From: Methylocystis echinoides
GTDB taxonomy: Bacteria > Pseudomonadota > Alphaproteobacteria > Rhizobiales > Beijerinckiaceae
Assembly (NCBI RefSeq): GCF_027923385.1
Contig: NZ_BSEC01000001.1
Location: forward strand, 3,446,001 to 3,510,000
Length of the DNA stretch: 64,000 nucleotides
Direction of reading: 5' to 3'
Shown here: positions 1-64,000 of the stretch, in pieces
How the letters are laid out: every line of letters starts with the position of its first letter
Numbering within the stretch: position 1 is the stretch's first letter
The notes under the pieces: generated by a model
Seen by the model: the letters and a program-made list of their open reading frames with translations, nothing else
Databases searched by the model: none
Told to the model about the DNA's origin: nothing
Translations under genes and position numbers: made by a program

Positions 1-187
1 CCGCAGCGTCCGCTCCGCCGCGACCAGCGCCAGCTCCATGTCAAGCCATGCGGATCAGGTGGCGAGCGCCATGGCCCAGACCGGCGCCGGCGTCGAAGCC
101 ATGGTCGGGATGGCCCGGGAAATCGACCAGATGGCCCGCCGCATGCACGCTCATACCGACGAACTGGCCAGAAGCCTCGCGAGCTGA
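1..187 (+). CDS. C-terminal end of a chemoreceptor-like protein (partial)
   Basis: An open frame enters from the left edge (codons from base 2) and stops at a TGA at 185-187. The visible 61 residues are Ala/Ser/Met-rich and helical with heptad-like spacing (VASAMAQTGAG, MAREIDQMARRM), as at the end of methyl-accepting chemotaxis or other HAMP/coiled-coil sensor proteins. No catalytic motif is visible. The rest of the gene lies outside the window, so the family assignment is tentative. Confidence 0.4.
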   Translation, partial: RSVRSAATSASSMSSHADQVASAMAQTGAGVEAMVGMAREIDQMARRMHAHTDELARSLAS

Positions 188-320
188 GGCGCTCCCCTCC
201 CCGACCTGCGCACCCTGCCCGCCGCGCCTTCCCCGAAGGCGCGGCGGCTCCGCATTTGAAACAGCGCGGCGGGGCGGTTACATATGCGCCAGCATCGCCT
301 TTCGGCGCCCGGAGAACCGC

Positions 321-1403
321 TTGCCCCATTCCATCACAGAGGCCATCGAGGCCATCGCGCGCGGCGAGCTCGTCATCGTCACGGACGACGACGACCGCGA
401 GAACGAGGGCGACCTCATCATCGCCGCGTCCCTCTGCACGCCCGAGAAAATGGCGTTCATCATCCGCCATTGCTGCGGCATCGTCTGCACGCCGCTGACG
501 CTGGAGGAGGCGCGCCGGCTGCATCTCGCGCCGATGGTCGCCCAGAACGACGCCCCGCTCGGCACCGCCTTCACCGTCTCGGTCGACGTGCGGCACGGCC
601 TGACCACCGGCATTTCGGCTGAACAGCGGTGCAACACGGTGCGCGCGCTGGCCAACGGCAATATGGGCGCGGCCGATTTCGTGCGGCCCGGCCATGTCTT
701 TCCGCTGATCGCCCGCGATGGCGGCGTGCTGATGCGCTCCGGCCATACGGAAGCGGCCGTCGATCTCTGCCGCCTCGCCGGCCTGCCGCCGGTGGGCGTC
801 ATCTGCGAACTGGCCAATGACGACGGCACGGTGATGACCGGCCAGCAAATCGCCGATTTCGCCAGCGCGCACGACCTCAAGATGATCTCGGTCGCCGATC
901 TCATCGCCTTTCGGCAGGCGCGCGAGAAGCTCGTCGAACGGGTGGCGACCTTTCCGGTGAAGACGGAAGTGGGTGATTTCATCGGCCACGCCTATGTCAC
1001 GCCCTTCGACCATGTGCAGCATTTCGCCTTCGTGCTCGGCGCGATCGGCGATGGGCGCGACGTGCCGGCGCGTCTGCACCGCGCCGACATCGTGTCCGAT
1101 GTGATGTGCGGCGCGCCGACGATCCGGAAAACGCTCGCCCGCTTCGCCCGCGAGGGCAGAGGCGTGCTGGTCTATCTGCGCGACGGCGCCGCCGGCGTGC
1201 CGACCAATATCGTCGGCCGGGAGGCGGACAACGCCGAGGAAAGCCGCAAGCGTCAATGGCTGGACGTGGGCCTCGGCGCGCAGATTTTGCGGGATCTCGG
1301 CGTGTCGTCGATCCGGCTGCGCTCCTCGACGGCGAAGCCGCGCGCCTTCGTCGGCCTTTCTGGCTTCGGCATCGAGATTACGGCGGTGGAGCCGGTGGAA
1401 TAG
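321..1403 (+). CDS. ribB: 3,4-dihydroxy-2-butanone 4-phosphate synthase (RibB with degenerate RibA-like half)
   Basis: This enzyme converts ribulose 5-phosphate to 3,4-dihydroxy-2-butanone 4-phosphate and formate for riboflavin synthesis. The TTG at 321 is chosen because it follows GGAG at 311-314 and because homology begins at PHSITEAIEAI. The frame stays open further upstream, but that part reads like non-coding sequence. The first ~200 residues carry the DHBP synthase signatures DDDDRENEGDL, TGISA, HVFPL and GHTEA. Residues ~205-360 are GTP cyclohydrolase II-like but lack the Cys-x10-Cys-x-Cys zinc site: the equivalent stretch reads ARLHRADIVSDVMCG with one Cys. This half is therefore probably not a working cyclohydrolase II, as in many alphaproteobacterial RibB/RibBA-like proteins. 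Confidence 0.93.
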   Translation: MPHSITEAIEAIARGELVIVTDDDDRENEGDLIIAASLCTPEKMAFIIRHCCGIVCTPLTLEEARRLHLAPMVAQNDAPLGTAFTVSVDVRHGLTTGISAEQRCNTVRALANGNMGAADFVRPGHVFPLIARDGGVLMRSGHTEAAVDLCRLAGLPPVGVICELANDDGTVMTGQQIADFASAHDLKMISVADLIAFRQAREKLVERVATFPVKTEVGDFIGHAYVTPFDHVQHFAFVLGAIGDGRDVPARLHRADIVSDVMCGAPTIRKTLARFAREGRGVLVYLRDGAAGVPTNIVGREADNAEESRKRQWLDVGLGAQILRDLGVSSIRLRSSTAKPRAFVGLSGFGIEITAVEPVE

Positions 1404-1516
1404 ATCCCTCCCGCGACGCTGGACACGTCGTCCCGAACCAGGCGCGCGCCCGGAAGCTTTGATTCGGCCTTTTTCCTGACTATAGCTTGAGTGTAAAATT
1501 TTTTCGGAGACCTATT

Positions 1517-2611
1517 ATGCGCGCAATCTCACTGTCGTCTCTCACTGCGGCTGCATTCTTCCACTCGGTGGCCGCCGCGTCCGCCGGGATGGCCTTTCCT
1601 TCTGTTTCGGACTACGGCGCAAGGGGTGACGGGACAACCAACGACACCGCGGCGTTCAACAGCTGCCTCGCCGCGAATACCGTCTGCTGGGTCGATTCCG
1701 GCAAGAAATTCGTGATCGGCAATGTGATCATGAATAACGGGAACAGACTCCAGGGTTTTGGCTCCGTGCAATACGGAACGGCCACCGGCGCGACGACCAC
1801 GGTGCGGCCTGTTCTCATCGGCGCGGCGGGCGCGACGAAGATGATCGACGTGACTCGCATTTCGCACGGCGGCGGCATTGTCGGCCTGATGCTGGATTGC
1901 CGCTCCTCGGCGATGGACGGGATTTCGTCGGGAAGCTTTCAGCTCACGCTCGATCAGGTGACGGTCGTGGGCTGCAAAAACGGCTTTGGCGGCGGTCCGA
2001 CCTACACGGCTGAAGCCCACATCACCAACAGCACCTTCGGCAACAACGTCAATGGCGTGGTCAATCTCGTCGACTCCTTCATCCTGAACGCGGATTTCGC
2101 GGGCAATACTGGCGATGGCGTATATTTCGGCACGGGCGCCAACTCCAATACGATCACGAATTCACGGTTCGAGTGGAACCTGGGCTATGGCTTTGAAACC
2201 TACGGCGGGACCAACAGCGTCAACATCAGCAATTGCGTCTTCGACAGAAACTACAAGGCGGGCGCCCGCATCCAGGGCTCGACTGGAATCAATCTCACGG
2301 GCAACAGCTTCAGCCGCAATGGACGCAACGGCGTCGCAGCCGAGGAGAACACCCAGATTTCGATCAATGCGTCGCGGCGCGTGAATCTCACCGGCAACAC
2401 AAGCGAAACCGGCACGGACGACGGCGGGACAGGCCCGCGGACGCCTGCCTATGTCGTTTCCTTTGTCGGCGCCAACGCCTATGTGACCATCAACGGGCTG
2501 AACACGGGCGGCAGATACAGCGGGACAAACCTCACCGGCGGCTATGTGACGGGCGTCGTGCAGGGAACAGCGCCGACGACAGGTTACATCTTCGCCAACG
2601 TCAGCCAATAA
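1517..2611 (+). CDS. secreted right-handed beta-helix protein, pectate lyase superfamily
   Basis: The product is 364 residues. The ATG at 1517 follows CGGAGA and starts a Sec signal peptide (MRAISLSSLTAAAFFHSVAAASAG). The mature protein begins with FPSVSDYGARGDGTTNDTAAF, the usual start of the pectate-lyase-superfamily fold (Pfam Pectate_lyase_3), where a polysaccharide-active or structural beta-helix follows. Repeated Asn/Gly-rich coils such as ITNSTFGNN, ITNSRFEWN and ISNCVFDRN from ~residue 180 fit helix rungs. The substrate cannot be told from sequence; pectin is only one option and a cell-surface or exopolysaccharide role is as likely. It stands alone. Confidence 0.75.
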   Translation: MRAISLSSLTAAAFFHSVAAASAGMAFPSVSDYGARGDGTTNDTAAFNSCLAANTVCWVDSGKKFVIGNVIMNNGNRLQGFGSVQYGTATGATTTVRPVLIGAAGATKMIDVTRISHGGGIVGLMLDCRSSAMDGISSGSFQLTLDQVTVVGCKNGFGGGPTYTAEAHITNSTFGNNVNGVVNLVDSFILNADFAGNTGDGVYFGTGANSNTITNSRFEWNLGYGFETYGGTNSVNISNCVFDRNYKAGARIQGSTGINLTGNSFSRNGRNGVAAEENTQISINASRRVNLTGNTSETGTDDGGTGPRTPAYVVSFVGANAYVTINGLNTGGRYSGTNLTGGYVTGVVQGTAPTTGYIFANVSQ

Positions 2612-2645
2612 TTCCGCCATACGCCTGCTGGTGGAGCTGACGGCT

Positions 2646-3437
2646 TCACCAGCAGCTTTTCAGGCTTTCCAGAAAAAACGCCTCGGCCCGCGCCTGCGCC
2701 TGCGGCGACCAGGTCGCGTCGGCGGGCCGCCAGACCTCGCGGGCGAGGGCGAATTCGCTGTCGATGAAGGCGCCGAGCGTGGGGTCGAGCGGCGCCTCGC
2801 CGAGTTCATTGGTGACGGCTTTTTCCACGAGCAGCGCCTCTATGATCGCCATGACGTCGCGCGGAACGTCGCAGCCCTCGAGAATCTCCGGCAGGTTCAT
2901 CGGCGGAACCACACTGTCGGGCCGCAGTCGCAGCCAGCGCAGCGCAGCCGCCGGATGCAGCGCGTGAAATACTTTCTTGCGCTTCACGCTCCGGCGGTCG
3001 GCGAAATAGACCCGCCGCTCGCGTTCGCCGAGATGCAGATAATGCGAGAAAATCCGCTGCCGGTTGCCTGCCTCGCGGGCAAGTTCGAGGAAGCGCGCCG
3101 CGAAGTCCTCATCCATCCGGTAGATGATCGGCGAGCGCAGCCATTCGATGATGACCGCATTGCCCTTGAGCAGCAGTTGCAGCGCCTTGGCGAGGTCCCA
3201 GCCATTCACATCGAAGATCTTGTCGAGGGGCGTCTCGATGACGTCGCGCTTGCGCCAGGGCGAGAGGTAATCCTCCGGCCGACGCACATAGACGAAGCGG
3301 CAGTCGTAATCGCTGTCGGGCGAGGGAAAACCCCAGGCCCGGCTCCCGCTCTCGACCGCGAGCGGGATGACGACAGTCTCGTCGCGCTCAACGGCGGCGA
3401 GCCTTTCGTGAATTTTCGCGACGATGTCGGGGTCCAT
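2646..3437 (-). CDS. nucleotidyltransferase of the YcgL/RlaP-like group
   Basis: A polymerase-beta-type nucleotidyltransferase motif is clear near the N terminus: ESGSRAWGFPSPDSDYDCRF, with the GS and D-x-D residues that bind nucleotide and metal. The downstream segment (FVYVRRPEDYLS and the conserved tryptophans) matches the predicted nucleotidyltransferases of COG3541/PF10127. Substrate and role are unknown; some relatives sit beside RNA ligases. The ATG at 3437 overlaps the TGA of the upstream recombinase gene (TGATG), so translation is probably coupled; this start is preferred over an in-frame codon 30 nt upstream. Confidence 0.75.
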   Translation of the reverse strand: MDPDIVAKIHERLAAVERDETVVIPLAVESGSRAWGFPSPDSDYDCRFVYVRRPEDYLSPWRKRDVIETPLDKIFDVNGWDLAKALQLLLKGNAVIIEWLRSPIIYRMDEDFAARFLELAREAGNRQRIFSHYLHLGERERRVYFADRRSVKRKKVFHALHPAAALRWLRLRPDSVVPPMNLPEILEGCDVPRDVMAIIEALLVEKAVTNELGEAPLDPTLGAFIDSEFALAREVWRPADATWSPQAQARAEAFFLESLKSCW

Positions 3438-4423
3438 CACTCCGCTCTCGGATGCGCCGACTTCCACGCGTCGAGCAGGCGTTTCTTGTCGACGGCGGTG
3501 TAAATCTGCGTCGTCGACAGCGAGGCGTGGCCGAGCAGTTCCTGAATGGTGCGCAGATCGCCGCCGCGTCCAAGCAGATGCGTCGCGAAGGAGTGGCGCA
3601 GGGCGTGGGGCGTCGCGCTCTCGGGCAGGCCGAGCCCGCCGCGCAGCCGCTGAACGGCGAGTTGCACGATGCGCGGCGACAGCGGCCCGCCTTTCGCGCC
3701 GACGAACAGCGGCCCGCCGGAAAGATCATAGGGGCAAAGCGCCAGATAGTCGTCGATGGCGCGCCGCACCGGCTCGATCACTGGAACCGTGCGGGTCTTG
3801 CCGCCCTTGCCGGTGATCGTGACGCGATCCCTTCCGCCAATGGGCGCGTCGGCCCGCGTGATCGAGAGCGCCTCGGAGATGCGCAGGCCCACGCCATAGA
3901 GCAGCGCCAGAACGGCGGCGTCGCGGGCGAGCACCCAGGGCTCCCGCGCCTCGCCGGCGCGCTGGTCGGGGTCGATCAGGTCGCGGGCGTCGGCGACGCT
4001 GAGCGCCTTGGGCAGGCTGTGCGGTTTCTTCGGCGCGCGGACGGCGCCGAAAAGGTCCGTTTTCGCCATGCCCTTCTTTTCGAGGAACCGCAGAAAATTG
4101 CGGATCGCGGCCAGCGCCCGCAGCAGGGAGCGGGCCTCGAGCCCATCATTGCGGCGCCTTGCGAGCCAGGCGCGCAGATCGGCGGGCTGCAGGGCGATGA
4201 GGGCGCCGGCGTCGGGCTTTTGGCCGAGATGTTCGGTCAGGAAGGAGAGGAAGGCCGCGACATCCCGCGCATAGCCGTCCAGCGTGTGCCGCGACGCGCG
4301 CCGCTCGCCAGCGAGAGACTGGAGCCAAAGCAACGTTTCCTGCGCAATCTGCGGGGCCGCCGAGAAGCGGGCCGCGTCGGGAAGAGGCTTTCTGGCGGCC
4401 GGTCGGGGCGGAGAAGCGGGCAT
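3437..4423 (-). CDS. xerC: tyrosine recombinase XerC
   Basis: This 328-residue site-specific recombinase would resolve chromosome dimers at dif together with XerD. The N-terminal SAM-like core-binding domain is at ~25-125 (ASRHTLDGYARDVAAFLSFL). The catalytic domain shows all active residues: Arg in GLRISEALS, Lys in GKGGKTRTVP, HALRH, GHASLST and the nucleophilic Tyr in TQIYTAVD. Length and motifs fit chromosomal XerC rather than a phage integrase. It is the first gene of a two-gene unit with the nucleotidyltransferase. Confidence 0.88.
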   Translation of the reverse strand: MPASPPRPAARKPLPDAARFSAAPQIAQETLLWLQSLAGERRASRHTLDGYARDVAAFLSFLTEHLGQKPDAGALIALQPADLRAWLARRRNDGLEARSLLRALAAIRNFLRFLEKKGMAKTDLFGAVRAPKKPHSLPKALSVADARDLIDPDQRAGEAREPWVLARDAAVLALLYGVGLRISEALSITRADAPIGGRDRVTITGKGGKTRTVPVIEPVRRAIDDYLALCPYDLSGGPLFVGAKGGPLSPRIVQLAVQRLRGGLGLPESATPHALRHSFATHLLGRGGDLRTIQELLGHASLSTTQIYTAVDKKRLLDAWKSAHPRAE

Positions 4424-4559
4424 GACGGGCAGGATGCGCCCAAAATGCTTAAAATCAACGAATGAGGGATGCGCGGCTGCCTCCCCTTTACAGGGCCCGC
4501 CGCCGCTGGGCGCGTCGTCTCGTGGGCGCCGGACCCATCCCGCGCCACAGGGCCGCCGC

Positions 4560-4578
4560 CCTCCCCTTAAAGGGGAGG
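4560..4578. terminator. perfect GC-rich palindrome between convergent-facing transcription units
   Basis: CCTCCCCTT and AAGGGGAGG form a perfect inverted repeat around a central A, just downstream of the DUF1476 gene on the minus strand. It could terminate that gene, but there is no T-run. Similar CTCCCC-type dyads recur near 5,120, 12,280 and 25,250, so it may instead belong to a dispersed intergenic repeat family. Confidence 0.4.
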
Positions 4579-4605
4579 TCGGGGGAACATCCGAAAGAGG
4601 CGGCT

Positions 4606-4929
4606 TTACGCGCCGGCCTGAATCTCGGCCTTGGCCTTCGCCAGCATCTCATCCATGGTGCGGCGGATCTGGTGCTCGGACTGATCGACGCCGGCGGCCT
4701 CGAAATCCTTCTTCACCGTGGCCACGACGCGCGCGTCGGCGTCGGCCGCGACTTCCGCCGCGACCAGCGCGTCGGCGTAGGCCTGAGCGTCCGCGCCCGT
4801 CTTGCCGAGCTTTTCCGCCGCCCACAGGCCGACGAGCTTGTTGCGGCGGGCCTCGGCCTTGAAGCGCAGCTCCTCGTCATGGACGTAGCGTTTCTCGAAC
4901 GAGTCCTCGCGTTGATCGAAAGTGCTCAT
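4606..4929 (-). CDS. DUF1476 protein, F1FO-ATPase zeta-subunit family
   Basis: The 107-residue product begins MSTFDQREDSFEKRYVHDEE and continues with the highly conserved LRFKAEARRNKLVGLWAAE block of DUF1476. In Paracoccus and other alphaproteobacteria this family is the zeta subunit, whose N-terminal helix inhibits ATP hydrolysis by F1. The start at 4929 is set by conservation; an in-frame upstream extension shows no family similarity. The gene is monocistronic and divergent from purC, as in many Rhizobiales. Confidence 0.85.
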   Translation of the reverse strand: MSTFDQREDSFEKRYVHDEELRFKAEARRNKLVGLWAAEKLGKTGADAQAYADALVAAEVAADADARVVATVKKDFEAAGVDQSEHQIRRTMDEMLAKAKAEIQAGA

Positions 4930-5300
4930 GTCCATCCTCAGCCGTGTTGATATTCTGTCGGGAATCTGCGGGCGCGCGTGCGGCGCCGCACGCATATAGG
5001 CGAAATTCACGCCGGGCGCCAATGCCAAGCCGCGCGGCTGCGACATTCCTACGCAAGGTCGGCGGCGCCGGCGATCCGTAGAAGGCGCGCATTGTGTCGA
5101 CATGATGATTCAGATAAGGTGTTCCCGGCTCTCCCCGGACGGGGAGCGCAGGCTTGTCACTGGCCCCCAAAGACGTTAGGACCGCGCGTTGCTGCGGTCG
5201 GTCACCTTAGAACCCGCTCCTGGACGACTTCCGGATGCGGGCCAAATTCGGAGGAGCCGAGGCCGACGCCATGGACTTTCTCAAGCCCCGGTTGATCCCC
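4930..5300. other. divergent intergenic region, DUF1476 gene / purC
   Basis: About 370 bp separate the two divergent genes and must hold both promoters. A small hairpin (CTCCCC-GGAC-GGGGAG, near 5,133-5,150) is visible. GC-rich short frames across it show no family similarity. I see no riboswitch-like structure or clear operator. Confidence 0.4.
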
Positions 5301-6065
5301 ATGAACCGCCGTCGCCGTATCTACGAAGGCAAGGCCAAGGTCCTCTATGAGGGCCCCGAGCCTGGCACGTTGATTCAGCACTTCAAGGACGACGCCACCG
5401 CCTTCAACGCCAAGAAACACGAGGTGATTGACGGCAAGGGCGTCCTGAACAATCGAATCTCGGAATATATCTTCCAGCACCTCAACAATATCGGGGTGCC
5501 GACGCATTTCATCCGCCGGCTGAACATGCGCGAGCAGCTCATCCGCGAGGTGGAGATCATCCCGCTCGAGGTGGTCGTGCGCAACGTTGCGGCCGGCTCG
5601 CTGGCCAAGCGCCTCGGGCTCGAGGAAGGCACGCAGCTGCCGCGCTCGATCATCGAGTTCTATTACAAGAACGACGCGCTCGACGATCCGATGGTCTCGG
5701 AAGAGCACATCACCGCCTTCGGCTGGGCGACGCCGCAGGAGATCGACGACATCATGGCCCTGGCCATTCGCGTCAACGACTTCCTGTCCGGCCTGTTCCT
5801 CGGCGTCGGCATTCGCCTCGTCGACTTCAAGATGGAGTGCGGACGGCTGTGGGAGGGCGACATGATGCGAATCGTCGTCGCCGACGAAATCTCCCCGGAC
5901 AGCTGCCGCCTGTGGGACATCAAGTCCAACGACAAGCTCGACAAGGACCGTTTCCGCCGTGACCTCGGCGGGCTGGTGGAGGCCTATACGGAGGTCGCCC
6001 GCCGGCTGGGCATCATGCAGGAAGGCGAGACCATCCGCGTCGGCGCCCCCAAGCTGGTGCAGTAG
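5301..6065 (+). CDS. purC: phosphoribosylaminoimidazole-succinocarboxamide synthase
   Basis: SAICAR synthetase joins aspartate to CAIR using ATP in purine synthesis. The 254-residue protein has the family blocks [40 protein letters not shown] and [18 protein letters not shown] at 5301 is the usual alphaproteobacterial start; an in-frame ATG at 5271 has a better upstream GGAGG, so a ten-residue extension is possible. purS and purQ follow 2.4 kb downstream on the same strand, interrupted by three unrelated genes. Confidence 0.95.
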
Positions 6066-6099
6066 GGAAACGACCGAAAAAGGAGGCCGGCGCTTTCTC

Positions 6100-6666
6100 A
6101 TGGGCGTTCCTTTTCTCGATCCCGGACCGATGAACGCGGAGGATTTCTTCGCGTTCACCGCCACGCGTCCCGATGGCGAGAAGTGGGAGCTGATCGAGGG
6201 GGAGCCGGTCTTGAACGCCTCGGCAAGTTTTCTTCATCAGATCATTGCGCGAAATCTGATCGTTTTGCTGGATCGGGCGTCGCTCGCCGGTGGCGAGACA
6301 TGGGCGGCCGTGCCCGGCGTTGGCCTGCGCGTGTCGGAAATCAGCGCCCCCGTGCCGGACGTGATCATCCGCCCGAACGATCGCCTGAGCGCCCCCGAAT
6401 GTGACGATGCGCTGGTCGTTTTCGAGATCCTGTCGCCCTCGACGGCCGATCGCGACCTGCGCTGGAAGCGCCGCGCCTACGCCGCGCTGCCCAGCCTTTC
6501 CCAATATGTCGTCGTGGCGCAGGATGCGGTGGAGGTCGTCTCCTACGATCGCAGGACAGGCTTCGCGGAGCGCCGCTTCGAGGCGGCCGAGGCGGAGCTT
6601 GACGTGCCGATCGTCGGCGCGCGGTTGAGCCTGCGGGATATCTATCGCGGGACAGGGCTGCATTAG
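6100..6666 (+). CDS. Uma2 family endonuclease-like protein (DUF820)
   Basis: The 188-residue protein has the PD-(D/E)xK core of the Uma2/DUF820 family: KWELIEGEPV near residue 27, APVPDVIIRP, then VVFEILSPSTADRDLRWKRRAY and LPSLSQYVVV. These proteins are predicted nucleases of unknown biological role and are often found as isolated, mobile single genes. AAAGGAGG lies at 6079-6086; the ATG at 6100 is used, with the ATG at 6130 as an alternative. It starts 34 nt after purC and may be co-transcribed with it. Confidence 0.8.
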   Translation: MGVPFLDPGPMNAEDFFAFTATRPDGEKWELIEGEPVLNASASFLHQIIARNLIVLLDRASLAGGETWAAVPGVGLRVSEISAPVPDVIIRPNDRLSAPECDDALVVFEILSPSTADRDLRWKRRAYAALPSLSQYVVVAQDAVEVVSYDRRTGFAERRFEAAEAELDVPIVGARLSLRDIYRGTGLH

Positions 6667-6822
6667 GCCGTTCCGGCGCGACTTTCGCGCGCGGCGTTGC
6701 AAGCTCTCGCCTCATTGACAAGCTCAAGCTTCTGCTCGACTGTCCCCCTCCCGTCGCCCGTCCTTTGCGCTGGCGAGAGACGTTTCGCGGGAGCGCGTGG
6801 GTCTTGCGTGTCGAATGGGAGC

Positions 6823-7689
6823 ATGACGCTGAAATGCGACGCGGTCTGTGTGGAGATCGACAGGCTGGCGGAACAGATCGCCGCCGGCAAGGATCCGCGC
6901 GCGCGTATCAAACAGGCCCGGCGGATAGGCTTTTTGGCGCGCGAGCTTGGCGCGGCGGCGGCCGTCAACGCCTCCGCCTGGCTCGATGGCGCGGTCACTC
7001 CCGCGCGTCTGGAGGCGATGGTGGAGAAGGCGAGGGCCGCGTTTTGGCTTGCCGCCAGCAAGGGCGGCGACCCCGACTTTTGCACTCTCACAATGCTCGC
7101 CATCGCGCGGGGGGCATTGTCCGGCAGGAAGGAGGCGACCGTGCTGGCCGAGGTATCGGCTGTCACGAGGGTGGAAACCGCCTGCCTTGTCGCGACCGCC
7201 TCCCCGGCTTTTGATCCCAGGGTCGTGTTCGAGGACGACAGCCGGCACGCCGGCGTGCTCGAAGCGATGAATCGCGGCGACGTCTACATGCTAACCTTGG
7301 GCGGGGATGGCGAGTACGAGGTGACTTTGCGCATCGTCGACGCTCCCGACCCTGTCATAACCGGGGATGAGCTGGCGCGCGTAATCAGAGCAACCGCGCC
7401 GGGCTTTCTGAGCGTCGAGGGTCCAGTGCTCGTTTGCGGTCCGCTGGAGGATATCACCCGGGGCGCCTTGCTCGGCCTCCCGCAAGGTCTCTTGAAAATC
7501 CAGGCTTTTGCCCTCGCGCCACAGGAAGACGGGATGTTGGAAGACCGCGAGATTGACGGGGAAGCACAGGCGGAGGAAGAAGACGGCGAGGCGATTGCGG
7601 GGTTTGGCCTCCTGTTCGTCGCCTGCTTCGCCCAGACGCCGCCGGAGCCGCTCGCACGGCCCCCCGAAATCAGACTTTTTCCGATCTAG
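6823..7689 (+). CDS. hypothetical protein, 288 residues
   Basis: No family recognised. The ATG at 6823 has a weak GGGAG before it; codons further upstream in the frame read like non-coding sequence. The first half is helical and Ala/Arg-rich (KQARRIGFLARELGAAAAV, then MVEKARAAFWLAASKGGD). The middle (VFEDDSRHAGVLEAMNRGDVYMLTLGGDGEYEVTLRI) looks like a compact beta domain. A Glu/Asp-rich linker (EAQAEEEDGE) precedes the C terminus. There is no signal peptide. Its position between Uma2 and DUF3429 genes gives no functional clue. Confidence 0.6.
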   Translation: MTLKCDAVCVEIDRLAEQIAAGKDPRARIKQARRIGFLARELGAAAAVNASAWLDGAVTPARLEAMVEKARAAFWLAASKGGDPDFCTLTMLAIARGALSGRKEATVLAEVSAVTRVETACLVATASPAFDPRVVFEDDSRHAGVLEAMNRGDVYMLTLGGDGEYEVTLRIVDAPDPVITGDELARVIRATAPGFLSVEGPVLVCGPLEDITRGALLGLPQGLLKIQAFALAPQEDGMLEDREIDGEAQAEEEDGEAIAGFGLLFVACFAQTPPEPLARPPEIRLFPI

Positions 7690-7926
7690 CGGGTTCAAGA
7701 CGTTCAGCTACAGGCCGGGCCGGGCCTCCAACAGCTATCTGATTCGCGCGGCGGCGTGAGGCGCGGCGTTTCGTCGAGAACGCCGGGTAGCGCCCACGCC
7801 TGCGGGAAAAGCCCATGCAACGGCGACTCTCCATCCTGTGGCGACGCCCGACCGGATTTTGGCCAGACCCGCGCTTGTCGCCTGCGCCGCCCGCCCGCAG
7901 TCTCCGCCGCGAAAGGAGGCTCTCCC

Positions 7927-8394
7927 ATGAGCTTGCACACCACTCTCCCGCCCGCCGCCGACTGGCTCGTTCCGCCCGCCGCCCGATGGCTCGGCTTCGC
8001 GGGCCTGATTCCCTTCGTCGCCGGCGCGCTCGCGACGCTTCCCGTTTCCGGCGCGCTGCGGCCCTGGGGCCTGCCGCTGCTGCTCGATTATGGGGCGATC
8101 ATCCTGTCCTTCATGGGCGGCGTCCACTGGGGCGCGGCCATGATGCGCGACGACGCCGAGACCGGGCCGCTCGCCCGCAGCGTGGCGTCGGCCCTGATTG
8201 GCCTGCCAGCGGCGCTGGTTGGCGGCGCGGCCGGCCTTCTGCTGCTCGCAGCGGGCTTTCTGGGGCTCCTGATTTATGATGAGCAGGAGACGCGCGTCGG
8301 CCGGCTTCCGGGCTGGTATCCCCATCTGCGCCGGCCGCTGACGGCGATCGTGACGGTCTCGTTGCTCGTCGGGGCGGCGGCGCAGCTCTGGTGA
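7927..8394 (+). CDS. DUF3429 integral membrane protein
   Basis: The 155-residue protein starts at an ATG preceded by AAAGGAGG. About five hydrophobic segments are visible, with the DUF3429 signature YGAIILSFMGGVHWG in the second or third helix and a short polar C-terminal loop (GWYPHLRRPLT) before the last helix. The family is common in proteobacteria and its function is unknown. The location 109 nt before purS may be incidental. Confidence 0.75.
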   Translation: MSLHTTLPPAADWLVPPAARWLGFAGLIPFVAGALATLPVSGALRPWGLPLLLDYGAIILSFMGGVHWGAAMMRDDAETGPLARSVASALIGLPAALVGGAAGLLLLAAGFLGLLIYDEQETRVGRLPGWYPHLRRPLTAIVTVSLLVGAAAQLW

Positions 8395-8502
8395 TCGCAT
8401 CTGCCGACCGCGGGGGCTGCGTGGAAAGCGACGATCCGGCGCTTGCCCTTTGTGCGCAAGGCCGCTAACCGTGTGGCAAATCCACGCGAGAGCTCGAGCC
8501 AC

Positions 8503-8739
8503 ATGAAAGCACGTGTCGTCGTCACCCTGAAGAACGGCGTCCTCGATCCGCAAGGCAAGGCGATCGAGGGCGCGCTGAAGTCGCTCGGCGTCGCGGGCGT
8601 CGACAGCGTTCGTCAGGGCAAGGTTTTCGACGTCGAGGTGACGGGCGCGGACGCTGCAAGCGCAAAGGCGCAGCTCACCGCGGCCTGCGAGAAGCTGCTC
8701 GCCAACACCGTCATCGAAAACTACCAGATCGACATCTGA
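8503..8739 (+). CDS. purS: phosphoribosylformylglycinamidine synthase subunit PurS
   Basis: PurS is the small bridging subunit of the three-part FGAM synthase (PurLQS) used by alphaproteobacteria. The 78-residue product (MKARVVVTLKNGVLDPQGKAIEGALKSLG) is full length. It ends 9 nt before purQ, so the two form an operon. purL is not in the window. Confidence 0.93.
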   Translation: MKARVVVTLKNGVLDPQGKAIEGALKSLGVAGVDSVRQGKVFDVEVTGADAASAKAQLTAACEKLLANTVIENYQIDI

Positions 8740-8748
8740 GACACGCCC

Positions 8749-9438
8749 ATGAAAGCCGCCGTCATCGTCTTCCCCGGCTCCAATCGCGAAGGCGACATGG
8801 CGCGCGCGCTCGAGCAGGCCACGGGCAAGAAGCCCGCCATGCTCTGGCACGCCGATCATGAGCTGCCGGCCGGCACGGATCTCGTCGTGCTGCCGGGCGG
8901 CTTTTCCTATGGCGATTATCTGCGCTGCGGCGCCATCGCCGGCCGCGCCGCCATCATGGACGCGGTGCGCGCCCACGCCGCGCGCGGCGGTCTGGTGCTG
9001 GGCGTCTGCAACGGCTTCCAGATTCTCTGCGAGAGCGGCCTGCTGCCGGGCGTGCTGATGCGCAACGCCAATCTGCGCTTCGTGTGCAAGATGCAGCATC
9101 TGCGCGTCGAGCGAAGCGACACGGCCTTCACCCGCCAATATGCCAAGGGGCAGGTCATCGAGGTCTGCATCGCCCATGGCGAGGGCAATTACGAAGCCGA
9201 CGACGCGACCATCGAGCGGATCGAAGGCGAGGGGCTTGTCGCCTTCCGCTATTGCGACGCGGCGGGCGTCATCGGCGGCGCCGCCAATCCAAACGGCTCG
9301 CGCAACGACATCGCCGGCGTCTACTCGGAAAAGCGCAATGTGCTCGGCCTGATGCCGCACCCCGAAAATCTCATCGATCCGCTGGTCGGTGGGATCGACG
9401 GCCGCGCGCTGTTTGCGAGCCTCGCCAGCGCGGCGTGA
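8749..9438 (+). CDS. purQ: phosphoribosylformylglycinamidine synthase subunit PurQ
   Basis: This is the class I glutamine amidotransferase subunit that supplies ammonia to PurL for FGAM formation. The 229-residue protein shows the nucleophile in GVCNGFQIL (the oxyanion/nucleophile elbow), the [14 protein letters not shown] block and the C-terminal catalytic His-x-Glu in MPHPENL. It sits directly after purS. Confidence 0.95.
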
Positions 9439-9487
9439 GGCGCGCGGCGCGCCGGGTCCCTGCTTCCGTGAATACGGCGCCCGATAG

Positions 9488-10234
9488 ATGGCAGGAGACT
9501 TTTTGAGACCACTCGTCGCCCTCGTTGCATGCTTGTGGAGCGCCGCCGCCGTCGCACAGCCCTGCGCCGCGATCACGGACCACGGCGGCACCTATACCGT
9601 CTGCGACTACGACGCGCGCCAAAGCCCCATCCGCCTTTATCTGCGCGACGACGCCGGCGCGCTTTACGGCGGCTTCTCCGCTCTGGCAGACGCGCTCGCG
9701 GCAAAGGGAGAGACGCTCGCCTTCGCCATGAACGCCGGCATGTATGCGCCGGATTACGCGCCCGTCGGTCTTTATGTGGAAAGCGGCCGCACGCTGCATG
9801 GCGTCAATACGGCCGGCGGCGAGGGCAATTTTCACATGAAGCCGAATGGCGTCTTCTGGGTGGATGGCGCGCGGGCGGGCGTCACGGACACGGGACGCTT
9901 CCTGAAGTCGCGGGCGCGACCGGCTTACGCCACGCAATCGGGGCCGATGCTCGTCGTCGGCGGGCGGATCAATCCGCATATTCACGAGAGTGGCACGTCG
10001 GAGAAATTCCGTAACGGCGTCTGCGTGACCGGCGGGCATGTCGCGCATTTCGCGATTTCGGATCAGCCCGTGACCTTCCATCAGTTCGCAACGCTGTTTC
10101 GCGACAGGCTGCATTGCGCGGACGCGCTGTTTCTCGACGGCGGCGCGGCGTCGGCGATTTACGCGCCATCGATCGCGCGCCACGACCGCTTTCATCCAAT
10201 GGGTCCGCTGATCGGCGTGACGGCGAAGAAGTAA
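9488..10234 (+). CDS. secreted phosphodiester glycosidase family protein (DUF2233/NAGPA)
   Basis: The 248-residue protein begins with a signal peptide (LVALVACLWSAAAVAQP). The remainder carries the NAGPA-like fold motifs AFAMNAGMYAPDYAPVGLYVE, KPNGVFWVDG, SGPMLVV and LFLDGGAASAIYAP. Relatives include the human mannose-6-phosphate uncovering enzyme and bacterial periplasmic phosphodiester glycosidases. The substrate is unknown and it is probably periplasmic. It follows purQ by 49 nt but is unlikely to be functionally linked. Confidence 0.8.
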   Translation: MAGDFLRPLVALVACLWSAAAVAQPCAAITDHGGTYTVCDYDARQSPIRLYLRDDAGALYGGFSALADALAAKGETLAFAMNAGMYAPDYAPVGLYVESGRTLHGVNTAGGEGNFHMKPNGVFWVDGARAGVTDTGRFLKSRARPAYATQSGPMLVVGGRINPHIHESGTSEKFRNGVCVTGGHVAHFAISDQPVTFHQFATLFRDRLHCADALFLDGGAASAIYAPSIARHDRFHPMGPLIGVTAKK

Positions 10235-10243
10235 TCAGCCTTC

Positions 10244-11179
10244 CTAGTCTATGTCTCTAAGCAATTTTATGAGCGCCTTTGTGTCCACATGTCGTGCGAG
10301 CAGGTCGACAAACGCTTGTTCTATGATTTTCTCTCGATGTCTTTTCCCTTGGGCGCCTTTCAACAGGAGCGGCGCCCGCCGAGCGATTTCCACGAAACAT
10401 AAGGAGTTTTCCTTCGCGAATTGAGGCGGCATTCTTTGAGCCGCCCTGGCGACAATCTTCAACTCGTCAAGAAAGCGAGCCGCCTGTTGTTTGACGTGAT
10501 CGACGCACCTTTGTGTTCTCTCCTCAGGCGAGAGACTTTCCTCGTTCAGCAGCCCCTCAGCGAACCTCCGCAACTCTTCTCGATCCAGCGAGATTTTTGG
10601 AGGCGTATCGATCCCGGCGACGTCTCCAATCAGCGCCAGCGCCATCCGAGAGCCATCGTCCTGCGGATAAAGCTCAGAAAGGGCAAAAGTGGGAATGACG
10701 CCTGACGCAAGTCTGCCGGCGTGATGCTCGATGTAGCGAATCGCGTCCCTTCTTGAAAGCGGCGTTGACTCGACGGGCCGGGCAGTGACGCTTTCGCCGG
10801 GCCGATCGGAACGAGAATGACGACTGGCGTAGGGGAGCATGCCAACGCCGGGTTGACCAGGCGCAATACTGACAGTGCTCTCGGTCAATGGGAGCGAAGG
10901 CATATTGGCGAGCGCCGGCACAAAAGGGTGATAGGTGGGGACGACCCCATGAACGCCGCTATATGGGTCAACAACAGGCATCCATCTCACGACGACGCCG
11001 GTAGCCGGGTGTATTCCAGTGATGGTCTGAGCCGGCTGCGTCTGTCCCGGCGTGGATTGACCGTCCGGTCTGTTCTTTGCCGAAAGACGATTGTTATCGA
11101 ACACCCGGCCCTCCATTTCCGGCAGAAGCTTCGGGATGAATTGCGAAAGGCTAATCCTGTCTCCCCATTGCGCAAGCAC
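10244..11179 (-). CDS. hypothetical Pro/Gln/Ser-rich protein with helical C-terminal half
   Basis: No family recognised. Up to 311 residues from a GTG at 11179; the start is uncertain because no good ribosome site precedes it, and an in-frame ATG at 11116 is possible. Residues ~30-145 are rich in Pro, Thr, Ser and Gly and look disordered (STPGQTQPAQT, PVVDPYSGVHG). The remaining ~165 residues are predicted helical (RQ-, KR- and L-rich; VDLLARHVDTKALIKLLRDID at the end). GC content is visibly lower than its neighbours. The architecture resembles the much larger protein at 17,522-19,873, suggesting related foreign or effector-like genes. Confidence 0.55.
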   Translation of the reverse strand: MLAQWGDRISLSQFIPKLLPEMEGRVFDNNRLSAKNRPDGQSTPGQTQPAQTITGIHPATGVVVRWMPVVDPYSGVHGVVPTYHPFVPALANMPSLPLTESTVSIAPGQPGVGMLPYASRHSRSDRPGESVTARPVESTPLSRRDAIRYIEHHAGRLASGVIPTFALSELYPQDDGSRMALALIGDVAGIDTPPKISLDREELRRFAEGLLNEESLSPEERTQRCVDHVKQQAARFLDELKIVARAAQRMPPQFAKENSLCFVEIARRAPLLLKGAQGKRHREKIIEQAFVDLLARHVDTKALIKLLRDID

Positions 11180-11250
11180 CCGGCGGTTGCAATGATGGCT
11201 TTTCTAGTCCGCTGGGCCAGCGCCGGCCTCGGCTCGCAAGGCTTCGCGAG

Positions 11251-12276
11251 TCAGCCTTCCATCAGAGCGCCGACATGGGCGGCGGCGCTGGCGGCGAGAT
11301 CGCCCGGCACATAGCCGCCTTCGAGCAGCGACACGACGCGCCCGTCACAGCGGCGCGCGGCGATCTCCATGACGCGCAGGGTGACATCGCGGAAGTCTTC
11401 CTCGATGAAGCGCAAGCCGCCGAGCGGATCGTGCAGATGCGCGTCGAAGCCGGCGCAGAGAATGGCGAGATCCGGCGCGAAGGCGTCGAGGCGTGGGAGA
11501 ATGCGGGAGGTCAGCGCGGCGCGAAAGGCCTCGCCACCGTCGCCCTTGCGCAGGGGCGCATTGACGATGTTGTCATAGGCGCCCGTCTCGCCGACGGCGC
11601 CCGTGCCGGGATAGTGCGGCGCCTGGTGTGTCGAGCAGTAGAGGACGTTCTTCTCGTTCCAGAAAATCTCCTGCACGCCATTGCCGTGGTGCACGTCGAA
11701 ATCCACGATGGCCACGCGCGCCACGCCATGCGCGCCCATCGCGTGGCGCGCGGCGATGGCGGCGTTATTGAGGAAACAGAAGCCCATCGGCGAATCAGCG
11801 CGCGCGTGATGGCCCGGCGGGCGCGACGCGACGAAGGCGTTGCGCACGGCCTTGCGCATGACGGCGTCGACCGCCGCGACGGCGCCGCCGGCCGCTCGCA
11901 GGGCCGCTTCATAAGTTCCCGCATTCATCACCACATCGGCGCCGAGCTGCGCCTGGCCGTCCTTTGGCGCCGAGGCTTCGAGCCGCGCGAGATGCTCGGG
12001 CGCGTGAACGCGCAGCAGCGCCGCGCGGGAGGCTGGCGGCGCGTCGAGACGGGCGAGGCCCGCAAAGCGCGGGGCGTCGAGGGCGGCGAAGAGCGCGCGC
12101 AGCCGCGCGGGACTGTCCGGCCAACCGGGGCCGGGATCATGGGCGAGCGTCGCCGGGTGGGAGATGAAGAGGGTGGAGGCCGGCTGCGCGCGGGCGGGAA
12201 ATGCAGCGAGGCTTGCAGCGGCGGCGAGGAGGGCGCGGCGGGTGAGGCTCAGTGCGTGGGAATGCCCCCTCCCCAC
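11251..12276 (-). CDS. histone deacetylase-fold amidohydrolase with an export signal
   Basis: This is an arginase/deacetylase-superfamily enzyme, probably acting on acetylated polyamines or similar amides. Zn-site and catalytic motifs are present: RPPGHHA, IVDFDVHHGNG and CAGFDAHLHDP. The class II-like N-terminal block (LFISHPATLAHDPGPGWPDSP) is intact. Unusually, it is preceded by a twin-arginine-like leader (LTRRALLAAAASLAAFPARA), suggesting a periplasmic enzyme. The GTG at 12276 is the most plausible start because further upstream lies a palindromic repeat; the frame does remain open to an ATG at 12336. Confidence 0.82.
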   Translation of the reverse strand: MGRGHSHALSLTRRALLAAAASLAAFPARAQPASTLFISHPATLAHDPGPGWPDSPARLRALFAALDAPRFAGLARLDAPPASRAALLRVHAPEHLARLEASAPKDGQAQLGADVVMNAGTYEAALRAAGGAVAAVDAVMRKAVRNAFVASRPPGHHARADSPMGFCFLNNAAIAARHAMGAHGVARVAIVDFDVHHGNGVQEIFWNEKNVLYCSTHQAPHYPGTGAVGETGAYDNIVNAPLRKGDGGEAFRAALTSRILPRLDAFAPDLAILCAGFDAHLHDPLGGLRFIEEDFRDVTLRVMEIAARRCDGRVVSLLEGGYVPGDLAASAAAHVGALMEG

Positions 12277-12277
12277 C

Positions 12278-12367
12278 CCTCCCCCGCTTCGCGGGAGAGG
12301 GAGCCGATCCGGGCCTTCATCGACATCGCCGATCACGAGCGTCCCCTCTCCCGCGAAGCGGGGGAGG
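12278..12367. repeat. REP-like inverted repeat, 24-bp perfect arms
   Basis: Arms at 12278-12301 and 12344-12367 are exact reverse complements (CCTCCCCCGCTTCGCGGGAG...), each with its own internal dyad around CGCTTCGCG, separated by 42 bp. The element lies between aroC and the deacetylase gene, which are on the same strand. Similar CCCTCCCC/CGCGGGAG-type palindromes occur near 25,240-25,301, suggesting a dispersed repetitive extragenic palindrome family. Confidence 0.75.
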
Positions 12368-12387
12368 CTAGGGAGGGCCCCTTACCG

Positions 12388-13464
12388 CTACCCGCCAATC
12401 TGCCCTCTGTGCCGCAGGAAATGATCCGCCAGCACGCAGGCCATCATGGCCTCGCCGACCGGCACGGCGCGGATGCCGACGCAGGGGTCGTGACGGCCCT
12501 TCGTCACGATCTCGGTTTCATTGCCGTCGCGGTCGATGGTGCGGCGGGGGGTCAGGATCGAGGACGTCGGCTTCACCGCGAAACGCACCACGACCGGCTG
12601 TCCCGTCGACAGGCCGCCGAGAACGCCGCCCGCGTGGTTCGACAGGAAGCTCGGCCCGGCGCGCATCTCGTCGGCGTTTTCCTCGCCGGTGAGTTCGGCG
12701 GAGGCGAATCCGTCGCCGATCTCCACGCCCTTCACGGCGTTGATCGACATCATCGCCGCCGCGAGATCGGCGTCGAGCTTGCCATAAAGCGGCGCGCCCC
12801 AGCCGACCGGGACGCCTTCCGCCACGATCTCCACCACCGCGCCGATGGAGGAGCCGTTCTTGCGCACGGTGTCGAGATAATCCGCCCATTGGGAGGCCAT
12901 CACGGCGTCGGGGCAGAACAGCGGATTGCGGTCGAGCTCCGTCCAGTCGAAACGGGCGCGGTCGATCCTGTGCGGGCCGATCTGCACCAGCGCGCCGCGG
13001 ATCGTCACGCCGGGGATGACCTTGCGCGCCACCGCGCCCGCCGCCACCCGCGCCGCCGTCTCGCGCGCCGAGGAGCGTCCGCCGCCACGATAGTCGCGCA
13101 GGCCATATTTGGCGTCATAGACGTAATCGGCGTGGCCGGGCCGGTATTTGCTGGCGATCTCGCCATAATCCTTCGAGCGCTGGTCGGTGTTCTCGATCAT
13201 CAGCGCGATGGGCGTGCCGGTCGTGACCTGCCGGCCGTCGGCGCCGGTGAAGACGCCGGACAGGATCCTGACCTCATCCGCCTCGCGACGCTGCGTGGTG
13301 AAGCGGGACTGACCTGGCTTGCGCTTGTCGAGAAAGCCCTGAATATCGGCCTCGGTCAGCGCCACGCCCGGCGGGCAGCCATCGACGACGGCGCCGAGGG
13401 CCAGCCCGTGGCTCTCGCCGAAAGTGGTGACGCGGAAGAGATGGCCGAAGCTGTTGTGTGACAT
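12388..13464 (-). CDS. aroC: chorismate synthase
   Basis: This enzyme makes chorismate from EPSP with reduced FMN, the last shikimate step. The 358-residue protein carries the three family signatures: FGESHG at the N terminus, [10 protein letters not shown] with [17 protein letters not shown], and the C-terminal PTSSI and KGRHDPC blocks. Length is typical. It is monocistronic, with a repeat element downstream. Confidence 0.96.
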
Positions 13465-13627
13465 GCGAGGCTTCTAGGCCGGGCGGAGAAGCGGGTCAAA
13501 CGGCGCGAGCGCGCCACGCCGCCTGCGGCTCCCCGCGACGATGGTTATTTGCTAAGCTCCCCGCCGCCATCGCGCGCCTCGTGCCGCAACCAGGAACAAA
13601 GGTCTCCAACCCGTGCAGGTCAATCAC

Positions 13628-13873
13628 ATGCTGAAAACCGTTTTCCGGGGCGCCCTCGCCGTCATCCTGCTTGCCGCCCCGGCCCTCGCCCGCGACGGTT
13701 TCAGCACCGATTACGGTCACAACGCGAACCGGCACGCCCCATCCCATCGCCACAACCGCAGCGGCGCGTGGATCGGCAATAATCAGGGCCATGTCGGCGG
13801 ACCGCATGGCCGGCAATGGGGCCACGACCATTTCAGCCCGCGCGGACAGGGCGGGCATCACTGGGGCTGGTGA
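13628..13873 (+). CDS. small secreted His/Gly-rich protein
   Basis: The 81-residue product has a signal peptide (MLKTVFRGALAVILLAAPALA). The mature part is rich in His, Gly, Asn and Arg (YGHNANRHAPSHRHN, GHVGGPHGRQWGHDHF, GGHHWGW). About 13 histidines could bind metal, but no family is recognised. It overlaps the convergent gene at 13858 by 16 bp. Confidence 0.6.
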   Translation: MLKTVFRGALAVILLAAPALARDGFSTDYGHNANRHAPSHRHNRSGAWIGNNQGHVGGPHGRQWGHDHFSPRGQGGHHWGW

Positions 13874-15012
13874 CCCGCTTCGGCGGTCGGGGCCGGCATA
13901 GAAGACCCGGGGGGCTTGGGCGCCTCGGGTGACCCGGGCTTCTCGGACTCCGGATCGGGCGGCGTCGCGGCGGCGGCTTTGGCCGGGTCTTCGAGCAGCC
14001 GGCGAAGCTGCGCCACCGCCGCCGTCACCAGAGCGTCGCGCGGCCGGTCGGGGCCGATCTCCACAGCCGCCATATTCGCCAGCGCCTTCGCCAGATTGCC
14101 GGTCGGCTGGCCGTCCGTCGTAAACAGCAAAAGATCGTCATTTGGCGAGGCGACGACGCCCGCCGCCAGATGCGCCGCGTAATTGGCGATCCGCGCCAGC
14201 TCCGCGGAACAATCCGTCGTTCCGCCCAGGGGGGTGGATCCGAGCGACGGCATGGCGGGCGGCGGCAGGAGCGTCAGGCCCGCGATCATATCCGCATCGG
14301 GGTCGCGCGGCGGCCGGACCTTCTCGCGGCGGGGACGCGCTTCCGAGACGCCCGCCATGATGGAGGGCGCCGGCATCAATTCCGGCGCTTCGGCGATCCG
14401 CGTGCGGGCAGGCGCCGGGCCGACGCCGCCCCGGCCATGCGCCGCCAGCCAGCGGGCGCGCAGCGTGTTCTGGAGACCGCGCGGGGCGAGACCCATCGGG
14501 ACGACCCGTTGCGGCATCATCCGCGCCAGACCCTCGCGCGAGGCGGGCAGACCGGGCGTCGGCGGGCGGGAGACCATGAGCGTGCATTGCGCCGGCGCCC
14601 ATCGCTCCACGATGGCCCGCGCCGTATGGCGCTTGTAATCGACGTAATAGCGGCGCAGCAGCAGCGCCGCGACCGCGGCGCCCTCCTCCGCCGAGGCGAA
14701 GGCGACATGGCCGTCGGCGTCCGAGGCGATCTCGCCGGTCCAGCCCGCGCGCTTCACGCACCAGTAATTATTGAGCTTCACGCAGCGCGCCGGGTCTTTC
14801 TCCTCGGCGTCCATCGCGCGCTTCATGGCGGCGAGTGGGCTCATCTCCAGCCACAGGGCGCTCTCGACGCGCCAATTGTCCACGGCGCGCTGGCTGGGCG
14901 CATAGGCCGGCGCCGGCGTGCGCCAGAACAGCGCCGCGGGCGCGACCACGACCGCCGGCGGCTTTGCCGGCGTCGCCGCCGTCAGCAGCATCACGAGCGT
15001 TTCGAGCAGCAT
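13858..15012 (-). CDS. hypothetical protein, 384 residues
   Basis: No family recognised. A short hydrophobic N terminus (MLLETLVMLLTAATPAKPPAVVVAPAAL, written here in two overlapping parts) may be an anchor or signal. A conserved-looking domain at ~45-160 contains NNYWCVKRAGWTGEI and LLRRYYVDYKRHTA. A Pro/Arg-rich linker follows, then a second compact region (GGTTDCSAELARIANYAAHLA) and a Pro-rich tail (DPESEKPGSPEAPKPPG). It is 24 nt from the histidine phosphatase gene on the same strand and may be co-transcribed. Confidence 0.6.
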   Translation of the reverse strand: MLLETLVMLLTAATPAKPPAVVVAPAALFWRTPAPAYAPSQRAVDNWRVESALWLEMSPLAAMKRAMDAEEKDPARCVKLNNYWCVKRAGWTGEIASDADGHVAFASAEEGAAVAALLLRRYYVDYKRHTARAIVERWAPAQCTLMVSRPPTPGLPASREGLARMMPQRVVPMGLAPRGLQNTLRARWLAAHGRGGVGPAPARTRIAEAPELMPAPSIMAGVSEARPRREKVRPPRDPDADMIAGLTLLPPPAMPSLGSTPLGGTTDCSAELARIANYAAHLAAGVVASPNDDLLLFTTDGQPTGNLAKALANMAAVEIGPDRPRDALVTAAVAQLRRLLEDPAKAAAATPPDPESEKPGSPEAPKPPGSSMPAPTAEAGHQPQ

Positions 15013-15036
15013 GGGCCCTGCGCCCCCGGTTCAGCC

Positions 15037-15573
15037 TCAGTCCGGGTCGTCGACCACGTCGCCGCGCAGCGCCGCCGGCGTGACGAATCGGTTGAGCCGC
15101 GCGGCGCCTTTCCGGACTTCGGCCCAATGTTCGGTGTCGAAATCCAGAATCGCAAGCGCGGCAGTAGGATAGGACGACCGCATATGGGCGAGATCGTCGG
15201 CCTCGCCGCTGCCGGCGAGCCAGTCCGCGAGCTCCGCGAAGCCCGGATTATGGCCGACCGCGAGAAGCGTATGCACCTTGTCCGGCGTCTGGCGCAGCAC
15301 GTCGACGAGATGGTCGACCGTAGCGAGATAAATCGTGTTTTCGATCAGATGCGTGACATGGCCGGGAAAGGCCGCCAGCGCGCAATCGAGGGTCTGCTTC
15401 GCCCGGCGCGCATTGGACGCCACCGCGAGCTCGGGAATCATGCCGGAGTCGCGCAGAAATTCGCCCACCCGGCGGGCGTCCTCCTCGCCGCGCCGCATCA
15501 GCGGGCGTTCGCGGTCTCCTCCGGCGGAATGACGGTCGGCCTTGCCGTGGCGCAATAGAAGTAAACGTCGCAT
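15037..15573 (-). CDS. SixA-type phosphohistidine phosphatase family protein
   Basis: The 178-residue histidine phosphatase has the catalytic RHG motif at residues 8-10 (LLLLRHGKADRHS) and the second His in LLAVGHNPGF. Length and the LMRRGEEDARRVGEFL block match SixA, which in E. coli dephosphorylates phosphohistidine of NPr/ArcB-type carriers. The actual substrate here is unknown. Confidence 0.8.
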   Translation of the reverse strand: MRRLLLLRHGKADRHSAGGDRERPLMRRGEEDARRVGEFLRDSGMIPELAVASNARRAKQTLDCALAAFPGHVTHLIENTIYLATVDHLVDVLRQTPDKVHTLLAVGHNPGFAELADWLAGSGEADDLAHMRSSYPTAALAILDFDTEHWAEVRKGAARLNRFVTPAALRGDVVDDPD

Positions 15574-15727
15574 GGGCCTTCTCTACCATGCGAATCGACT
15601 GGACCGCCATCCGCCGGGCGAAGACTTTACCGCGGCTGCGACGAAACAACTCGGGGCTTTACCGCGGCGCCGCATCTGTGCAAGCTCCGGCCATTCCTCC
15701 CCCCGCGCAGCGCGGAAAGTCTCGCAC

Positions 15728-17452
15728 ATGCGGAATACACCCGGTCGAAATGTGATTTTCGGCGGCGCCCTTGCGCTCAGCGCCGCGGCGCCGCTCGCCC
15801 TCCTGCCCCACGCCACGCGCGCGGCCGACGGCGCGCTCGGCCTCGACAATCTCACCTTCACGCTGGGCGGGACCATCTACAGGATTCCGCATCTCGAGAT
15901 GAAAGGCGCGTCGCTCCCCGCGCAGGACGTCCTGGCGCTTTTCACGGGCGACACGAAAAACATCGAGGAACGGCTCGCGCGCTTCACCGCGAAGAGCGTC
16001 GTGATCCCCACGCTCTCCACGGAGCGCAAGGTTGGCGACGCGACCGAACGCGCAAGCTGGCGCGACCTTGTCGTCGACGGCGTCGCGGGCGGCCGTATCG
16101 CCGCGCTGCGGGCGGCGGGCGCGGAGCAGACGGTCGAGCGGCCGGCCGGCGAGGCGACGCGCTATGTCTGGGGCGCCAGTCAGGCCAGGGGCGTCGATCT
16201 GCGCCAGCTCGTCCATGTCGCCAACGCGGTCCGGCTCGATCCGCAGGAGGCGCTGAAGCCGATGATCGAAGAGGAGAGCGTGGACTCGCTCGCCATCGCC
16301 GACAAAGACGCGCGCATGACGATGAAGACCGGCCGCCTCGTCATGACCGGCGTGAAGGCGCGCGCGCTCCTGACGCCGCCCTCCCAGCTTTTCGAACGCA
16401 TCGGCAGACTCGATCCAGACAAGACCGAAGCCGATCCGACGCTGCTGAAGGATCTGATCGAGGCGCTCGCCTCTTTCGACGTCGGCGCCATTGAAGCCCG
16501 CGATATCGTCGCCACCGGCAAGGGCGAACCCGCCGACAAGCCCTATACGATCAGCGCCGGCCGTTTCGCCGCAAGCCGGATCGCCGGCGCCGGCGTCGGC
16601 GACGTGGCGCTCGACAACTTCTCCCTCCAGTCTTCGGACGGCGGACGGATCGCCTTCACGCGTTTCGGCCTGCGCGACGCGAAGCTCGCCTCCCTGCTCG
16701 ACGCGCCGATCCCGCAACTGTCGCATATCGAACTGAAAGGGCTCGACGCCGATCTGCCCGACGGCCGCATAAGTGAGACGTCGCGCATGAAATTCAACAT
16801 CACGGACGTCGAAGCGAATTTCGCCGACTTCCGCGAAATCGCGCCGACCAAACTCTCGGCGCGGCTCGACCGGCTCGCCATCGACCTCGCGGCGCGCGGC
16901 GAGGCGCCGTCGACCGCGCAATTTCTGGCGCTGGGCTATCGCGCGCTCGATCTCTCCGCCGCGCTCGCCGGCGAATGGCGCGAGAAAACGCAGGAAGCGG
17001 TCTTTGCGCCGCTGCGCGTCGAAGGCCGCGACATGGGCGCGGCGACGCTGAAAGTGACCTTCGGCAATGTGTCGGGCGCGGTGTTTTCCTCGATGGCGCT
17101 GGTGTCGAAGGCGGCGGCGCTGGCGGCGTCAGTCAAATCCGTGGAGCTGACCCTCGAGGGCGGCGGCCTCATCGACCGGCTGCTGGCGCTGGAGGCGAAG
17201 CAGCAGAAGGGCGGCGTCGAAAAGGCGCGCGCTGAATATGCCAAGGGCGCCGATCTCGCCGTCGCGGCGGTGCTCGGCGGCGGCGACAAGGCGAAGAAGA
17301 TCGCCGACGCGGTGTCGGCTTACATCATGAAGCCGCGAAAGCTGATGGTGCGGCTGGCGTCGGAAAAAGGGATCAACGCCTTCGACGCGCTGGCCCGCAA
17401 GCCGGCGGAGCTGCTGGAAGGCATGGAGGTGGAGGCGGCAGCGGAGAGGTGA
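15728..17452 (+). CDS. exported hypothetical protein, 574 residues
   Basis: No family recognised with confidence. An N-terminal signal (FGGALALSAAAPLALLPHATRAAD) suggests export. The long mature part alternates beta-like stretches (LDNLTFTLGGTIYRIPHLEMKG, written here as read in two blocks) with repeats of the type FxRIGxLD and GRFAASRIAGAGVGDVALDNF. This is reminiscent of AsmA-like or other beta-repeat envelope proteins, but the resemblance is weak. It is monocistronic. Confidence 0.6.
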   Translation: MRNTPGRNVIFGGALALSAAAPLALLPHATRAADGALGLDNLTFTLGGTIYRIPHLEMKGASLPAQDVLALFTGDTKNIEERLARFTAKSVVIPTLSTERKVGDATERASWRDLVVDGVAGGRIAALRAAGAEQTVERPAGEATRYVWGASQARGVDLRQLVHVANAVRLDPQEALKPMIEEESVDSLAIADKDARMTMKTGRLVMTGVKARALLTPPSQLFERIGRLDPDKTEADPTLLKDLIEALASFDVGAIEARDIVATGKGEPADKPYTISAGRFAASRIAGAGVGDVALDNFSLQSSDGGRIAFTRFGLRDAKLASLLDAPIPQLSHIELKGLDADLPDGRISETSRMKFNITDVEANFADFREIAPTKLSARLDRLAIDLAARGEAPSTAQFLALGYRALDLSAALAGEWREKTQEAVFAPLRVEGRDMGAATLKVTFGNVSGAVFSSMALVSKAAALAASVKSVELTLEGGGLIDRLLALEAKQQKGGVEKARAEYAKGADLAVAAVLGGGDKAKKIADAVSAYIMKPRKLMVRLASEKGINAFDALARKPAELLEGMEVEAAAER

Positions 17453-17521
17453 CGACGCGGACTTGCGCCGGATCGTCGTCAGCCATGCAGCCTGCCGGAG
17501 AAAGGGATCCGCCTCGTCGAT

Positions 17522-19873
17522 TCAATGATTGCTCCGCATCGCATCGAGAATGATTTGGTAGAATTTCCGTTCTGTTTCCACTGGCTCGTTATGCTTAATC
17601 GCGGCCCGCCGCGCGAACCAATCCGCAACATCCTGTTCGACGACCGCCCGGTCAACGCCTCGTAGTATCTTGGCGCCGTTAGAGGCCAAGGCCGCAAGCT
17701 GCGGGCCATAATCTTCGGCGACATTCTGGAACTTGTCATAATCGCCAGCTTCACCGAATTTTTTGTCAGCTGTAGTATACGCTCCTTCCTCTTTGCCACT
17801 CACCATTTCATCCAACCCCAGAAGCCTCATACGTGTCTCTTGCTCAAGACGCTCTGGCGGGAGCAACGATTCGAGCAGGGTCTCCTTTTCACGCAGGGAT
17901 TTAATCCACTTCTCGTGATCTTTTTCGACGGAAACGCCCCCCTTTATGTATTGTCTTGCAAGATTTTCGATATCCACTGAGGCGGGTCTTTTCTGTAGAT
18001 TCGCTAACGCTTCTCGCACAATCTCCGCATGCGCTTCCCTTTCTGAGTCAGGGATGTCGTCGACCCTTTCAAAGCCAGGAAGGCCGTTGACAGATATGAG
18101 TGCATTCGAAAGGACTGTTGCCATGTCGGCGCCTTTAGGAACTTTGCCGAAGTCAGAAATAAGACTGGCGAGCGCGGCGTGCTCTTTCATCAGCGCGTTC
18201 TTGAACTCGACATTACTCAATCCGGCAAGCTTTTTTTGAAGCTCAGCATATCTTCCGGCCACCAAGCCAAACATGCGCGCTTCTGCCGGAGACAACTGTT
18301 TGGGCGGAGCGGATTGAACGCTGCCCCGAGTTATCGAGAGCGGTGATGAAGCGAGCGCGTCACCGCGTATTGAACTCCGAATGCGGTTAAAAACTTCGTT
18401 TTTCTGCTCAGAAGTGAAAATGCCGCCTTGTAAAAGATCGTTTGTCAAAGCCTCGACAAAATATTCTTCCTTTTCGCCGTCCGATAACTTTTCTATCTCC
18501 GTCAGGACCTGCATGAGCTCCGCACGAAGGATTTTTCCGGCCGTCTCCCCGTAGGCTTTATCGTCCCTGGCGCGCAAGGCGCTCATAGCTTCAGAGCGAT
18601 CTATATGTTCTTCCAACGCGCTTTCTCTTCTTAGGAGGGAGTTATCGCGGATGAGCGGCAAATATTGACGAATCAGCGCACGTAAGCCTTCAAAAACGAG
18701 CTTAACGCCGCTCTGGAGCGCTGGCTGATTTCCAGCCAGAGCGTCCCCGAGCCGTCTCATATTTGTCGCCTTCAATTGCGGATTCGAGCGGAGGAAGTCA
18801 CTCAAGGGTCGCTGCAGATAGCTGCGTATGTGCGCTTGCATCTCCCGCCTCGACATCGCGGAAGCCTCTCCGCCGGGCGCAACGCCGCTTGCCAACGCGC
18901 CCTCGATCGAGGCGGCGATCTCGCCTCGCTTGGGCTCAAAATGCTTGGATCGCTCAATGACGATCTCCGCGAGGCAGCCGGCAAGTTTCGAATTCCTGTC
19001 GCTTGCGTCAGGAAAAACTCCTTTTGCATCTGACGCCAGGTCGAGGAAAGCTTGCTTATTCGCCTTTATTGAATCCTGTAAATCCTTCAAGCGGAAGGGG
19101 GGGTCGCGAAGCGCCTTCTGAAGAGGTTGGTGTTTACTTTGGAGAAGTTCCGTTACGCGCTTCTTCGCTGCCCGTCCGGCGTCTTGCTGTGGAGAAGGCG
19201 AGATCGAGAGTGAGGAAACAGACGACGGCGGAGCCTGCCCTGAAACAATGGAAGCGGGAGTATTGGATGTCGTCGCCTGCCCTCGGCCTCCTCCGACGCC
19301 CCTGCCTTGCACTGGCGCTTCATGCCGACCGCCGGGCGCTGTCTCCCGGTGGGGAACATCCCGTGGCTGTTGTACACCCTGGGGAGACTGCCCTGAACTT
19401 GCTGGAAACGAATAGGGTTGCGGCCCAGTGGGCTGCCCCGGCGACATGCCCGGGACTAATTGAGGAAAAGGCGTAAACTGAGATGACCTAGGCTGTAATT
19501 GACTTGGCCACGGGTTGGGAAATTGTGGATAGAGAGGCGGAAACACGTAATTCAGGAACATTGCAGTCTGTGGCTGAGGAATCTGCGAGGGATGCGGCTG
19601 GGGCGCTGTGACGGGAAAGAACATTTGAGGATGAGGTGCCCACTGAGCTTGCGGAAGCGGTCGGCTCTGTGAGTAGATAAGCGCCTGTGCGTAACTTTGT
19701 GCATAGGGCGACATTGACGTCATCTGAGCGGGAGAGGTAGGGGTTTGCGGTCCTTGCCGAATGCCCTGCGACGGCTGAATCGTGCTCGATTGCAGGTTCT
19801 GCCTGCCGCCCAATTGGTTGGCGTGTCTTTGTGAAGGGAGATTATTACCGCCTCGACCAACGCCATCGGACAT
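17522..19873 (-). CDS. large Pro/Gln-rich protein with helical C-terminal region, unknown function
   Basis: The 783-residue product starts at an ATG at 19873 behind GGGAGGG; an in-frame upstream codon gives 38 extra, unlikely residues. Residues ~1-250 are strongly biased to Pro, Gln, Ser and Met (PQPHPSQIPQPQ, PLYPQFPNPWPSQLQP) and look disordered. Residues ~250-783 are Lys/Glu/Leu-rich and helical (AKKRVTELLQSKHQPLQKAL and onward). No signal peptide, transmembrane segment or catalytic motif is visible. GC is lower than the flanking core genes. It could be a secreted effector or surface-related protein, but this rests on composition alone. Confidence 0.65.
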   Translation of the reverse strand: MSDGVGRGGNNLPSQRHANQLGGRQNLQSSTIQPSQGIRQGPQTPTSPAQMTSMSPYAQSYAQALIYSQSRPLPQAQWAPHPQMFFPVTAPQPHPSQIPQPQTAMFLNYVFPPLYPQFPNPWPSQLQPRSSQFTPFPQLVPGMSPGQPTGPQPYSFPASSGQSPQGVQQPRDVPHRETAPGGRHEAPVQGRGVGGGRGQATTSNTPASIVSGQAPPSSVSSLSISPSPQQDAGRAAKKRVTELLQSKHQPLQKALRDPPFRLKDLQDSIKANKQAFLDLASDAKGVFPDASDRNSKLAGCLAEIVIERSKHFEPKRGEIAASIEGALASGVAPGGEASAMSRREMQAHIRSYLQRPLSDFLRSNPQLKATNMRRLGDALAGNQPALQSGVKLVFEGLRALIRQYLPLIRDNSLLRRESALEEHIDRSEAMSALRARDDKAYGETAGKILRAELMQVLTEIEKLSDGEKEEYFVEALTNDLLQGGIFTSEQKNEVFNRIRSSIRGDALASSPLSITRGSVQSAPPKQLSPAEARMFGLVAGRYAELQKKLAGLSNVEFKNALMKEHAALASLISDFGKVPKGADMATVLSNALISVNGLPGFERVDDIPDSEREAHAEIVREALANLQKRPASVDIENLARQYIKGGVSVEKDHEKWIKSLREKETLLESLLPPERLEQETRMRLLGLDEMVSGKEEGAYTTADKKFGEAGDYDKFQNVAEDYGPQLAALASNGAKILRGVDRAVVEQDVADWFARRAAIKHNEPVETERKFYQIILDAMRSNH

Positions 19874-20192
19874 ACCACCCTCCCGACTTTCTCCAACCCA
19901 AGACAATTTGCGACCACGCGTGTCGCCACTCATCAGAAATTCATAGACGCCCGCACCCTTCAGCCACCGCAACCCGTCGTGTTGCACATTGGCGCCAAGC
20001 CAAAATCTATCTCACGGCTGAATGTGGGCTCGAGCCGCGGCTGGCCAGCCTTCAGAGGATTTTATTTTCAGGGACGCGATGTTTTCGTCGATCATCTTTT
20101 GTTCGGGCAAACACTTTAGTTTTTCACACTATAATATAACCACAAAGCCTCACTGCCGCCCACCAATCATAAATTGCGAATCGCGCGCCGTG
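19874..20192. other. AT-richer intergenic region upstream of the 783-residue gene
   Basis: About 320 bp lie between the large hypothetical gene and holA, both on the minus strand. The stretch around 20,100-20,165 is markedly AT-rich (TATAATATAACC on the plus strand) and may contain the promoter for the large gene. No gene is supported here. Confidence 0.4.
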
Positions 20193-21215
20193 CTACCGTC
20201 GCCCCGCCGCCTTGGCCACGCGCCACAGCGCGCGCTCCGCTTCCATCTGCGCGCTGGCGGAATTGGCGCGGGCGCGGGTCTGGGCGTCGCGCAAGGGTTC
20301 GATCAGCGCGCCGAGACGTGCCGAGCTCCATGCCTTCAACTGTGACTCCATCAGGCCCCGGTGCATGAAGCCGAAGCCCGCGCGAAACAGCGCGGTGACG
20401 CCCGCGTCGGTGCGGCCGCCCTCGCGCTCCATGGCGAGACGCGCGCGGTGCAGCGCCACCGCATAACGCAGCGCGCCGAACAGCACGCCGCCGGCGTCGC
20501 CGCCCTGCGCAAAATAGGCGTCGAGCGTTTCGCCGGCGTCGCCCGCGAAAGCCGCCGCCACAACGCGATCCGAGGCAATGCTCGACGCATGGGCGACAAT
20601 GGCCTCCACATCCGCCGCCTCCACCTGCTCGCGGCCGTGCATGTAGAGAATGAGTTTGGCGAGTTCGGCGCGGCTCATCAGCCGGTCCTCGCCGAGCGCG
20701 GCGAGCAGCAGCGCGCGCGCCTCCGGCGTCGCGACCAGATTGGCCTCCAGCAGGCTGCGGTCGACGAGCGCGTGGATGTCCTGTTCCGTATCGGGCAGGC
20801 ACTCGATTCCGGCGCCCTGTTTCGCGCCTTCGACGAGCTTGCGCAGCGGCGCGTCCTTCTTCAGCGCGCTCGCCGTCAGAACCACCGTGCAGGCGGCCGG
20901 CGGCGCGGAGATGAGCGACGTGACCGCCGAAATGACGGGCTTCGTTCCGGTCTCGACGAGCACGGCGCGGCGGCCGCCAAAGAGCGGCGTGGTGTTCGCC
21001 TCATCGAGCAGGGTGAGCGGGTCCGCGGCGACGGCGTCCCCGGAGAGTTCGACGAACTGGAAGGGATCGTGGCGGTCGTCGACGCGCTTCGCCACCAGCG
21101 CGAGCGCGCGCTCGCGCACCATGCCGGCGTCGGAGCCGTGAATGAGAAAGAGGAAGACGTTGTCCGGCGGCGCGGCGACGAAACGCTCGGCGTCACGGCT
21201 GGAGACTGAGACCAT
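20193..21215 (-). CDS. holA: DNA polymerase III subunit delta
   Basis: HolA is the clamp-opening subunit of the replicative clamp loader. The 340-residue protein shows the delta-family blocks FLIHGSDAGMVRERA, LFGGRRAVLVE, and the C-terminal LFRAGFGFMHRG and LKAWSSARLGALI with Q-x-R residues. It is the last gene of the leuS-lptE-holA unit, an order conserved in alphaproteobacteria. Confidence 0.92.
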   Translation of the reverse strand: MVSVSSRDAERFVAAPPDNVFLFLIHGSDAGMVRERALALVAKRVDDRHDPFQFVELSGDAVAADPLTLLDEANTTPLFGGRRAVLVETGTKPVISAVTSLISAPPAACTVVLTASALKKDAPLRKLVEGAKQGAGIECLPDTEQDIHALVDRSLLEANLVATPEARALLLAALGEDRLMSRAELAKLILYMHGREQVEAADVEAIVAHASSIASDRVVAAAFAGDAGETLDAYFAQGGDAGGVLFGALRYAVALHRARLAMEREGGRTDAGVTALFRAGFGFMHRGLMESQLKAWSSARLGALIEPLRDAQTRARANSASAQMEAERALWRVAKAAGRR

Positions 21216-21303
21216 CTGGTTTCCTGCTCCTCACCCTCGCCGCAAGCCCGCCGCGCGCCGCTTCCGGTCCCCGGAGAGGGCTCTGGTGAAGGGCAAGCGT
21301 CGG

Positions 21304-21850
21304 TCAGCGCGCCGCGACCGGGGCCGGCCCGCGCAAGGCGAATTCCGTGGAAACCTTCGTGCGGATCATGTCCGCGATGACTTTCGCGTCGCGAATCTCG
21401 GCGTCGCGGGCGGCGCGGACGTTGGAGAAACGGTTGGCGAAGCGGTCGTAGCTCGCAATGTTGAAGGCCGTGCCCTTGAGCACTTCCGAGTTCTGCGGCC
21501 AAGTGACGAGCCGATAGTCGGCGTCGACGATCACCGTCGCCGAGGTGGCGCGGCCGGTCACCGTATCGAGGATCGGCGTCTGCACGCGCTCCTGCAGGAC
21601 AATGCTGAGCCGGTAGCGCGGCTGCACGGTCGACCCCGTGCCGTTGAAGGCGTAGATCAGCTCATTGCGCAGATAATGGCCGATGCGGCCCTGGATTTCG
21701 TCGACCTCGATCGCCTGAAGCTCGGCCGCGAGGTTGGAGTTGTCGAAAGCGCCATTGGCGCCGTAGAGCGGCTGGATGCAGCCCGCGAGCGGGACGGCCA
21801 GGCTGAGCGCCAGCAGGCCAAAGAGGACCCTGAGGGCGGGTTTCGCCCGA

Positions 21851-21864
<14 letters not shown>
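21304..21864 (-). CDS. lptE: LPS-assembly lipoprotein LptE
   Basis: LptE is the outer-membrane lipoprotein plug of the LptD translocon that inserts LPS. A lipobox is present (AVPLAGC, Cys29), followed by IQPLYG, the typical alphaproteobacterial LptE start of the mature protein. The 186-residue product starts at 21864, 14 nt inside the 3' end of leuS, so it is probably coupled to leuS. Sequence identity in this family is low, but the leuS-lptE-holA order supports the call. Confidence 0.87.
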
Positions 21865-24487
<2,623 letters not shown>

Positions 24488-24585
24488 CGGGGGCGGCTGT
24501 CCGGTCGGGGCGATTGGATGTCGGCCCCTAAATGCCGGGCGGACGGGGGGATGTCAAAGGGAGTCCCGCCGCCGCGCGCGCGGCG

Positions 24586-25167
24586 TCACCAGGCCCGCCG
24601 CGCCGCCGGCCGCGCCGCGAGCCCCATGGCGACCCAGCCGATCCCCTCGAACAGCAAATTCACCCCCAGGAAAAGCCCGAGCACATAGAGGCCGGATTGC
24701 GGCCACTCGGCCAGAATGAGCGCGCCCAGCAGCAGGCTCAGCCCGCCGGCGATGGCGATCAGCTCCCAGCGGCCGAGGTCGCGCAAATGCCAGGCGAGGG
24801 CGAGCTTCAGCACGCCGCCGAGGATGAGCAGCGCCCCGATCATCCCCGTGAAGGAGACGGCCGCCAGGAAGGGGAAACGCGCCGCCGCCACGCCCGCGAA
24901 CAGGGTCGCCGCGCCGATGACGCCCCAGAGCCGCGCCCGCCCCCAGGGCCGGATCTGAAAGGCGGTGACGATCTCCCAGCCGCCCGCCACGACCATGGCG
25001 GCGGCGATGTAGACGATGGCGACCAGCGTCGCCGCGAGCGCATTGGACAGCGCGACGACGCCGCCGATGATGAAAAGCGCGCCAAGCGCGACGATCCAGC
25101 CCCATTTGCGGCGGAAGTGGGCGATCGCGACGCCGGATGGATGGGTTTCGAAGACCTCGCTGCTCAT
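24586..25167 (-). CDS. HdeD family membrane protein (DUF308)
   Basis: The 193-residue protein has about six transmembrane helices in repeated pairs (WGWIVALGALFIIGGVVAL, LVAIVYIAAAMVVAGGWEI, GMIGALLILGGVLKLALAW). This matches COG3247, the HdeD family named after an E. coli acid-resistance membrane protein. The ATG at 25167 follows GGAGGG. Function here is unknown. Confidence 0.8.
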   Translation of the reverse strand: MSSEVFETHPSGVAIAHFRRKWGWIVALGALFIIGGVVALSNALAATLVAIVYIAAAMVVAGGWEIVTAFQIRPWGRARLWGVIGAATLFAGVAAARFPFLAAVSFTGMIGALLILGGVLKLALAWHLRDLGRWELIAIAGGLSLLLGALILAEWPQSGLYVLGLFLGVNLLFEGIGWVAMGLAARPAARRAW

Positions 25168-25239
25168 GGCTGGCTCCCTCCATTCGGGAGGCGAACGCCC
25201 TGCAGCGGCCGGGGTTCCCGATGGAGGCGGCAAGATCGG

Positions 25240-25301
25240 CGCGCCCCCTCCCCGCCCCTCCCCCGCGTCGCGGGAGCGGGCGCGGAGTGGCGGGAGGGGG
25301 C
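25240..25301. repeat. REP-like GC-rich palindrome
   Basis: A strong imperfect hairpin is formed by CGCCCCCTCCC and GGGAGGGGGCG outer arms with an inner CCCCCGCG-TCG-CGGGAG dyad. It resembles the element at 12278-12367 in composition and inner structure. It lies in the divergent region between the HdeD gene and the PLP-binding protein gene. Confidence 0.6.
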
Positions 25302-25380
25302 GACGCCGCCCCGACAGTGTTTCCCCGGCTCCCTTTTCCCGTAATATCCCCCCTCCTCCACCCCACGCAGAGCCCCCCCA

Positions 25381-26055
25381 TTGTCCAGCATCGACCGCCT
25401 GAACGACACCAAAGCCGCCATCCGCCGCGCCGCCGAAGACTGCGGCCGCGATCCGAGCGGCGTCATCCTCGTCTGCGTGACCAAGACCTTTCCGGCCGAG
25501 GACGTCGTCCCCCTGCTCGACGCCGGCCATCGCGTCTTCGGTGAGAACCGCGTGCAGGAGGCCATGAGCAAATGGCCCGCGCTGCGCGCCCGTTTTCCGG
25601 GGGTCAAGCTGCATCTGATCGGCCCGCTGCAATCGAACAAGACCCGTGAAGCGGTCGAAACCTTCGACGTGATCCAGAGCGTCGACCGCGAGAAGATCGC
25701 GGCGGCGCTCGCCGAGGAAATGGCCCGGCAGGGCAAGCGCCCCCGCCTGTTCATCCAGATCAACACCGGCGCCGAACCGCAGAAGGCGGGCGTGTCGCCG
25801 CAGGAGGCCGACGCCTTCATCACGACCTGCCGCGAGAAATACGGGCTGGAGATCGCGGGGCTCATGTGCGTGCCGCCGGTCGACGAGCAGGCCGCGCCGC
25901 ATTTCGCGCTGCTCGCAGACATCGCCAGCCGCAATGGCCTGCGCGAATTGTCGATGGGCATGAGCTCGGACTATGAGCTCGCCATCCAGCTCGGCGCGAC
26001 CTATGTGCGCGTCGGTTCGGCGATCATGGGCATGCGCGATTATCCGCCGGCGTGA
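25381..26055 (+). CDS. YggS-family pyridoxal phosphate homeostasis protein
   Basis: PLPBP proteins bind PLP and help balance B6 vitamers and amino acids without known enzyme activity. The 224-residue product has the PLP lysine in VTKTFP (Lys35), FGENRVQEA, HLIGPLQSNK, LSMGMSSDYELAI and VGSAIMG. The TTG at 25381 is used because homology starts at SSIDRL. Confidence 0.92.
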   Translation: MSSIDRLNDTKAAIRRAAEDCGRDPSGVILVCVTKTFPAEDVVPLLDAGHRVFGENRVQEAMSKWPALRARFPGVKLHLIGPLQSNKTREAVETFDVIQSVDREKIAAALAEEMARQGKRPRLFIQINTGAEPQKAGVSPQEADAFITTCREKYGLEIAGLMCVPPVDEQAAPHFALLADIASRNGLRELSMGMSSDYELAIQLGATYVRVGSAIMGMRDYPPA

Positions 26056-26061
26056 GCCGCG

Positions 26062-26592
26062 TCAGCGCAGGACGATCTCCACCCGCCGCCCGAGCCTCGG
26101 CAGCAGGCGCCGCATGTCGCGCGCCCGCAATGCGACGCAGCCGGCCGTGGGGCCAAGCTCTTCCGTCGCGATATGGAAGAAGATCGCGCTGCCGCGTCCG
26201 CGCCGGCGCGGGAGGAGATTATAGTCCATCACGCCGACGACGTCGTAGAGACCATCCTTGCGCCACATCTCCTCATGGCTCAGGCGCAGCGGCGCGCGCA
26301 GCGGGCGATTGTAGAGAAAGGACCGCGCGTCGTCGCACCAGACATCATCGCGCCGCGTCAGCCGCCAGGCCGCCTGCAACGGCGCCGGCCGCCGCAGATA
26401 GAAGGAGACAAGCCGCCACCGCCCCGCCGGCGTCGCGCCGTCGCCCTCGCGCTTGTCATGGGTGATCCCGGCGCGGCCGAGCGCGCAGGGAAAGACGACG
26501 CCCCCGGCGGCGAGCCGTCCCTCATGCGGCTTGCCGCCAACGCGCCGCGACACGCGCAGCGTCCTCAGAATGGTTGCACGCGCAACACGCAT
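26062..26592 (-). CDS. L,D-transpeptidase (YkuD) family protein
   Basis: The 176-residue protein contains the YkuD catalytic block HIATEELGPTAGCVAL, in which His and Cys form the active site. Upstream elements (GITHDKREGDGATPAGRW, then YRRPL-like segments) fit the YkuD fold. These enzymes form 3-3 cross-links or anchor proteins in peptidoglycan. No signal peptide is evident in the predicted start region, so either the true start is missed or the enzyme is atypical. Confidence 0.82.
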   Translation of the reverse strand: MRVARATILRTLRVSRRVGGKPHEGRLAAGGVVFPCALGRAGITHDKREGDGATPAGRWRLVSFYLRRPAPLQAAWRLTRRDDVWCDDARSFLYNRPLRAPLRLSHEEMWRKDGLYDVVGVMDYNLLPRRRGRGSAIFFHIATEELGPTAGCVALRARDMRRLLPRLGRRVEIVLR

Positions 26593-26649
26593 CGACGAAG
26601 ATCGCCTCTTCTTTTAGAGAAGATCGAAAGATAGCAGAGATCGACGCTG

Positions 26650-27231
26650 ATGGCGCGAATGTTGTTCATCGCCGCGGGCCCGCAGCTCTTTGCGAGCCTT
26701 TCCGAGCAGTTCGAGGCGCTCGGCGGCTATGCGCTTCACGCGCTCGACCCGGACGATCTGGGCAGGCTGCAAAATGTCCCGCGCGACGCGGCCGCGATTG
26801 TCGACGCCGACTTCTGCGACGCCGCGCTCGCCCGCCGGTTGCGCGCGCTGGGCCTTGTCGGAAAGATCATCGTCATCGGGGATGCGACGGTGGCGGCGGC
26901 GGACGCCGCGCTGTCTCGTCCCTTCCGTTACGCCGATCTTCTCGCAGAACTCGCGCGGCCTCTGAATTTACCAAACATGGAAGCTGACTTAGGCATCAGA
27001 CTGACGGAAAAGGAAGCCGCGATTCTGAGCCGCCTCATGCAGGCGGAGGGCGCCATCATCTCGAAGGCGGCGCTGCTGTCGGATGTCTGGGGCTATGGGC
27101 CGAATGTCTCGACTCGCACGCTGGAGACGCATATCCATCGACTGCGCCGGAAAATCGAGTCTGACCCAAAACGCCCGCGCCGGTTGTTGACAGAAGAGGG
27201 CGGTTACCGTCTTTCAAAATTCACAGTTTAA
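26650..27231 (+). CDS. OmpR-type winged-helix regulator with a degenerate receiver domain
   Basis: The 193-residue protein has a C-terminal trans_reg_C DNA-binding domain (EAAILSRLMQ, LLSDVWGYGPNVSTRTLETHIHRLRRKIE, EGGYRL). The N-terminal ~100 residues resemble a receiver but lack the paired acidic residues (MLFIAAGP in their place), and the usual KPF lysine is Arg (RPF). An Asp survives in IVDADF. It therefore may act without phosphorylation. No sensor kinase is adjacent. A cyclic-nucleotide-binding gene follows 50 nt downstream. Confidence 0.82.
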   Translation: MARMLFIAAGPQLFASLSEQFEALGGYALHALDPDDLGRLQNVPRDAAAIVDADFCDAALARRLRALGLVGKIIVIGDATVAAADAALSRPFRYADLLAELARPLNLPNMEADLGIRLTEKEAAILSRLMQAEGAIISKAALLSDVWGYGPNVSTRTLETHIHRLRRKIESDPKRPRRLLTEEGGYRLSKFTV

Positions 27232-27281
27232 TTTGAAATTTTCTCTCATCTCGTCGTGGAACCTGTCATAAGCTTGAGCTT

Positions 27282-27737
27282 GTGACACAGATGCTCCCCG
27301 ACGACGAAACCGACAATCTCCGACGCATTCCGCTGTTCGCGGCGTTCGAGCCCGCCGCCGTGCAGGCGCTCGCCTATTCCCTGGAGACACGACTGTTGCG
27401 CGCCGGCGACGTGCTGTTTCAGCAGGGCGAGGAATCGGACGGCGGCTATGTGCTGATGCTTGGCGCCATTGGCCTCTCGGCGCATGACGACATGAAGACC
27501 AGCCATGTCATCCAGCCCTGGGCGCTGATCGGCGAAATGGCGCTCGTCGCGCCGTCGCGCCGTCCGGTGACGGCGCGCGCGCTCGAGCCGTCCACGCTGC
27601 TGAAAATCACCCGGCCATTTTTTCACCAGCTTTTGGAGCAACATCCGAAGACGGCGGCGCAAGTGCGCGAATTCTTCCGAGCGCGGCTCATGGACTTCAC
27701 GCGCCACGCCGCCTCGAATCTGACCGCGGCGGACTGA
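27282..27737 (+). CDS. stand-alone cyclic nucleotide-binding domain protein
   Basis: The 151-residue product is essentially one cNMP_binding domain (PLFAAFEPAAVQALAYSLE, RAGDVLFQQGEESDGGYVLMLG, LIGEMALVAPSRRPVTARA) with a C-terminal helix and no HTH. It could sense a nucleotide and act on a partner protein. GTG 27282 is used; ATG 27291 is an alternative. It lies directly after the winged-helix regulator, so the two may be functionally paired. Confidence 0.75.
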   Translation: MTQMLPDDETDNLRRIPLFAAFEPAAVQALAYSLETRLLRAGDVLFQQGEESDGGYVLMLGAIGLSAHDDMKTSHVIQPWALIGEMALVAPSRRPVTARALEPSTLLKITRPFFHQLLEQHPKTAAQVREFFRARLMDFTRHAASNLTAAD

Positions 27738-27879
27738 CGCGCATTTACGTTACGGACAAAGAATGCGCGCAAGGGCTCTCGACTCAGCCCGATTCCGGTT
27801 TAGATTCTGTTTACCGACGCGTGCGCGCGGCGGGGCGTGCGTTGCGTTTTCTCTCCCCGCCCTCATCGGAGGCAGCTCC

Positions 27880-30067
<2,188 letters not shown>

Positions 30068-30186
30068 CCCGAGGACGCAGGCCGGAGAAGGCTGTGGAGG
30101 GCGCGTCTTCGCTCAGGCAAAAGGGTTGCGTCCACAAACCCTTGCGCGCTAAGAGATCGTCAGAAAATCCCTCAGGAGCCGTCGAC

Positions 30187-30396
30187 ATGCGCCGTGCGAT
30201 CCTCGCCCTTCCTTTCCTTTTCCTGATCACGCCCGCGGCTTTCGCGCAGGGTACGCCCGAGCAGCGCGCGGCGTGTCAGGACGACGCCTATAAATTCTGC
30301 CCCTATGACGTGCCGGATGCGGAAAAGGTCGAGGCCTGCCTGCGCAAATACATCCGCTCGATCAGCGCCGCCTGCCGGGCCCAGTTCGGCAAATAA
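30187..30396 (+). CDS. small exported protein with a cysteine-rich (GLG1-like) repeat
   Basis: The 69-residue product has a signal peptide (ALPFLFLITPAAFAQ). The mature part has four cysteines in the spacing C-x7-C ... C-x-type (AACQDDAYKFC, EACLRKYIRSISAACRAQF), like one bacterial cysteine-rich repeat of the GLG1 type, probably with two disulfides. Many alphaproteobacteria have such small periplasmic proteins; function unknown. A DUF3422 gene follows 20 nt later. Confidence 0.65.
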   Translation: MRRAILALPFLFLITPAAFAQGTPEQRAACQDDAYKFCPYDVPDAEKVEACLRKYIRSISAACRAQFGK

Positions 30397-30416
30397 GGGC
30401 GAAAGCCCGCGATGGA

Positions 30417-31733
30417 ATGAACGACGCAAAGACGGGAACGCCCTGGATCGAGCATGAGTCGCGCGCGGCGGTTCTCGCCGAACTGCACGCGCGTCCGTTC
30501 GTGCCCCTGAAGGTCCCGCGTCGAATCTACCACTTCGCCTTCGAGACGAATCGCGAGCGCGCCGCCGCCGATCGTGCGGCGGTCGCGCAGTTGGCGCGCG
30601 ATCACGGGGCCGAACCGCCCGCCGCCGACGCCAAGTTTCACTATCTCATTTTGGGCGACTGGCGGCTGCGCTGGGAGCAGCACACCGAATTTGCGACCTA
30701 CACCTGGTCGACCGGCGTCGACGCCGAGACGCCCTTCCGCCATCCCGACCCGGTGGCCGCGGGGGACATTGCCTTCCAGCAGCCGGGACCGCTGATTGTC
30801 GCGACCCATCTCTCCGTCACCGGCGCCGACACGCCGCTCGAAGACATTGCCGCGCTGTTCAAATCGCAGAGTCTCTGCGTGATCGGCATTGGCAAGGAAA
30901 GCGCGCACGCCTTCGTCGATTTCGCCGTGGATTCGCATGGCTTCACGCGCATGGCGCTGCGCGTGCGTCGCGCCTCGCCCATGGAAGCGGGCCGCCTTGC
31001 GCAGCGCATGCTGGAAGTCGAGACCTATCGGACCATGGCCCTGCTCGGCCTGCCGCTCGCGCGCGCCGTCACGCCGGAAATTTCGGCGATGGAGGAATCG
31101 CTTTCCGACATCACCCATGCGCTCAGCGCCGGACAGGACCCGCAGAGCAATCAGGCGCTGCTGAAGCGTCTTTCCGACATTCTCGCCGCCAATGAGGCGC
31201 TGGCGACGCGCACCGCCTTTCGCTTCGGCGCCAGCCGCGCCTATCACGCGCTGGTGAAGAACCGTCTCGACCTGTTGCAGGAGAGCAAGGAAGGCGAATA
31301 TCCGACGATCTCGAATTTCCTGAGCGCGCGGCTCGATCCGGCGATCGAGACCTGCAACGCCGTCGAGGCGCGGCAGACCCGCTTCTCCACCGATGTCGCG
31401 CGCACGACCAATCTGATGCGCACCGGCCTCACGCTCGACATGGAGCGCCAGAACAGCGCCCTGCTCGACGACATGGTTCGCCGCACGCGGCTGCAGATGC
31501 GGCTCAACCGCATGGTTCAGGGCATATCGGTGGCGGGCCTCGCCTATTATGTGGTGGGGCTCTTCGCCTATTTCGCCAAGGGGCTGAAGGAGGCCGGCGT
31601 CCTGCCCGCGACCCTCTCGGCGGACATGGCCGAGGCCATCGCCGTGCCCTTCGCCATCGCGGTCGCATGGGCCTTCATGGCGCGGGTGCGCTTCCTGTCG
31701 AAGCGGGCGGCGAAGGAAGAGCTGGGCGACTGA
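30417..31733 (+). CDS. DUF3422 membrane protein
   Basis: The 438-residue protein begins HESRAAVLAELHARPFVPL, the signature start of DUF3422, and ends with two transmembrane segments (VAGLAYYVVGLFAYFAKGL and IAVPFAIAVAWAFMARVRFL) after a long helical stretch. This family is widespread in proteobacteria and may be involved in divalent-ion or membrane functions, but no role is established. Confidence 0.85.
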   Translation: MNDAKTGTPWIEHESRAAVLAELHARPFVPLKVPRRIYHFAFETNRERAAADRAAVAQLARDHGAEPPAADAKFHYLILGDWRLRWEQHTEFATYTWSTGVDAETPFRHPDPVAAGDIAFQQPGPLIVATHLSVTGADTPLEDIAALFKSQSLCVIGIGKESAHAFVDFAVDSHGFTRMALRVRRASPMEAGRLAQRMLEVETYRTMALLGLPLARAVTPEISAMEESLSDITHALSAGQDPQSNQALLKRLSDILAANEALATRTAFRFGASRAYHALVKNRLDLLQESKEGEYPTISNFLSARLDPAIETCNAVEARQTRFSTDVARTTNLMRTGLTLDMERQNSALLDDMVRRTRLQMRLNRMVQGISVAGLAYYVVGLFAYFAKGLKEAGVLPATLSADMAEAIAVPFAIAVAWAFMARVRFLSKRAAKEELGD

Positions 31734-31994
31734 CTATTCGACATCGAGCGGCGCGACGCCCTTGGGCGCGCCATTTTCGCCGATCGTGATTTTCTCCACG
31801 CGCGTCTCGGCTTCGGCCAGCAGCTTTTCGCAGCGATCCTGCAAGGCCTTGCCGCGCGCATAGAGGCGCACGGAATCGTCGAGCGAAACCGAGCCTTTTT
31901 CGAGTTCGCCCACGATGCGCTCCAGCTCGGCCATGGCCTTTTCAAAGGGCAGGACGGAGAGGTCGTCGACGGCGGCGGCGTTGTCTTTGGTCAT
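31734..31994 (-). CDS. xseB: exodeoxyribonuclease VII small subunit
   Basis: XseB binds the XseA large subunit to form the single-strand-specific ExoVII nuclease. The 86-residue product has the compact helical core FEKAMAELERIVGELEKGSVSLDDSVRLYARG in the conserved positions (quoted here as adjoining motifs FEKAMAELE and LDDSVRLY). Length is normal. xseA is not nearby. It is convergent with the DUF3422 gene and abuts it. Confidence 0.92.
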   Translation of the reverse strand: MTKDNAAAVDDLSVLPFEKAMAELERIVGELEKGSVSLDDSVRLYARGKALQDRCEKLLAEAETRVEKITIGENGAPKGVAPLDVE

Positions 31995-32070
31995 GCGGCT
32001 TTTCTAGCCCAGCCCGGCGCGATTGGCTATCGCGTCGCCGCATCACGACGGCCGCGCGAACGCCTGGCCC

Positions 32071-33474
32071 TCAGTGATCCTCCGGCTCGGCGTGGCCGAC
32101 GATGCGCAGAATCTCCGGGTAATCGGCCCTGAAGCGACGCTCCAGCTCATCGACGGCGGCGTGCATGGTCTCGACCGGCACGGCGGCGTCGACGGCGCAA
32201 TGATAATTGACGACAAGGCCGCCAGCGGTCTCGCGCACGCGGACATCGTGGATATTGGCGATATAGCCGACGAGTTCGCTGTAGCGGTCGAGCGCGGCGG
32301 CGATTTCCCCGCTCATCTCCTCGGGCGCGTCACGGCCGATCAGCACATGCGGCGCGAGCGGCTCGATATGCGTTTCAATTTCGACATCGGCGCCGAATTC
32401 GTCGCGGATGGCGGATTCGAAATCGGTGGCGATGGCGTGGGCGCGGCCCATCGGCATGGCGCCGTCCAGCTCGATGTCGAGGCCAATGGCGAGCCGCTCG
32501 CCGATCTGCTGGGCGAGCACGTGATGCGCGATAATGTGCCGGCGCGCCGCGACGAGCATGATCCGCTCCACCATCGTCTCGTCGTCGAGCGCCAGCGGAT
32601 CGGCGGTGATGGTGACGCGGGCGTGGGGCGCCGCTGCGAGGATGGCGGAGGAGACCGCCTCCTTGATGCGCGCCGCCTGCTCCACGCGCAGCGTGCGCGC
32701 GACCCCGACCGTGGCCTCGCCGATCACCTCCGCGCCGGCGCTGCGCAGCCGAAGGCTGTCGAGCGTCATCACGCCCGGCACGTCGAGGATCGCCTGCTCG
32801 ATCTGCGGCGCCAGCTCGCGCGGCGCGGCGTCGAGCAGCGTGTCGATCGTGCGCCGGCCAAGCCTGTAGCCGGCGATGGCGATGAAGGCCGCGACGCCGA
32901 ATGAGGCCAGCGCGTCGCCCTGCGGAAAACCGTAATGCGCCGCCGCCACGCCCGCGAGCGCCAGAACGGAGGATACGAGGTCGCTGGCGAAATGGATGGC
33001 GTCGGCCGCGAGCGCGTCGCTGCGCTCCTCCCGGGCGATGACGCTGAGCTGGCGGGAGCGGACGAAATCGACGCAGATCGACCCGATGAGCACGCCATAG
33101 GCCGGCCAGCCGGCGTCGATCTCGACCGAATGCCCCTCCCCGAGCCGGCGGATCGCCTCGCCCACGACGATGATGGCGAGACCGAACAACAGGCCGGTCT
33201 CGACGAGCGCGGCCAGCGCCTCATATTTCCCGTGGCCGTAATGGTGCTCGGCATCGGCCGGTTTCTGCGCCTCGCGCAGGGCGTAGAAGGTGATGACGGT
33301 CGCGCCCGTGTCGACAAAGGCGTGGCCGGCTTCCGACAGCAGCGCGAGCGAGCCCGACCACACCCCCGCCGCGAGCTTCGCCACGGCGAGGAGGGCGCTG
33401 GCCGCGATCGACGCCCTGGCGGCGGCGAGTTTACGATTGCCGCCCTCGACGTCGAAGGTTCTGGTTTCCGTCAT
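32071..33474 (-). CDS. cation diffusion facilitator transporter with extended C-terminal region
   Basis: The six-helix CDF domain has the H-x3-D metal-site motifs HAFVD in TM2 and HFASD in TM5, the pattern of Zn/Cd-type transporters. After ~residue 210 the cytosolic part is much longer than usual: about 250 residues read as two or three successive ferredoxin-like metal-sensing domains (LDVPGVMTLDSLRLRSAG, HVLAQQIGERLAIGLDIELDG and a third ending ILRIVGHAEPEDH). The substrate is inferred only from the His/Asp pattern. Confidence 0.88.
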   Translation of the reverse strand: MTETRTFDVEGGNRKLAAARASIAASALLAVAKLAAGVWSGSLALLSEAGHAFVDTGATVITFYALREAQKPADAEHHYGHGKYEALAALVETGLLFGLAIIVVGEAIRRLGEGHSVEIDAGWPAYGVLIGSICVDFVRSRQLSVIAREERSDALAADAIHFASDLVSSVLALAGVAAAHYGFPQGDALASFGVAAFIAIAGYRLGRRTIDTLLDAAPRELAPQIEQAILDVPGVMTLDSLRLRSAGAEVIGEATVGVARTLRVEQAARIKEAVSSAILAAAPHARVTITADPLALDDETMVERIMLVAARRHIIAHHVLAQQIGERLAIGLDIELDGAMPMGRAHAIATDFESAIRDEFGADVEIETHIEPLAPHVLIGRDAPEEMSGEIAAALDRYSELVGYIANIHDVRVRETAGGLVVNYHCAVDAAVPVETMHAAVDELERRFRADYPEILRIVGHAEPEDH

Positions 33475-33628
33475 GTGGCCCTGATCCGCCCCGACACTAC
33501 ACGCACCTGCCTAGCAAGTCAGGCCTATCGTCGTAAATATGCTGTCGGGCGCCTGTGGGAATCTGTCCACGGCCGCGCTGTGGAATCGCGGACGGCCCGA
33601 GAGCGGGCGTCCCGGAGGGAGTTCGAGG

Positions 33629-34069
33629 ATGAAATTTCTGCATACGATGATCCGGGTCGGCGATCTCGACCGCTCGCTGCATTTTTTCTGCGACATTCTT
33701 GGCCTGCGTGAAGTGCGCCGCACAGAGAATGAAAAGGGCCGCTATACGCTCGTTTATCTTGCGGCGCCCGCGGATCTCGACGGCGCGCGACAGACCGGCG
33801 CGCCGACAATCGAACTGACCTATAACTGGGACGAGCACGACTATGCCGGCGGCCGCAATTTCGGCCATCTCGCCTTTGCGGTCGACGACATTTACGCCGT
33901 TTGCGAACGTCTGCAAAAAGCCGGCGTGACGATCAATCGCCCACCGCGCGACGGCTACATGGCTTTCGTGCGCACGCCCGACGCGATTTCAATCGAGCTG
34001 CTGCAAAAGGGCGAGGCGCTTGCGCCCAGAGAGCCGTGGGCCTCGGCGGCGAATGTCGGGAGCTGGTGA
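33629..34069 (+). CDS. gloA: VOC family protein, lactoylglutathione lyase type
   Basis: Glyoxalase I isomerises the methylglyoxal-glutathione hemithioacetal. The 146-residue protein begins MKFLHTMIRVGDLDRSLHFF and keeps the metal ligands His5, Glu in IELTYNW, His in GHLAFAVDDI and Glu in SIELLQ. GGAGGGAGTTCGAGG precedes the ATG. It is typical of Ni-type GloA. Confidence 0.85.
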   Translation: MKFLHTMIRVGDLDRSLHFFCDILGLREVRRTENEKGRYTLVYLAAPADLDGARQTGAPTIELTYNWDEHDYAGGRNFGHLAFAVDDIYAVCERLQKAGVTINRPPRDGYMAFVRTPDAISIELLQKGEALAPREPWASAANVGSW

Positions 34070-34573
34070 GCGCGCCGCGTCTCATGACAGATTTCCTCAT
34101 TCTTCGAGACGCCGCCTGCGGCGAGTCCCGAGCATGAGGAAGCGTGCTTGCGACGCAGACGAGCCCGTGTCCTGCTGCGTCGCACAAGCTCTATTTCCTA
34201 AAATGCTCTGTGCACATGCAGCGAAGAATTTTCCCTGACCGGGTGAAACTCTGGCGAGAGTGGCGCGTTGGGTTCATAGGGAGGCGCGGCATGGGCGCGC
34301 GGCGTTTCCCCGTCGCACAATGAACAGCTGCTTGTCGTCACCCGGTCACAGTGGGCGCGTAGAGTAGCAATGTGCCGCGAGCCGTGAGTTTTCCCGCGGG
34401 AACGCTCACCGGCCCGCATATCGCGTCCGGGCCTCTTTTCGGGGTCTGACATTTGAAAGCGAGCGGTTCATCGGCTGTTCAGCCGAAGCCGCTCACAAAT
34501 TTAAGGGCGCCGAAGCGGCGCGACAGCAAAGAGGGCAGAGAGGCTGAAACAAGAAGGAAAATCGGAGGACACC
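34070..34573. other. 504-bp intergenic region
   Basis: No gene is supported. An imperfect hairpin (GAGCGG...GGCT-GTTC-AGCC...CCGCTC) lies at about 34,460-34,493. It could be a regulatory structure or part of a promoter leader for the 117-residue gene at 34574. Confidence 0.4.
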
Positions 34574-34927
34574 ATGCTGGTTGCGGATCTCATACATTCC
34601 TGCTCCAACGAGATGGTCGCTCAGGCTGCGCTTTCGTGCATCGGCGGTCGTTTCGCCGAGCGCGTCCGCGTGGCGGCGCAAGAGAAGGGCGTGAGTGTCG
34701 GGAGGTTCGTATCGATCATTGTTCTCGACTTCGCGCGGCGCGCGGACGAAAACGTCCGCGAGGCGCTGCGCGAGCGGATCACGGGCGACGATCAGCCGCT
34801 TCTCTCCGGCCTGCGTGCGGTGCTGGAGACGGTGCTCGAGGAGGGAACCGTCTATTCGGACGACCTCGTCCTCACCCAGCCGCTGACACTGAGCCTGAGC
34901 TGCCCGGGCGTTCACAGCTACCAGTAA
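34574..34927 (+). CDS. hypothetical protein, 117 residues
   Basis: The ATG at 34574 is preceded by CGGAGGAC, a strong ribosome site. The product (ALSCIGGRFAERVRVAAQEKGVSVGRFVSIIVLDF) has a short helix-rich domain that looks ribbon-helix-helix- or CopG-like in rhythm, but no certain family. It has a polar Ser-rich tail. Likely a conserved alphaproteobacterial hypothetical. Confidence 0.6.
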   Translation: MLVADLIHSCSNEMVAQAALSCIGGRFAERVRVAAQEKGVSVGRFVSIIVLDFARRADENVREALRERITGDDQPLLSGLRAVLETVLEEGTVYSDDLVLTQPLTLSLSCPGVHSYQ

Positions 34928-35031
34928 CCTCGCAGACTTTACGCAAGGGAGCGACATCGCCACGTCGATGTCGCTTTCTGCTTTTACGGGCCTATATGGA
35001 ACGTTGAGCGCAGCGTTTCACGGTAGCATCG

Positions 35032-35685
35032 ATGGGTCATCTTCTCGATCAGGCGCAGATCGCAGCGCTCCTTTCAACGTACGGCTACTGGGCGATCTTC
35101 GTCGTCGTCGCATTGGAAAGCTCTGGCCTGCCGCTGCCGGGGGAAACCATGCTCGTCGGCGCGTCGATCTATGCGCGGCTCTCCGGCGCGCTCTCGATCG
35201 AGGCGATCGTGCTGGCCGCCGCGGGCGGCGCGATCGTGGGCGACAACATCGGCTACTGGATCGGCCGCGAATTCGGCTACCGCTTTCTCGAGCGACATGG
35301 CTGGCGCGTCGGCATTGGCGTGGAGAAGCTTCGCCTCGGCCAATATCTCTTTTACAAATGGGGCGGCGCGATCGTGTTCTTCGGCCGCTTTGTGGCGCTG
35401 TTGCGCATTCTCGCCGCGCTTCTCGCCGGCGCCAATCATTTGCCGATCCTGCGCTTCTTTCTCTTCAACGCCGCCGGCGGGATCGTCTGGGCGATGATCT
35501 TCGGCTATGGGGCCTTTTATCTGACGGCCGGCTTCGAGAAAGTGCACGGGTCCCTTGCCGTGCTCGGCGTGGTCGCGGCGGTTGGCGGCGGCTTCGCGCT
35601 GTGGCGCTACTACAAGATCAACGAGGCGCGGCTGATGCGCGAGGCGGAGCAGGTGCTCGCCCAGCGCAGCAAGCCAGCCGAGTGA
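35032..35685 (+). CDS. DedA family membrane protein
   Basis: DedA/SNARE-associated proteins act in envelope lipid homeostasis, some as undecaprenyl-phosphate or phospholipid translocases. The 217-residue protein has ESSGLPLPGETMLVGAS in the re-entrant loop, GDNIGYWIGREFG, and GRFVALLRILAALLAGAN, the signature motifs. About four to five membrane segments are visible. Confidence 0.87.
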   Translation: MGHLLDQAQIAALLSTYGYWAIFVVVALESSGLPLPGETMLVGASIYARLSGALSIEAIVLAAAGGAIVGDNIGYWIGREFGYRFLERHGWRVGIGVEKLRLGQYLFYKWGGAIVFFGRFVALLRILAALLAGANHLPILRFFLFNAAGGIVWAMIFGYGAFYLTAGFEKVHGSLAVLGVVAAVGGGFALWRYYKINEARLMREAEQVLAQRSKPAE

Positions 35686-35715
35686 GGCGCGGCGGCAAAA
35701 ACGGGTTGAACGCCT

Positions 35716-36564
35716 CTAGCTCTTGAGCGACACGCCCGTGATCAGGCCATCCTCGAACCAGCTCGCCAGAAATTGCGCAAGCCGCTCGGGCTTGATCTCG
35801 CCCGCCTGCTGGAACGCAGCCATGTGGCAGATGTCGCCGAAAGCATGCCCCGCCCGCGCCTCGTTCAGCGCCAGATATTCATCCGGCTCGAGCTCACGAA
35901 AAACGGTTTCCTCGTTGCAACGCCACACCGCGACCGTCTCCGTCGCGTCGGGATCGGGCGTCGGCGAAGGCTCCGGTGTCGCCGCGTCGCCGTCCTCTTC
36001 CCCCTCGCCCTCGTCGCCGTCGCCGTCTTCGGCGTCCATCGCGAGATAGGCGGCGAGCGTGCCGGCCGACAATTCGAGGAGATAGAGGCTTGGATGAAAG
36101 GCGAAGACGAGGCCGGGCGACTCCTCCGGCGCGAAAGCGGCGAGCGCCTGCACGGTGAGCGCCTCGGCGTCGGATGCGTCGAAGGCGTCCACCATCGCGC
36201 GCTCGAACATCGCCATCGACACGGCGCGCCGGTCATCCCGCCAGCGCGGGTCCGCCGCCATATAGTCCGGCAGGCCGGTCGTGTACCAGCGGGCGTTGCG
36301 GTCCCGTGGCGGATTGGCGTCGATGAAGGCGCGGATCACCTCGTCGAACGCCGCGTCGCCAAGAAGCGCGCGCAGGCCGGGATGATCCTCGTAAAAGAAC
36401 CCCTCCAGCCGAAGCCGATAGCCTGACTGATAGACGTGCAGCAGTTCGTCGCGCCCCGCGCCGCGCGTCGATTCCTGCAGACCGGCGAGGAGCGGCGCGT
36501 CGCCCTCCCCGGCTCCGGCGAGGAGGCGCGACTGGAACAGCGCCTGAAACTGCGCAAGATTCAT
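35716..36564 (-). CDS. bufC: DUF2063 RiPP-recognition partner of the DUF692 enzyme (BufC/MbnC-like)
   Basis: The 282-residue protein has the DUF2063 N-terminal domain (MNLAQFQALFQSRLLAGAGEG, AFIDANPPRDRNARWYTTGLPDYM read as blocks) and the C-terminal region that pairs with DUF692 enzymes. In MNIO systems this partner recognises the precursor leader and binds the enzyme. Its ATG overlaps the upstream gene stop by 4 nt (ATGA). A feature not seen in typical members is an acidic, Pro-rich insertion (DGDEGEGEEDGD, EPSPTPDPD) of about 35 residues near position 175. Gene naming follows the bufferin scheme by inference. Confidence 0.82.
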   Translation of the reverse strand: MNLAQFQALFQSRLLAGAGEGDAPLLAGLQESTRGAGRDELLHVYQSGYRLRLEGFFYEDHPGLRALLGDAAFDEVIRAFIDANPPRDRNARWYTTGLPDYMAADPRWRDDRRAVSMAMFERAMVDAFDASDAEALTVQALAAFAPEESPGLVFAFHPSLYLLELSAGTLAAYLAMDAEDGDGDEGEGEEDGDAATPEPSPTPDPDATETVAVWRCNEETVFRELEPDEYLALNEARAGHAFGDICHMAAFQQAGEIKPERLAQFLASWFEDGLITGVSLKS

Positions 36565-37400
36565 GCGGCCCTCAGTTCGGCCGCGACGCGCGCGTCAATG
36601 TCCCGCATCTGCTGCAATTCGTCGAGCAGTTCCTGAAACGGCGGGAAATTGTCGTCGCGCTCGATCATGGCCGACACATCGCCAAAGCGGCGGCGCGCGC
36701 GCTCATAGAGCGCCCAGACCTCGCCGCAGACGGGCTGGTCATGCGTGTCCACGCGATGCGTGCCCTTGTCCGTATGGCCCGCCATGTGAAACTGCACGAC
36801 GCGCTCCACCGGCACGGCGTCGATGAAGGCCTCGGCGTCGAAGCCGTGATTGAAGCTCGAGACGAACACATTGTTGATGTCGAGCAGCAGGAGGCAGTCC
36901 GCGCGTTCCGCCATCTCGCGCACGAAGTCCTGCTCGCTCATCTCGGAAGCGAGAAAGGACACGTAGGTCGACGCGTTCTCGACGACGAGCGGACGCTTCA
37001 GATAGTCCTGCACGCGGCAGATGCGCGCGACGATGTGATCGAGCGACTCGCGCGTATAGGGAATCGGCAGGAGATCATGCAGATTGAGCCCATGCACGCC
37101 GGTCCAGGCGACATGGTCCGAGACCCAGGCGGGCTCGACGCGATCGATGAGCTGCTTCAGCCGCGCGAGATAATCCATGTCGAGCGGATCGGTCGAGGCG
37201 AGCGACATGGAGACGCCGTGCATCACCACCGGATAATCGGCGCGGATGGCGTCCAGCATCGACAGCGGACGCCCGCCGTCGACCATGTAGTTCTCGGAGA
37301 TGATCTCGAACCAGTCGACCGGCGGATGGCTCGACGCGATCTCATCGAAATAGACCGGCCTGAAACCGAGGCCATATCCGAGCGGCGCAGGCTTCTGCAT
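36561..37400 (-). CDS. bufB: DUF692 multinuclear non-heme iron oxidase, RiPP-modifying (BufB/MbnB-like)
   Basis: MNIO enzymes use a di/tri-iron centre and O2 to convert peptide cysteines to heterocycles, as in methanobactin and bufferins. The 279-residue TIM barrel shows the family metal and signature blocks: GYGLGFR, MHGVSMSLAS, VSDHVAWTGVHG, LLPIPYT, VVENASTYVSF, LLLDINNVFV and QFHMAGHTD. ATG 37400 follows GAGGAAG; a 30-codon upstream extension is rejected. It lies between two precursor genes upstream and the DUF2063 partner downstream. No other maturase or exporter is in the window. Confidence 0.9.
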   Translation of the reverse strand: MQKPAPLGYGLGFRPVYFDEIASSHPPVDWFEIISENYMVDGGRPLSMLDAIRADYPVVMHGVSMSLASTDPLDMDYLARLKQLIDRVEPAWVSDHVAWTGVHGLNLHDLLPIPYTRESLDHIVARICRVQDYLKRPLVVENASTYVSFLASEMSEQDFVREMAERADCLLLLDINNVFVSSFNHGFDAEAFIDAVPVERVVQFHMAGHTDKGTHRVDTHDQPVCGEVWALYERARRRFGDVSAMIERDDNFPPFQELLDELQQMRDIDARVAAELRAA

Positions 37401-37577
37401 GTATCTTCCTCGCCCGACGGCCACACGCGCCGGGGAGGCGCGAATGGTGCGCTCGCCGCCAATGGGTGAACCCGCCGGCGAGCGCGACAAGATCAGGAAC
37501 CGGAGCCTTCCGCGAACGCGGTGGCGCCGGTAAGGCGTCCAGGCGCCGGTTCCCGCTCGGGAGCCGGCGCATAACGC

Positions 37578-37859
37578 TTACTTGCTATGGCACTTGCTCT
37601 TCATGTTGCAAGCGCCCTTGCTGTGATGGCAGGAGGACTTGTGATGACAGCCATGGCGGCAGGCGGCCTTGCTCTTGCCGACGTTGTGCTTGCAGACGCC
37701 AGCCTTGGTCATGCAGGCGGCCTTGCCGCCGCAGGAGCCCTTGGCCATGGTGCAGGCATGCGAGCCATGCGCGGCGGCCGGAGTGACGACCGCGCCGCTC
37801 AGCGCCAAGCCAACGGCGGCGGCGGCGAGCGCCGAGCCGGAAACGATCTTCGTCTTCAT
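37578..37859 (-). CDS. Cys/His-rich secreted RiPP precursor (bufferin-like)
   Basis: The 93-residue peptide has a signal peptide (KIVSGSALAAAAVGLALSG, then TPAAA). The mature part of about 63 residues has nine Cys and nine His in a spaced array (HACTM, SCGGKAACM, VCKH, ACRHGCHH, SCHHS, ACNMKSKCHS). Many Cys are in Ala/Gly/Ser/Lys-C pairs, as in MNIO substrates whose cysteines become thiooxazoles or oxazolones for copper binding. It is immediately upstream of the DUF692 gene on the same strand. Identity as substrate is inferred from neighbourhood. Confidence 0.82.
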   Translation of the reverse strand: MKTKIVSGSALAAAAVGLALSGAVVTPAAAHGSHACTMAKGSCGGKAACMTKAGVCKHNVGKSKAACRHGCHHKSSCHHSKGACNMKSKCHSK

Positions 37860-37938
37860 ATACTACTCCTCTGCAAAGCGCCCCGCGCGGGGCGGAAACG
37901 GCGATCTCCCGCTTCCGGGGGACATCGCCGAATGGGAA

Positions 37939-38214
37939 TTACTTGCCGTCCGCCGGCTTCGACTCCGCAGGCTTGGCCGCATCGGGCTTGGCCGCGTCAG
38001 TCTTGGCCGCATCGGGCTTGGCCGGCTCGGCCGGTTTGTCGTCGCTGTTGCTCATCCCGGGGCAGCCGTTCTTGCCGCCGCAATTGTGCTTTTCAGCCGC
38101 CGGCTTGGCCGCGTGATGATGCTTGCCCTTCGCCTGCGCGGGCATGGCGCCGGCGAGCGCGAGAGACACAGCCGCCGCCGCAAGGGCCGCTCCACCGAGA
38201 ACCTTGTTCTTCAT
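37939..38214 (-). CDS. second secreted peptide of the DUF692 operon
   Basis: The 91-residue product has a signal peptide close in sequence to the neighbouring precursor (NKVLGGAALAAAAVSLALAG vs KIVSGSALAAAAVGLALSG), suggesting gene duplication. The mature part has HHH, a two-cysteine segment NCGGKNGCPGM and a Lys/Pro/Ala repeat tail (KPDAAKTDAAKPDAAKP). The two cysteines could be modified, or the repeat may be a spacer. ATG 38214 follows GGGAGTG. It leads the four-gene operon. Confidence 0.7.
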   Translation of the reverse strand: MKNKVLGGAALAAAAVSLALAGAMPAQAKGKHHHAAKPAAEKHNCGGKNGCPGMSNSDDKPAEPAKPDAAKTDAAKPDAAKPAESKPADGK

Positions 38215-38644
38215 TTTTGCTTGCACTCCCAATCGCGTCGGGCGCGTCAACGCCACGCCGCAGTCGGCAAGATTACCATCCAGGCTTCGGCTGGTCAGCG
38301 GAAATTCCGCCAAAACCCGCCTGAATCAGAACATTGTAAACGGTCAAAAGCTTAGGGTCGTCCTAACGGATTTTTTGCGATGCAGCAACAATGGCCTCGC
38401 GGCGGCGCTTGCCGGGAGGGCGGCGCGCTGTTACATAGCAGCCGCACGACAGGGGAGGCCCCAGGGTTTTCAGTGTCGTGCATGTCGCCTGGTTTTCGAC
38501 ATTCGGGCCGCGCCGGCCAGTTCGTTTGACGGACTTTTCGTCTCCCCAGCGCCTTTTCGCACCGAGACGTTCCGAACGCCGAAAGCCTCTCGCAACGCAA
38601 ACCTTTCGCCGGCGCCGCCCCGACCGGGGCCTCCAGGAGAAACA
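38215..38644. other. divergent region, DUF692 operon / rpsA
   Basis: About 430 bp must contain the minus-strand promoter for the peptide operon and the plus-strand promoter for rpsA. AT-rich patches (AACATTGTAAACGGTC near 38,330) are candidate -10 sites. No copper-box or Fur-type operator is evident by eye. Confidence 0.4.
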
Positions 38645-40381
38645 ATGTCCGCTACGACCGATCGCGCCCCCACGCGCGAAGATTTTGCCGCCCTGCTCGA
38701 GCAGAGCTACGGTGACAACGAGGCTTTCGAGGGTTCCGTCATCAAGGGGCGCGTCGTCGCCATCGAGAAGGACGTCGCCGTCATCGACATCGGTCTGAAG
38801 ACCGAAGGCCGCGTGCCGCTCAAGGAATTCACCGGCTACGGCCGCGACCCCGCCCCGGGCATCGGCGAGGAGGTCGAGGTCTATCTCGAGCGCGTCGAGA
38901 ACGCGCTGGGCGAAGCCGTCATCTCGCGCGACAAGGCGCGCCGCGAGGAGAGCTGGGTCAAGCTCGAAAAGGCCTTCGAGACCAATGAGAAGGTCGAGGG
39001 CGTCATCTTCAATCAGGTCAAGGGCGGCTTCACCGTCGACCTCGACGGCGCCGTGGCCTTCCTGCCGCGCTCGCAGGTCGACATCCGTCCGATCCGCGAC
39101 GTCGGCCCGCTGATGAACGTGCCGCAGCCGTTCCACATCCTCAAGATGGACCGCCGCCGCGGCAACATCGTCGTCTCGCGCCGCACGGTGCTGGAGGAGA
39201 GCCGCGCCGAGCAGCGTCACGAGATCGTCGCCAACCTCGAAGAGGGGCAGGTGATCGACGGCGTCGTGAAGAACATCACCGACTACGGCGCCTTCGTGGA
39301 CCTCGGCGGCATCGACGGCCTGCTGCATGTCACGGACATCGCCTGGCGCCGCGTCAATCATCCGTCCGAGGTGCTGACCATCGGTCAGACCGTCAAGGTG
39401 AAGATCATCAAGATCAATCACGAGACGCACCGCATCTCGCTCGGCATGAAGCAGCTGCTGGAAGATCCGTGGCAGGGCATCGAGGCCAAGTATCCGATCG
39501 GGGCGAAGTTCCACGGCCGCGTGACCAACATCACCGACTACGGCGCCTTCGTGGAGCTGGAGCCGGGCATCGAGGGTCTGGTCCACGTCTCCGAGATGAG
39601 CTGGACCAAGAAGAACGTGCATCCCGGCAAGATCGTCTCGACGAGCCAGGAAGTCGACGTTCAGGTTCTCGAAGTCGATCCGGTCAAGCGCCGCATTTCG
39701 CTGGGCCTCAAGCAGACCCTGCAGAATCCGTGGGAAGCCTTCGCCGAGAAGCATCCGGTCGGCTCTGAAGTCGAAGGCGAGGTCAAGAACAAGACCGAGT
39801 TCGGTCTCTTCATCGGCCTCGACGGCGATGTGGACGGCATGGTCCATCTCTCCGACCTCGACTGGAACCGTCCGGGCGAGCAGGTCATCGAAGAGTACAA
39901 GAAGGGCGACGTCATCAAGGCGCAGGTCCTCGATGTCGACGTCGAGAAGGAGCGCATCTCGCTCGGCGTCAAGCAGCTTGCGGGCGATCCCTTCGCCTCC
40001 GTGGGCGGCGGCGACGAGGGCGGCGACGTCAAGAAGGGCGCCGTCGTCACCTGCGAGGTGACGGAGGTCAAGGACTCGGGCATCGACGTCAAGATCACCG
40101 GCACCGATCTCTCGACCTTCATCAAGCGCAGCGAGCTCGCCCGCGACCGCGCCGACCAGCGCCCCGAGCGCTTCGCCGTCGGCGAGAAGGTCGACGCCCG
40201 CGTCACGCTGTTCGATCGCAAGGCCCGCAAGGTCGCCGTGTCGATCAAGGCGCTGGAAGTCGCTGAAGAGAAGGAAGCGATCGCCCAGTTCGGCTCCGCC
40301 GACTCCGGCGCCTCGCTCGGCGACATCCTCGGCGCGGCCCTCAAGGCCCGCGAAGCCGGCGGCAAGAAGGGCAAGGAGTAA
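38645..40381 (+). CDS. rpsA: 30S ribosomal protein S1
   Basis: S1 binds mRNA on the 30S subunit and unfolds it for initiation. The 578-residue protein starts MSATTDRAPTREDFAALLE after AGGAGAAACA. Six S1/OB repeats are visible, the later ones with the typical NITDYGAFVDLGGIDGLLHV, GRVTNITDYGAFVELEPGIEGLVH and NKTEFGLFIGL motifs. Length is typical. Confidence 0.96.
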   Translation: MSATTDRAPTREDFAALLEQSYGDNEAFEGSVIKGRVVAIEKDVAVIDIGLKTEGRVPLKEFTGYGRDPAPGIGEEVEVYLERVENALGEAVISRDKARREESWVKLEKAFETNEKVEGVIFNQVKGGFTVDLDGAVAFLPRSQVDIRPIRDVGPLMNVPQPFHILKMDRRRGNIVVSRRTVLEESRAEQRHEIVANLEEGQVIDGVVKNITDYGAFVDLGGIDGLLHVTDIAWRRVNHPSEVLTIGQTVKVKIIKINHETHRISLGMKQLLEDPWQGIEAKYPIGAKFHGRVTNITDYGAFVELEPGIEGLVHVSEMSWTKKNVHPGKIVSTSQEVDVQVLEVDPVKRRISLGLKQTLQNPWEAFAEKHPVGSEVEGEVKNKTEFGLFIGLDGDVDGMVHLSDLDWNRPGEQVIEEYKKGDVIKAQVLDVDVEKERISLGVKQLAGDPFASVGGGDEGGDVKKGAVVTCEVTEVKDSGIDVKITGTDLSTFIKRSELARDRADQRPERFAVGEKVDARVTLFDRKARKVAVSIKALEVAEEKEAIAQFGSADSGASLGDILGAALKAREAGGKKGKE

Positions 40382-40423
40382 TCCTTCGCTCGACGCCGGC
40401 CCGCGAGGGTCTGGACTAACAAG

Positions 40424-40452
40424 AACCCCGGCTCGCGCCGGGGTTTTTCTTT
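40424..40452 (+). terminator. rho-independent terminator after rpsA
   Basis: AACCCCGG-CTCGCG-CCGGGGTT forms a strong stem followed by TTTTTCTTTTT. It lies about 43 bp after the rpsA stop codon. Confidence 0.92.
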
Positions 40453-40595
40453 TTCGGACGGGCCGAAGCGGCCGCGGCGCGCCGCCCCGTAAACCCTCCG
40501 TTCACCAAGAATCAAACAGCCTGGCGTCGTTAACCTTAGTTTTCTGCAAAGCGGGCACTATCCTGCGCAAAAGCAAAACTGCGCGGAGTAGCGTA

Positions 40596-41522
40596 ATGCG
40601 TGCGAACACATTCGACGATGCCGATGTCGCCTATACGGGCCCGATCCATGCGCGTCCGAAAGGGATTCGCGCCGCGCTGGGCATGGGCGTCGGCTCCTGC
40701 GTCATTCTGGCGATAGCCGCGCTTTTCGCCCGTCCCGCCGCCGCCCCCCATGCGAATGCCGTCGCCGAGGCGCCCGCCGCGACGCCGACCATCGCCAAGA
40801 TCATCGCCAAGGCCAGCATGAGCAGCGACGTCGTCGCCGAAGCCCGCACGGCGTCGATCGATGTGGACGCGCCGGAATTCGAGCGCGAGAAGAAGGTCGC
40901 CAGCATCGGCGAAAGCCGCGAGGGCGAGGGGCGCGTCGACAGCCTGACCGTCGGCCAGTTCGCCATGGGGGCGCCGTTCCTGCGTGTTGACATTCACCCG
41001 GAACTGAACCCGGCGGCGACGGATTCCGACTTCTTCCTCGACATGACCCGTCACGCCCGCGCCGCCGGCCTGAATGTCGCGAAAATCGGCCAGCGCGCCA
41101 CGCTGACGACGCGCTTCGGGGCCTTCGAGGCCGCCGACATCCGCCTGTCGCAGCCCGGCGGCGAGGGCGCCGAGGCGAGCGAGCGCGCCTGCCTCGCCGC
41201 GCGTCTGATTGATCCGAAAGCGCCGCTGGAAATGACCGGCATCGCCTGCGGCTCGGCCACGAAGCCGATCGACCGCGTGGCTTTCGCCTGCGCCCTCGAC
41301 CACGTCAGCTACTCGGCCTCAGGCGACAACAGGGCGCTCAACGATTTCTTCCTCAATGCGGAGCTCGCGCGCGGCAAGGGCTGCGTGAACGTCTCGCGCG
41401 ACGACATCACCGCCTCCATTCCGCGCAAGGCGGCAGGCGCGAAGCCGGTCGCCCAGGCGAAGAAGCCGCGCACGGTCGCACGCGCCGTCCCGGCCGTTCA
41501 CCCTGATCCGGTGAAAAACTGA
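40596..41522 (+). CDS. hypothetical protein with one N-terminal transmembrane segment
   Basis: The 308-residue protein has a short cytoplasmic N terminus, one transmembrane helix (GMGVGSCVILAIAALFA) and a periplasmic part with a compact domain (LTVGQFAMGAPFLRVDIH, FDCALDH-like FACALDHVSYSASGDNRALNDFFLNAELARGKGCVNVSR written as two motifs) containing conserved Cys. A Lys/Ala-rich tail follows. No named family recognised; conserved in Rhizobiales by impression only. Confidence 0.6.
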   Translation: MRANTFDDADVAYTGPIHARPKGIRAALGMGVGSCVILAIAALFARPAAAPHANAVAEAPAATPTIAKIIAKASMSSDVVAEARTASIDVDAPEFEREKKVASIGESREGEGRVDSLTVGQFAMGAPFLRVDIHPELNPAATDSDFFLDMTRHARAAGLNVAKIGQRATLTTRFGAFEAADIRLSQPGGEGAEASERACLAARLIDPKAPLEMTGIACGSATKPIDRVAFACALDHVSYSASGDNRALNDFFLNAELARGKGCVNVSRDDITASIPRKAAGAKPVAQAKKPRTVARAVPAVHPDPVKN

Positions 41523-41594
41523 CGCGGGGCCAGGGTCATATCGCTTTTGCCGCAGCGTGCTATATGATGCCCTGAAACCGTTGAGCCGAAGAGG

Positions 41595-41960
41595 ATGGAG
41601 ATGCGCAAGGGACTTATGTTTTCGGTAGGCCTCGCCTGCCTGGTCGCGATGGCCGCGGGCTCGGACGCGCTGGCCAAATCGCGCAATCGCCATTCCGGCT
41701 ACGCCATCGCCGACAACGCCGCCGTGGCCAATTCACGCGGCCCGATCGACATTCAGCGCCGCAGCTGGCTCGATCCGGGAACCAAGGTTCCCGTCGGCAG
41801 CACCAACCGCTACATGCTGCAGCAGACCTACTACAATCAGGACCCTGTCGAATCCAATCAGCGCAGCTGGTACATGCAGGAGACCCTGCCCCAGCGCCCG
41901 CCGACCACCAATGGCAGCCTGGTCGTCCCCTATACAGAAGGCTGGCCTGTCGATTTCTGA
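41595..41960 (+). CDS. small secreted hypothetical protein, 121 residues
   Basis: A signal peptide (MFSVGLACLVAMAAGSDALA) precedes a polar mature part containing RRSWLDPGTKVPVGSTNRYM and QTYYNQDPVESNQRSWYMQ. Either ATG 41595 or ATG 41601 could start it. No function is apparent. Confidence 0.6.
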   Translation: MEMRKGLMFSVGLACLVAMAAGSDALAKSRNRHSGYAIADNAAVANSRGPIDIQRRSWLDPGTKVPVGSTNRYMLQQTYYNQDPVESNQRSWYMQETLPQRPPTTNGSLVVPYTEGWPVDF

Positions 41961-41982
41961 CAGGCTTTCCTGACAGCGACAT

Positions 41983-42010
41983 GAGCGGGCGGCCTTGCGG
42001 TCGCCCTTTT
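41983..42010 (+). terminator. rho-independent terminator
   Basis: GGGCGGCC-TTGC-GGTCGCCC forms a GC-rich stem followed by TTTT, about 25 bp after the preceding gene stop. Confidence 0.75.
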
Positions 42011-42092
42011 CATTTCAGCATTGAGCCGGAATTCTGACATTGTAAAGCCTGGGCTTGTCTCCGGGGCCCGTCTCGGTCAGACTGGCCGCGCC

Positions 42093-42464
42093 ATGACCGA
42101 CGAAGCTGAAAACCTCATCCTCCGGCTCCTGCGCGAGATGCGGGAGCAAATGGCGACGAAGAGCGACCTCGCCGAACTGCGCGGGGAGATGACCGACCTG
42201 CGCTCGGAGATGATGTCCCTCCGTGCGGACGTCGCATCCGATCTCCATTCGCTCGACGCGAAGATCGACTTCGTCAACAAGGATCTCGGTCAGCGCATCG
42301 CCGGCCTGCGCCGCGCGGTGATGGAATATCACTCCTCGGCCATTGGCCATGGCGTGCTTTTCACCGAGCTCGAAGAGCGGATGAGCGTCACGCAGCAGCA
42401 GAACGAGGATCGCCTCCGGCGTATCGAACAGCATCTCGATCTGCCGCCGAAAGACAAGCATTGA
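42093..42464 (+). CDS. coiled-coil hypothetical protein, 123 residues
   Basis: Sequence from ATG 42093 (MTDEAENLILRLLREMREQMATKSDL) shows heptad repeats in residues 8-75 (ELRGEMTDLRSEMMSLRADV, LHSLDAKIDFVNKDLGQRI) and a second coil near the C terminus. It resembles small Rhizobiales coiled-coil proteins of unknown role. A GTG 24 codons upstream is possible but poorly supported. Confidence 0.6.
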   Translation: MTDEAENLILRLLREMREQMATKSDLAELRGEMTDLRSEMMSLRADVASDLHSLDAKIDFVNKDLGQRIAGLRRAVMEYHSSAIGHGVLFTELEERMSVTQQQNEDRLRRIEQHLDLPPKDKH

Positions 42465-42652
42465 GCGCGCGCGCCGCTTGACTCGGCTGCGCGCATCCTT
42501 TAGCTCCCCCTCAGCCCGTCGCGACAGCCGCGCCGGGTCATGCACCCGTGGCGTTCGCTGAACGCCTGTCGGCCGGCTTTCCGGCAGAGGAGGGCGCGTT
42601 CCTGCCCCGGCGCCGCCGGGAGCCTGCGGGAGACGCGAATTGAAAGACGTTG

Positions 42653-42684
42653 CGCCCGAGGGCATGGCTCCGGGCTCTTTTTCG
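42653..42684 (+). promoter_or_regulatory. hairpin plus T-run in the rpsD leader (possible attenuator)
   Basis: GCCCGAG and CTCCGGGC flank a GGCATGG loop and are followed by TCTTTTTCG, 52 bp upstream of the rpsD start. The stem has one mismatch. It could terminate upstream transcription or form part of a ribosomal-protein autoregulatory leader. Confidence 0.5.
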
Positions 42685-42735
42685 TCTTTTTCGCCTCTCG
42701 CAGGTCAGACGCGATGATGAGAGGACGAAAGTAAA

Positions 42736-43353
42736 GTGACGAAGCGCGCAGAAGCCAAATACAAGCTCGACCGCCGCCTGGGCCAGAACATCTGGGGCCG
42801 CCCGAAGAGCCCCGTCAATCGCCGCGAATATGGCCCGGGTCAGCACGGCCAGCGCCGCAAGGGCAAGCTCTCCGACTACGGCACGCAGCTCAAGGCGAAG
42901 CAGAAGCTCAAGGGCTATTACGGCAACATCTCCGAGAAGCAGTTCCGCAAATATTACGCGGAAGCCATTCGCATGAAGGGCGACTCGGGCGACAATCTGA
43001 TCGGCCTGCTGGAGCGCCGTCTCGACGCGGTCGTGTATCGCGCCAAATTCGTGCCGACGGTCTTCGCCGCGCGCCAGTTCGTGAACCACGGCCACATTCG
43101 CGTGAACGGCCGCCGCGTCAACATTCCGTCCTATCTCGTGAAGGTCGGCGATGTGATCGAGGTGAAGGAAGCCTCCAAGCAGGCGGTGACGGTTCTCGAA
43201 GCCGTTGGTCTCGCCGAGCGCGACGTGCCGGAATATTACGAGGTCGACCACTCCAAGATGACCGCGAAGCTCTCCCGCGTTCCGCACGCGACGGAAGTGC
43301 CCTACCCGGTCCAGATGGAGCCGAACCTCGTGATCGAGTTCTATTCGCGCTAA
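42736..43353 (+). CDS. rpsD: 30S ribosomal protein S4
   Basis: The 205-residue primary 16S-binding protein begins [22 protein letters not shown]. The S4 RNA-binding domain is seen at [21 protein letters not shown], with [13 protein letters not shown] before it. GTG start at 42736. It is the last core gene before the accessory island. Confidence 0.95.
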
Positions 43354-43400
43354 ACGATTTTAGCGCCGAATACACAATATATAGCGTTACAAAACAACAA

Positions 43401-43440
43401 GATAGGCGTCAGCATACTACATGTTGACGCCTATTTTTTT
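43401..43440 (+). terminator. rho-independent terminator after rpsD
   Basis: ATAGGCGTCAGCAT and ATGTTGACGCCTAT form a 14-bp stem with one G-T pair around ACTAC, followed by a run of Ts. It lies about 50 bp after rpsD and marks the end of the core chromosome segment. Confidence 0.9.
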
Positions 43441-43691
43441 ACACACGCGCTACACAGAACAAAGCATGAACTAAAATGACTTGCTGTGTACATTAGCGCG
43501 GAATGAGCGTGCGAACGGCTGTGGGTTTACACAGACGGTACACAGGCTGTGGAAAGTAGGTTGGACGAATGCTGGCTGAGAACAATAGACATCGCGCAAG
43601 AAGTTGAAACGCCAGCCGCTAGCGAAGACGAATCAGCTATCTTGCTAAGCCTGAAATAAGCTAACCGCATTTATCCTAGGAATTTCAGGCA
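43441..43691. other. left boundary of the accessory island
   Basis: GC drops sharply here. The sequence contains several TACACA/TGTGTA elements (e.g. TACACAC, CTACACAG, TGTGTACA, TTACACAG, GTACACAGG) within 43,440-43,545, which could be recombinase arm sites or a promoter operator. No gene or tRNA is visible. Confidence 0.4.
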
Positions 43692-44084
43692 ATGCCAAAC
43701 GACACCTATAAGGCTCTAATCGAAAGTGTCGTAAAGGATCGCGCGAGAGAGCTAGGCCTCAACGAGTCACAAGCATTTGCTACCGTAGCGAACGCCCTAA
43801 TCCTTGAACCTTTCGATCTTAGTATCGACGAAATCGAAGCTGGCGACACGGACGGAAGCGGCGATGGCCAAATAGACGCACTGTATATCCTTGTGAATGG
43901 ACACACGCTCTCGGGTGAGGAAGGCGAAAAAATTCCGGAACGCGGCCCGTTAGAGATTGACATAATAATCATACAATCCAAAAACACAGACAGTTTTACT
44001 GAATCAACGTTAGCGATGTTCTGACCTCACCTTCCAAACGAGATCGACAGCTGCGAGTCTGATCTCCTGCAGGAGGTAAGGCTT

Positions 44085-44516
44085 GTGTCCAGACTTGATG
44101 ATCCGCTTGACCCTAAGGGCGAGACTGTCCAGCGCATTGAAGTAATCACGGGCGGCGGGGAGCGCCGTCGCCGATGGTCGGATGACGAGAAGGCGGAAGC
44201 CGTAGAGGAATCGCTGCAGCCTGGCATGGTTGTCTCGCAGGTTGCGCGTCGGCGGGGACTGACTCCGCAGCAATTGTTCACCTGGCGGCGCGAAGCACGC
44301 GAAAAGGCGGCGGCTTCCGATGGAGTTCCCTTCGCGCCGGTCGTTGTTGAACCGCGAGGGACAGCGTCGGCGGCGCTGCCGCCGGAGCGCAAGGCGGTTG
44401 CGGTCCGGCCGCATGTGATCGAACTCGATGTTGATGGCGCGAGCGTCTGGATCTGGCGCGACGCCGATCTTGACATGGTCACGGCCATTATCGACGTATT
44501 GAAAGCCCGGCCATGA
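44085..44516 (+). CDS. tnpA: IS66 TnpA accessory protein
   Basis: The 143-residue product has the TnpA HTH (RRRRWSDDEKAEAVEESLQPG, quoted in part, and RRRGLTPQQLFTWRREAR). GTG start after AGGAGGTAAG. It overlaps tnpB by 4 nt (ATGA). Confidence 0.88.
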   Translation: MSRLDDPLDPKGETVQRIEVITGGGERRRRWSDDEKAEAVEESLQPGMVVSQVARRRGLTPQQLFTWRREAREKAAASDGVPFAPVVVEPRGTASAALPPERKAVAVRPHVIELDVDGASVWIWRDADLDMVTAIIDVLKARP

Positions 44517-44881
44517 TCGGCCCGACTGGCGCGGTGCGCGTGATGGTGGCGACGAAGCCCGTGGACTTTCGCAAGGGCGCCGAAGGTCTCGCCGCCTTGG
44601 TGCGCGAAACAATGAGAGCGGACCCTTTCGACGGCGCCATCTACGTTTTCCGCGCCAAGCGCGCAGATCGGATCAAGTTGGTCTACTGGGACGGCACAGG
44701 CGTCTGCCTCTTCGCAAAGCGGCTGGAGGATGGCGAGTTTCGCTGGCCGAAGATCGAAGACGGAACGATGCGACTCTCCGCGACGCAGTTTTCGGCTCTG
44801 CTCGAGGGGCTCGATTGGCGGCGCGTGCATACGAAAGAGACTTCGGCGCCGGCATTGCCGGGATGTACCGCGACACAGTGA
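44513..44881 (+). CDS. tnpB: IS66 TnpB (Orf2-like) accessory protein
   Basis: The 122-residue protein contains MVATKPVDFRKGAEGLAALV and the KLVYWDGTGVCLFAKRLE block typical of IS66 TnpB. It is required with TnpA and TnpC for transposition in IS66-type elements. Its start overlaps tnpA. Confidence 0.92.
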   Translation: MIGPTGAVRVMVATKPVDFRKGAEGLAALVRETMRADPFDGAIYVFRAKRADRIKLVYWDGTGVCLFAKRLEDGEFRWPKIEDGTMRLSATQFSALLEGLDWRRVHTKETSAPALPGCTATQ

Positions 44882-44935
44882 ATCAGGGCGTCGAAGATCG
44901 TCGAAAGTCGGCAGAAAATATGGTCTTCTGCCCAC

Positions 44936-46468
44936 ATGGCGCAGGCGATCGAGAAACTTCCCGACGACCCGAACGAGCTGAAGGCGATGCTTCTCGCCGA
45001 GCGGGCGCGCAACGAGCGCCTCGTTCAGATCATCAAGGAGATGCAGCGCCATCGATTTGGGCGTCGCGCCGAGACGCTCCCCGAAGACCAGATGCTGCTC
45101 GCGCTCGAAGAGGTCGAGCAGACGGAAGCCGTCGCGGCCGCGGAAGCCGAAGCCGGCTCTGCCCCTGAGCGTGAGAAGGCGGCGAGAAAGCGTCGCACGA
45201 ACCGGGGCGCGTTGCCCCCACATCTCCCGCGCGTCGAGACCATCGTCGATATCGAGGACAAGGCGTGCCCCTGCTGCAGGAGCCTGTTGCACCAGATCGG
45301 CGAGGATGTTTCCGAGCGGCTCGATGTCGTTCCGGCGCAATTCCGGGTGCTCGTGACGCGCCGACCCAAATACGCCTGCCGGGCCTGTGAGGGCGCGGTG
45401 GTGCAGGCGTCTGCTCCGGCGCGGCTTATCGAGGGCGGCCTGCCGACCGAAGCGACGGTCGCCCATGTGCTCGTTTCCAAATATGCCGACCACCTTCCAC
45501 TTTACCGCCAGGCTCAGATCTACGCTCGGCAGGGGATTGCGCTCGATCGTTCGACGCTCGCCGACTGGGTCGGACGCGCCGCTTGGCACTTGCGGCCCCT
45601 GCACGAGCGCCTCCTGGAACACATCAGAGCGTCCACCAAAATCTTCGCCGATGAGACGAGGGCGCCGGTGCTCGACCCCGGACGGGGGCGCACCAAGACC
45701 GGCCAGCTCTGGGCTTACGCGAGGGATGATCGGCCATGGGGCGGCGCCGATCCGCCACTCGCCGTCTATGTCTATGCGCAAAATCGTAAATCCGAGCAGC
45801 CGCTCGCTCATCTCGCCGGCTTCGCGGGCGTCGTCCAGGTCGATGGCTACGCCGGCTATCGGGCGCTGGCGCAGAAGAACAGCGTGTCGCTCGCCTTCTG
45901 TTGGTCGCATGTCCGCCGGCGCTTTTACGAGCTGGCCGCAGCGGGACCCGCGCCGATCGCCAGCGAGGCGCTGGCGCGCATTGGCGCCCTCTACGCCGTC
46001 GAGAGCGACATCAGAGGTCAGAACCCGGATGACCGGCGCGCGGCACGGCAGGAAAAATCCCGCCCCATCCTCGACGTCCTCAAGCCATGGCTGCGCGAGA
46101 AACTCGCGCTCATCAGCCAAAAGACGAAACTTGCCGAAGCGATCCGCTATGCCCTGTCGCGCTGGGACGGTCTGACGCGCTTCCTCGACGACGGGCGCAT
46201 CGAGATCGACTCCAATATCGTCGAGCGTGCGATCCGCCCCATTGCGCTCAATCGTAAGAATGCGCTCTTCGCCGGCTCGGATGGCGGGGCCGAGAATTGG
46301 GCCGTCCTCGCCTCGCTCATCGAGACCTGTAAGCTCAATGGCGTCGATCCGCAGGCCTACATGGCCGATGTCCTCTTGAAGATCGTTAACGGCCACCTCG
46401 CGAGCAAGCTCGCCGAACTCATGCCGTGGGCCTACACGCCGCACCCCGACCTCAAAGACGTGTCCTGA
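44936..46468 (+). CDS. tnpC: IS66 transposase TnpC
   Basis: The 510-residue DDE transposase has a CxxC zinc motif (CPCCRSLLHQIGEDVSERL), a second CRAC, the FADETRAPVLDPG block with the first catalytic Asp, VQVDGYAGYRAL with the second, and the NIVERAIRPIALNRKNALF region with the Glu. It ends 13 bp before the right inverted repeat. It is intact. Confidence 0.93.
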   Translation: MAQAIEKLPDDPNELKAMLLAERARNERLVQIIKEMQRHRFGRRAETLPEDQMLLALEEVEQTEAVAAAEAEAGSAPEREKAARKRRTNRGALPPHLPRVETIVDIEDKACPCCRSLLHQIGEDVSERLDVVPAQFRVLVTRRPKYACRACEGAVVQASAPARLIEGGLPTEATVAHVLVSKYADHLPLYRQAQIYARQGIALDRSTLADWVGRAAWHLRPLHERLLEHIRASTKIFADETRAPVLDPGRGRTKTGQLWAYARDDRPWGGADPPLAVYVYAQNRKSEQPLAHLAGFAGVVQVDGYAGYRALAQKNSVSLAFCWSHVRRRFYELAAAGPAPIASEALARIGALYAVESDIRGQNPDDRRAARQEKSRPILDVLKPWLREKLALISQKTKLAEAIRYALSRWDGLTRFLDDGRIEIDSNIVERAIRPIALNRKNALFAGSDGGAENWAVLASLIETCKLNGVDPQAYMADVLLKIVNGHLASKLAELMPWAYTPHPDLKDVS

Positions 46469-48171
46469 AAACAGCGCTTACGAATCAACTCTCAGATCGA
46501 TAAGAACAACGATCTCAGACCTTGCTAAATTAGATCGCGACTACTCATCCTACTTAGCTCAATATAGCCAACCACTGCAGGATAAATTTGCTGTACTTCG
46601 CAGCGCCCTCCTATCATCAGCAGGCAGGACCGCAAAAATAAGAGCCCGCGTGTACTATGTCACAAAAGCAAGCACAAAAAACATTCACCCGACTGTATTA
46701 TCTACGGCCGAAGCTCTGAAGGATGACCTTTCCACAATTTCGACGACCCGAGATGTCGATACAATCTTTCTCGGAGCGGAAGAATTAATCGACTTAACTC
46801 GCGCTACAAAGACCAGAAGGCGCGAACTTGAAGTACAACAATCATTGTCGTCAGACAACGGCGACTCGTTCGCATGCCTCGTTACGATAGAAGCACTTGT
46901 GTCATTTTTGAGCGACGAAAATGGAAACTTAATAAGAGCCTTGTTCGATGCGAACGTCAGAGACTTCCTTGGAAAAGTAGGAGTTAACGACGCGATAAGA
47001 GCTACGCTTGAGTCTCTGGATCAGGACGAAAACTTCTGGTGGCTGAATAACGGCATCACGATCGTAGCATCCTCCATAGATCAAAAGGGTAAGAAGCTTG
47101 CTCTAAATGAGCCCCTCTTGGTGAATGGACTACAGACATCCAATGTTATTTTTGGGTTCATGACAGATACAAATGTTGATGAAGCTACGAAACAAAGCCG
47201 CCGCTCTCAGATTGTGTTGGTAAAAATAATTGTGCCGCCAAATGAGCAGATCCGGGATGATATCATTAAGGCCACGAACAACCAAACACATATCCCGGAG
47301 CCATATCTACGCGGTATGGATGTTGTCCATCGCAACATTGAAGACCATTTAAAGACATTCGGAATATTCTACGAACGGCGCAAAAATCAATATAAGAATC
47401 TCGGCAAAGAACGATCTACGATCGTCACTCTCGCAGAGATGGCGCAAGCAGTCATGGCTGCATTCCTTTTTCGTAGTGGCGATGCTCGCGGCCGCCCAAA
47501 CTCTCTGCTCAAAGCTGATTCAGATTATCTATCGTTGTTTTCCCCTGACTATCCGCTCGACTCTTTCAAAAACGTCATCGCAGCGAAGCGGGAAATAATG
47601 AAAATTCTTGCTGCAACATATCCTTCAGAGGGATCCCGCTTCCGGAACGACGTCGTCTACCACATATTGGCGTATATCAGCGCTAAACAATTCCATAACC
47701 TCGGCCATGCAACTTCCGGATGGAAAAGCTATACGATCAACGAGCCTGATCTAAAGGTGGACGTTCAAACCGTCGTCCAGATGTTCAAAACAGCGGGCGG
47801 CACGGATCAAGTCGCTAAATCAACATCGTTCCAAGATGACGTCCTGAAAGCAGCCGAAGCACTCCGAACGCGATAGCCAATCGTCAGATGCGACCCCATC
47901 TCAAGGAACCCATCTGGCTGTGCTGTCTATGTCGCGTCATTCTCCGGTCATCGTGCCGAATATTTCGGCCGCAATGCACGTAGTTCCCTAGAACTAAAGT
48001 GCGCTCTTCGCGCTTCCCGCGTAGCCCAACATCACAAAAATCATATTATGTGAGGTTGGGAACTAACCCACTGAGATCATTTGCTCTTTTTGCGCAGTCT
48101 CTTTGGTTGCTCTCTTGAACATCAGAAAACATGCTTGTTCCGAGCAAATTGTTAGCCAAGAGGAGCAAGCA

Positions 48172-48741
48172 GTGAAACAAGCGCCCGTCCTTACCGAACG
48201 CGACATGAAGCGAGTGCTACAGCACGTAGCCCGCGGCAGCTTCCCCGCTCGCAACCGATGCGCTCTCATGCTGAGCTGGCTTGCAGGTATGCGGGTAGCA
48301 GAAATAGCTGCGTTAAAGCTTAGCGATGTCTATGCTCCCGACGGAACGATCCGGGCCGAAATCCAGCTTGCCCCAGAGCAGACAAAAGGCAGCTCAGCCC
48401 GCACTGTTCTGATCAGCACTCAGCTGCGCAGCGAGCTGGAAGCCTACATAAAGACCTTGCCCGCTTCCCCTGCCCCCGATCGCCCCTTGATCGTATCCAA
48501 GACGGGCAAACGATTCTCGGCAAACGGCCTGTGTCAGGTGATGCTCCATATCTACGACGCTGCTGGACTCGATAGGGCCACGTCCCATTCGGGAAGACGC
48601 ACCTTCATAACCACGCTCGCCCACAAGGGCGTCAATGTCCGCGTCCTTGCCGCTCTGGCCGGCCACCGACACATAGGCACAACCCAACGCTATATCGACC
48701 TCAACGAAAACGTCCTACGAGCCGCCGTCGAGATGATCTAG
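48172..48741 (+). CDS. minimal tyrosine recombinase (catalytic domain only)
   Basis: The 189-residue protein from GTG 48172 (after AGGAG) contains the whole catalytic domain: Arg in GMRVAEIAAL, Lys in TKGSSARTV, SGRRTF (HxxR as HSGR), GHRHIGTTQRYI with the nucleophile Tyr. It lacks the N-terminal SAM-like DNA-binding domain of full integrases. A frame to TTG 48103 adds 23 residues without similarity. It may act as a catalytic partner to the 444-residue integrase next door, or be a remnant. Confidence 0.75.
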   Translation: MKQAPVLTERDMKRVLQHVARGSFPARNRCALMLSWLAGMRVAEIAALKLSDVYAPDGTIRAEIQLAPEQTKGSSARTVLISTQLRSELEAYIKTLPASPAPDRPLIVSKTGKRFSANGLCQVMLHIYDAAGLDRATSHSGRRTFITTLAHKGVNVRVLAALAGHRHIGTTQRYIDLNENVLRAAVEMI

Positions 48742-48814
48742 CTCGCCGCTAACGCCACGTTTACGAAGCTCGGCAATCCTGAACTCACGCATCGACCCAA
48801 CCAAGCTTTGACGC

Positions 48815-50149
48815 ATGGCGCATGCAGAGAACCAACAGGTCATCGCGAACGGTCAAATAACCCTCTACCTCCGCGATGACGTGAAGACGCCCCAGTGGCA
48901 ATGCCGGATCAAAATAAAGGGCCACTCTGGCTATGTGCGTAGGTCCACTGGTGAAACCGATCTCGACAGAGCCAAAGAAGTCGCACTGCAAATACTGGGG
49001 GAGCTGAACCAGAGGGTCACCCAGAACCTCCCCCTCAAACGCAAGACCTTCGCCGAGATCGCCGCTGCCTTCCTCAAGGACGCCGAGACACGCTGGAAGG
49101 AGGGCAGGAACAGCGAGGGACGCTATCGGATCCTCAAGGGTACGATCCAGCGCTACCTCATCCCCTACTTCGGCAACTGCGATATCACCCTCATCCAGAA
49201 GAAAGACCTGATGGCCTACCGGACATGGCGTCAGGCCTACTGGGTCACGGGACCGGGCTTTCAGGAAACGGGGAAAGCCAAAAAACCGCCCACCCAAGCC
49301 ACGCTCAAGCAAGAATGGACGGCCCTGCGCGGCGTTCTGCTCCATGGGGTTGATCTTGGCGTCGTCCCACAAAACTTGATCCCTGCCCTCAAACACGACA
49401 AGACAAAGATCAACAAGCGCCCCGCCTTCACGGCAGACGAATATCGGCAGCTCTGGCTCTTCATGCGGAAGTGGTGGCGGGCGTCATCCCATCCACGCAT
49501 ACGGAAGGACCGAGCGCTACTCCGAGACTACGTGCTGATCATGACGAACTCGGGTCTCCGGAAGGGGGAAGCCCGAAACATCAAATGGCGGGACGTCAAC
49601 ACTTACCGGAACCAACACGGCGATTGGGTGACGCTGACAGTGACGGGTAAGACGGGAGAGCGACTTGTTGTCTGCCAGCCGGGGACGGAACGGTATTTCA
49701 ACCGGCTTCGAAAGCGAGGCTATCGGACCGACCCTGACGACCTCGTATTCTGCCATGAGGACGGGCAGCCAATCGAGGAATGGATTGGCTTCTCCTCCCT
49801 TATCAAGGCGGCGGGATTGGAGAAGGACACGCACGGCAACAAGCGGACGATCTACAGCCTCCGACACACCTATGCGACTTTACGCTTGCAGAACGGTACG
49901 AACGTTTATTGGCTGAAGAAAAACATGGGCACGTCGGTCGCGATGATCGAGCGCCACTACGGCCAGACCAACGTACTTGTCGGCATTGAGCACGAAACAG
50001 CTAAACGTCCGAAAGTGCCTATACAAGCGCAAGGCACTTCGGCATCTACAAAGCCGGAAGCCATTGAGCAACAGATTAACGCGAACGAAATTGTTCCGAT
50101 CGGCGCAGTTGACGTAACTCCGTCCGAAGAAGGCGATGAGGAGGATTAA
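48815..50149 (+). CDS. phage-type tyrosine integrase
   Basis: The 444-residue protein has an N-terminal arm and SAM-like domain (residues ~1-200) and a catalytic domain with SGLRKGEARNIKW, the Lys in VTGKTGERLV, YSLRHTYATL and the Tyr in ERHYGQT. The usual third His is replaced in the KNMGTSV stretch, as in a common subfamily of Rhizobiales integrases. It most likely integrated the island. No attachment site can be fixed from the sequence. Confidence 0.85.
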   Translation: MAHAENQQVIANGQITLYLRDDVKTPQWQCRIKIKGHSGYVRRSTGETDLDRAKEVALQILGELNQRVTQNLPLKRKTFAEIAAAFLKDAETRWKEGRNSEGRYRILKGTIQRYLIPYFGNCDITLIQKKDLMAYRTWRQAYWVTGPGFQETGKAKKPPTQATLKQEWTALRGVLLHGVDLGVVPQNLIPALKHDKTKINKRPAFTADEYRQLWLFMRKWWRASSHPRIRKDRALLRDYVLIMTNSGLRKGEARNIKWRDVNTYRNQHGDWVTLTVTGKTGERLVVCQPGTERYFNRLRKRGYRTDPDDLVFCHEDGQPIEEWIGFSSLIKAAGLEKDTHGNKRTIYSLRHTYATLRLQNGTNVYWLKKNMGTSVAMIERHYGQTNVLVGIEHETAKRPKVPIQAQGTSASTKPEAIEQQINANEIVPIGAVDVTPSEEGDEED

Positions 50150-50166
50150 AGAGTGGGCATTTCAAT

Positions 50167-50394
50167 CTATTCGCCCGAGCAGCATCCGGTTGCGCGGCCT
50201 TGTTCTCTTGCTTCCTGAATCGGCGGGCATGGCACGTCACCATAGGAGCAGAAGACACAGCAATCGCCCGCCTTGGGTCTGAGCAAAGCGCCACAGCCTT
50301 TGCACTCATAGAAGAACTGGCAGGCATCTGTGGGCATTGTTTCTGTGGATTGATGGCCACAAGACGGGCAGGCAATAGTCGAGACGAGCCGCAC
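50167..50394 (-). CDS. GDCCVxC-domain zinc-ribbon protein of the mercury locus
   Basis: The 75-residue protein has a zinc ribbon (CPSCG and CKGCG) and the signature GDCCVFCSYGDVPCPP, named after the GDCCVxC family. The same position carries selenocysteine in some homologues. The GTG start follows the merT TAA directly, so they are co-transcribed. It also has a C-terminal CC pair (TGCCSG). A role in Hg(II) handling is inferred from the neighbourhood. Confidence 0.8.
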   Translation of the reverse strand: MRLVSTIACPSCGHQSTETMPTDACQFFYECKGCGALLRPKAGDCCVFCSYGDVPCPPIQEAREQGRATGCCSGE

Positions 50395-50823
50395 TTACCG
50401 CCCCCTATACATCTTCAGTAGCACTGGATCGATTACGCTCCAGCTCGCCGCCAGCACAACAATGAGTGAGACCAATAGGAGTAGCCCAAGAGTTCTGCGT
50501 GATCGCTGTGGCAACCCGTACGCCGACCCAGAGACACAAGTAGCCGGACGCTTCCACCACCACGCACCCCATCCCCCAACAATGGCCAAGGTACTGATTA
50601 CCAGAAGCTGGATGCGCCATTCAGCAATCATCGCAACTCCGCCGAGAATGCTCGCGCTCGCGCCCACCGCGGCGAGACTGAGCGGGATAACACAGCACGA
50701 CGAGGCGACGACCGCGCCGAGACCAGCGACGAGACCGAATGCCGCAAACCACTTTGGGGCTGGGGGGCTAGCAGGAGGATCAACAGTTGGCGTCGTCTCT
50801 TGAGCAGCATTGTTGAGGGTCAT
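50395..50823 (-). CDS. merT: mercuric transport protein MerT
   Basis: The 142-residue inner-membrane protein imports Hg(II). The first helix holds the paired cysteines in VVASSCCVIPLSL, with GASASILGG after it, as in MerT. Two further membrane segments follow (LLVISTLAIVGGWGAWWW; LGLLLLVSLIVVLAASW), with a single Cys in the loop (PATCVSG). ATG 50823 follows AAAGGCG; a 12-residue upstream extension is possible. It is transcribed divergently from merR. Confidence 0.88.
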   Translation of the reverse strand: MTLNNAAQETTPTVDPPASPPAPKWFAAFGLVAGLGAVVASSCCVIPLSLAAVGASASILGGVAMIAEWRIQLLVISTLAIVGGWGAWWWKRPATCVSGSAYGLPQRSRRTLGLLLLVSLIVVLAASWSVIDPVLLKMYRGR

Positions 50824-50850
50824 GGCTCGCCTTTCGCTGACAGTCGAGAT

Positions 50851-50881
50851 ATCCTGCACCCCGTAGCGGCTACGGGTGCAA
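50851..50881 (-). promoter_or_regulatory. MerR-type operator/promoter for merT
   Basis: On the minus strand TTGCAC (50881-50876) and CAGGAT (50856-50851) are -35 and -10 candidates separated by 19 bp, the long spacer used by MerR-family regulators. The spacer holds the dyad CCGTAGC-C-GCTACGG, like the Tn501 mer operator. Metal-bound MerR would unwind this DNA to activate merT. Confidence 0.82.
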
Positions 50882-50892
50882 GAGAAAAATCC

Positions 50893-51288
50893 ATGCAGCC
50901 TTTGACGATTGGCAGGATTGCGTTAACGGCAGGGGTCAATTTAGAAACCGTGCGCTATTACGAGCGCATTGGCCTTATGCCTCCCCCAGCCCGGACGGCG
51001 AGCGGACACCGAGCCTATGAAAAGACACACTTAAGACGGCTGGTATTCATCCGCCGCTCCCGCGAGCTTGGGTTTAGCATCGAGGATATTCGCGCTCTGC
51101 TTGCTCTCGCTGAGCCTTCCCGAGTTTCCTGCGCCGAAGTGAGAGTGATCGCACAAACACACCTTGACGACGTGCGGGCGAAACTCGCCGACCTCACCAA
51201 GCTTGAGGGCATTCTCGCCGCGACGATCGCCCAGTGTTCCGGCGATCCGGCCCCGTCATGTCCCGTGCTAGACATGCTGGCGACTTGA
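50893..51288 (+). CDS. merR: MerR family metal-responsive regulator
   Basis: The 131-residue regulator has the MerR HTH (TIGRIALTAGVNLETVRYYERIGLM, shown in part) and dimerisation helix. Metal-site cysteines are present: VSCAEV at the Cys82 position and CSGDPAPSCPVLD, a Cys-x7-Cys loop. Hg MerR usually has Cys-x8-Cys while CueR has Cys-x7-Cys but no Cys82, so the spectrum could differ from pure Hg. ATG 50893 is chosen because homology starts at MQPLTIG. It is divergent from merT. Confidence 0.87.
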   Translation: MQPLTIGRIALTAGVNLETVRYYERIGLMPPPARTASGHRAYEKTHLRRLVFIRRSRELGFSIEDIRALLALAEPSRVSCAEVRVIAQTHLDDVRAKLADLTKLEGILAATIAQCSGDPAPSCPVLDMLAT

Positions 51289-51392
51289 TCGCGCGTAAGT
51301 AAGCCCTCTTGGTTGGTGGTCAAAAATCACCACCTCGATGATAAACTTTCCGTACCTTGCAATTTTTACGCGACCAGATTTTTTTGGGAGCA

Positions 51393-51590
51393 TTATAGGT
51401 CGGGCTTGGGTGGCTTTGGCTGCTCGGGTAGCTTCTGACCCGGCTTACGGTTTGCGATCTTCTCTCGATAGCGCTTCATGCGTTGCTGGTAACGCTCCCA
51501 CTTGACGGCGTTGGAAGCGAGTTGGGAGTTTCGGACCAATCTCTCAACTCGTTCCCGGTCGGCAGTGCTGGCTATCTCGAAGAATCTCAT
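51393..51590 (-). CDS. small Lys/Arg-rich hypothetical protein
   Basis: A 65-residue frame (MRFFEIASTADRERVERLVRN...) with a basic Pro-rich tail (PEQPKPPKPDL). No convincing ribosome site. It could be a real small island gene or a chance frame. Confidence 0.3.
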   Translation of the reverse strand: MRFFEIASTADRERVERLVRNSQLASNAVKWERYQQRMKRYREKIANRKPGQKLPEQPKPPKPDL

Positions 51591-51667
51591 GCAGTTTATT
51601 TATGCCGATCTTTGAAAATCTGCACAATTCTTCCTGACGAGTGATCATCTAATTGTTACGATGCCAC

Positions 51668-52717
51668 TCATTCCTTGGGCGCTAGGAATTTGAACAATTC
51701 AGCCGACTTGAAGTTGCGTGTCTGGTCGCCAGCGACATCCGGGTTGCCATCAAGTTGCAGTTTGCGTACGCCCGACCCCTCCTTGAAATCGAGTTCGCTC
51801 AGCTTGGCCCATATAATGCCGGGGCTGTTGGTGCTTTGATAGTAATAGACCTTGTTCTTCTGGTCCGACACGGACAGCCACAGCGTGTCCGCGATGTTCG
51901 GTTGCCCCGGTATCTTAATCCCGATTGGCACGCTGACGTTGCGCATGACGCTGAAGACCGTCGCTACGGCCTCGCGCGGGTCGGCGGATTGCTTGGCTTC
52001 GTTGATGTAGAAAGAGGCCCGCACGAAGCGATCAGAGGCGCGGTTGGTCCCCGGCAGGAAGGTCGAGCCTCCGACCGTCTGCCAGTACTTGTTCAGGCTC
52101 AGTTGCTGATCGAACGGCGGGGAGTTGGTCATCACTTGGTATTCTTTGCCGTGGTGGATCGTGAGCTTACCGTCGAGGAACTCAAAGATTGCGGAGTCGC
52201 CCGAGGCGTCGGAGATCGCGAAGTGAACGGTGCCGGGCTCGCCAGTGGGCGTTTCGATGGGGACGGTGCGGAAAACTTCCTTACGCAGCGCCTCGACGGC
52301 CTCGGCAGTGGTGGCATAATTATCGAGCACGTATTGCACCCAGCCCGAGACCGCAAGGGTGGGGCGCTTGTCACTGGCGCTAGCGACCGGATACTTAGAA
52401 TCGGGGAGGTAAAGTACGTTGGCGACCAAGCCCTTCTCGTTCATGCCGTCGGCCGCCGCGCCTTCGTAGATCGTCGTTACAACGCTTCCATACTTGCTTT
52501 TCCAGGTGACGGGCCTCTTGGTGTTGCTGGTCCGGTCGAGCCCGCGCGGGTACAACCAGAGATTGGTGTCCATATCCGAGACAAACCAGTCCATGGTTCG
52601 GCCCGTGACGATCTGCCCTTCCTTTCCCATGTAAACAGCACGGCTACAGGCTTCGGACACGGCAGGAGCCAACAAGGATGCGGAAAATAGAGCTGCGAGG
52701 GCGATGCGAGTCTTCAT
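51668..52717 (-). CDS. secreted Ntn-hydrolase, choloylglycine hydrolase/penicillin V acylase family
   Basis: The 349-residue precursor has a signal peptide ending at SEA|CSR, exposing Cys24 as the N-terminal nucleophile. Family motifs follow: CSRAVYMGKEG, GRTMDWF, SKYGSVVTTIYEGAA DGMNEKGL and MTNSPPFDQQL with the conserved Asn and Arg. Gram-negative members of this cluster often cleave N-acyl homoserine lactones as well as penicillin V, so this may be a quorum-quenching acylase. It stands alone in the island. Confidence 0.85.
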   Translation of the reverse strand: MKTRIALAALFSASLLAPAVSEACSRAVYMGKEGQIVTGRTMDWFVSDMDTNLWLYPRGLDRTSNTKRPVTWKSKYGSVVTTIYEGAAADGMNEKGLVANVLYLPDSKYPVASASDKRPTLAVSGWVQYVLDNYATTAEAVEALRKEVFRTVPIETPTGEPGTVHFAISDASGDSAIFEFLDGKLTIHHGKEYQVMTNSPPFDQQLSLNKYWQTVGGSTFLPGTNRASDRFVRASFYINEAKQSADPREAVATVFSVMRNVSVPIGIKIPGQPNIADTLWLSVSDQKNKVYYYQSTNSPGIIWAKLSELDFKEGSGVRKLQLDGNPDVAGDQTRNFKSAELFKFLAPKE

Positions 52718-53313
52718 GACGGGCTCCGTTAATTTATCGAATCGAGCGTAAGGACTTAATGTTTGAGTCTACTATGAGCCGCTATGGCTGCAATGGGTCA
52801 AAAGCGGTCGACTTCCTGTTGGAACGAAGCGATTACGCTCAAGCTTGGGCAAAATGGTAGCAAAGCCCGCGCAGCGCCATTGATCCGTGCCCGCTATACG
52901 AGTAGCGGCCCGCCCTGTTCCCCGCACTGTAGGACGCTTTAATTCAATCTTTGAATGCTGAGCACGTGGCACACACCTTCAAAATGTTAGCGTATTTTGC
53001 ATTGCAATCGAGGCCCTGCAATCGGCCACGATTTCCAGATATAGCACAGTGCTATTTCCTCTCTATAAGTTGCTCGCAAGACCCCATGAGCAACCGAAAA
53101 ATCAGGCCAAACGCACCAAAAATCCGGTTGTCCAACGCCGAAATTGACGCATAATAAAATATACAAATAGCATTATGCTACAATGAGAAATCGTGGTTGG
53201 TCGCAAGACCTCGATTGCGAAGCAAAAATAGCCCGATTTTTGCACTGCAATGATTCTCATTTTTAATCGGCATCTGTCCCTTCATGGATAAATAACATGA
53301 AGGAGATATATGC
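52718..53313. other. AT-rich intergenic region before the HUH-like gene
   Basis: About 600 bp with markedly lower GC. Repeated short words (CTCGCAAGACC at ~53,080, GGTCGCAAGACC at ~53,200; TTGCAATCGAGG and ACTGCAATGATT) could be replication-related iterons or chance. The end carries a strong ribosome site (AAGGAGATATATGC) for the next gene. No gene is supported. Confidence 0.45.
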
Positions 53314-53919
53314 GTGGTTATTCAAGACAAGGACAAACAGGCAGAGGTAAATACCCCAAGGACATATTCATATTCAAAGGTTGGCTATTTTAATCCTACT
53401 TGGACGCCTCAGCTTGTTCAACTGACTGAGCAGATACAGGGTCATTACGCCCAATATTCAGATTTCGTTCAATATGCTGTGACGCTTCAGACAAAGCTCG
53501 TGACCAGACGGGACAACTTTAGACGAGAACAGCTGCTCATTCATCTTCAAGGTGACTTCTGGCATTTTAATAAAAGACTAAATTATCATTTCTTCAAAAA
53601 GAAATGTCACCGCAAGCCGCATCTATATTCCCTACTCATGCTCCCCGTCATCGAGGGCACGGCGTTCTCTCAAGATGGAAAACGAACACTTCACTACCAT
53701 ATCGGGCTTGGAAACGTCCCGAAGGAAGTGAACGAAACAGAACTCTGCAAGGTCATCAGACAGCATTGGCTTAAAACCAAGTTCGGCGCTGATGACATCG
53801 ACATTCAGCCTGCGGACCCAGGTTGGTCGGGATACATCACCAAGGAAGTGGAGAAAGGCAATGTTGAGTGCATTGATTGGCGTAATGCGTCCATTCCCCA
53901 CGAGGCCTTGCATATCTGA
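53314..53919 (+). CDS. HUH-endonuclease-like replication protein
   Basis: The 201-residue protein from GTG 53314 (strong Shine-Dalgarno AAGGAGATATATGC) has an HUH motif (RTLHYHIGL) followed by a Y-x-x-K motif (WSGYITKEVEKG). It is preceded by a YSLLMLPVIEG stretch like motif I. This is the motif order of rolling-circle/HUH Rep proteins, with one catalytic Tyr. GC is low, as in phage or plasmid genes. It may be a plasmid or inovirus-like relic. No helicase domain is visible. The call rests on short motifs. Confidence 0.55.
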   Translation: MVIQDKDKQAEVNTPRTYSYSKVGYFNPTWTPQLVQLTEQIQGHYAQYSDFVQYAVTLQTKLVTRRDNFRREQLLIHLQGDFWHFNKRLNYHFFKKKCHRKPHLYSLLMLPVIEGTAFSQDGKRTLHYHIGLGNVPKEVNETELCKVIRQHWLKTKFGADDIDIQPADPGWSGYITKEVEKGNVECIDWRNASIPHEALHI

Positions 53920-54353
53920 ACGAAGTGGTCGTTATGCAATGGTGATGCGGACGTCGGCTCAAAAGGCTCGACGTAGTAGATATCTATGTTCAAAACGCCA
54001 AAACAAATTTTAGAAATTCAATAGATTGAAGATACCGAGACATTGGATTGTTTCAGAGAAAGAGAAACAGCGATGAATGCTTTCGAGGTGAGCTTGCGAA
54101 CCGAAGAGAGCATGACATCGCAGCCAGAGGCGAAGCGCTGGCTCTAAACAAACGCGCAACTCCCTTGCTCTCTATCTGTCCACTCCAGCCCATCAAGCCA
54201 CGCAGAGCATTTTGATCCCTGCCTCGCTTAGTGCGTCGTTCTGGCGCACCTGTCTTACTGGCGCACCATACATTCAGGGCTGCTATCGGTCCGATTTCGC
54301 GACGCAGGCAGCGCGACTGCTTCTAGACCATCGACGGGAGTATGAGATAACGA
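53920..54353. other. intergenic region downstream of the HUH-like gene
   Basis: About 430 bp with no supported gene. A short open frame at 54212-54397 has no family features and no ribosome site. The right end lies at the 3' end of the minus-strand membrane-protein gene. Confidence 0.4.
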
Positions 54354-55100
54354 TTACTCAAAGCCGTCGAACGGAAGTTTTTGATTACGTAATTTAGCGT
54401 GCGTCGTTCCGAAGCTTGGATTGAATTTCCGTGCCTCTTCTAATGATAACGGAGGTATAAAACATTTTCTCGAGTATTTTCTACCGAAGGCATCACGAAC
54501 TTGAACCTTTATGGCGACTTTTCCTCCTTTAACAGCCGGAAAGCAGCCACCCCAACTGTCTTCCTGCTCAAAATAGACAACGCCATTTATTTCCTGACCT
54601 ACCTTTAGATAAGTACTTTGTTCCTTTCCAGAGACAACGCTCCTTTGAGTTAGGAACGGATAAAATTTAATATTTTCGCCGATCTCCACTTGGAAATCAT
54701 GGATAGAAACGGACTGCCGATGCAGCCAAAACCACCCAATAGAATACCTTAACCATAGAAGCGAAAATGGCTTGAGGCTCCAGTGATATGCGATCGAAAT
54801 ATCGCAAATGCTGGATGGCGAAAATCCAATGTTTGAAATCTTTAAATACAGAACAAATCCTGTGCGATGGACTTCATTTTCGAAATGACGCAACCCAATA
54901 GGAAATGTGCAGCAGAATGTAGGGCCCTCAATCAAATCAATTTTGAATTTTGGTTTCATTATTAGGGCACTAAAGATGCCACTTACCCACCCGAGAAACA
55001 TTGATACTAAAAAAATGATGACACTTAAAACACCTTGATTACTGTTTGCCCACTCAGCCGTGTCTAAATATAAGCGATATACGGGCATAGGCGGCCCCAT
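54354..55100 (-). CDS. membrane-anchored hypothetical protein, 248 residues
   Basis: One strong transmembrane segment (LSVIIFLVSMFLGWVSGIFSALI, residues ~24-46) is followed by an extracytoplasmic or cytoplasmic beta-rich domain (FENEVHRTGFVLYLKISNIGF, YFEQEDSWGGCFPAV, VAIKVQVRDAFGRKYSRK). GC is low. No family recognised. The predicted start lacks a good ribosome site; Met5 is an alternative. Confidence 0.55.
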   Translation of the reverse strand: MGPPMPVYRLYLDTAEWANSNQGVLSVIIFLVSMFLGWVSGIFSALIMKPKFKIDLIEGPTFCCTFPIGLRHFENEVHRTGFVLYLKISNIGFSPSSICDISIAYHWSLKPFSLLWLRYSIGWFWLHRQSVSIHDFQVEIGENIKFYPFLTQRSVVSGKEQSTYLKVGQEINGVVYFEQEDSWGGCFPAVKGGKVAIKVQVRDAFGRKYSRKCFIPPLSLEEARKFNPSFGTTHAKLRNQKLPFDGFE

Positions 55101-55366
55101 TCATCCGAGGGAAATTCGTGTTCACCATACATACTTTGCTCGTGAACAGAAAGGTAAGTCCATTCTTCCTGCAACAGATTCATCCAAATATTGATCTTGT
55201 TGATCTATCGGGATTTTGAATGGTCCATTTTGCAAGTTCGCACAGGTGGTCCTACCAGAGTCATAAATTGAATCATTCCAAGCGGGGTTAACGAAAATAA
55301 CTCGATGACCAATCAACTCATTGCGCAGTCGATGGAATTTGCTCCGAAGCCAACTACACATTCCAA

Positions 55367-55391
55367 AACATCTTTAGTACCTAAAGATGTT
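55367..55391. repeat. 25-bp palindrome, copy 1
   Basis: Arms AACATCTTTA and TAAAGATGTT flank the loop GTACC. An identical copy is found 196 bp to the right. Both could be hairpin transcript structures, regulator sites, or ends of a small non-autonomous element. Confidence 0.6.
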
Positions 55392-55562
55392 GAAATCTGG
55401 CGACGAATTTCGATTGAAGTGAATGACATCGCTCAATGGCTCCAATCTATGTGTTTGCTCAATAGAGGCACAGACATTGGAGAGCCAATACGACAAAGAC
55501 GATCAGGGGGTTTGACGACTCATACGCCTGACGCGGCGTACGAAGAGTCGATTTTAAGTCTC

Positions 55563-55587
55563 AACATCTTTAGTACCTAAAGATGTT
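55563..55587. repeat. 25-bp palindrome, copy 2
   Basis: Identical to the copy at 55367-55391, including the GTACC loop. The segment between the two copies (55392-55562) has no obvious gene. Confidence 0.6.
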
Positions 55588-57069
55588 TCCACTTGAAATG
55601 GCCTCGGCGTCCGGGGGTTGATCGCCGATTTCCGTCACCCCCCCGTTCTCATTGTCATATGGCGCGAGCGACTCATATACTGAATGTAGAAAGTATTGAT
55701 CCGCTAGCTGAAAGACTGGTTAACTGACGAAACGCACCATTCAATGTAACCTTCGATAAATACAGGCATTTTTGTTTCACATTTACTTTTTATCAATTCC
55801 AAAATTAACCATATCTACCAATAATTAATTCCTCTTTAACCATACTATATTGCACATCGAAGCCAATGAACTGATCCTTAGCATCGTTGACAAACTGAAG
55901 GAGGTTTAACGATGTCTGCTGCCAATTCACGCAATAATCAGCCTCTCAACCCCGACGACCTGAACGGCTTCATCGAGAACGCACGCTCGTCCTTGAAGAC
56001 ATTAAAACAGAGTGCGTCGATCGCAACTGCAAACGCATATCTTCTCTGGTTGGATACGCAGGCGTTCTCCGCGACGAAGGAAGGAAAGGAGTGGATCAAG
56101 AAGGAGATCGACGCTCGAAACGCCGATATCAAGAAGCATAACGAGGATGTGAAGAAAGAGAAGAAGTACGTCACTGACTACAAAAATAACAATCTCTCGG
56201 AAGACGAGTTGGTCAACCAGACCGGCAAAACCAAGGAGCAGAAAGACGAGATCGCTGCCGAGAAAAAGCGTCTCGACGCCTTAGCTAAGAAAGACGACAA
56301 ATACTGGGACTCTCTCAAGCTCGTTCCCATCGAGCGGCGTGAAGGCGCGAGCGAGTTCACCGAGATCGTCAAATTCATCTTTGAATACGACAAGTCTGCA
56401 CATGCGGCCTCTGTGAACCGCTTCTGTTTGGCATTGGAATGGGTCCATGCTCGTTTCAAGGGCAAGACGGTCGAAGGGATTGAGGATGTCGTCACCGTGA
56501 TCGACGATGCCTGTGGCTTTGAGATTATCGTCGAGGAGCAGCGAAGGAATCGCAACGACGACGATCAGGCGCAGGTAGATCGCGAAATTATCGCTGAACG
56601 TAACTATGCCGACACTAAAGCAGCGCTCAAGGGCGCTGAGCCTCTCGCTTCCTTGGACATTGAGCCTCGTTTTGAGCTGGACGGCCTCGTGATTATGGTT
56701 GCTCGCTATGATGGCGGCAAGGCTCATGTCGTTGCAGAACTGCCCGCAGGCGATGGCGAATTCAAAAGGCTGATCAGCCGATATGAGAACCCGGAACTGT
56801 TGCCGGTATCCGATACGACGGAGTTCATCGGTCGGCTTATGGAGCTTGGTCAACTGGTCTCTGATGGCGAAGGATCGGGGGACAAGGACTCAAAAGAGAA
56901 AACCGAGCGGGTGCTCCTATCCGACGGAAAGAATGGAAAGCCAGAATTGGTCATCTCGGCCTGCAACGCCGATGCGGCTCTCATCGTCAAAGCGCGGCCC
57001 AAGACCGAAATCGACCTAGGCCTAACAGACGAGCCTCTGGTTATGAAAGAGCGCTGGCGCAAGCCGCTA

Positions 57070-58123
57070 GAGCGGTTTCTTGTCTGAATGAATCATTGGG
57101 GATTCCCGAATCGGGGCAGGTCTGATTCAAACTGACTGCTGGCGAAGGAGGCCGGCAGGCATGCCGAAGAAGACCCTTTCGCTCGATCTGCGTGAACGCG
57201 TTGTCGCCGCCGTCTCGAGTGGCCTGTCTCGCAGGCAGGCTGCGGAGCGCTTCGGCGTCTCCGCGGCAAGCGCGATCCGTTGGTGTCAAAGGCAGAAGGA
57301 GACCGGCACGCCGGCCTCCTACAAACGCGGTGGAGACCGCTGGTCGGCGCGCATCGATGCGCACAAGAGCCTGATCCTCTCGCTGGTCGAGGAAACCTGC
57401 GACATCACGCTGAAGGAGCTGCAGGCTCGGCTCGCCGAGCGTGGGCATGTTTTCAGCATCGGCTCGCTATGGCGCTTCTTTGACCGCCATGAGATCACCT
57501 GGAAAAAAAGACCGCCCATGCGAGCGAGCAAGATCGTCCGGATATCGTGAAGCGCCGAGAGGCGTGGTTTGATAGTCAGCTCGATCTGGACCCCGAGAAG
57601 CTCGTCTTCATCGACGAAACCTGGGCGAGCACGAATATGGCGCGAAAGAACGGCCGCGCCCCACGAGGCGAGCGATTGCGCGCCAGCGTTCCCCATGGCC
57701 ACTGGAAAACGACAACATTTATCGCTGGGTTGCGGCTTTCCGGATTGACCGCGCCGTTTGTTCTCGACGGCCCGATCAACGGCCTTTGGTTCCAGGCTTA
57801 TGTCGAGCAGGTTCTCGTGCCAACACTCTCGGCGGGTGACATCGTCGTGATGGACAACCTCGGGAGCCACAAGGCCGCAGGGGTGCGCGAGGCGATCGAG
57901 GAGGCCGGAGCGACGCTGCTCTACTTGCCGCCCTACAGCCCCGACTTCAACCCAATCGAGAAGGCCTTCTCGAAGCTCAAGGCCCTCCTGCGCAAAGCCG
58001 CCGAGCGAAGCGTCGATGCCCTGTGGAATAGGATCGGCGCCTTGCTCAATGAGTTCACCCCACAAGAATGCGCCAACTTTTTCACCGCCGCAGGCTATGA
58101 CCCTCTTTGAGAGGAAACCGCTC
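57070..58123 (+). mobile_element. IS630-family insertion sequence, 1,054 bp
   Basis: Terminal inverted repeats start GAGCGGTTTC at both ends, with TA target duplications at 57068-57069 and 58124-58125, as expected for IS630/Tc1-mariner elements. It carries one transposase split into two frames by a programmed shift. It disrupts the 602-residue gene. Confidence 0.95.
57161..58110 (+). CDS. IS630 transposase, two frames joined by -1 frameshift
   Basis: The first frame (57161-57550) has the HTH ([27 protein letters not shown], quoted in parts) and the second (57547-58110) the DDE catalytic region with [19 protein letters not shown] and the Glu in [11 protein letters not shown]. They join at the A7 run in TGGAAAAAAAGACC by a -1 shift, giving continuous [21 protein letters not shown]. 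Such slippage is established for IS630 members. The transposase is otherwise complete. Confidence 0.9.
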
Positions 58124-58847
58124 TAGAGAAGCACGTCAATAGCTATGAACGCCGTAGGCTGCTCGACTTCACCTATGATCTTTCGCCGATGCAAAAGGAC
58201 GGGAAGACCCGCGCCGAGGCTCGTATGGCGTGGGTCGCCTGCAATGCTGCTCTCAAAGAAAGGAACCGTAGCACCGCGACGAAGCAGTATTACTGGTATC
58301 CGGTGTCCAAGCTGGATAGCAGACCGCTTGAGCCAAGCCATTTTGAACCCAGCGTCCGCTTTACCTTGAAGCCCGACGAGGTTCGAACGGTCTACAAGGG
58401 GCCGCTGAAAGCATGGGAGGAGTCCAAGGACTCGGCCAAGACTTCCAAGCTCGTGTCTCTGAAAAATGACGGGGACCGCCTCCACCTGACGATCAAGGAG
58501 GGAGACTCAGTCAGTGTCGGCACGGAAAAAGCCGAAGGTCCCACGACGGTCGCTCGCTTCCGGCCTCGGGACACCGCCAATCTCTTTGGATTGCTCACTC
58601 AACAGCACGGCTCCGAGTATCGGTTCGAGCTGGACGAGACTGGTCTGCTGATGGTTGCTTGGGAGGATAAGTTCGCAGCCTATGAGGTCTATCTCCCGAC
58701 GGCGATGAAGGACGGACGGCTGGAAAGCCGTCGCGTCGCGCCCATGCGGATTGCTCTCCCGCAAGCTGCCGAGTAACGGCCGCGCCTACGGTAGGGAGGG
58801 CGGCCCCCTCCCTACCCTTCTTTCCCCTTCATTCTGGCAGGTGAGCC

Positions 58848-60149
58848 ATGAACCTTCACGCTCCTGAGGGCATGACGCCCTTTTACCCACAGGTCGCCAA
58901 TCATATCGAGGACGATCCCACGCCCAAGGATCAGGCCATTTATGTCCCTTCCGTTTCGCCGGGCTTTGCCGTTGATGTCTATGCAGGTCAGTGGAAACGC
59001 CCTCTCCCACAGGGTGTATCTGCCGAGGACCTGAATTTCCTCAAACCAGACAACGGGCTCTTTCGTATCAGCCACGCCATGAGTTCGGCGGGTCAAGCTC
59101 TAAACCAAACAAAGCCGTGCATTATCTCTCAAAGGGACTGGACCAAGACAATCATCATTGGCGATAGCGGAGGCTATCAGATTGCGTCAGGCCGGCTCAG
59201 GATTTCCGGGGATCGAGACCGCCACAAGATCCTTAACTGGCTCGAACGGACAGCAGACATTTCGATGACGCTCGATGTTCCAACGGGTCCGTGCCAAAAA
59301 CCAGGATACGCATTCAAAAATACGAAAGATTGCCTAGCAACAACGCTTGATCATCTGGATTTCTTTCAAAAGTACCGTACACCGGGAAAAATCCGGTTCC
59401 TGAATGTCTTGCAGGGAAACACCCAAAAGGAAGCGGATGCCTGGTATGACGCCGTAAAAATTTATGACTTCGAAGGATGGGCGTTTGCTGGCGTCCTACG
59501 GCACAATTTTTCTTGTCTCTGTCGGCGCATCATCGTCATGGCCGCTGAAGGTCAGCTTCAGAACAAGACATGGATACATGTACTCGGGACCAATGAACTC
59601 GAAACTGCTGTTCTGCTGACCGCCCTTCAGCGTTCCATAAATCGCCATATCAATCCCGATCTGCGAATTAGCTACGACACTTCAAGCCCATTTCGCTTGC
59701 TCACGTGGAAGACCATCTATTCCCACCCAAATTTCTCAGCGACCCGCATGTCCATGGCGACGGACACGATACCTACTGGCCACGAGCTAATTGGTAGTCC
59801 CATCCGATTTCCATGGCCGAGCCCACTTGGTGACCGCATGACACTTGGGGACATCGTCATCAAACCGGGCTCAAATGGGCTTTATCAGGACAATCAGAGT
59901 TATCACATGCTCGTTCACCACAATCTTGCCAGCCTTTGCTACGCTGTGGCGATGGCGAACCGTGTTTATGACAGCGAGTCTATCCAGCACAAACATACCT
60001 TGGCGACCACGGCAGGAGATGCGGTCGAAGAAATCGAGAAAGTGATTGCCTCGGGCTCAATGACCGCTCTTGCCAAAGCAAGCCGCGTATTTCAATCGCT
60101 GCGCCACGGCATTGCGCCGACGGCAGATGACGAAGAACGTGATTTTTGA
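58848..60149 (+). CDS. TGT-fold transglycosylase, DpdA-like (putative 7-deazaguanine DNA modification)
   Basis: The 433-residue protein has the tRNA-guanine transglycosylase active-site pattern: DSGGYQ at 106-111, TLDVPTG near 141, NVLQG at 186-190, GWAFAGV at 210-216, and YDTSSPFR at 276-283 with Asp277 as the likely nucleophile. The tRNA-TGT zinc site CxCxxC is missing, though a HHN resembling the zinc His remains near residue 357. This pattern fits DpdA, which inserts preQ0-type bases in DNA in the Dpd system and in some phages. No queuosine or other dpd genes are visible nearby. It probably formed an operon with the interrupted 602-residue gene. The DNA role is inferred. Confidence 0.68.
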   Translation: MNLHAPEGMTPFYPQVANHIEDDPTPKDQAIYVPSVSPGFAVDVYAGQWKRPLPQGVSAEDLNFLKPDNGLFRISHAMSSAGQALNQTKPCIISQRDWTKTIIIGDSGGYQIASGRLRISGDRDRHKILNWLERTADISMTLDVPTGPCQKPGYAFKNTKDCLATTLDHLDFFQKYRTPGKIRFLNVLQGNTQKEADAWYDAVKIYDFEGWAFAGVLRHNFSCLCRRIIVMAAEGQLQNKTWIHVLGTNELETAVLLTALQRSINRHINPDLRISYDTSSPFRLLTWKTIYSHPNFSATRMSMATDTIPTGHELIGSPIRFPWPSPLGDRMTLGDIVIKPGSNGLYQDNQSYHMLVHHNLASLCYAVAMANRVYDSESIQHKHTLATTAGDAVEEIEKVIASGSMTALAKASRVFQSLRHGIAPTADDEERDF

Positions 60150-60200
60150 GCGGTCGGTAGGGCATGGGTGCGCATCACATGATTAGCCGCTACTCATGCC

Positions 60201-61403
60201 CTACATCTTTCTCGTAGCCAGAGCGAGCGCAACGGATTTTGGATCGTAAACGTAATCGATGATCGTTCCCTCTTTAATTTTCTCAACAGCCTCATCAATG
60301 ATGAAGCGCGGCACCATGAACCACTCTTGCGGCACTACGGGCCTACCGAACCTGTCTTTAATCTCGATTTTAAGCTGAGCAGCTCCAAAGACCCTATGCA
60401 GAACGGTCTCAAGCTTGGTACGGTTCACGTTGAAAAGTTTGTAGGTCGCAACAACCTCAACATCAGCCATGAGAAATGTCGGCTGTAGTCGTGCCCCCGC
60501 GATGCGTTGTTCGACACTTAGATTTGTAACACCAATTTTGTGAACAAGATCACGGTTCGCTGCGACGAGCGGATGGTCCGATTTGCTGCGCAGGACATAA
60601 ATTGTGCCACTGGCTTGATCATCCTCTTCTTGCTGACCAGAGAAGAGCGGTCCAGCGCTAGGATCAGTGATTCGCCGGCTCGTCTTATCTCCATTTAATG
60701 CTCGCTGGAGAGAGCGCATGAGCATGCCGCTCTGTGTCCCATTGTCAAAAACAACCCGAAGCCGGGCATCCGTGCGTCCTTGCGGGGTAGTGAAGATTTC
60801 TCCTACCTCTACGACATACGCCTTTTGCCCGCCTAGAATGAACCAGCTGCCCGGTCGGATTTCAGCTTTCAGCTCAAACGGGCGAGTCTGACGTATCCCG
60901 GCGCTCAGTTCTTCCTGCATTTTCTTGAACAGCGGCTTGAACTGATCGAAATCAGGACATTTCTCACGGTTGGCGATTTCCTCGGCTTCCCGACGCTCGG
61001 TAGCCGATCGTACATGTCGAAGCTCGGATATTTCTGACGAGCCGTCACCCTCAACCCCCAGCTCGGCCAACAGAGCATCATCGTCAAGCTCTTCGGATGC
61101 AGGGGGCGAAGACTGCGCTCCTACCCCGGAAAGCAGGCCTTGATGGTCGAGAGGCGTCAGTAGGTCTCGGCAGTCTTGCTGCTCGCGCAGGCGATCAAGC
61201 CGTACGGCATAGAGCCGTTCAAAGATATCGCGGCCTTCCCCATGTTGCGGGACCCGACCATGCTTCTCATAGAAACGCTGAACTTCCTCGAACCCGGCAA
61301 TGATCCGTTCTTCTCGCGGCGTACGGCTGCCTTCACGCTTGGTTTCAGCTTCAACACCAAGCTCTTCAAGGAGGGCATCGTCCTCATCGGTAAATTTAGC
61401 CAC
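60201..61403 (-). CDS. GIY-YIG-like (T5orf172-type) protein
   Basis: The 400-residue protein carries a GIY-YIG-like motif near 270-295 (GTIYVLRS followed by VHKIGVTN) and downstream AGARLQPTFLMADVEVVATYKL and KLETVLHRVFG, as in T5orf172/Mug113 nuclease-like domains. The N-terminal half is helical with an ALLEELGVEAE-type repeat. It starts at a GTG overlapping the stop of the helicase stump by 8 nt (GTGGCTAA), so the two were translationally coupled. It is convergent with the TGT-fold gene. Catalytic competence is uncertain. Confidence 0.78.
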   Translation of the reverse strand: MAKFTDEDDALLEELGVEAETKREGSRTPREERIIAGFEEVQRFYEKHGRVPQHGEGRDIFERLYAVRLDRLREQQDCRDLLTPLDHQGLLSGVGAQSSPPASEELDDDALLAELGVEGDGSSEISELRHVRSATERREAEEIANREKCPDFDQFKPLFKKMQEELSAGIRQTRPFELKAEIRPGSWFILGGQKAYVVEVGEIFTTPQGRTDARLRVVFDNGTQSGMLMRSLQRALNGDKTSRRITDPSAGPLFSGQQEEDDQASGTIYVLRSKSDHPLVAANRDLVHKIGVTNLSVEQRIAGARLQPTFLMADVEVVATYKLFNVNRTKLETVLHRVFGAAQLKIEIKDRFGRPVVPQEWFMVPRFIIDEAVEKIKEGTIIDYVYDPKSVALALATRKM

Positions 61404-61921
61404 GAGCGGCCTCCGCCTTCATGCGGGCGAGGAATGCGACGCCCTCGGCCATCTTCCGCTCCCAAGCATCCGCAGACGTGATTGAGGGTAAACGGCCACG
61501 TTCCTGTTTGAATTTGAGGGCTCGCTTGGCTAGCTCGCGAGCTTCTTCAATCGATAACTTAACCTTTTTGGCGTTGATGGCCGCCTGTACTTCCTTGAGG
61601 CTTTCCTCGCTCATGGTCTTGGCAAGGATGGCATAGGCTTCCCCGAACGGATTGATCCGGTCGATCAGGTCAATGTCCAAATCCCGAACATCCATCGCGT
61701 ATTTTCGGACGCCGTCGATAAACGCAGTATTGGCAGTCTGCTCGTCACTGGACACACCCGTTGCTGCGGCTTCCTTAGCTTTCTGGGTCAGATTAAGGGC
61801 TGCGATAGCATGCTGCCGCACGGCCTCCTGATCTTCGTCATCGAGGCTCGGATATCGATCCTTGATGATCTTGCCCATGCGAACCTGAGTCAGCTCTTCA
61901 GGGACAAGCTCCGGATCAAAG
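61396..61921 (-). pseudogene. C-terminal stump of a probable DEAD/DEAH helicase
   Basis: Only ~175 C-terminal residues remain; the 5' part is cut off by IS66. The remnant (FDPELVPEELTQVRMGKIIK, DRINPFGEAYAILAKTM, LAKRALKFKQERGRLPSI) matches the tail seen in a family of island DEAD/DEAH helicases that travel with GIY-YIG genes; this match is from memory, not computed. No helicase motif lies in the remaining sequence. An apparent start in the IS is an artefact of the insertion. Confidence 0.6.
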
Positions 61922-62157
61922 GTAAGCGGTGCGACTGGGACACGTCGATCGGTTGTGGATGGCGTTACCTGTACAGTTGACCTGGGATGAGAGGAGTGGC
62001 GTTGTGCCTCATGAGGAGCGCCGCCGATGATGATCGAGGGTAAGCGGTGCGACTGGGACACGTCGATCGGTTGTGGATGGCGTTACCTGTACAGTTGACC
62101 TGGGATGAGAGGAGTGGCGTTGTGCCTCATGAGGAGCGCCGCCGATGATGATCGAGG
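61922..62157. repeat. 118-bp tandem duplication of an IS66 end
   Basis: Bases 61922-62039 and 62040-62157 are identical and both begin with the IS66 end GTAAGCGGTGCGACTGGG. The 8 bp before the second copy are GATCGAGG, the same 8 bp found at the end of each unit. This is best explained by one IS66 copy inserting 118 bp inside another identical one. Confidence 0.9.
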
Positions 62158-62583
62158 ACCAGCTTCGCGAGCGACTAAAGAAAGTCGAAGCGCTGTATTT
62201 TGGCTCGACGAGCGCGAGCGAGCGCGAGGCGGCCGGCGCAGCGGCCGATCGGTTGAGGGCAAAGCTCGATGAGGCGGCGCGCAGCGATCCTCCCGTCGAG
62301 ATGAAGTTCACCCTGCCCGGACGAATGGTCGGTGCGTTTGTTCGTCGCTCTGTGCCGACGCTACGGCGTGCGTCCCTTCCGCTATCCGCGGCAACGCCGC
62401 ACAACGATCATGGTGAGAGCGCCGCGGCGCTTTTTCGACACCGTCGTATGGCGGCAATTTTCCGACCTGCACACGGACCTTTGGATCTATTTCGAGCAGA
62501 CGACGGAGCGGCTGATCAAAGAGTCAATCTGCTCGGACACGCGGGACGCGGAAACGGCGAGCGAGCCGAACCTGTTGCGTTGA
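62145..62583 (+). pseudogene. IS66-associated passenger gene with a frameshift
   Basis: From ATG 62145 (after GAGGAG) the frame reads MIEDQLRERLKKVEALYFGST and, after position ~62318, continues only in another frame (EWSVRLFVALCRRYGVRPFRYPRQRR, in two parts). A single extra G in CCCGG explains the break. Without it the protein would be about 145 residues with an N-terminal coiled coil and a basic core. Similar small ORFs accompany IS66-like elements; function unknown. A sequencing error could give the same result. Confidence 0.65.
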
Positions 62584-62590
62584 CGGCGGA

Positions 62591-64000
62591 TCAAGCCGCC
62601 GATTTGCCTTGTTCACGCGCAGCTTTCCAGTTCCACGCCAGAAGCTCGGCGAGTTGGTTGTTGGTCGTCGCGCCGGAGACCATGCGCTCCAGCACATCTG
62701 CGAGCCACGTCTCCGGATCGACGCCATTGAGCTTCGCCGTCTGAATCAGCGAAGAGAGGATCGCCCATGTTTCTGCGCCGCCATTGTCGCCGGCGAAAAG
62801 TGAGTTGCGTTTGCCGATGGCGATCGAGCGAATAGGGCGCTCAACGATGTTGGTGTCCGGCTCGATGCGGCCGTCACCGAGAAAGCGCGTCAGTCCGCTC
62901 CAATGAGCGAGCGTGTAGTTGATCGCCTTGGTCAGCGGCGAGATTTGCGACAGTCCATCGCGCACGACGACCAAGCGGGCGTGTAGCGCCTCCATGATCG
63001 GCTTTGTCTCCACGTGCCGGATAGCGTGCCGCTCGTCGGCGCTTTTGCCGCGAATGCGCTTCTCGATCGCATAGACCATTGCGATCGTCTCGATGACCTC
63101 TTTGGCGAATGGCGAGTTCGTCGTCTTGAACACCGCGACGAACTTGCGACGTGCGTGAGTGAGGCAGAAGGCGAGCGTGATGCGGCTCTCGGCGCGCTCG
63201 TCTTTAACCAGAGCCTTGTAGGCGGCGTAGCCGTCAACCTGCAAGATCCCTGTAAAGCCGGAAAGCTGCGATGCGATCTCCTTCTTGCTGCGGCCTCCAG
63301 CGAACACATAGGCGACGGCAGGCGGAGCAGGTCCCGCCCACGGGCGGTCGTCGGTCGCATGCGCCCAGAACTGTCGGAGCTTCACATGCCCGGGCGCCAG
63401 CACAGGCATCGGCGTCTCGTCGCAGAAGAGCCGCGGACAGCGATGCATCACCGCCAATTGCAGATCATAGAGCCCCTTCAGCATCCAGGCCGTCCGCTTC
63501 ATCCAGCGCGCCAGCGTCTGCCGATCGACGACGGCGCCCTGGCCGGCAAGGATGGCGGTCTGACGGTAGAGGGTCGACAACCAGCCGTATTTGGCGACGG
63601 CAATATGGGCGACGAGCGCCGTCGAGACCATGCCGCCTTCGATCAATTGCGCCGGCGCTGGCGCCTGCACGACTGCGCTTTCACAAGCCCGGCACGCATA
63701 TTTGGGCCGAATCGTGCGCAAGACACGCAGCACGGCCGGAACGCGGTCGAGCGCCTCGCTCACATCCTCTCCGATGCGATGCATTTTTCCTTTGCAGCAG
63801 GGACACAGCGTCGTCGCCGGCTCGATCACGCGCTCGCAGCGGGGAAGATGCTCGGGCAGCTTCCCAATGTTGCGCTCGGCCTTTTTGCGTGGTGTGTTTC
63901 TGGCTGGCTCGCCTGGCGGAACGTCGTCGTTCCCCGCCGCCGTCTTCCGCGTCTCCTCGGCGCGATCATCCAAAAGGTCGAGCGCGAGTTGCTCTGAGCC
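62591..64000 (-). CDS. tnpC: IS66 transposase TnpC, truncated by window edge
   Basis: At least 469 codons are open to the window edge. The protein shows CPCCKGKMHRIGEDVSEALDRV, CRACESAVV, FCDETPMPVL, LQVDGYAAYKALV and the NIVERPIRSIAIGKRNSLF block, the DDE framework of IS66 TnpC. It is clearly different from the copy at 44936. Its 5' end is outside the window. Confidence 0.92.
   Translation of the reverse strand, partial: GSEQLALDLLDDRAEETRKTAAGNDDVPPGEPARNTPRKKAERNIGKLPEHLPRCERVIEPATTLCPCCKGKMHRIGEDVSEALDRVPAVLRVLRTIRPKYACRACESAVVQAPAPAQLIEGGMVSTALVAHIAVAKYGWLSTLYRQTAILAGQGAVVDRQTLARWMKRTAWMLKGLYDLQLAVMHRCPRLFCDETPMPVLAPGHVKLRQFWAHATDDRPWAGPAPPAVAYVFAGGRSKKEIASQLSGFTGILQVDGYAAYKALVKDERAESRITLAFCLTHARRKFVAVFKTTNSPFAKEVIETIAMVYAIEKRIRGKSADERHAIRHVETKPIMEALHARLVVVRDGLSQISPLTKAINYTLAHWSGLTRFLGDGRIEPDTNIVERPIRSIAIGKRNSLFAGDNGGAETWAILSSLIQTAKLNGVDPETWLADVLERMVSGATTNNQLAELLAWNWKAAREQGKSAA

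Follow-up and report, generated by a model that had tools for sequence, protein, structure and literature searches.

To our knowledge, it is an open question how DpdA-type enzymes choose DNA over tRNA and by what means their modification reaches so much of a genome. Such enzymes are found in phages and in bacteria, and further 7-deazaguanines of phages have reportedly been described in a 2023 NAR paper. In the bacterial Dpd island of Salmonella Montevideo a TGT paralogue lies within a genomic island; its partners there are a preQ0 synthase, an ATPase, a PLD nuclease and a helicase (accessible part of PMC5567051), and the structure of Salmonella DpdA has been solved (PDB 7UI4; accessible part of PMC12137116). 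The DNA of phage nt-1 contains dPreQ0 (accessible part of PMC6884629), and the DpdA2 genes of nt-1 (YP_008125322) and KVP40 are located close to 7-deazaguanine genes, with preQ0 genes adjoining. The DpdA of phage 9g, also a TGT-superfamily transglycosylase, acts on DNA. Its gene directly adjoins the gene for the phage sliding clamp, and in three of five other phages that we viewed the two genes are adjacent or separated by one or two small genes.

We analysed a 64-kb stretch of the Methylocystis echinoides genome (the window), for which a four-gene module for DNA modification or restriction had been predicted. The protein encoded at 58848..60149 (plus strand) is predicted to have the TGT fold. 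D106, D143 and Q189, which were placed by alignment to the TGT of Z. mobilis, are conserved in 35 of 35 sequences, and D277 in 34 of 35, with one gap; all four correspond to TGT active sites. D277 is presumably the nucleophile, which we take from the DpdA2 alignment. The motifs DSGG-Q, D, QGN/HGN, HxLG and ISYDxSS align with nt-1 DpdA2 and its KVP40 homologue. Similarity is remote, and in contrast to the bacterial genes these two are phage-encoded. Nevertheless, by profile match the family is closer to DpdA2 of these Vibrio phages (KVP40: probability 95.9, E 6e-9; nt-1: probability 74.5, E 3e-5) than to the tRNA-TGT of its own genome (probability 45.5, E 2e-4). This supports the original prediction of a DpdA-like enzyme that modifies DNA. 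Loss of the zinc cysteines, which had been noted in the prediction, was rejected as a sign of DpdA, since the genome's own tRNA-TGT also lacks the motif.

The family comprises 841 proteins at E<=0.001, extends to at least 594 viral contigs and has no Pfam model. At E<=1 the window protein matched neither the Pfam families (including the tRNA-TGT family PF01702) nor the NCBIfam DpdA model NF041059. The DpdA of 9g gave no detectable sequence match to the family, and Salmonella DpdA 7UI4 was absent among the matches listed for the TGT profile or the TGT model. PADLOC, the library of which may be without Dpd models, had no Dpd protein among its matches to the window genes.

Phage relatives of the family lie, like nt-1 and KVP40 DpdA2, near 7-deazaguanine genes, namely QueE, QueF and FolE; related phages weigh heavily in this observation, since the viral sample was made up of the 80 best-ranking contigs out of at least 594. 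Around the bacterial pairs, no Que gene was noticed in the set of recurrent neighbours. A strong QueC match elsewhere in the genome was found in 34 of 40 hosts, compared to 70 of 190 genomes of the class in a group not matched for kinship. The six hosts lacking a strong QueC match would suit an enzyme for clamp-guided repair or removal of damaged guanines at replication, without involvement of 7-deazaguanines, and a clamp partner (see below) is what a replication-linked repair enzyme might have. The QueE, QueF and FolE genes near the phage relatives and the dPreQ0 in the DNA of the DpdA2 phage nt-1 argue against such a function, which we consider improbable.

The gene 5′ of the TGT gene, here named A, had been described as a 602-residue gene without recognised family. 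It is paired with the TGT gene and encodes a predicted sliding-clamp fold. In the window A consists of two parts. The first part (55912..57087, plus strand) corresponds to residues 1-388 of an intact homologue (L012) and to profile positions 57-348, and is predicted to comprise a helical N-terminal domain and the start of the clamp domain. The second part (58147..58776, plus strand) corresponds to residues 417-607 of L012 and should provide the rest of the clamp domain. As had been predicted, an IS630-type insertion with terminal inverted repeats (57067..58126, plus strand, limits approximate) splits the gene, and the final codons of the first open frame extend into the insert. Its transposase is itself split over two frames (57161-57550 and 57547-58110), and its assignment to the IS630 type is based on recognition of the protein. 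As gene A is interrupted, the A-TGT unit is probably inactive in Methylocystis echinoides.

A profile search located A beside the TGT gene in 51 of 55 loci; the profile was iterated on these same loci, and one of the 51 matches is weak (L028, E 0.017). The TGT gene itself is rare, being present in 5 of 199 genomes of the family and in 2 of 385 genomes of the class sample, with the Methylocystis echinoides genome included in both counts. The idea that A also occurs as a lone clamp in genomes without TGT found no support: in six of the 385 class genomes the match was confined to the N-terminal region of the profile. On re-examination of the gene calls the matching stretch was the end of longer proteins or a split frame in four of them, and no A match was obtained from the genes of G520 and G440, the remaining two.

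For the L012 homologue, which is about 30% identical to the pieces in the window, fold comparison of the predicted model assigned residues about 299-590 to a two-domain, PCNA-type sliding-clamp fold. This region, to which the VIA-align comparison was confined (about residues 299-587), shares its predicted fold with PCNA, 9-1-1 and T4-type clamps. Unlike these clamps, A has an additional helical N-terminal domain of about 245 residues in front of the clamp, a bacterial host and a transglycosylase gene as partner. The bacterial clamp proper is the three-domain DnaN. With a pTM of 0.62 for the L012 model, placement of the N-terminal domain relative to the clamp domain is uncertain. The clamp assignment derives from fold comparison, as no clamp was found when PDB sequences were searched with the profile of A or with that of its phage counterparts. 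Direct comparisons of A with one phage clamp and with the 9g clamp gave no match; the latter differs from A in being annotated as DnaN type and matches the DnaN model weakly. The profile of the phage partner family matched A with an E value of 1e-4. A is thus predicted to carry a PCNA-like fold and may form a ring around DNA. A C-terminal tail of the TGT protein was considered as a clamp-binding peptide and rejected, since 'DEERDF'-type tails are confined to a close subfamily and absent in the wider set.

In phages, two lineages of DpdA-type enzymes repeatedly have a clamp partner, with a named processivity-factor family matched by only 2 of 28 phage partners. No clamp is annotated within the 3-8 kb viewed around DpdA2 of nt-1 and KVP40, or near the TGT gene of Mycobacterium phage Bipper, and in Sinorhizobium phage Phosso the upstream gene matches a structural-protein family and not a clamp. 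The adjacency of clamp and TGT genes in phages may be a mere clustering of replication genes. In the accessible parts of PMC10002423, PMC10893344, PMC7530934 and PMC12137116, clamp and DpdA are mentioned apart, and the word 'clamp' is absent from PMC6884629, PMC5567051 and PMC11945000. Two-domain clamp-like folds can also act as scaffolds. A could have this role if the substrate were RNA (tRNA or phage RNA), and fold and active site of its partner are those of tRNA enzymes. The genome, however, already encodes a separate, full tRNA-TGT (509.9 bits with PF01702), and together with the recurrence of clamp partners in two phage lineages this makes an RNA substrate very improbable. The presence of a clamp-like partner in nearly every genome examined suggests that the putative DNA marking is anchored on DNA or coupled to replication.

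The predicted module also included a GIY-YIG protein (60201..61403, minus strand) and a helicase, of which a C-terminal piece (61396..61920, minus strand) was severed by IS66-type DNA; the N-terminal part maps to L064:3053-4621, roughly 65.05-66.62 kb when the numbering of the window is continued. These genes are convergent with the TGT gene in Methylocystis echinoides, as stated, which would fit a minimal restriction-modification system of the Dpd type, in which these two proteins would cleave DNA that lacks the modification. In the DNA of the 55 TGT loci, by contrast, neither a GIY-YIG nor a helicase gene was present in any case, and the search for the four-gene neighbourhood yielded a module of two genes, A and TGT. 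GIY-YIG occurs on 224 plasmid records and TGT on one. In the window the GIY-YIG gene is the last of a separate MmeI-like/helicase/GIY-YIG operon, and in two plasmids that we viewed the operon comprises a methyltransferase, further genes, a helicase or repeat protein, and GIY-YIG (helicase and repeat protein as annotated in the plasmid homologues). The larger clusters of A-TGT neighbours include no recurring nuclease family, and no restriction half was found. We therefore reject the four-gene module, and a minimal Dpd-type restriction system appears extremely improbable. Among those recurring A-TGT neighbours whose representatives were scanned, none belonged to the Dpd partner families (preQ0 synthase, ATPase, PLD nuclease, helicase). 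The A-TGT unit differs from the Dpd island in having a predicted clamp as partner.

The GC content is lowered from about 46 to 62 kb of the window. Foreign composition, the patchy distribution of TGT and two tyrosine recombinases identify the region as a mobile element. The short recombinase (48103..48741, plus strand) is of the kind found beside A-TGT elsewhere and is 69% identical to its L011 counterpart; the long one follows at 48815..50149 (plus strand). A small protein (cluster 13; 53314..53919, plus strand) belongs to a family that is also encoded near A-TGT in L012, L030, L054 and L057. Strand-biased circularizing elements and GInts likewise have several tyrosine recombinases, but the accessible part of PMC10214605 reports no transglycosylase or clamp for them, and according to its authors Alphaproteobacteria yielded no Tfp/Srap homologues. 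This identity of the island was considered and is not supported.

As examination of the locus DNA showed, a short tyrosine recombinase is present in 27 of 55 loci and a small serine recombinase in 13, never both together. Repeated palindromes are enriched 5′ of A (10 of 49 windows from 9 loci versus 32 of 676 for other genes, p 2e-4) and 3′ of the short recombinase (6 of 27 windows from 5 loci versus 29 of 667, p 0.0015); 3′ of TGT the count was 5 of 49 (p 0.075). Among patterns picked by hand from the palindrome scans, L055 and L043 have an identical palindrome before A and after TGT, and in L049 and L050 a palindrome flanks a unit of 6.3-6.5 kb. Recombinases and palindromes would agree with a pair that serves the island itself: TGT would mark recombination or replication sites, the clamp would recruit TGT to the replication of the element, and base exchange would control how the element is excised, copied or inverted, instead of acting on restriction. 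Yet 15 of the 55 loci have neither recombinase, most show no repeated palindrome, the sites could be operators, and the phage relatives belong to clusters of replication and 7-deazaguanine genes. A scan of the window revealed only GC-rich, chance-like repeats, and the site family TTGAGTnACTCAA of close relatives was not found near the module. Palindromic ends were seen only in some other loci, and the borders of the Methylocystis echinoides island were not found. We regard a service to the island as rather unlikely.

Taken together, we consider it fairly probable that A and the TGT-fold protein constitute a two-gene DNA-modification unit with clamp-tethered exchange of guanine for a 7-deazaguanine. 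The TGT-fold enzyme would swap a guanine in DNA for preQ0 or preQ1 from the queuosine pathway of the host: D277 would attack the sugar, and D106, D143 and Q189 would hold the incoming base that replaces the guanine. A would form a ring that keeps the enzyme on DNA, probably on strands that have just been replicated, with the helical N-terminal domain probably linking clamp and enzyme. The unit would be spread by mobile islands, which often carry restriction systems and a recombinase of the short tyrosine or the serine type, and the likeliest benefit would be that island and host DNA are shielded from restriction.

More tentatively, and with some doubt, we envisage a DNA-modifying enzyme with its own PCNA-like clamp, and a replication-tethered base exchange that operates in phages and, independently of phage genes, as a mobile bacterial pair. 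The same would apply to 9g-type DpdAs, making it a general principle of 7-deazaguanine DNA, and the bacterial pair would be exchanged as a cassette that has palindromic recombination sites at its ends and either a short tyrosine recombinase or a serine recombinase. A partner clamp, if true, would draw attention to an enzyme family for which Pfam has no model, and to a PCNA-like clamp encoded next to restriction systems on mobile islands of bacteria. It would also explain how DpdA-type enzymes choose DNA and modify a large share of it.

The A-TGT unit of the window lies in an island of the 5.3 Mb source genome whose GC content, from about 46 to 62 kb of the window, is 44–57% versus mostly 62–70% outside. 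Two tyrosine recombinase genes (48103–48741 and 48815–50149), the main part of an AIPR (abortive infection) gene (46650–47876; PF10592 match), a MerT-like gene with a match just under the cut-off, and a choloylglycine-hydrolase-type gene are found in the island. The partner gene A is broken, its two pieces flanking an IS630-type insert; the TGT-fold gene (58848–60149) is faced on the opposite strand by a GIY-YIG gene (60201–61403) with a helicase piece beside it. The AIPR gene (43692–47876) is itself split by an IS66-type element, and its 5′ part (43692–44024), which has no Pfam match, was assigned by position only. At the left end of IS66-type DNA a stretch of about 118 bp is duplicated in tandem (61921–62157, copies starting at 61921 and 62039). 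On the far side of the island (L064, the DNA beyond the window's IS66-type copy), genes related to the DUF6641 and DUF6876 clusters are present.

The original prediction had counted the GIY-YIG gene and the helicase as partners of A-TGT. Past the IS66-type copy we found the first part of the helicase, in a frame of 522 residues, and a protein of 963 aa that contains five MmeI domains, giving an MmeI-like methyltransferase/helicase/GIY-YIG operon on the minus strand (window 60201–61920 and L064:3053–7516) with similar plasmid loci (L184, L185). In both plasmids viewed, the gene row was DNA methyltransferase, further genes, helicase or pseudomurein-repeat protein, and GIY-YIG, and 224 plasmid records were matched by GIY-YIG versus 1 by TGT. 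These genes form a separate restriction-like operon, apparently an independent restriction system. Its helicase carries pseudomurein-type repeats.

Relatives of the TGT family occur in large phages, with 27 records at E ≤ 0.01 (tblastn), counting weak matches to Pseudomonas putida phages and Sulfolobus viruses. From at least 594 relatives in IMG/VR the best 80 were taken and combined with PA5oct, Phosso and Vibrio phage 2.275.O (n = 83). A protein of about 245 aa is encoded upstream of the TGT relative in 79 of the 83 loci (median distance 349 bp, range −73 to 3167); it was absent from Phosso (L066), L069, L123 and L143, the last two having no upstream DNA. DNA polymerase genes are nearby in 73 loci; 34 have a QueE-like family in the vicinity, and 46 one taken by eye as FolE. 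The QueE-like gene of PA5oct is situated 2.8 kb beyond the TGT relative, and in 2.275.O the latter is followed by QueF, a PF02592 transporter, a queuosine gene and FolE. A glycosyltransferase-like family, whose PA5oct member has a weak match to a PHROG glycosyltransferase, is found downstream of TGT in 57 of the 83 viral loci (a set that includes L069–L148 and L065); a sugar may thus be added to the base in these phages.

The phages have the same link as the bacterial A-TGT pair. Their ~245-aa partner family is phrog_12062; for 2 of 28 members there is a second match, to phrog_223 (DNA polymerase processivity factor). The sole viral matches of the bacterial A profile were four of these ~245-aa proteins (E 0.0025–0.011), and comparison of profile to profile aligned the two families across the clamp domain (E 1e-4, probability 56). 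The helical N-terminal domain of A also ends other proteins of 425–654 aa (L166, L168, L169 and, in a split frame, L170), in genomes without a TGT match.

A comparable arrangement is seen in phage 9g, where the proven DpdA gene adjoins an annotated replicative clamp gene. Among five further 9g-type phages viewed, an annotated DNA polymerase III beta subunit is near DpdA in three: directly adjoining in Ssp-JY38, one gene away in MMDA13 and two small genes away in RHEph06. BcepGomr has an unannotated 327-aa gene at the clamp position, and no clamp gene was found beside the TGT of Bipper. In nt-1 and KVP40, DpdA2 is flanked by FolE and by QueC or QueF, and the region viewed around it has no annotated clamp.

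Most hosts have a QueC match elsewhere in the genome: for 40 of the 55 loci, some QueC match was present in 38 genomes and a strong one (E < 1e-39) in 34, leaving six hosts without a strong match (L011, L014, L026, L037, L045, L055). In a class sample a strong match occurred in 70/190 genomes, but this sample ranges over many groups with small genomes and does not serve as a fair control. In the genome's own tRNA-TGT (L001) the zinc cysteines of the CxCxxC motif are lost, and TQAN stands at the zinc histidine position, where EHN is expected.

The distribution of the A-TGT unit is patchy (5/199 genomes of the family and 2/385 of the class, the window's genome counted in each), and three genomes hold two or three copies that differ from each other (L017/L021/L046; L010/L013; L051/L057). 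Within at most 10 kb of DNA per locus, a short tyrosine recombinase was present at 27/55 loci and a small serine recombinase at 13, that is one or the other at 40 and both together at none (p 2.6e-5, counting related loci as independent); DUF6641-like genes were present at 32. Repeated palindromes occur more often 5′ of A and 3′ of the short recombinase than at other genes, and at a few loci they stand at the unit's borders; scans of the window found none of them. L045:1221–9321 resembles a cassette array: one palindrome of 19–21 bp occurs there seven times in the gaps between small genes, and a direct duplication holds two short recombinase genes at a spacing of 1.58 kb, with the palindrome after each.

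Because the same genome has a tRNA counterpart, and a clamp fold is paired with the TGT-fold protein both in bacteria and in phages with 7-deazaguanine genes, this protein is best read as a putative DNA transglycosylase guided by the clamp. Of 189 neighbour proteins counted, 110 were compared (from 15/55 loci); several gave matches to restriction-modification models of types I, II, IIG and III and to helicases. These restriction neighbours suggest, with less certainty than for the enzyme, that the predicted DNA mark serves protection in bacteria.
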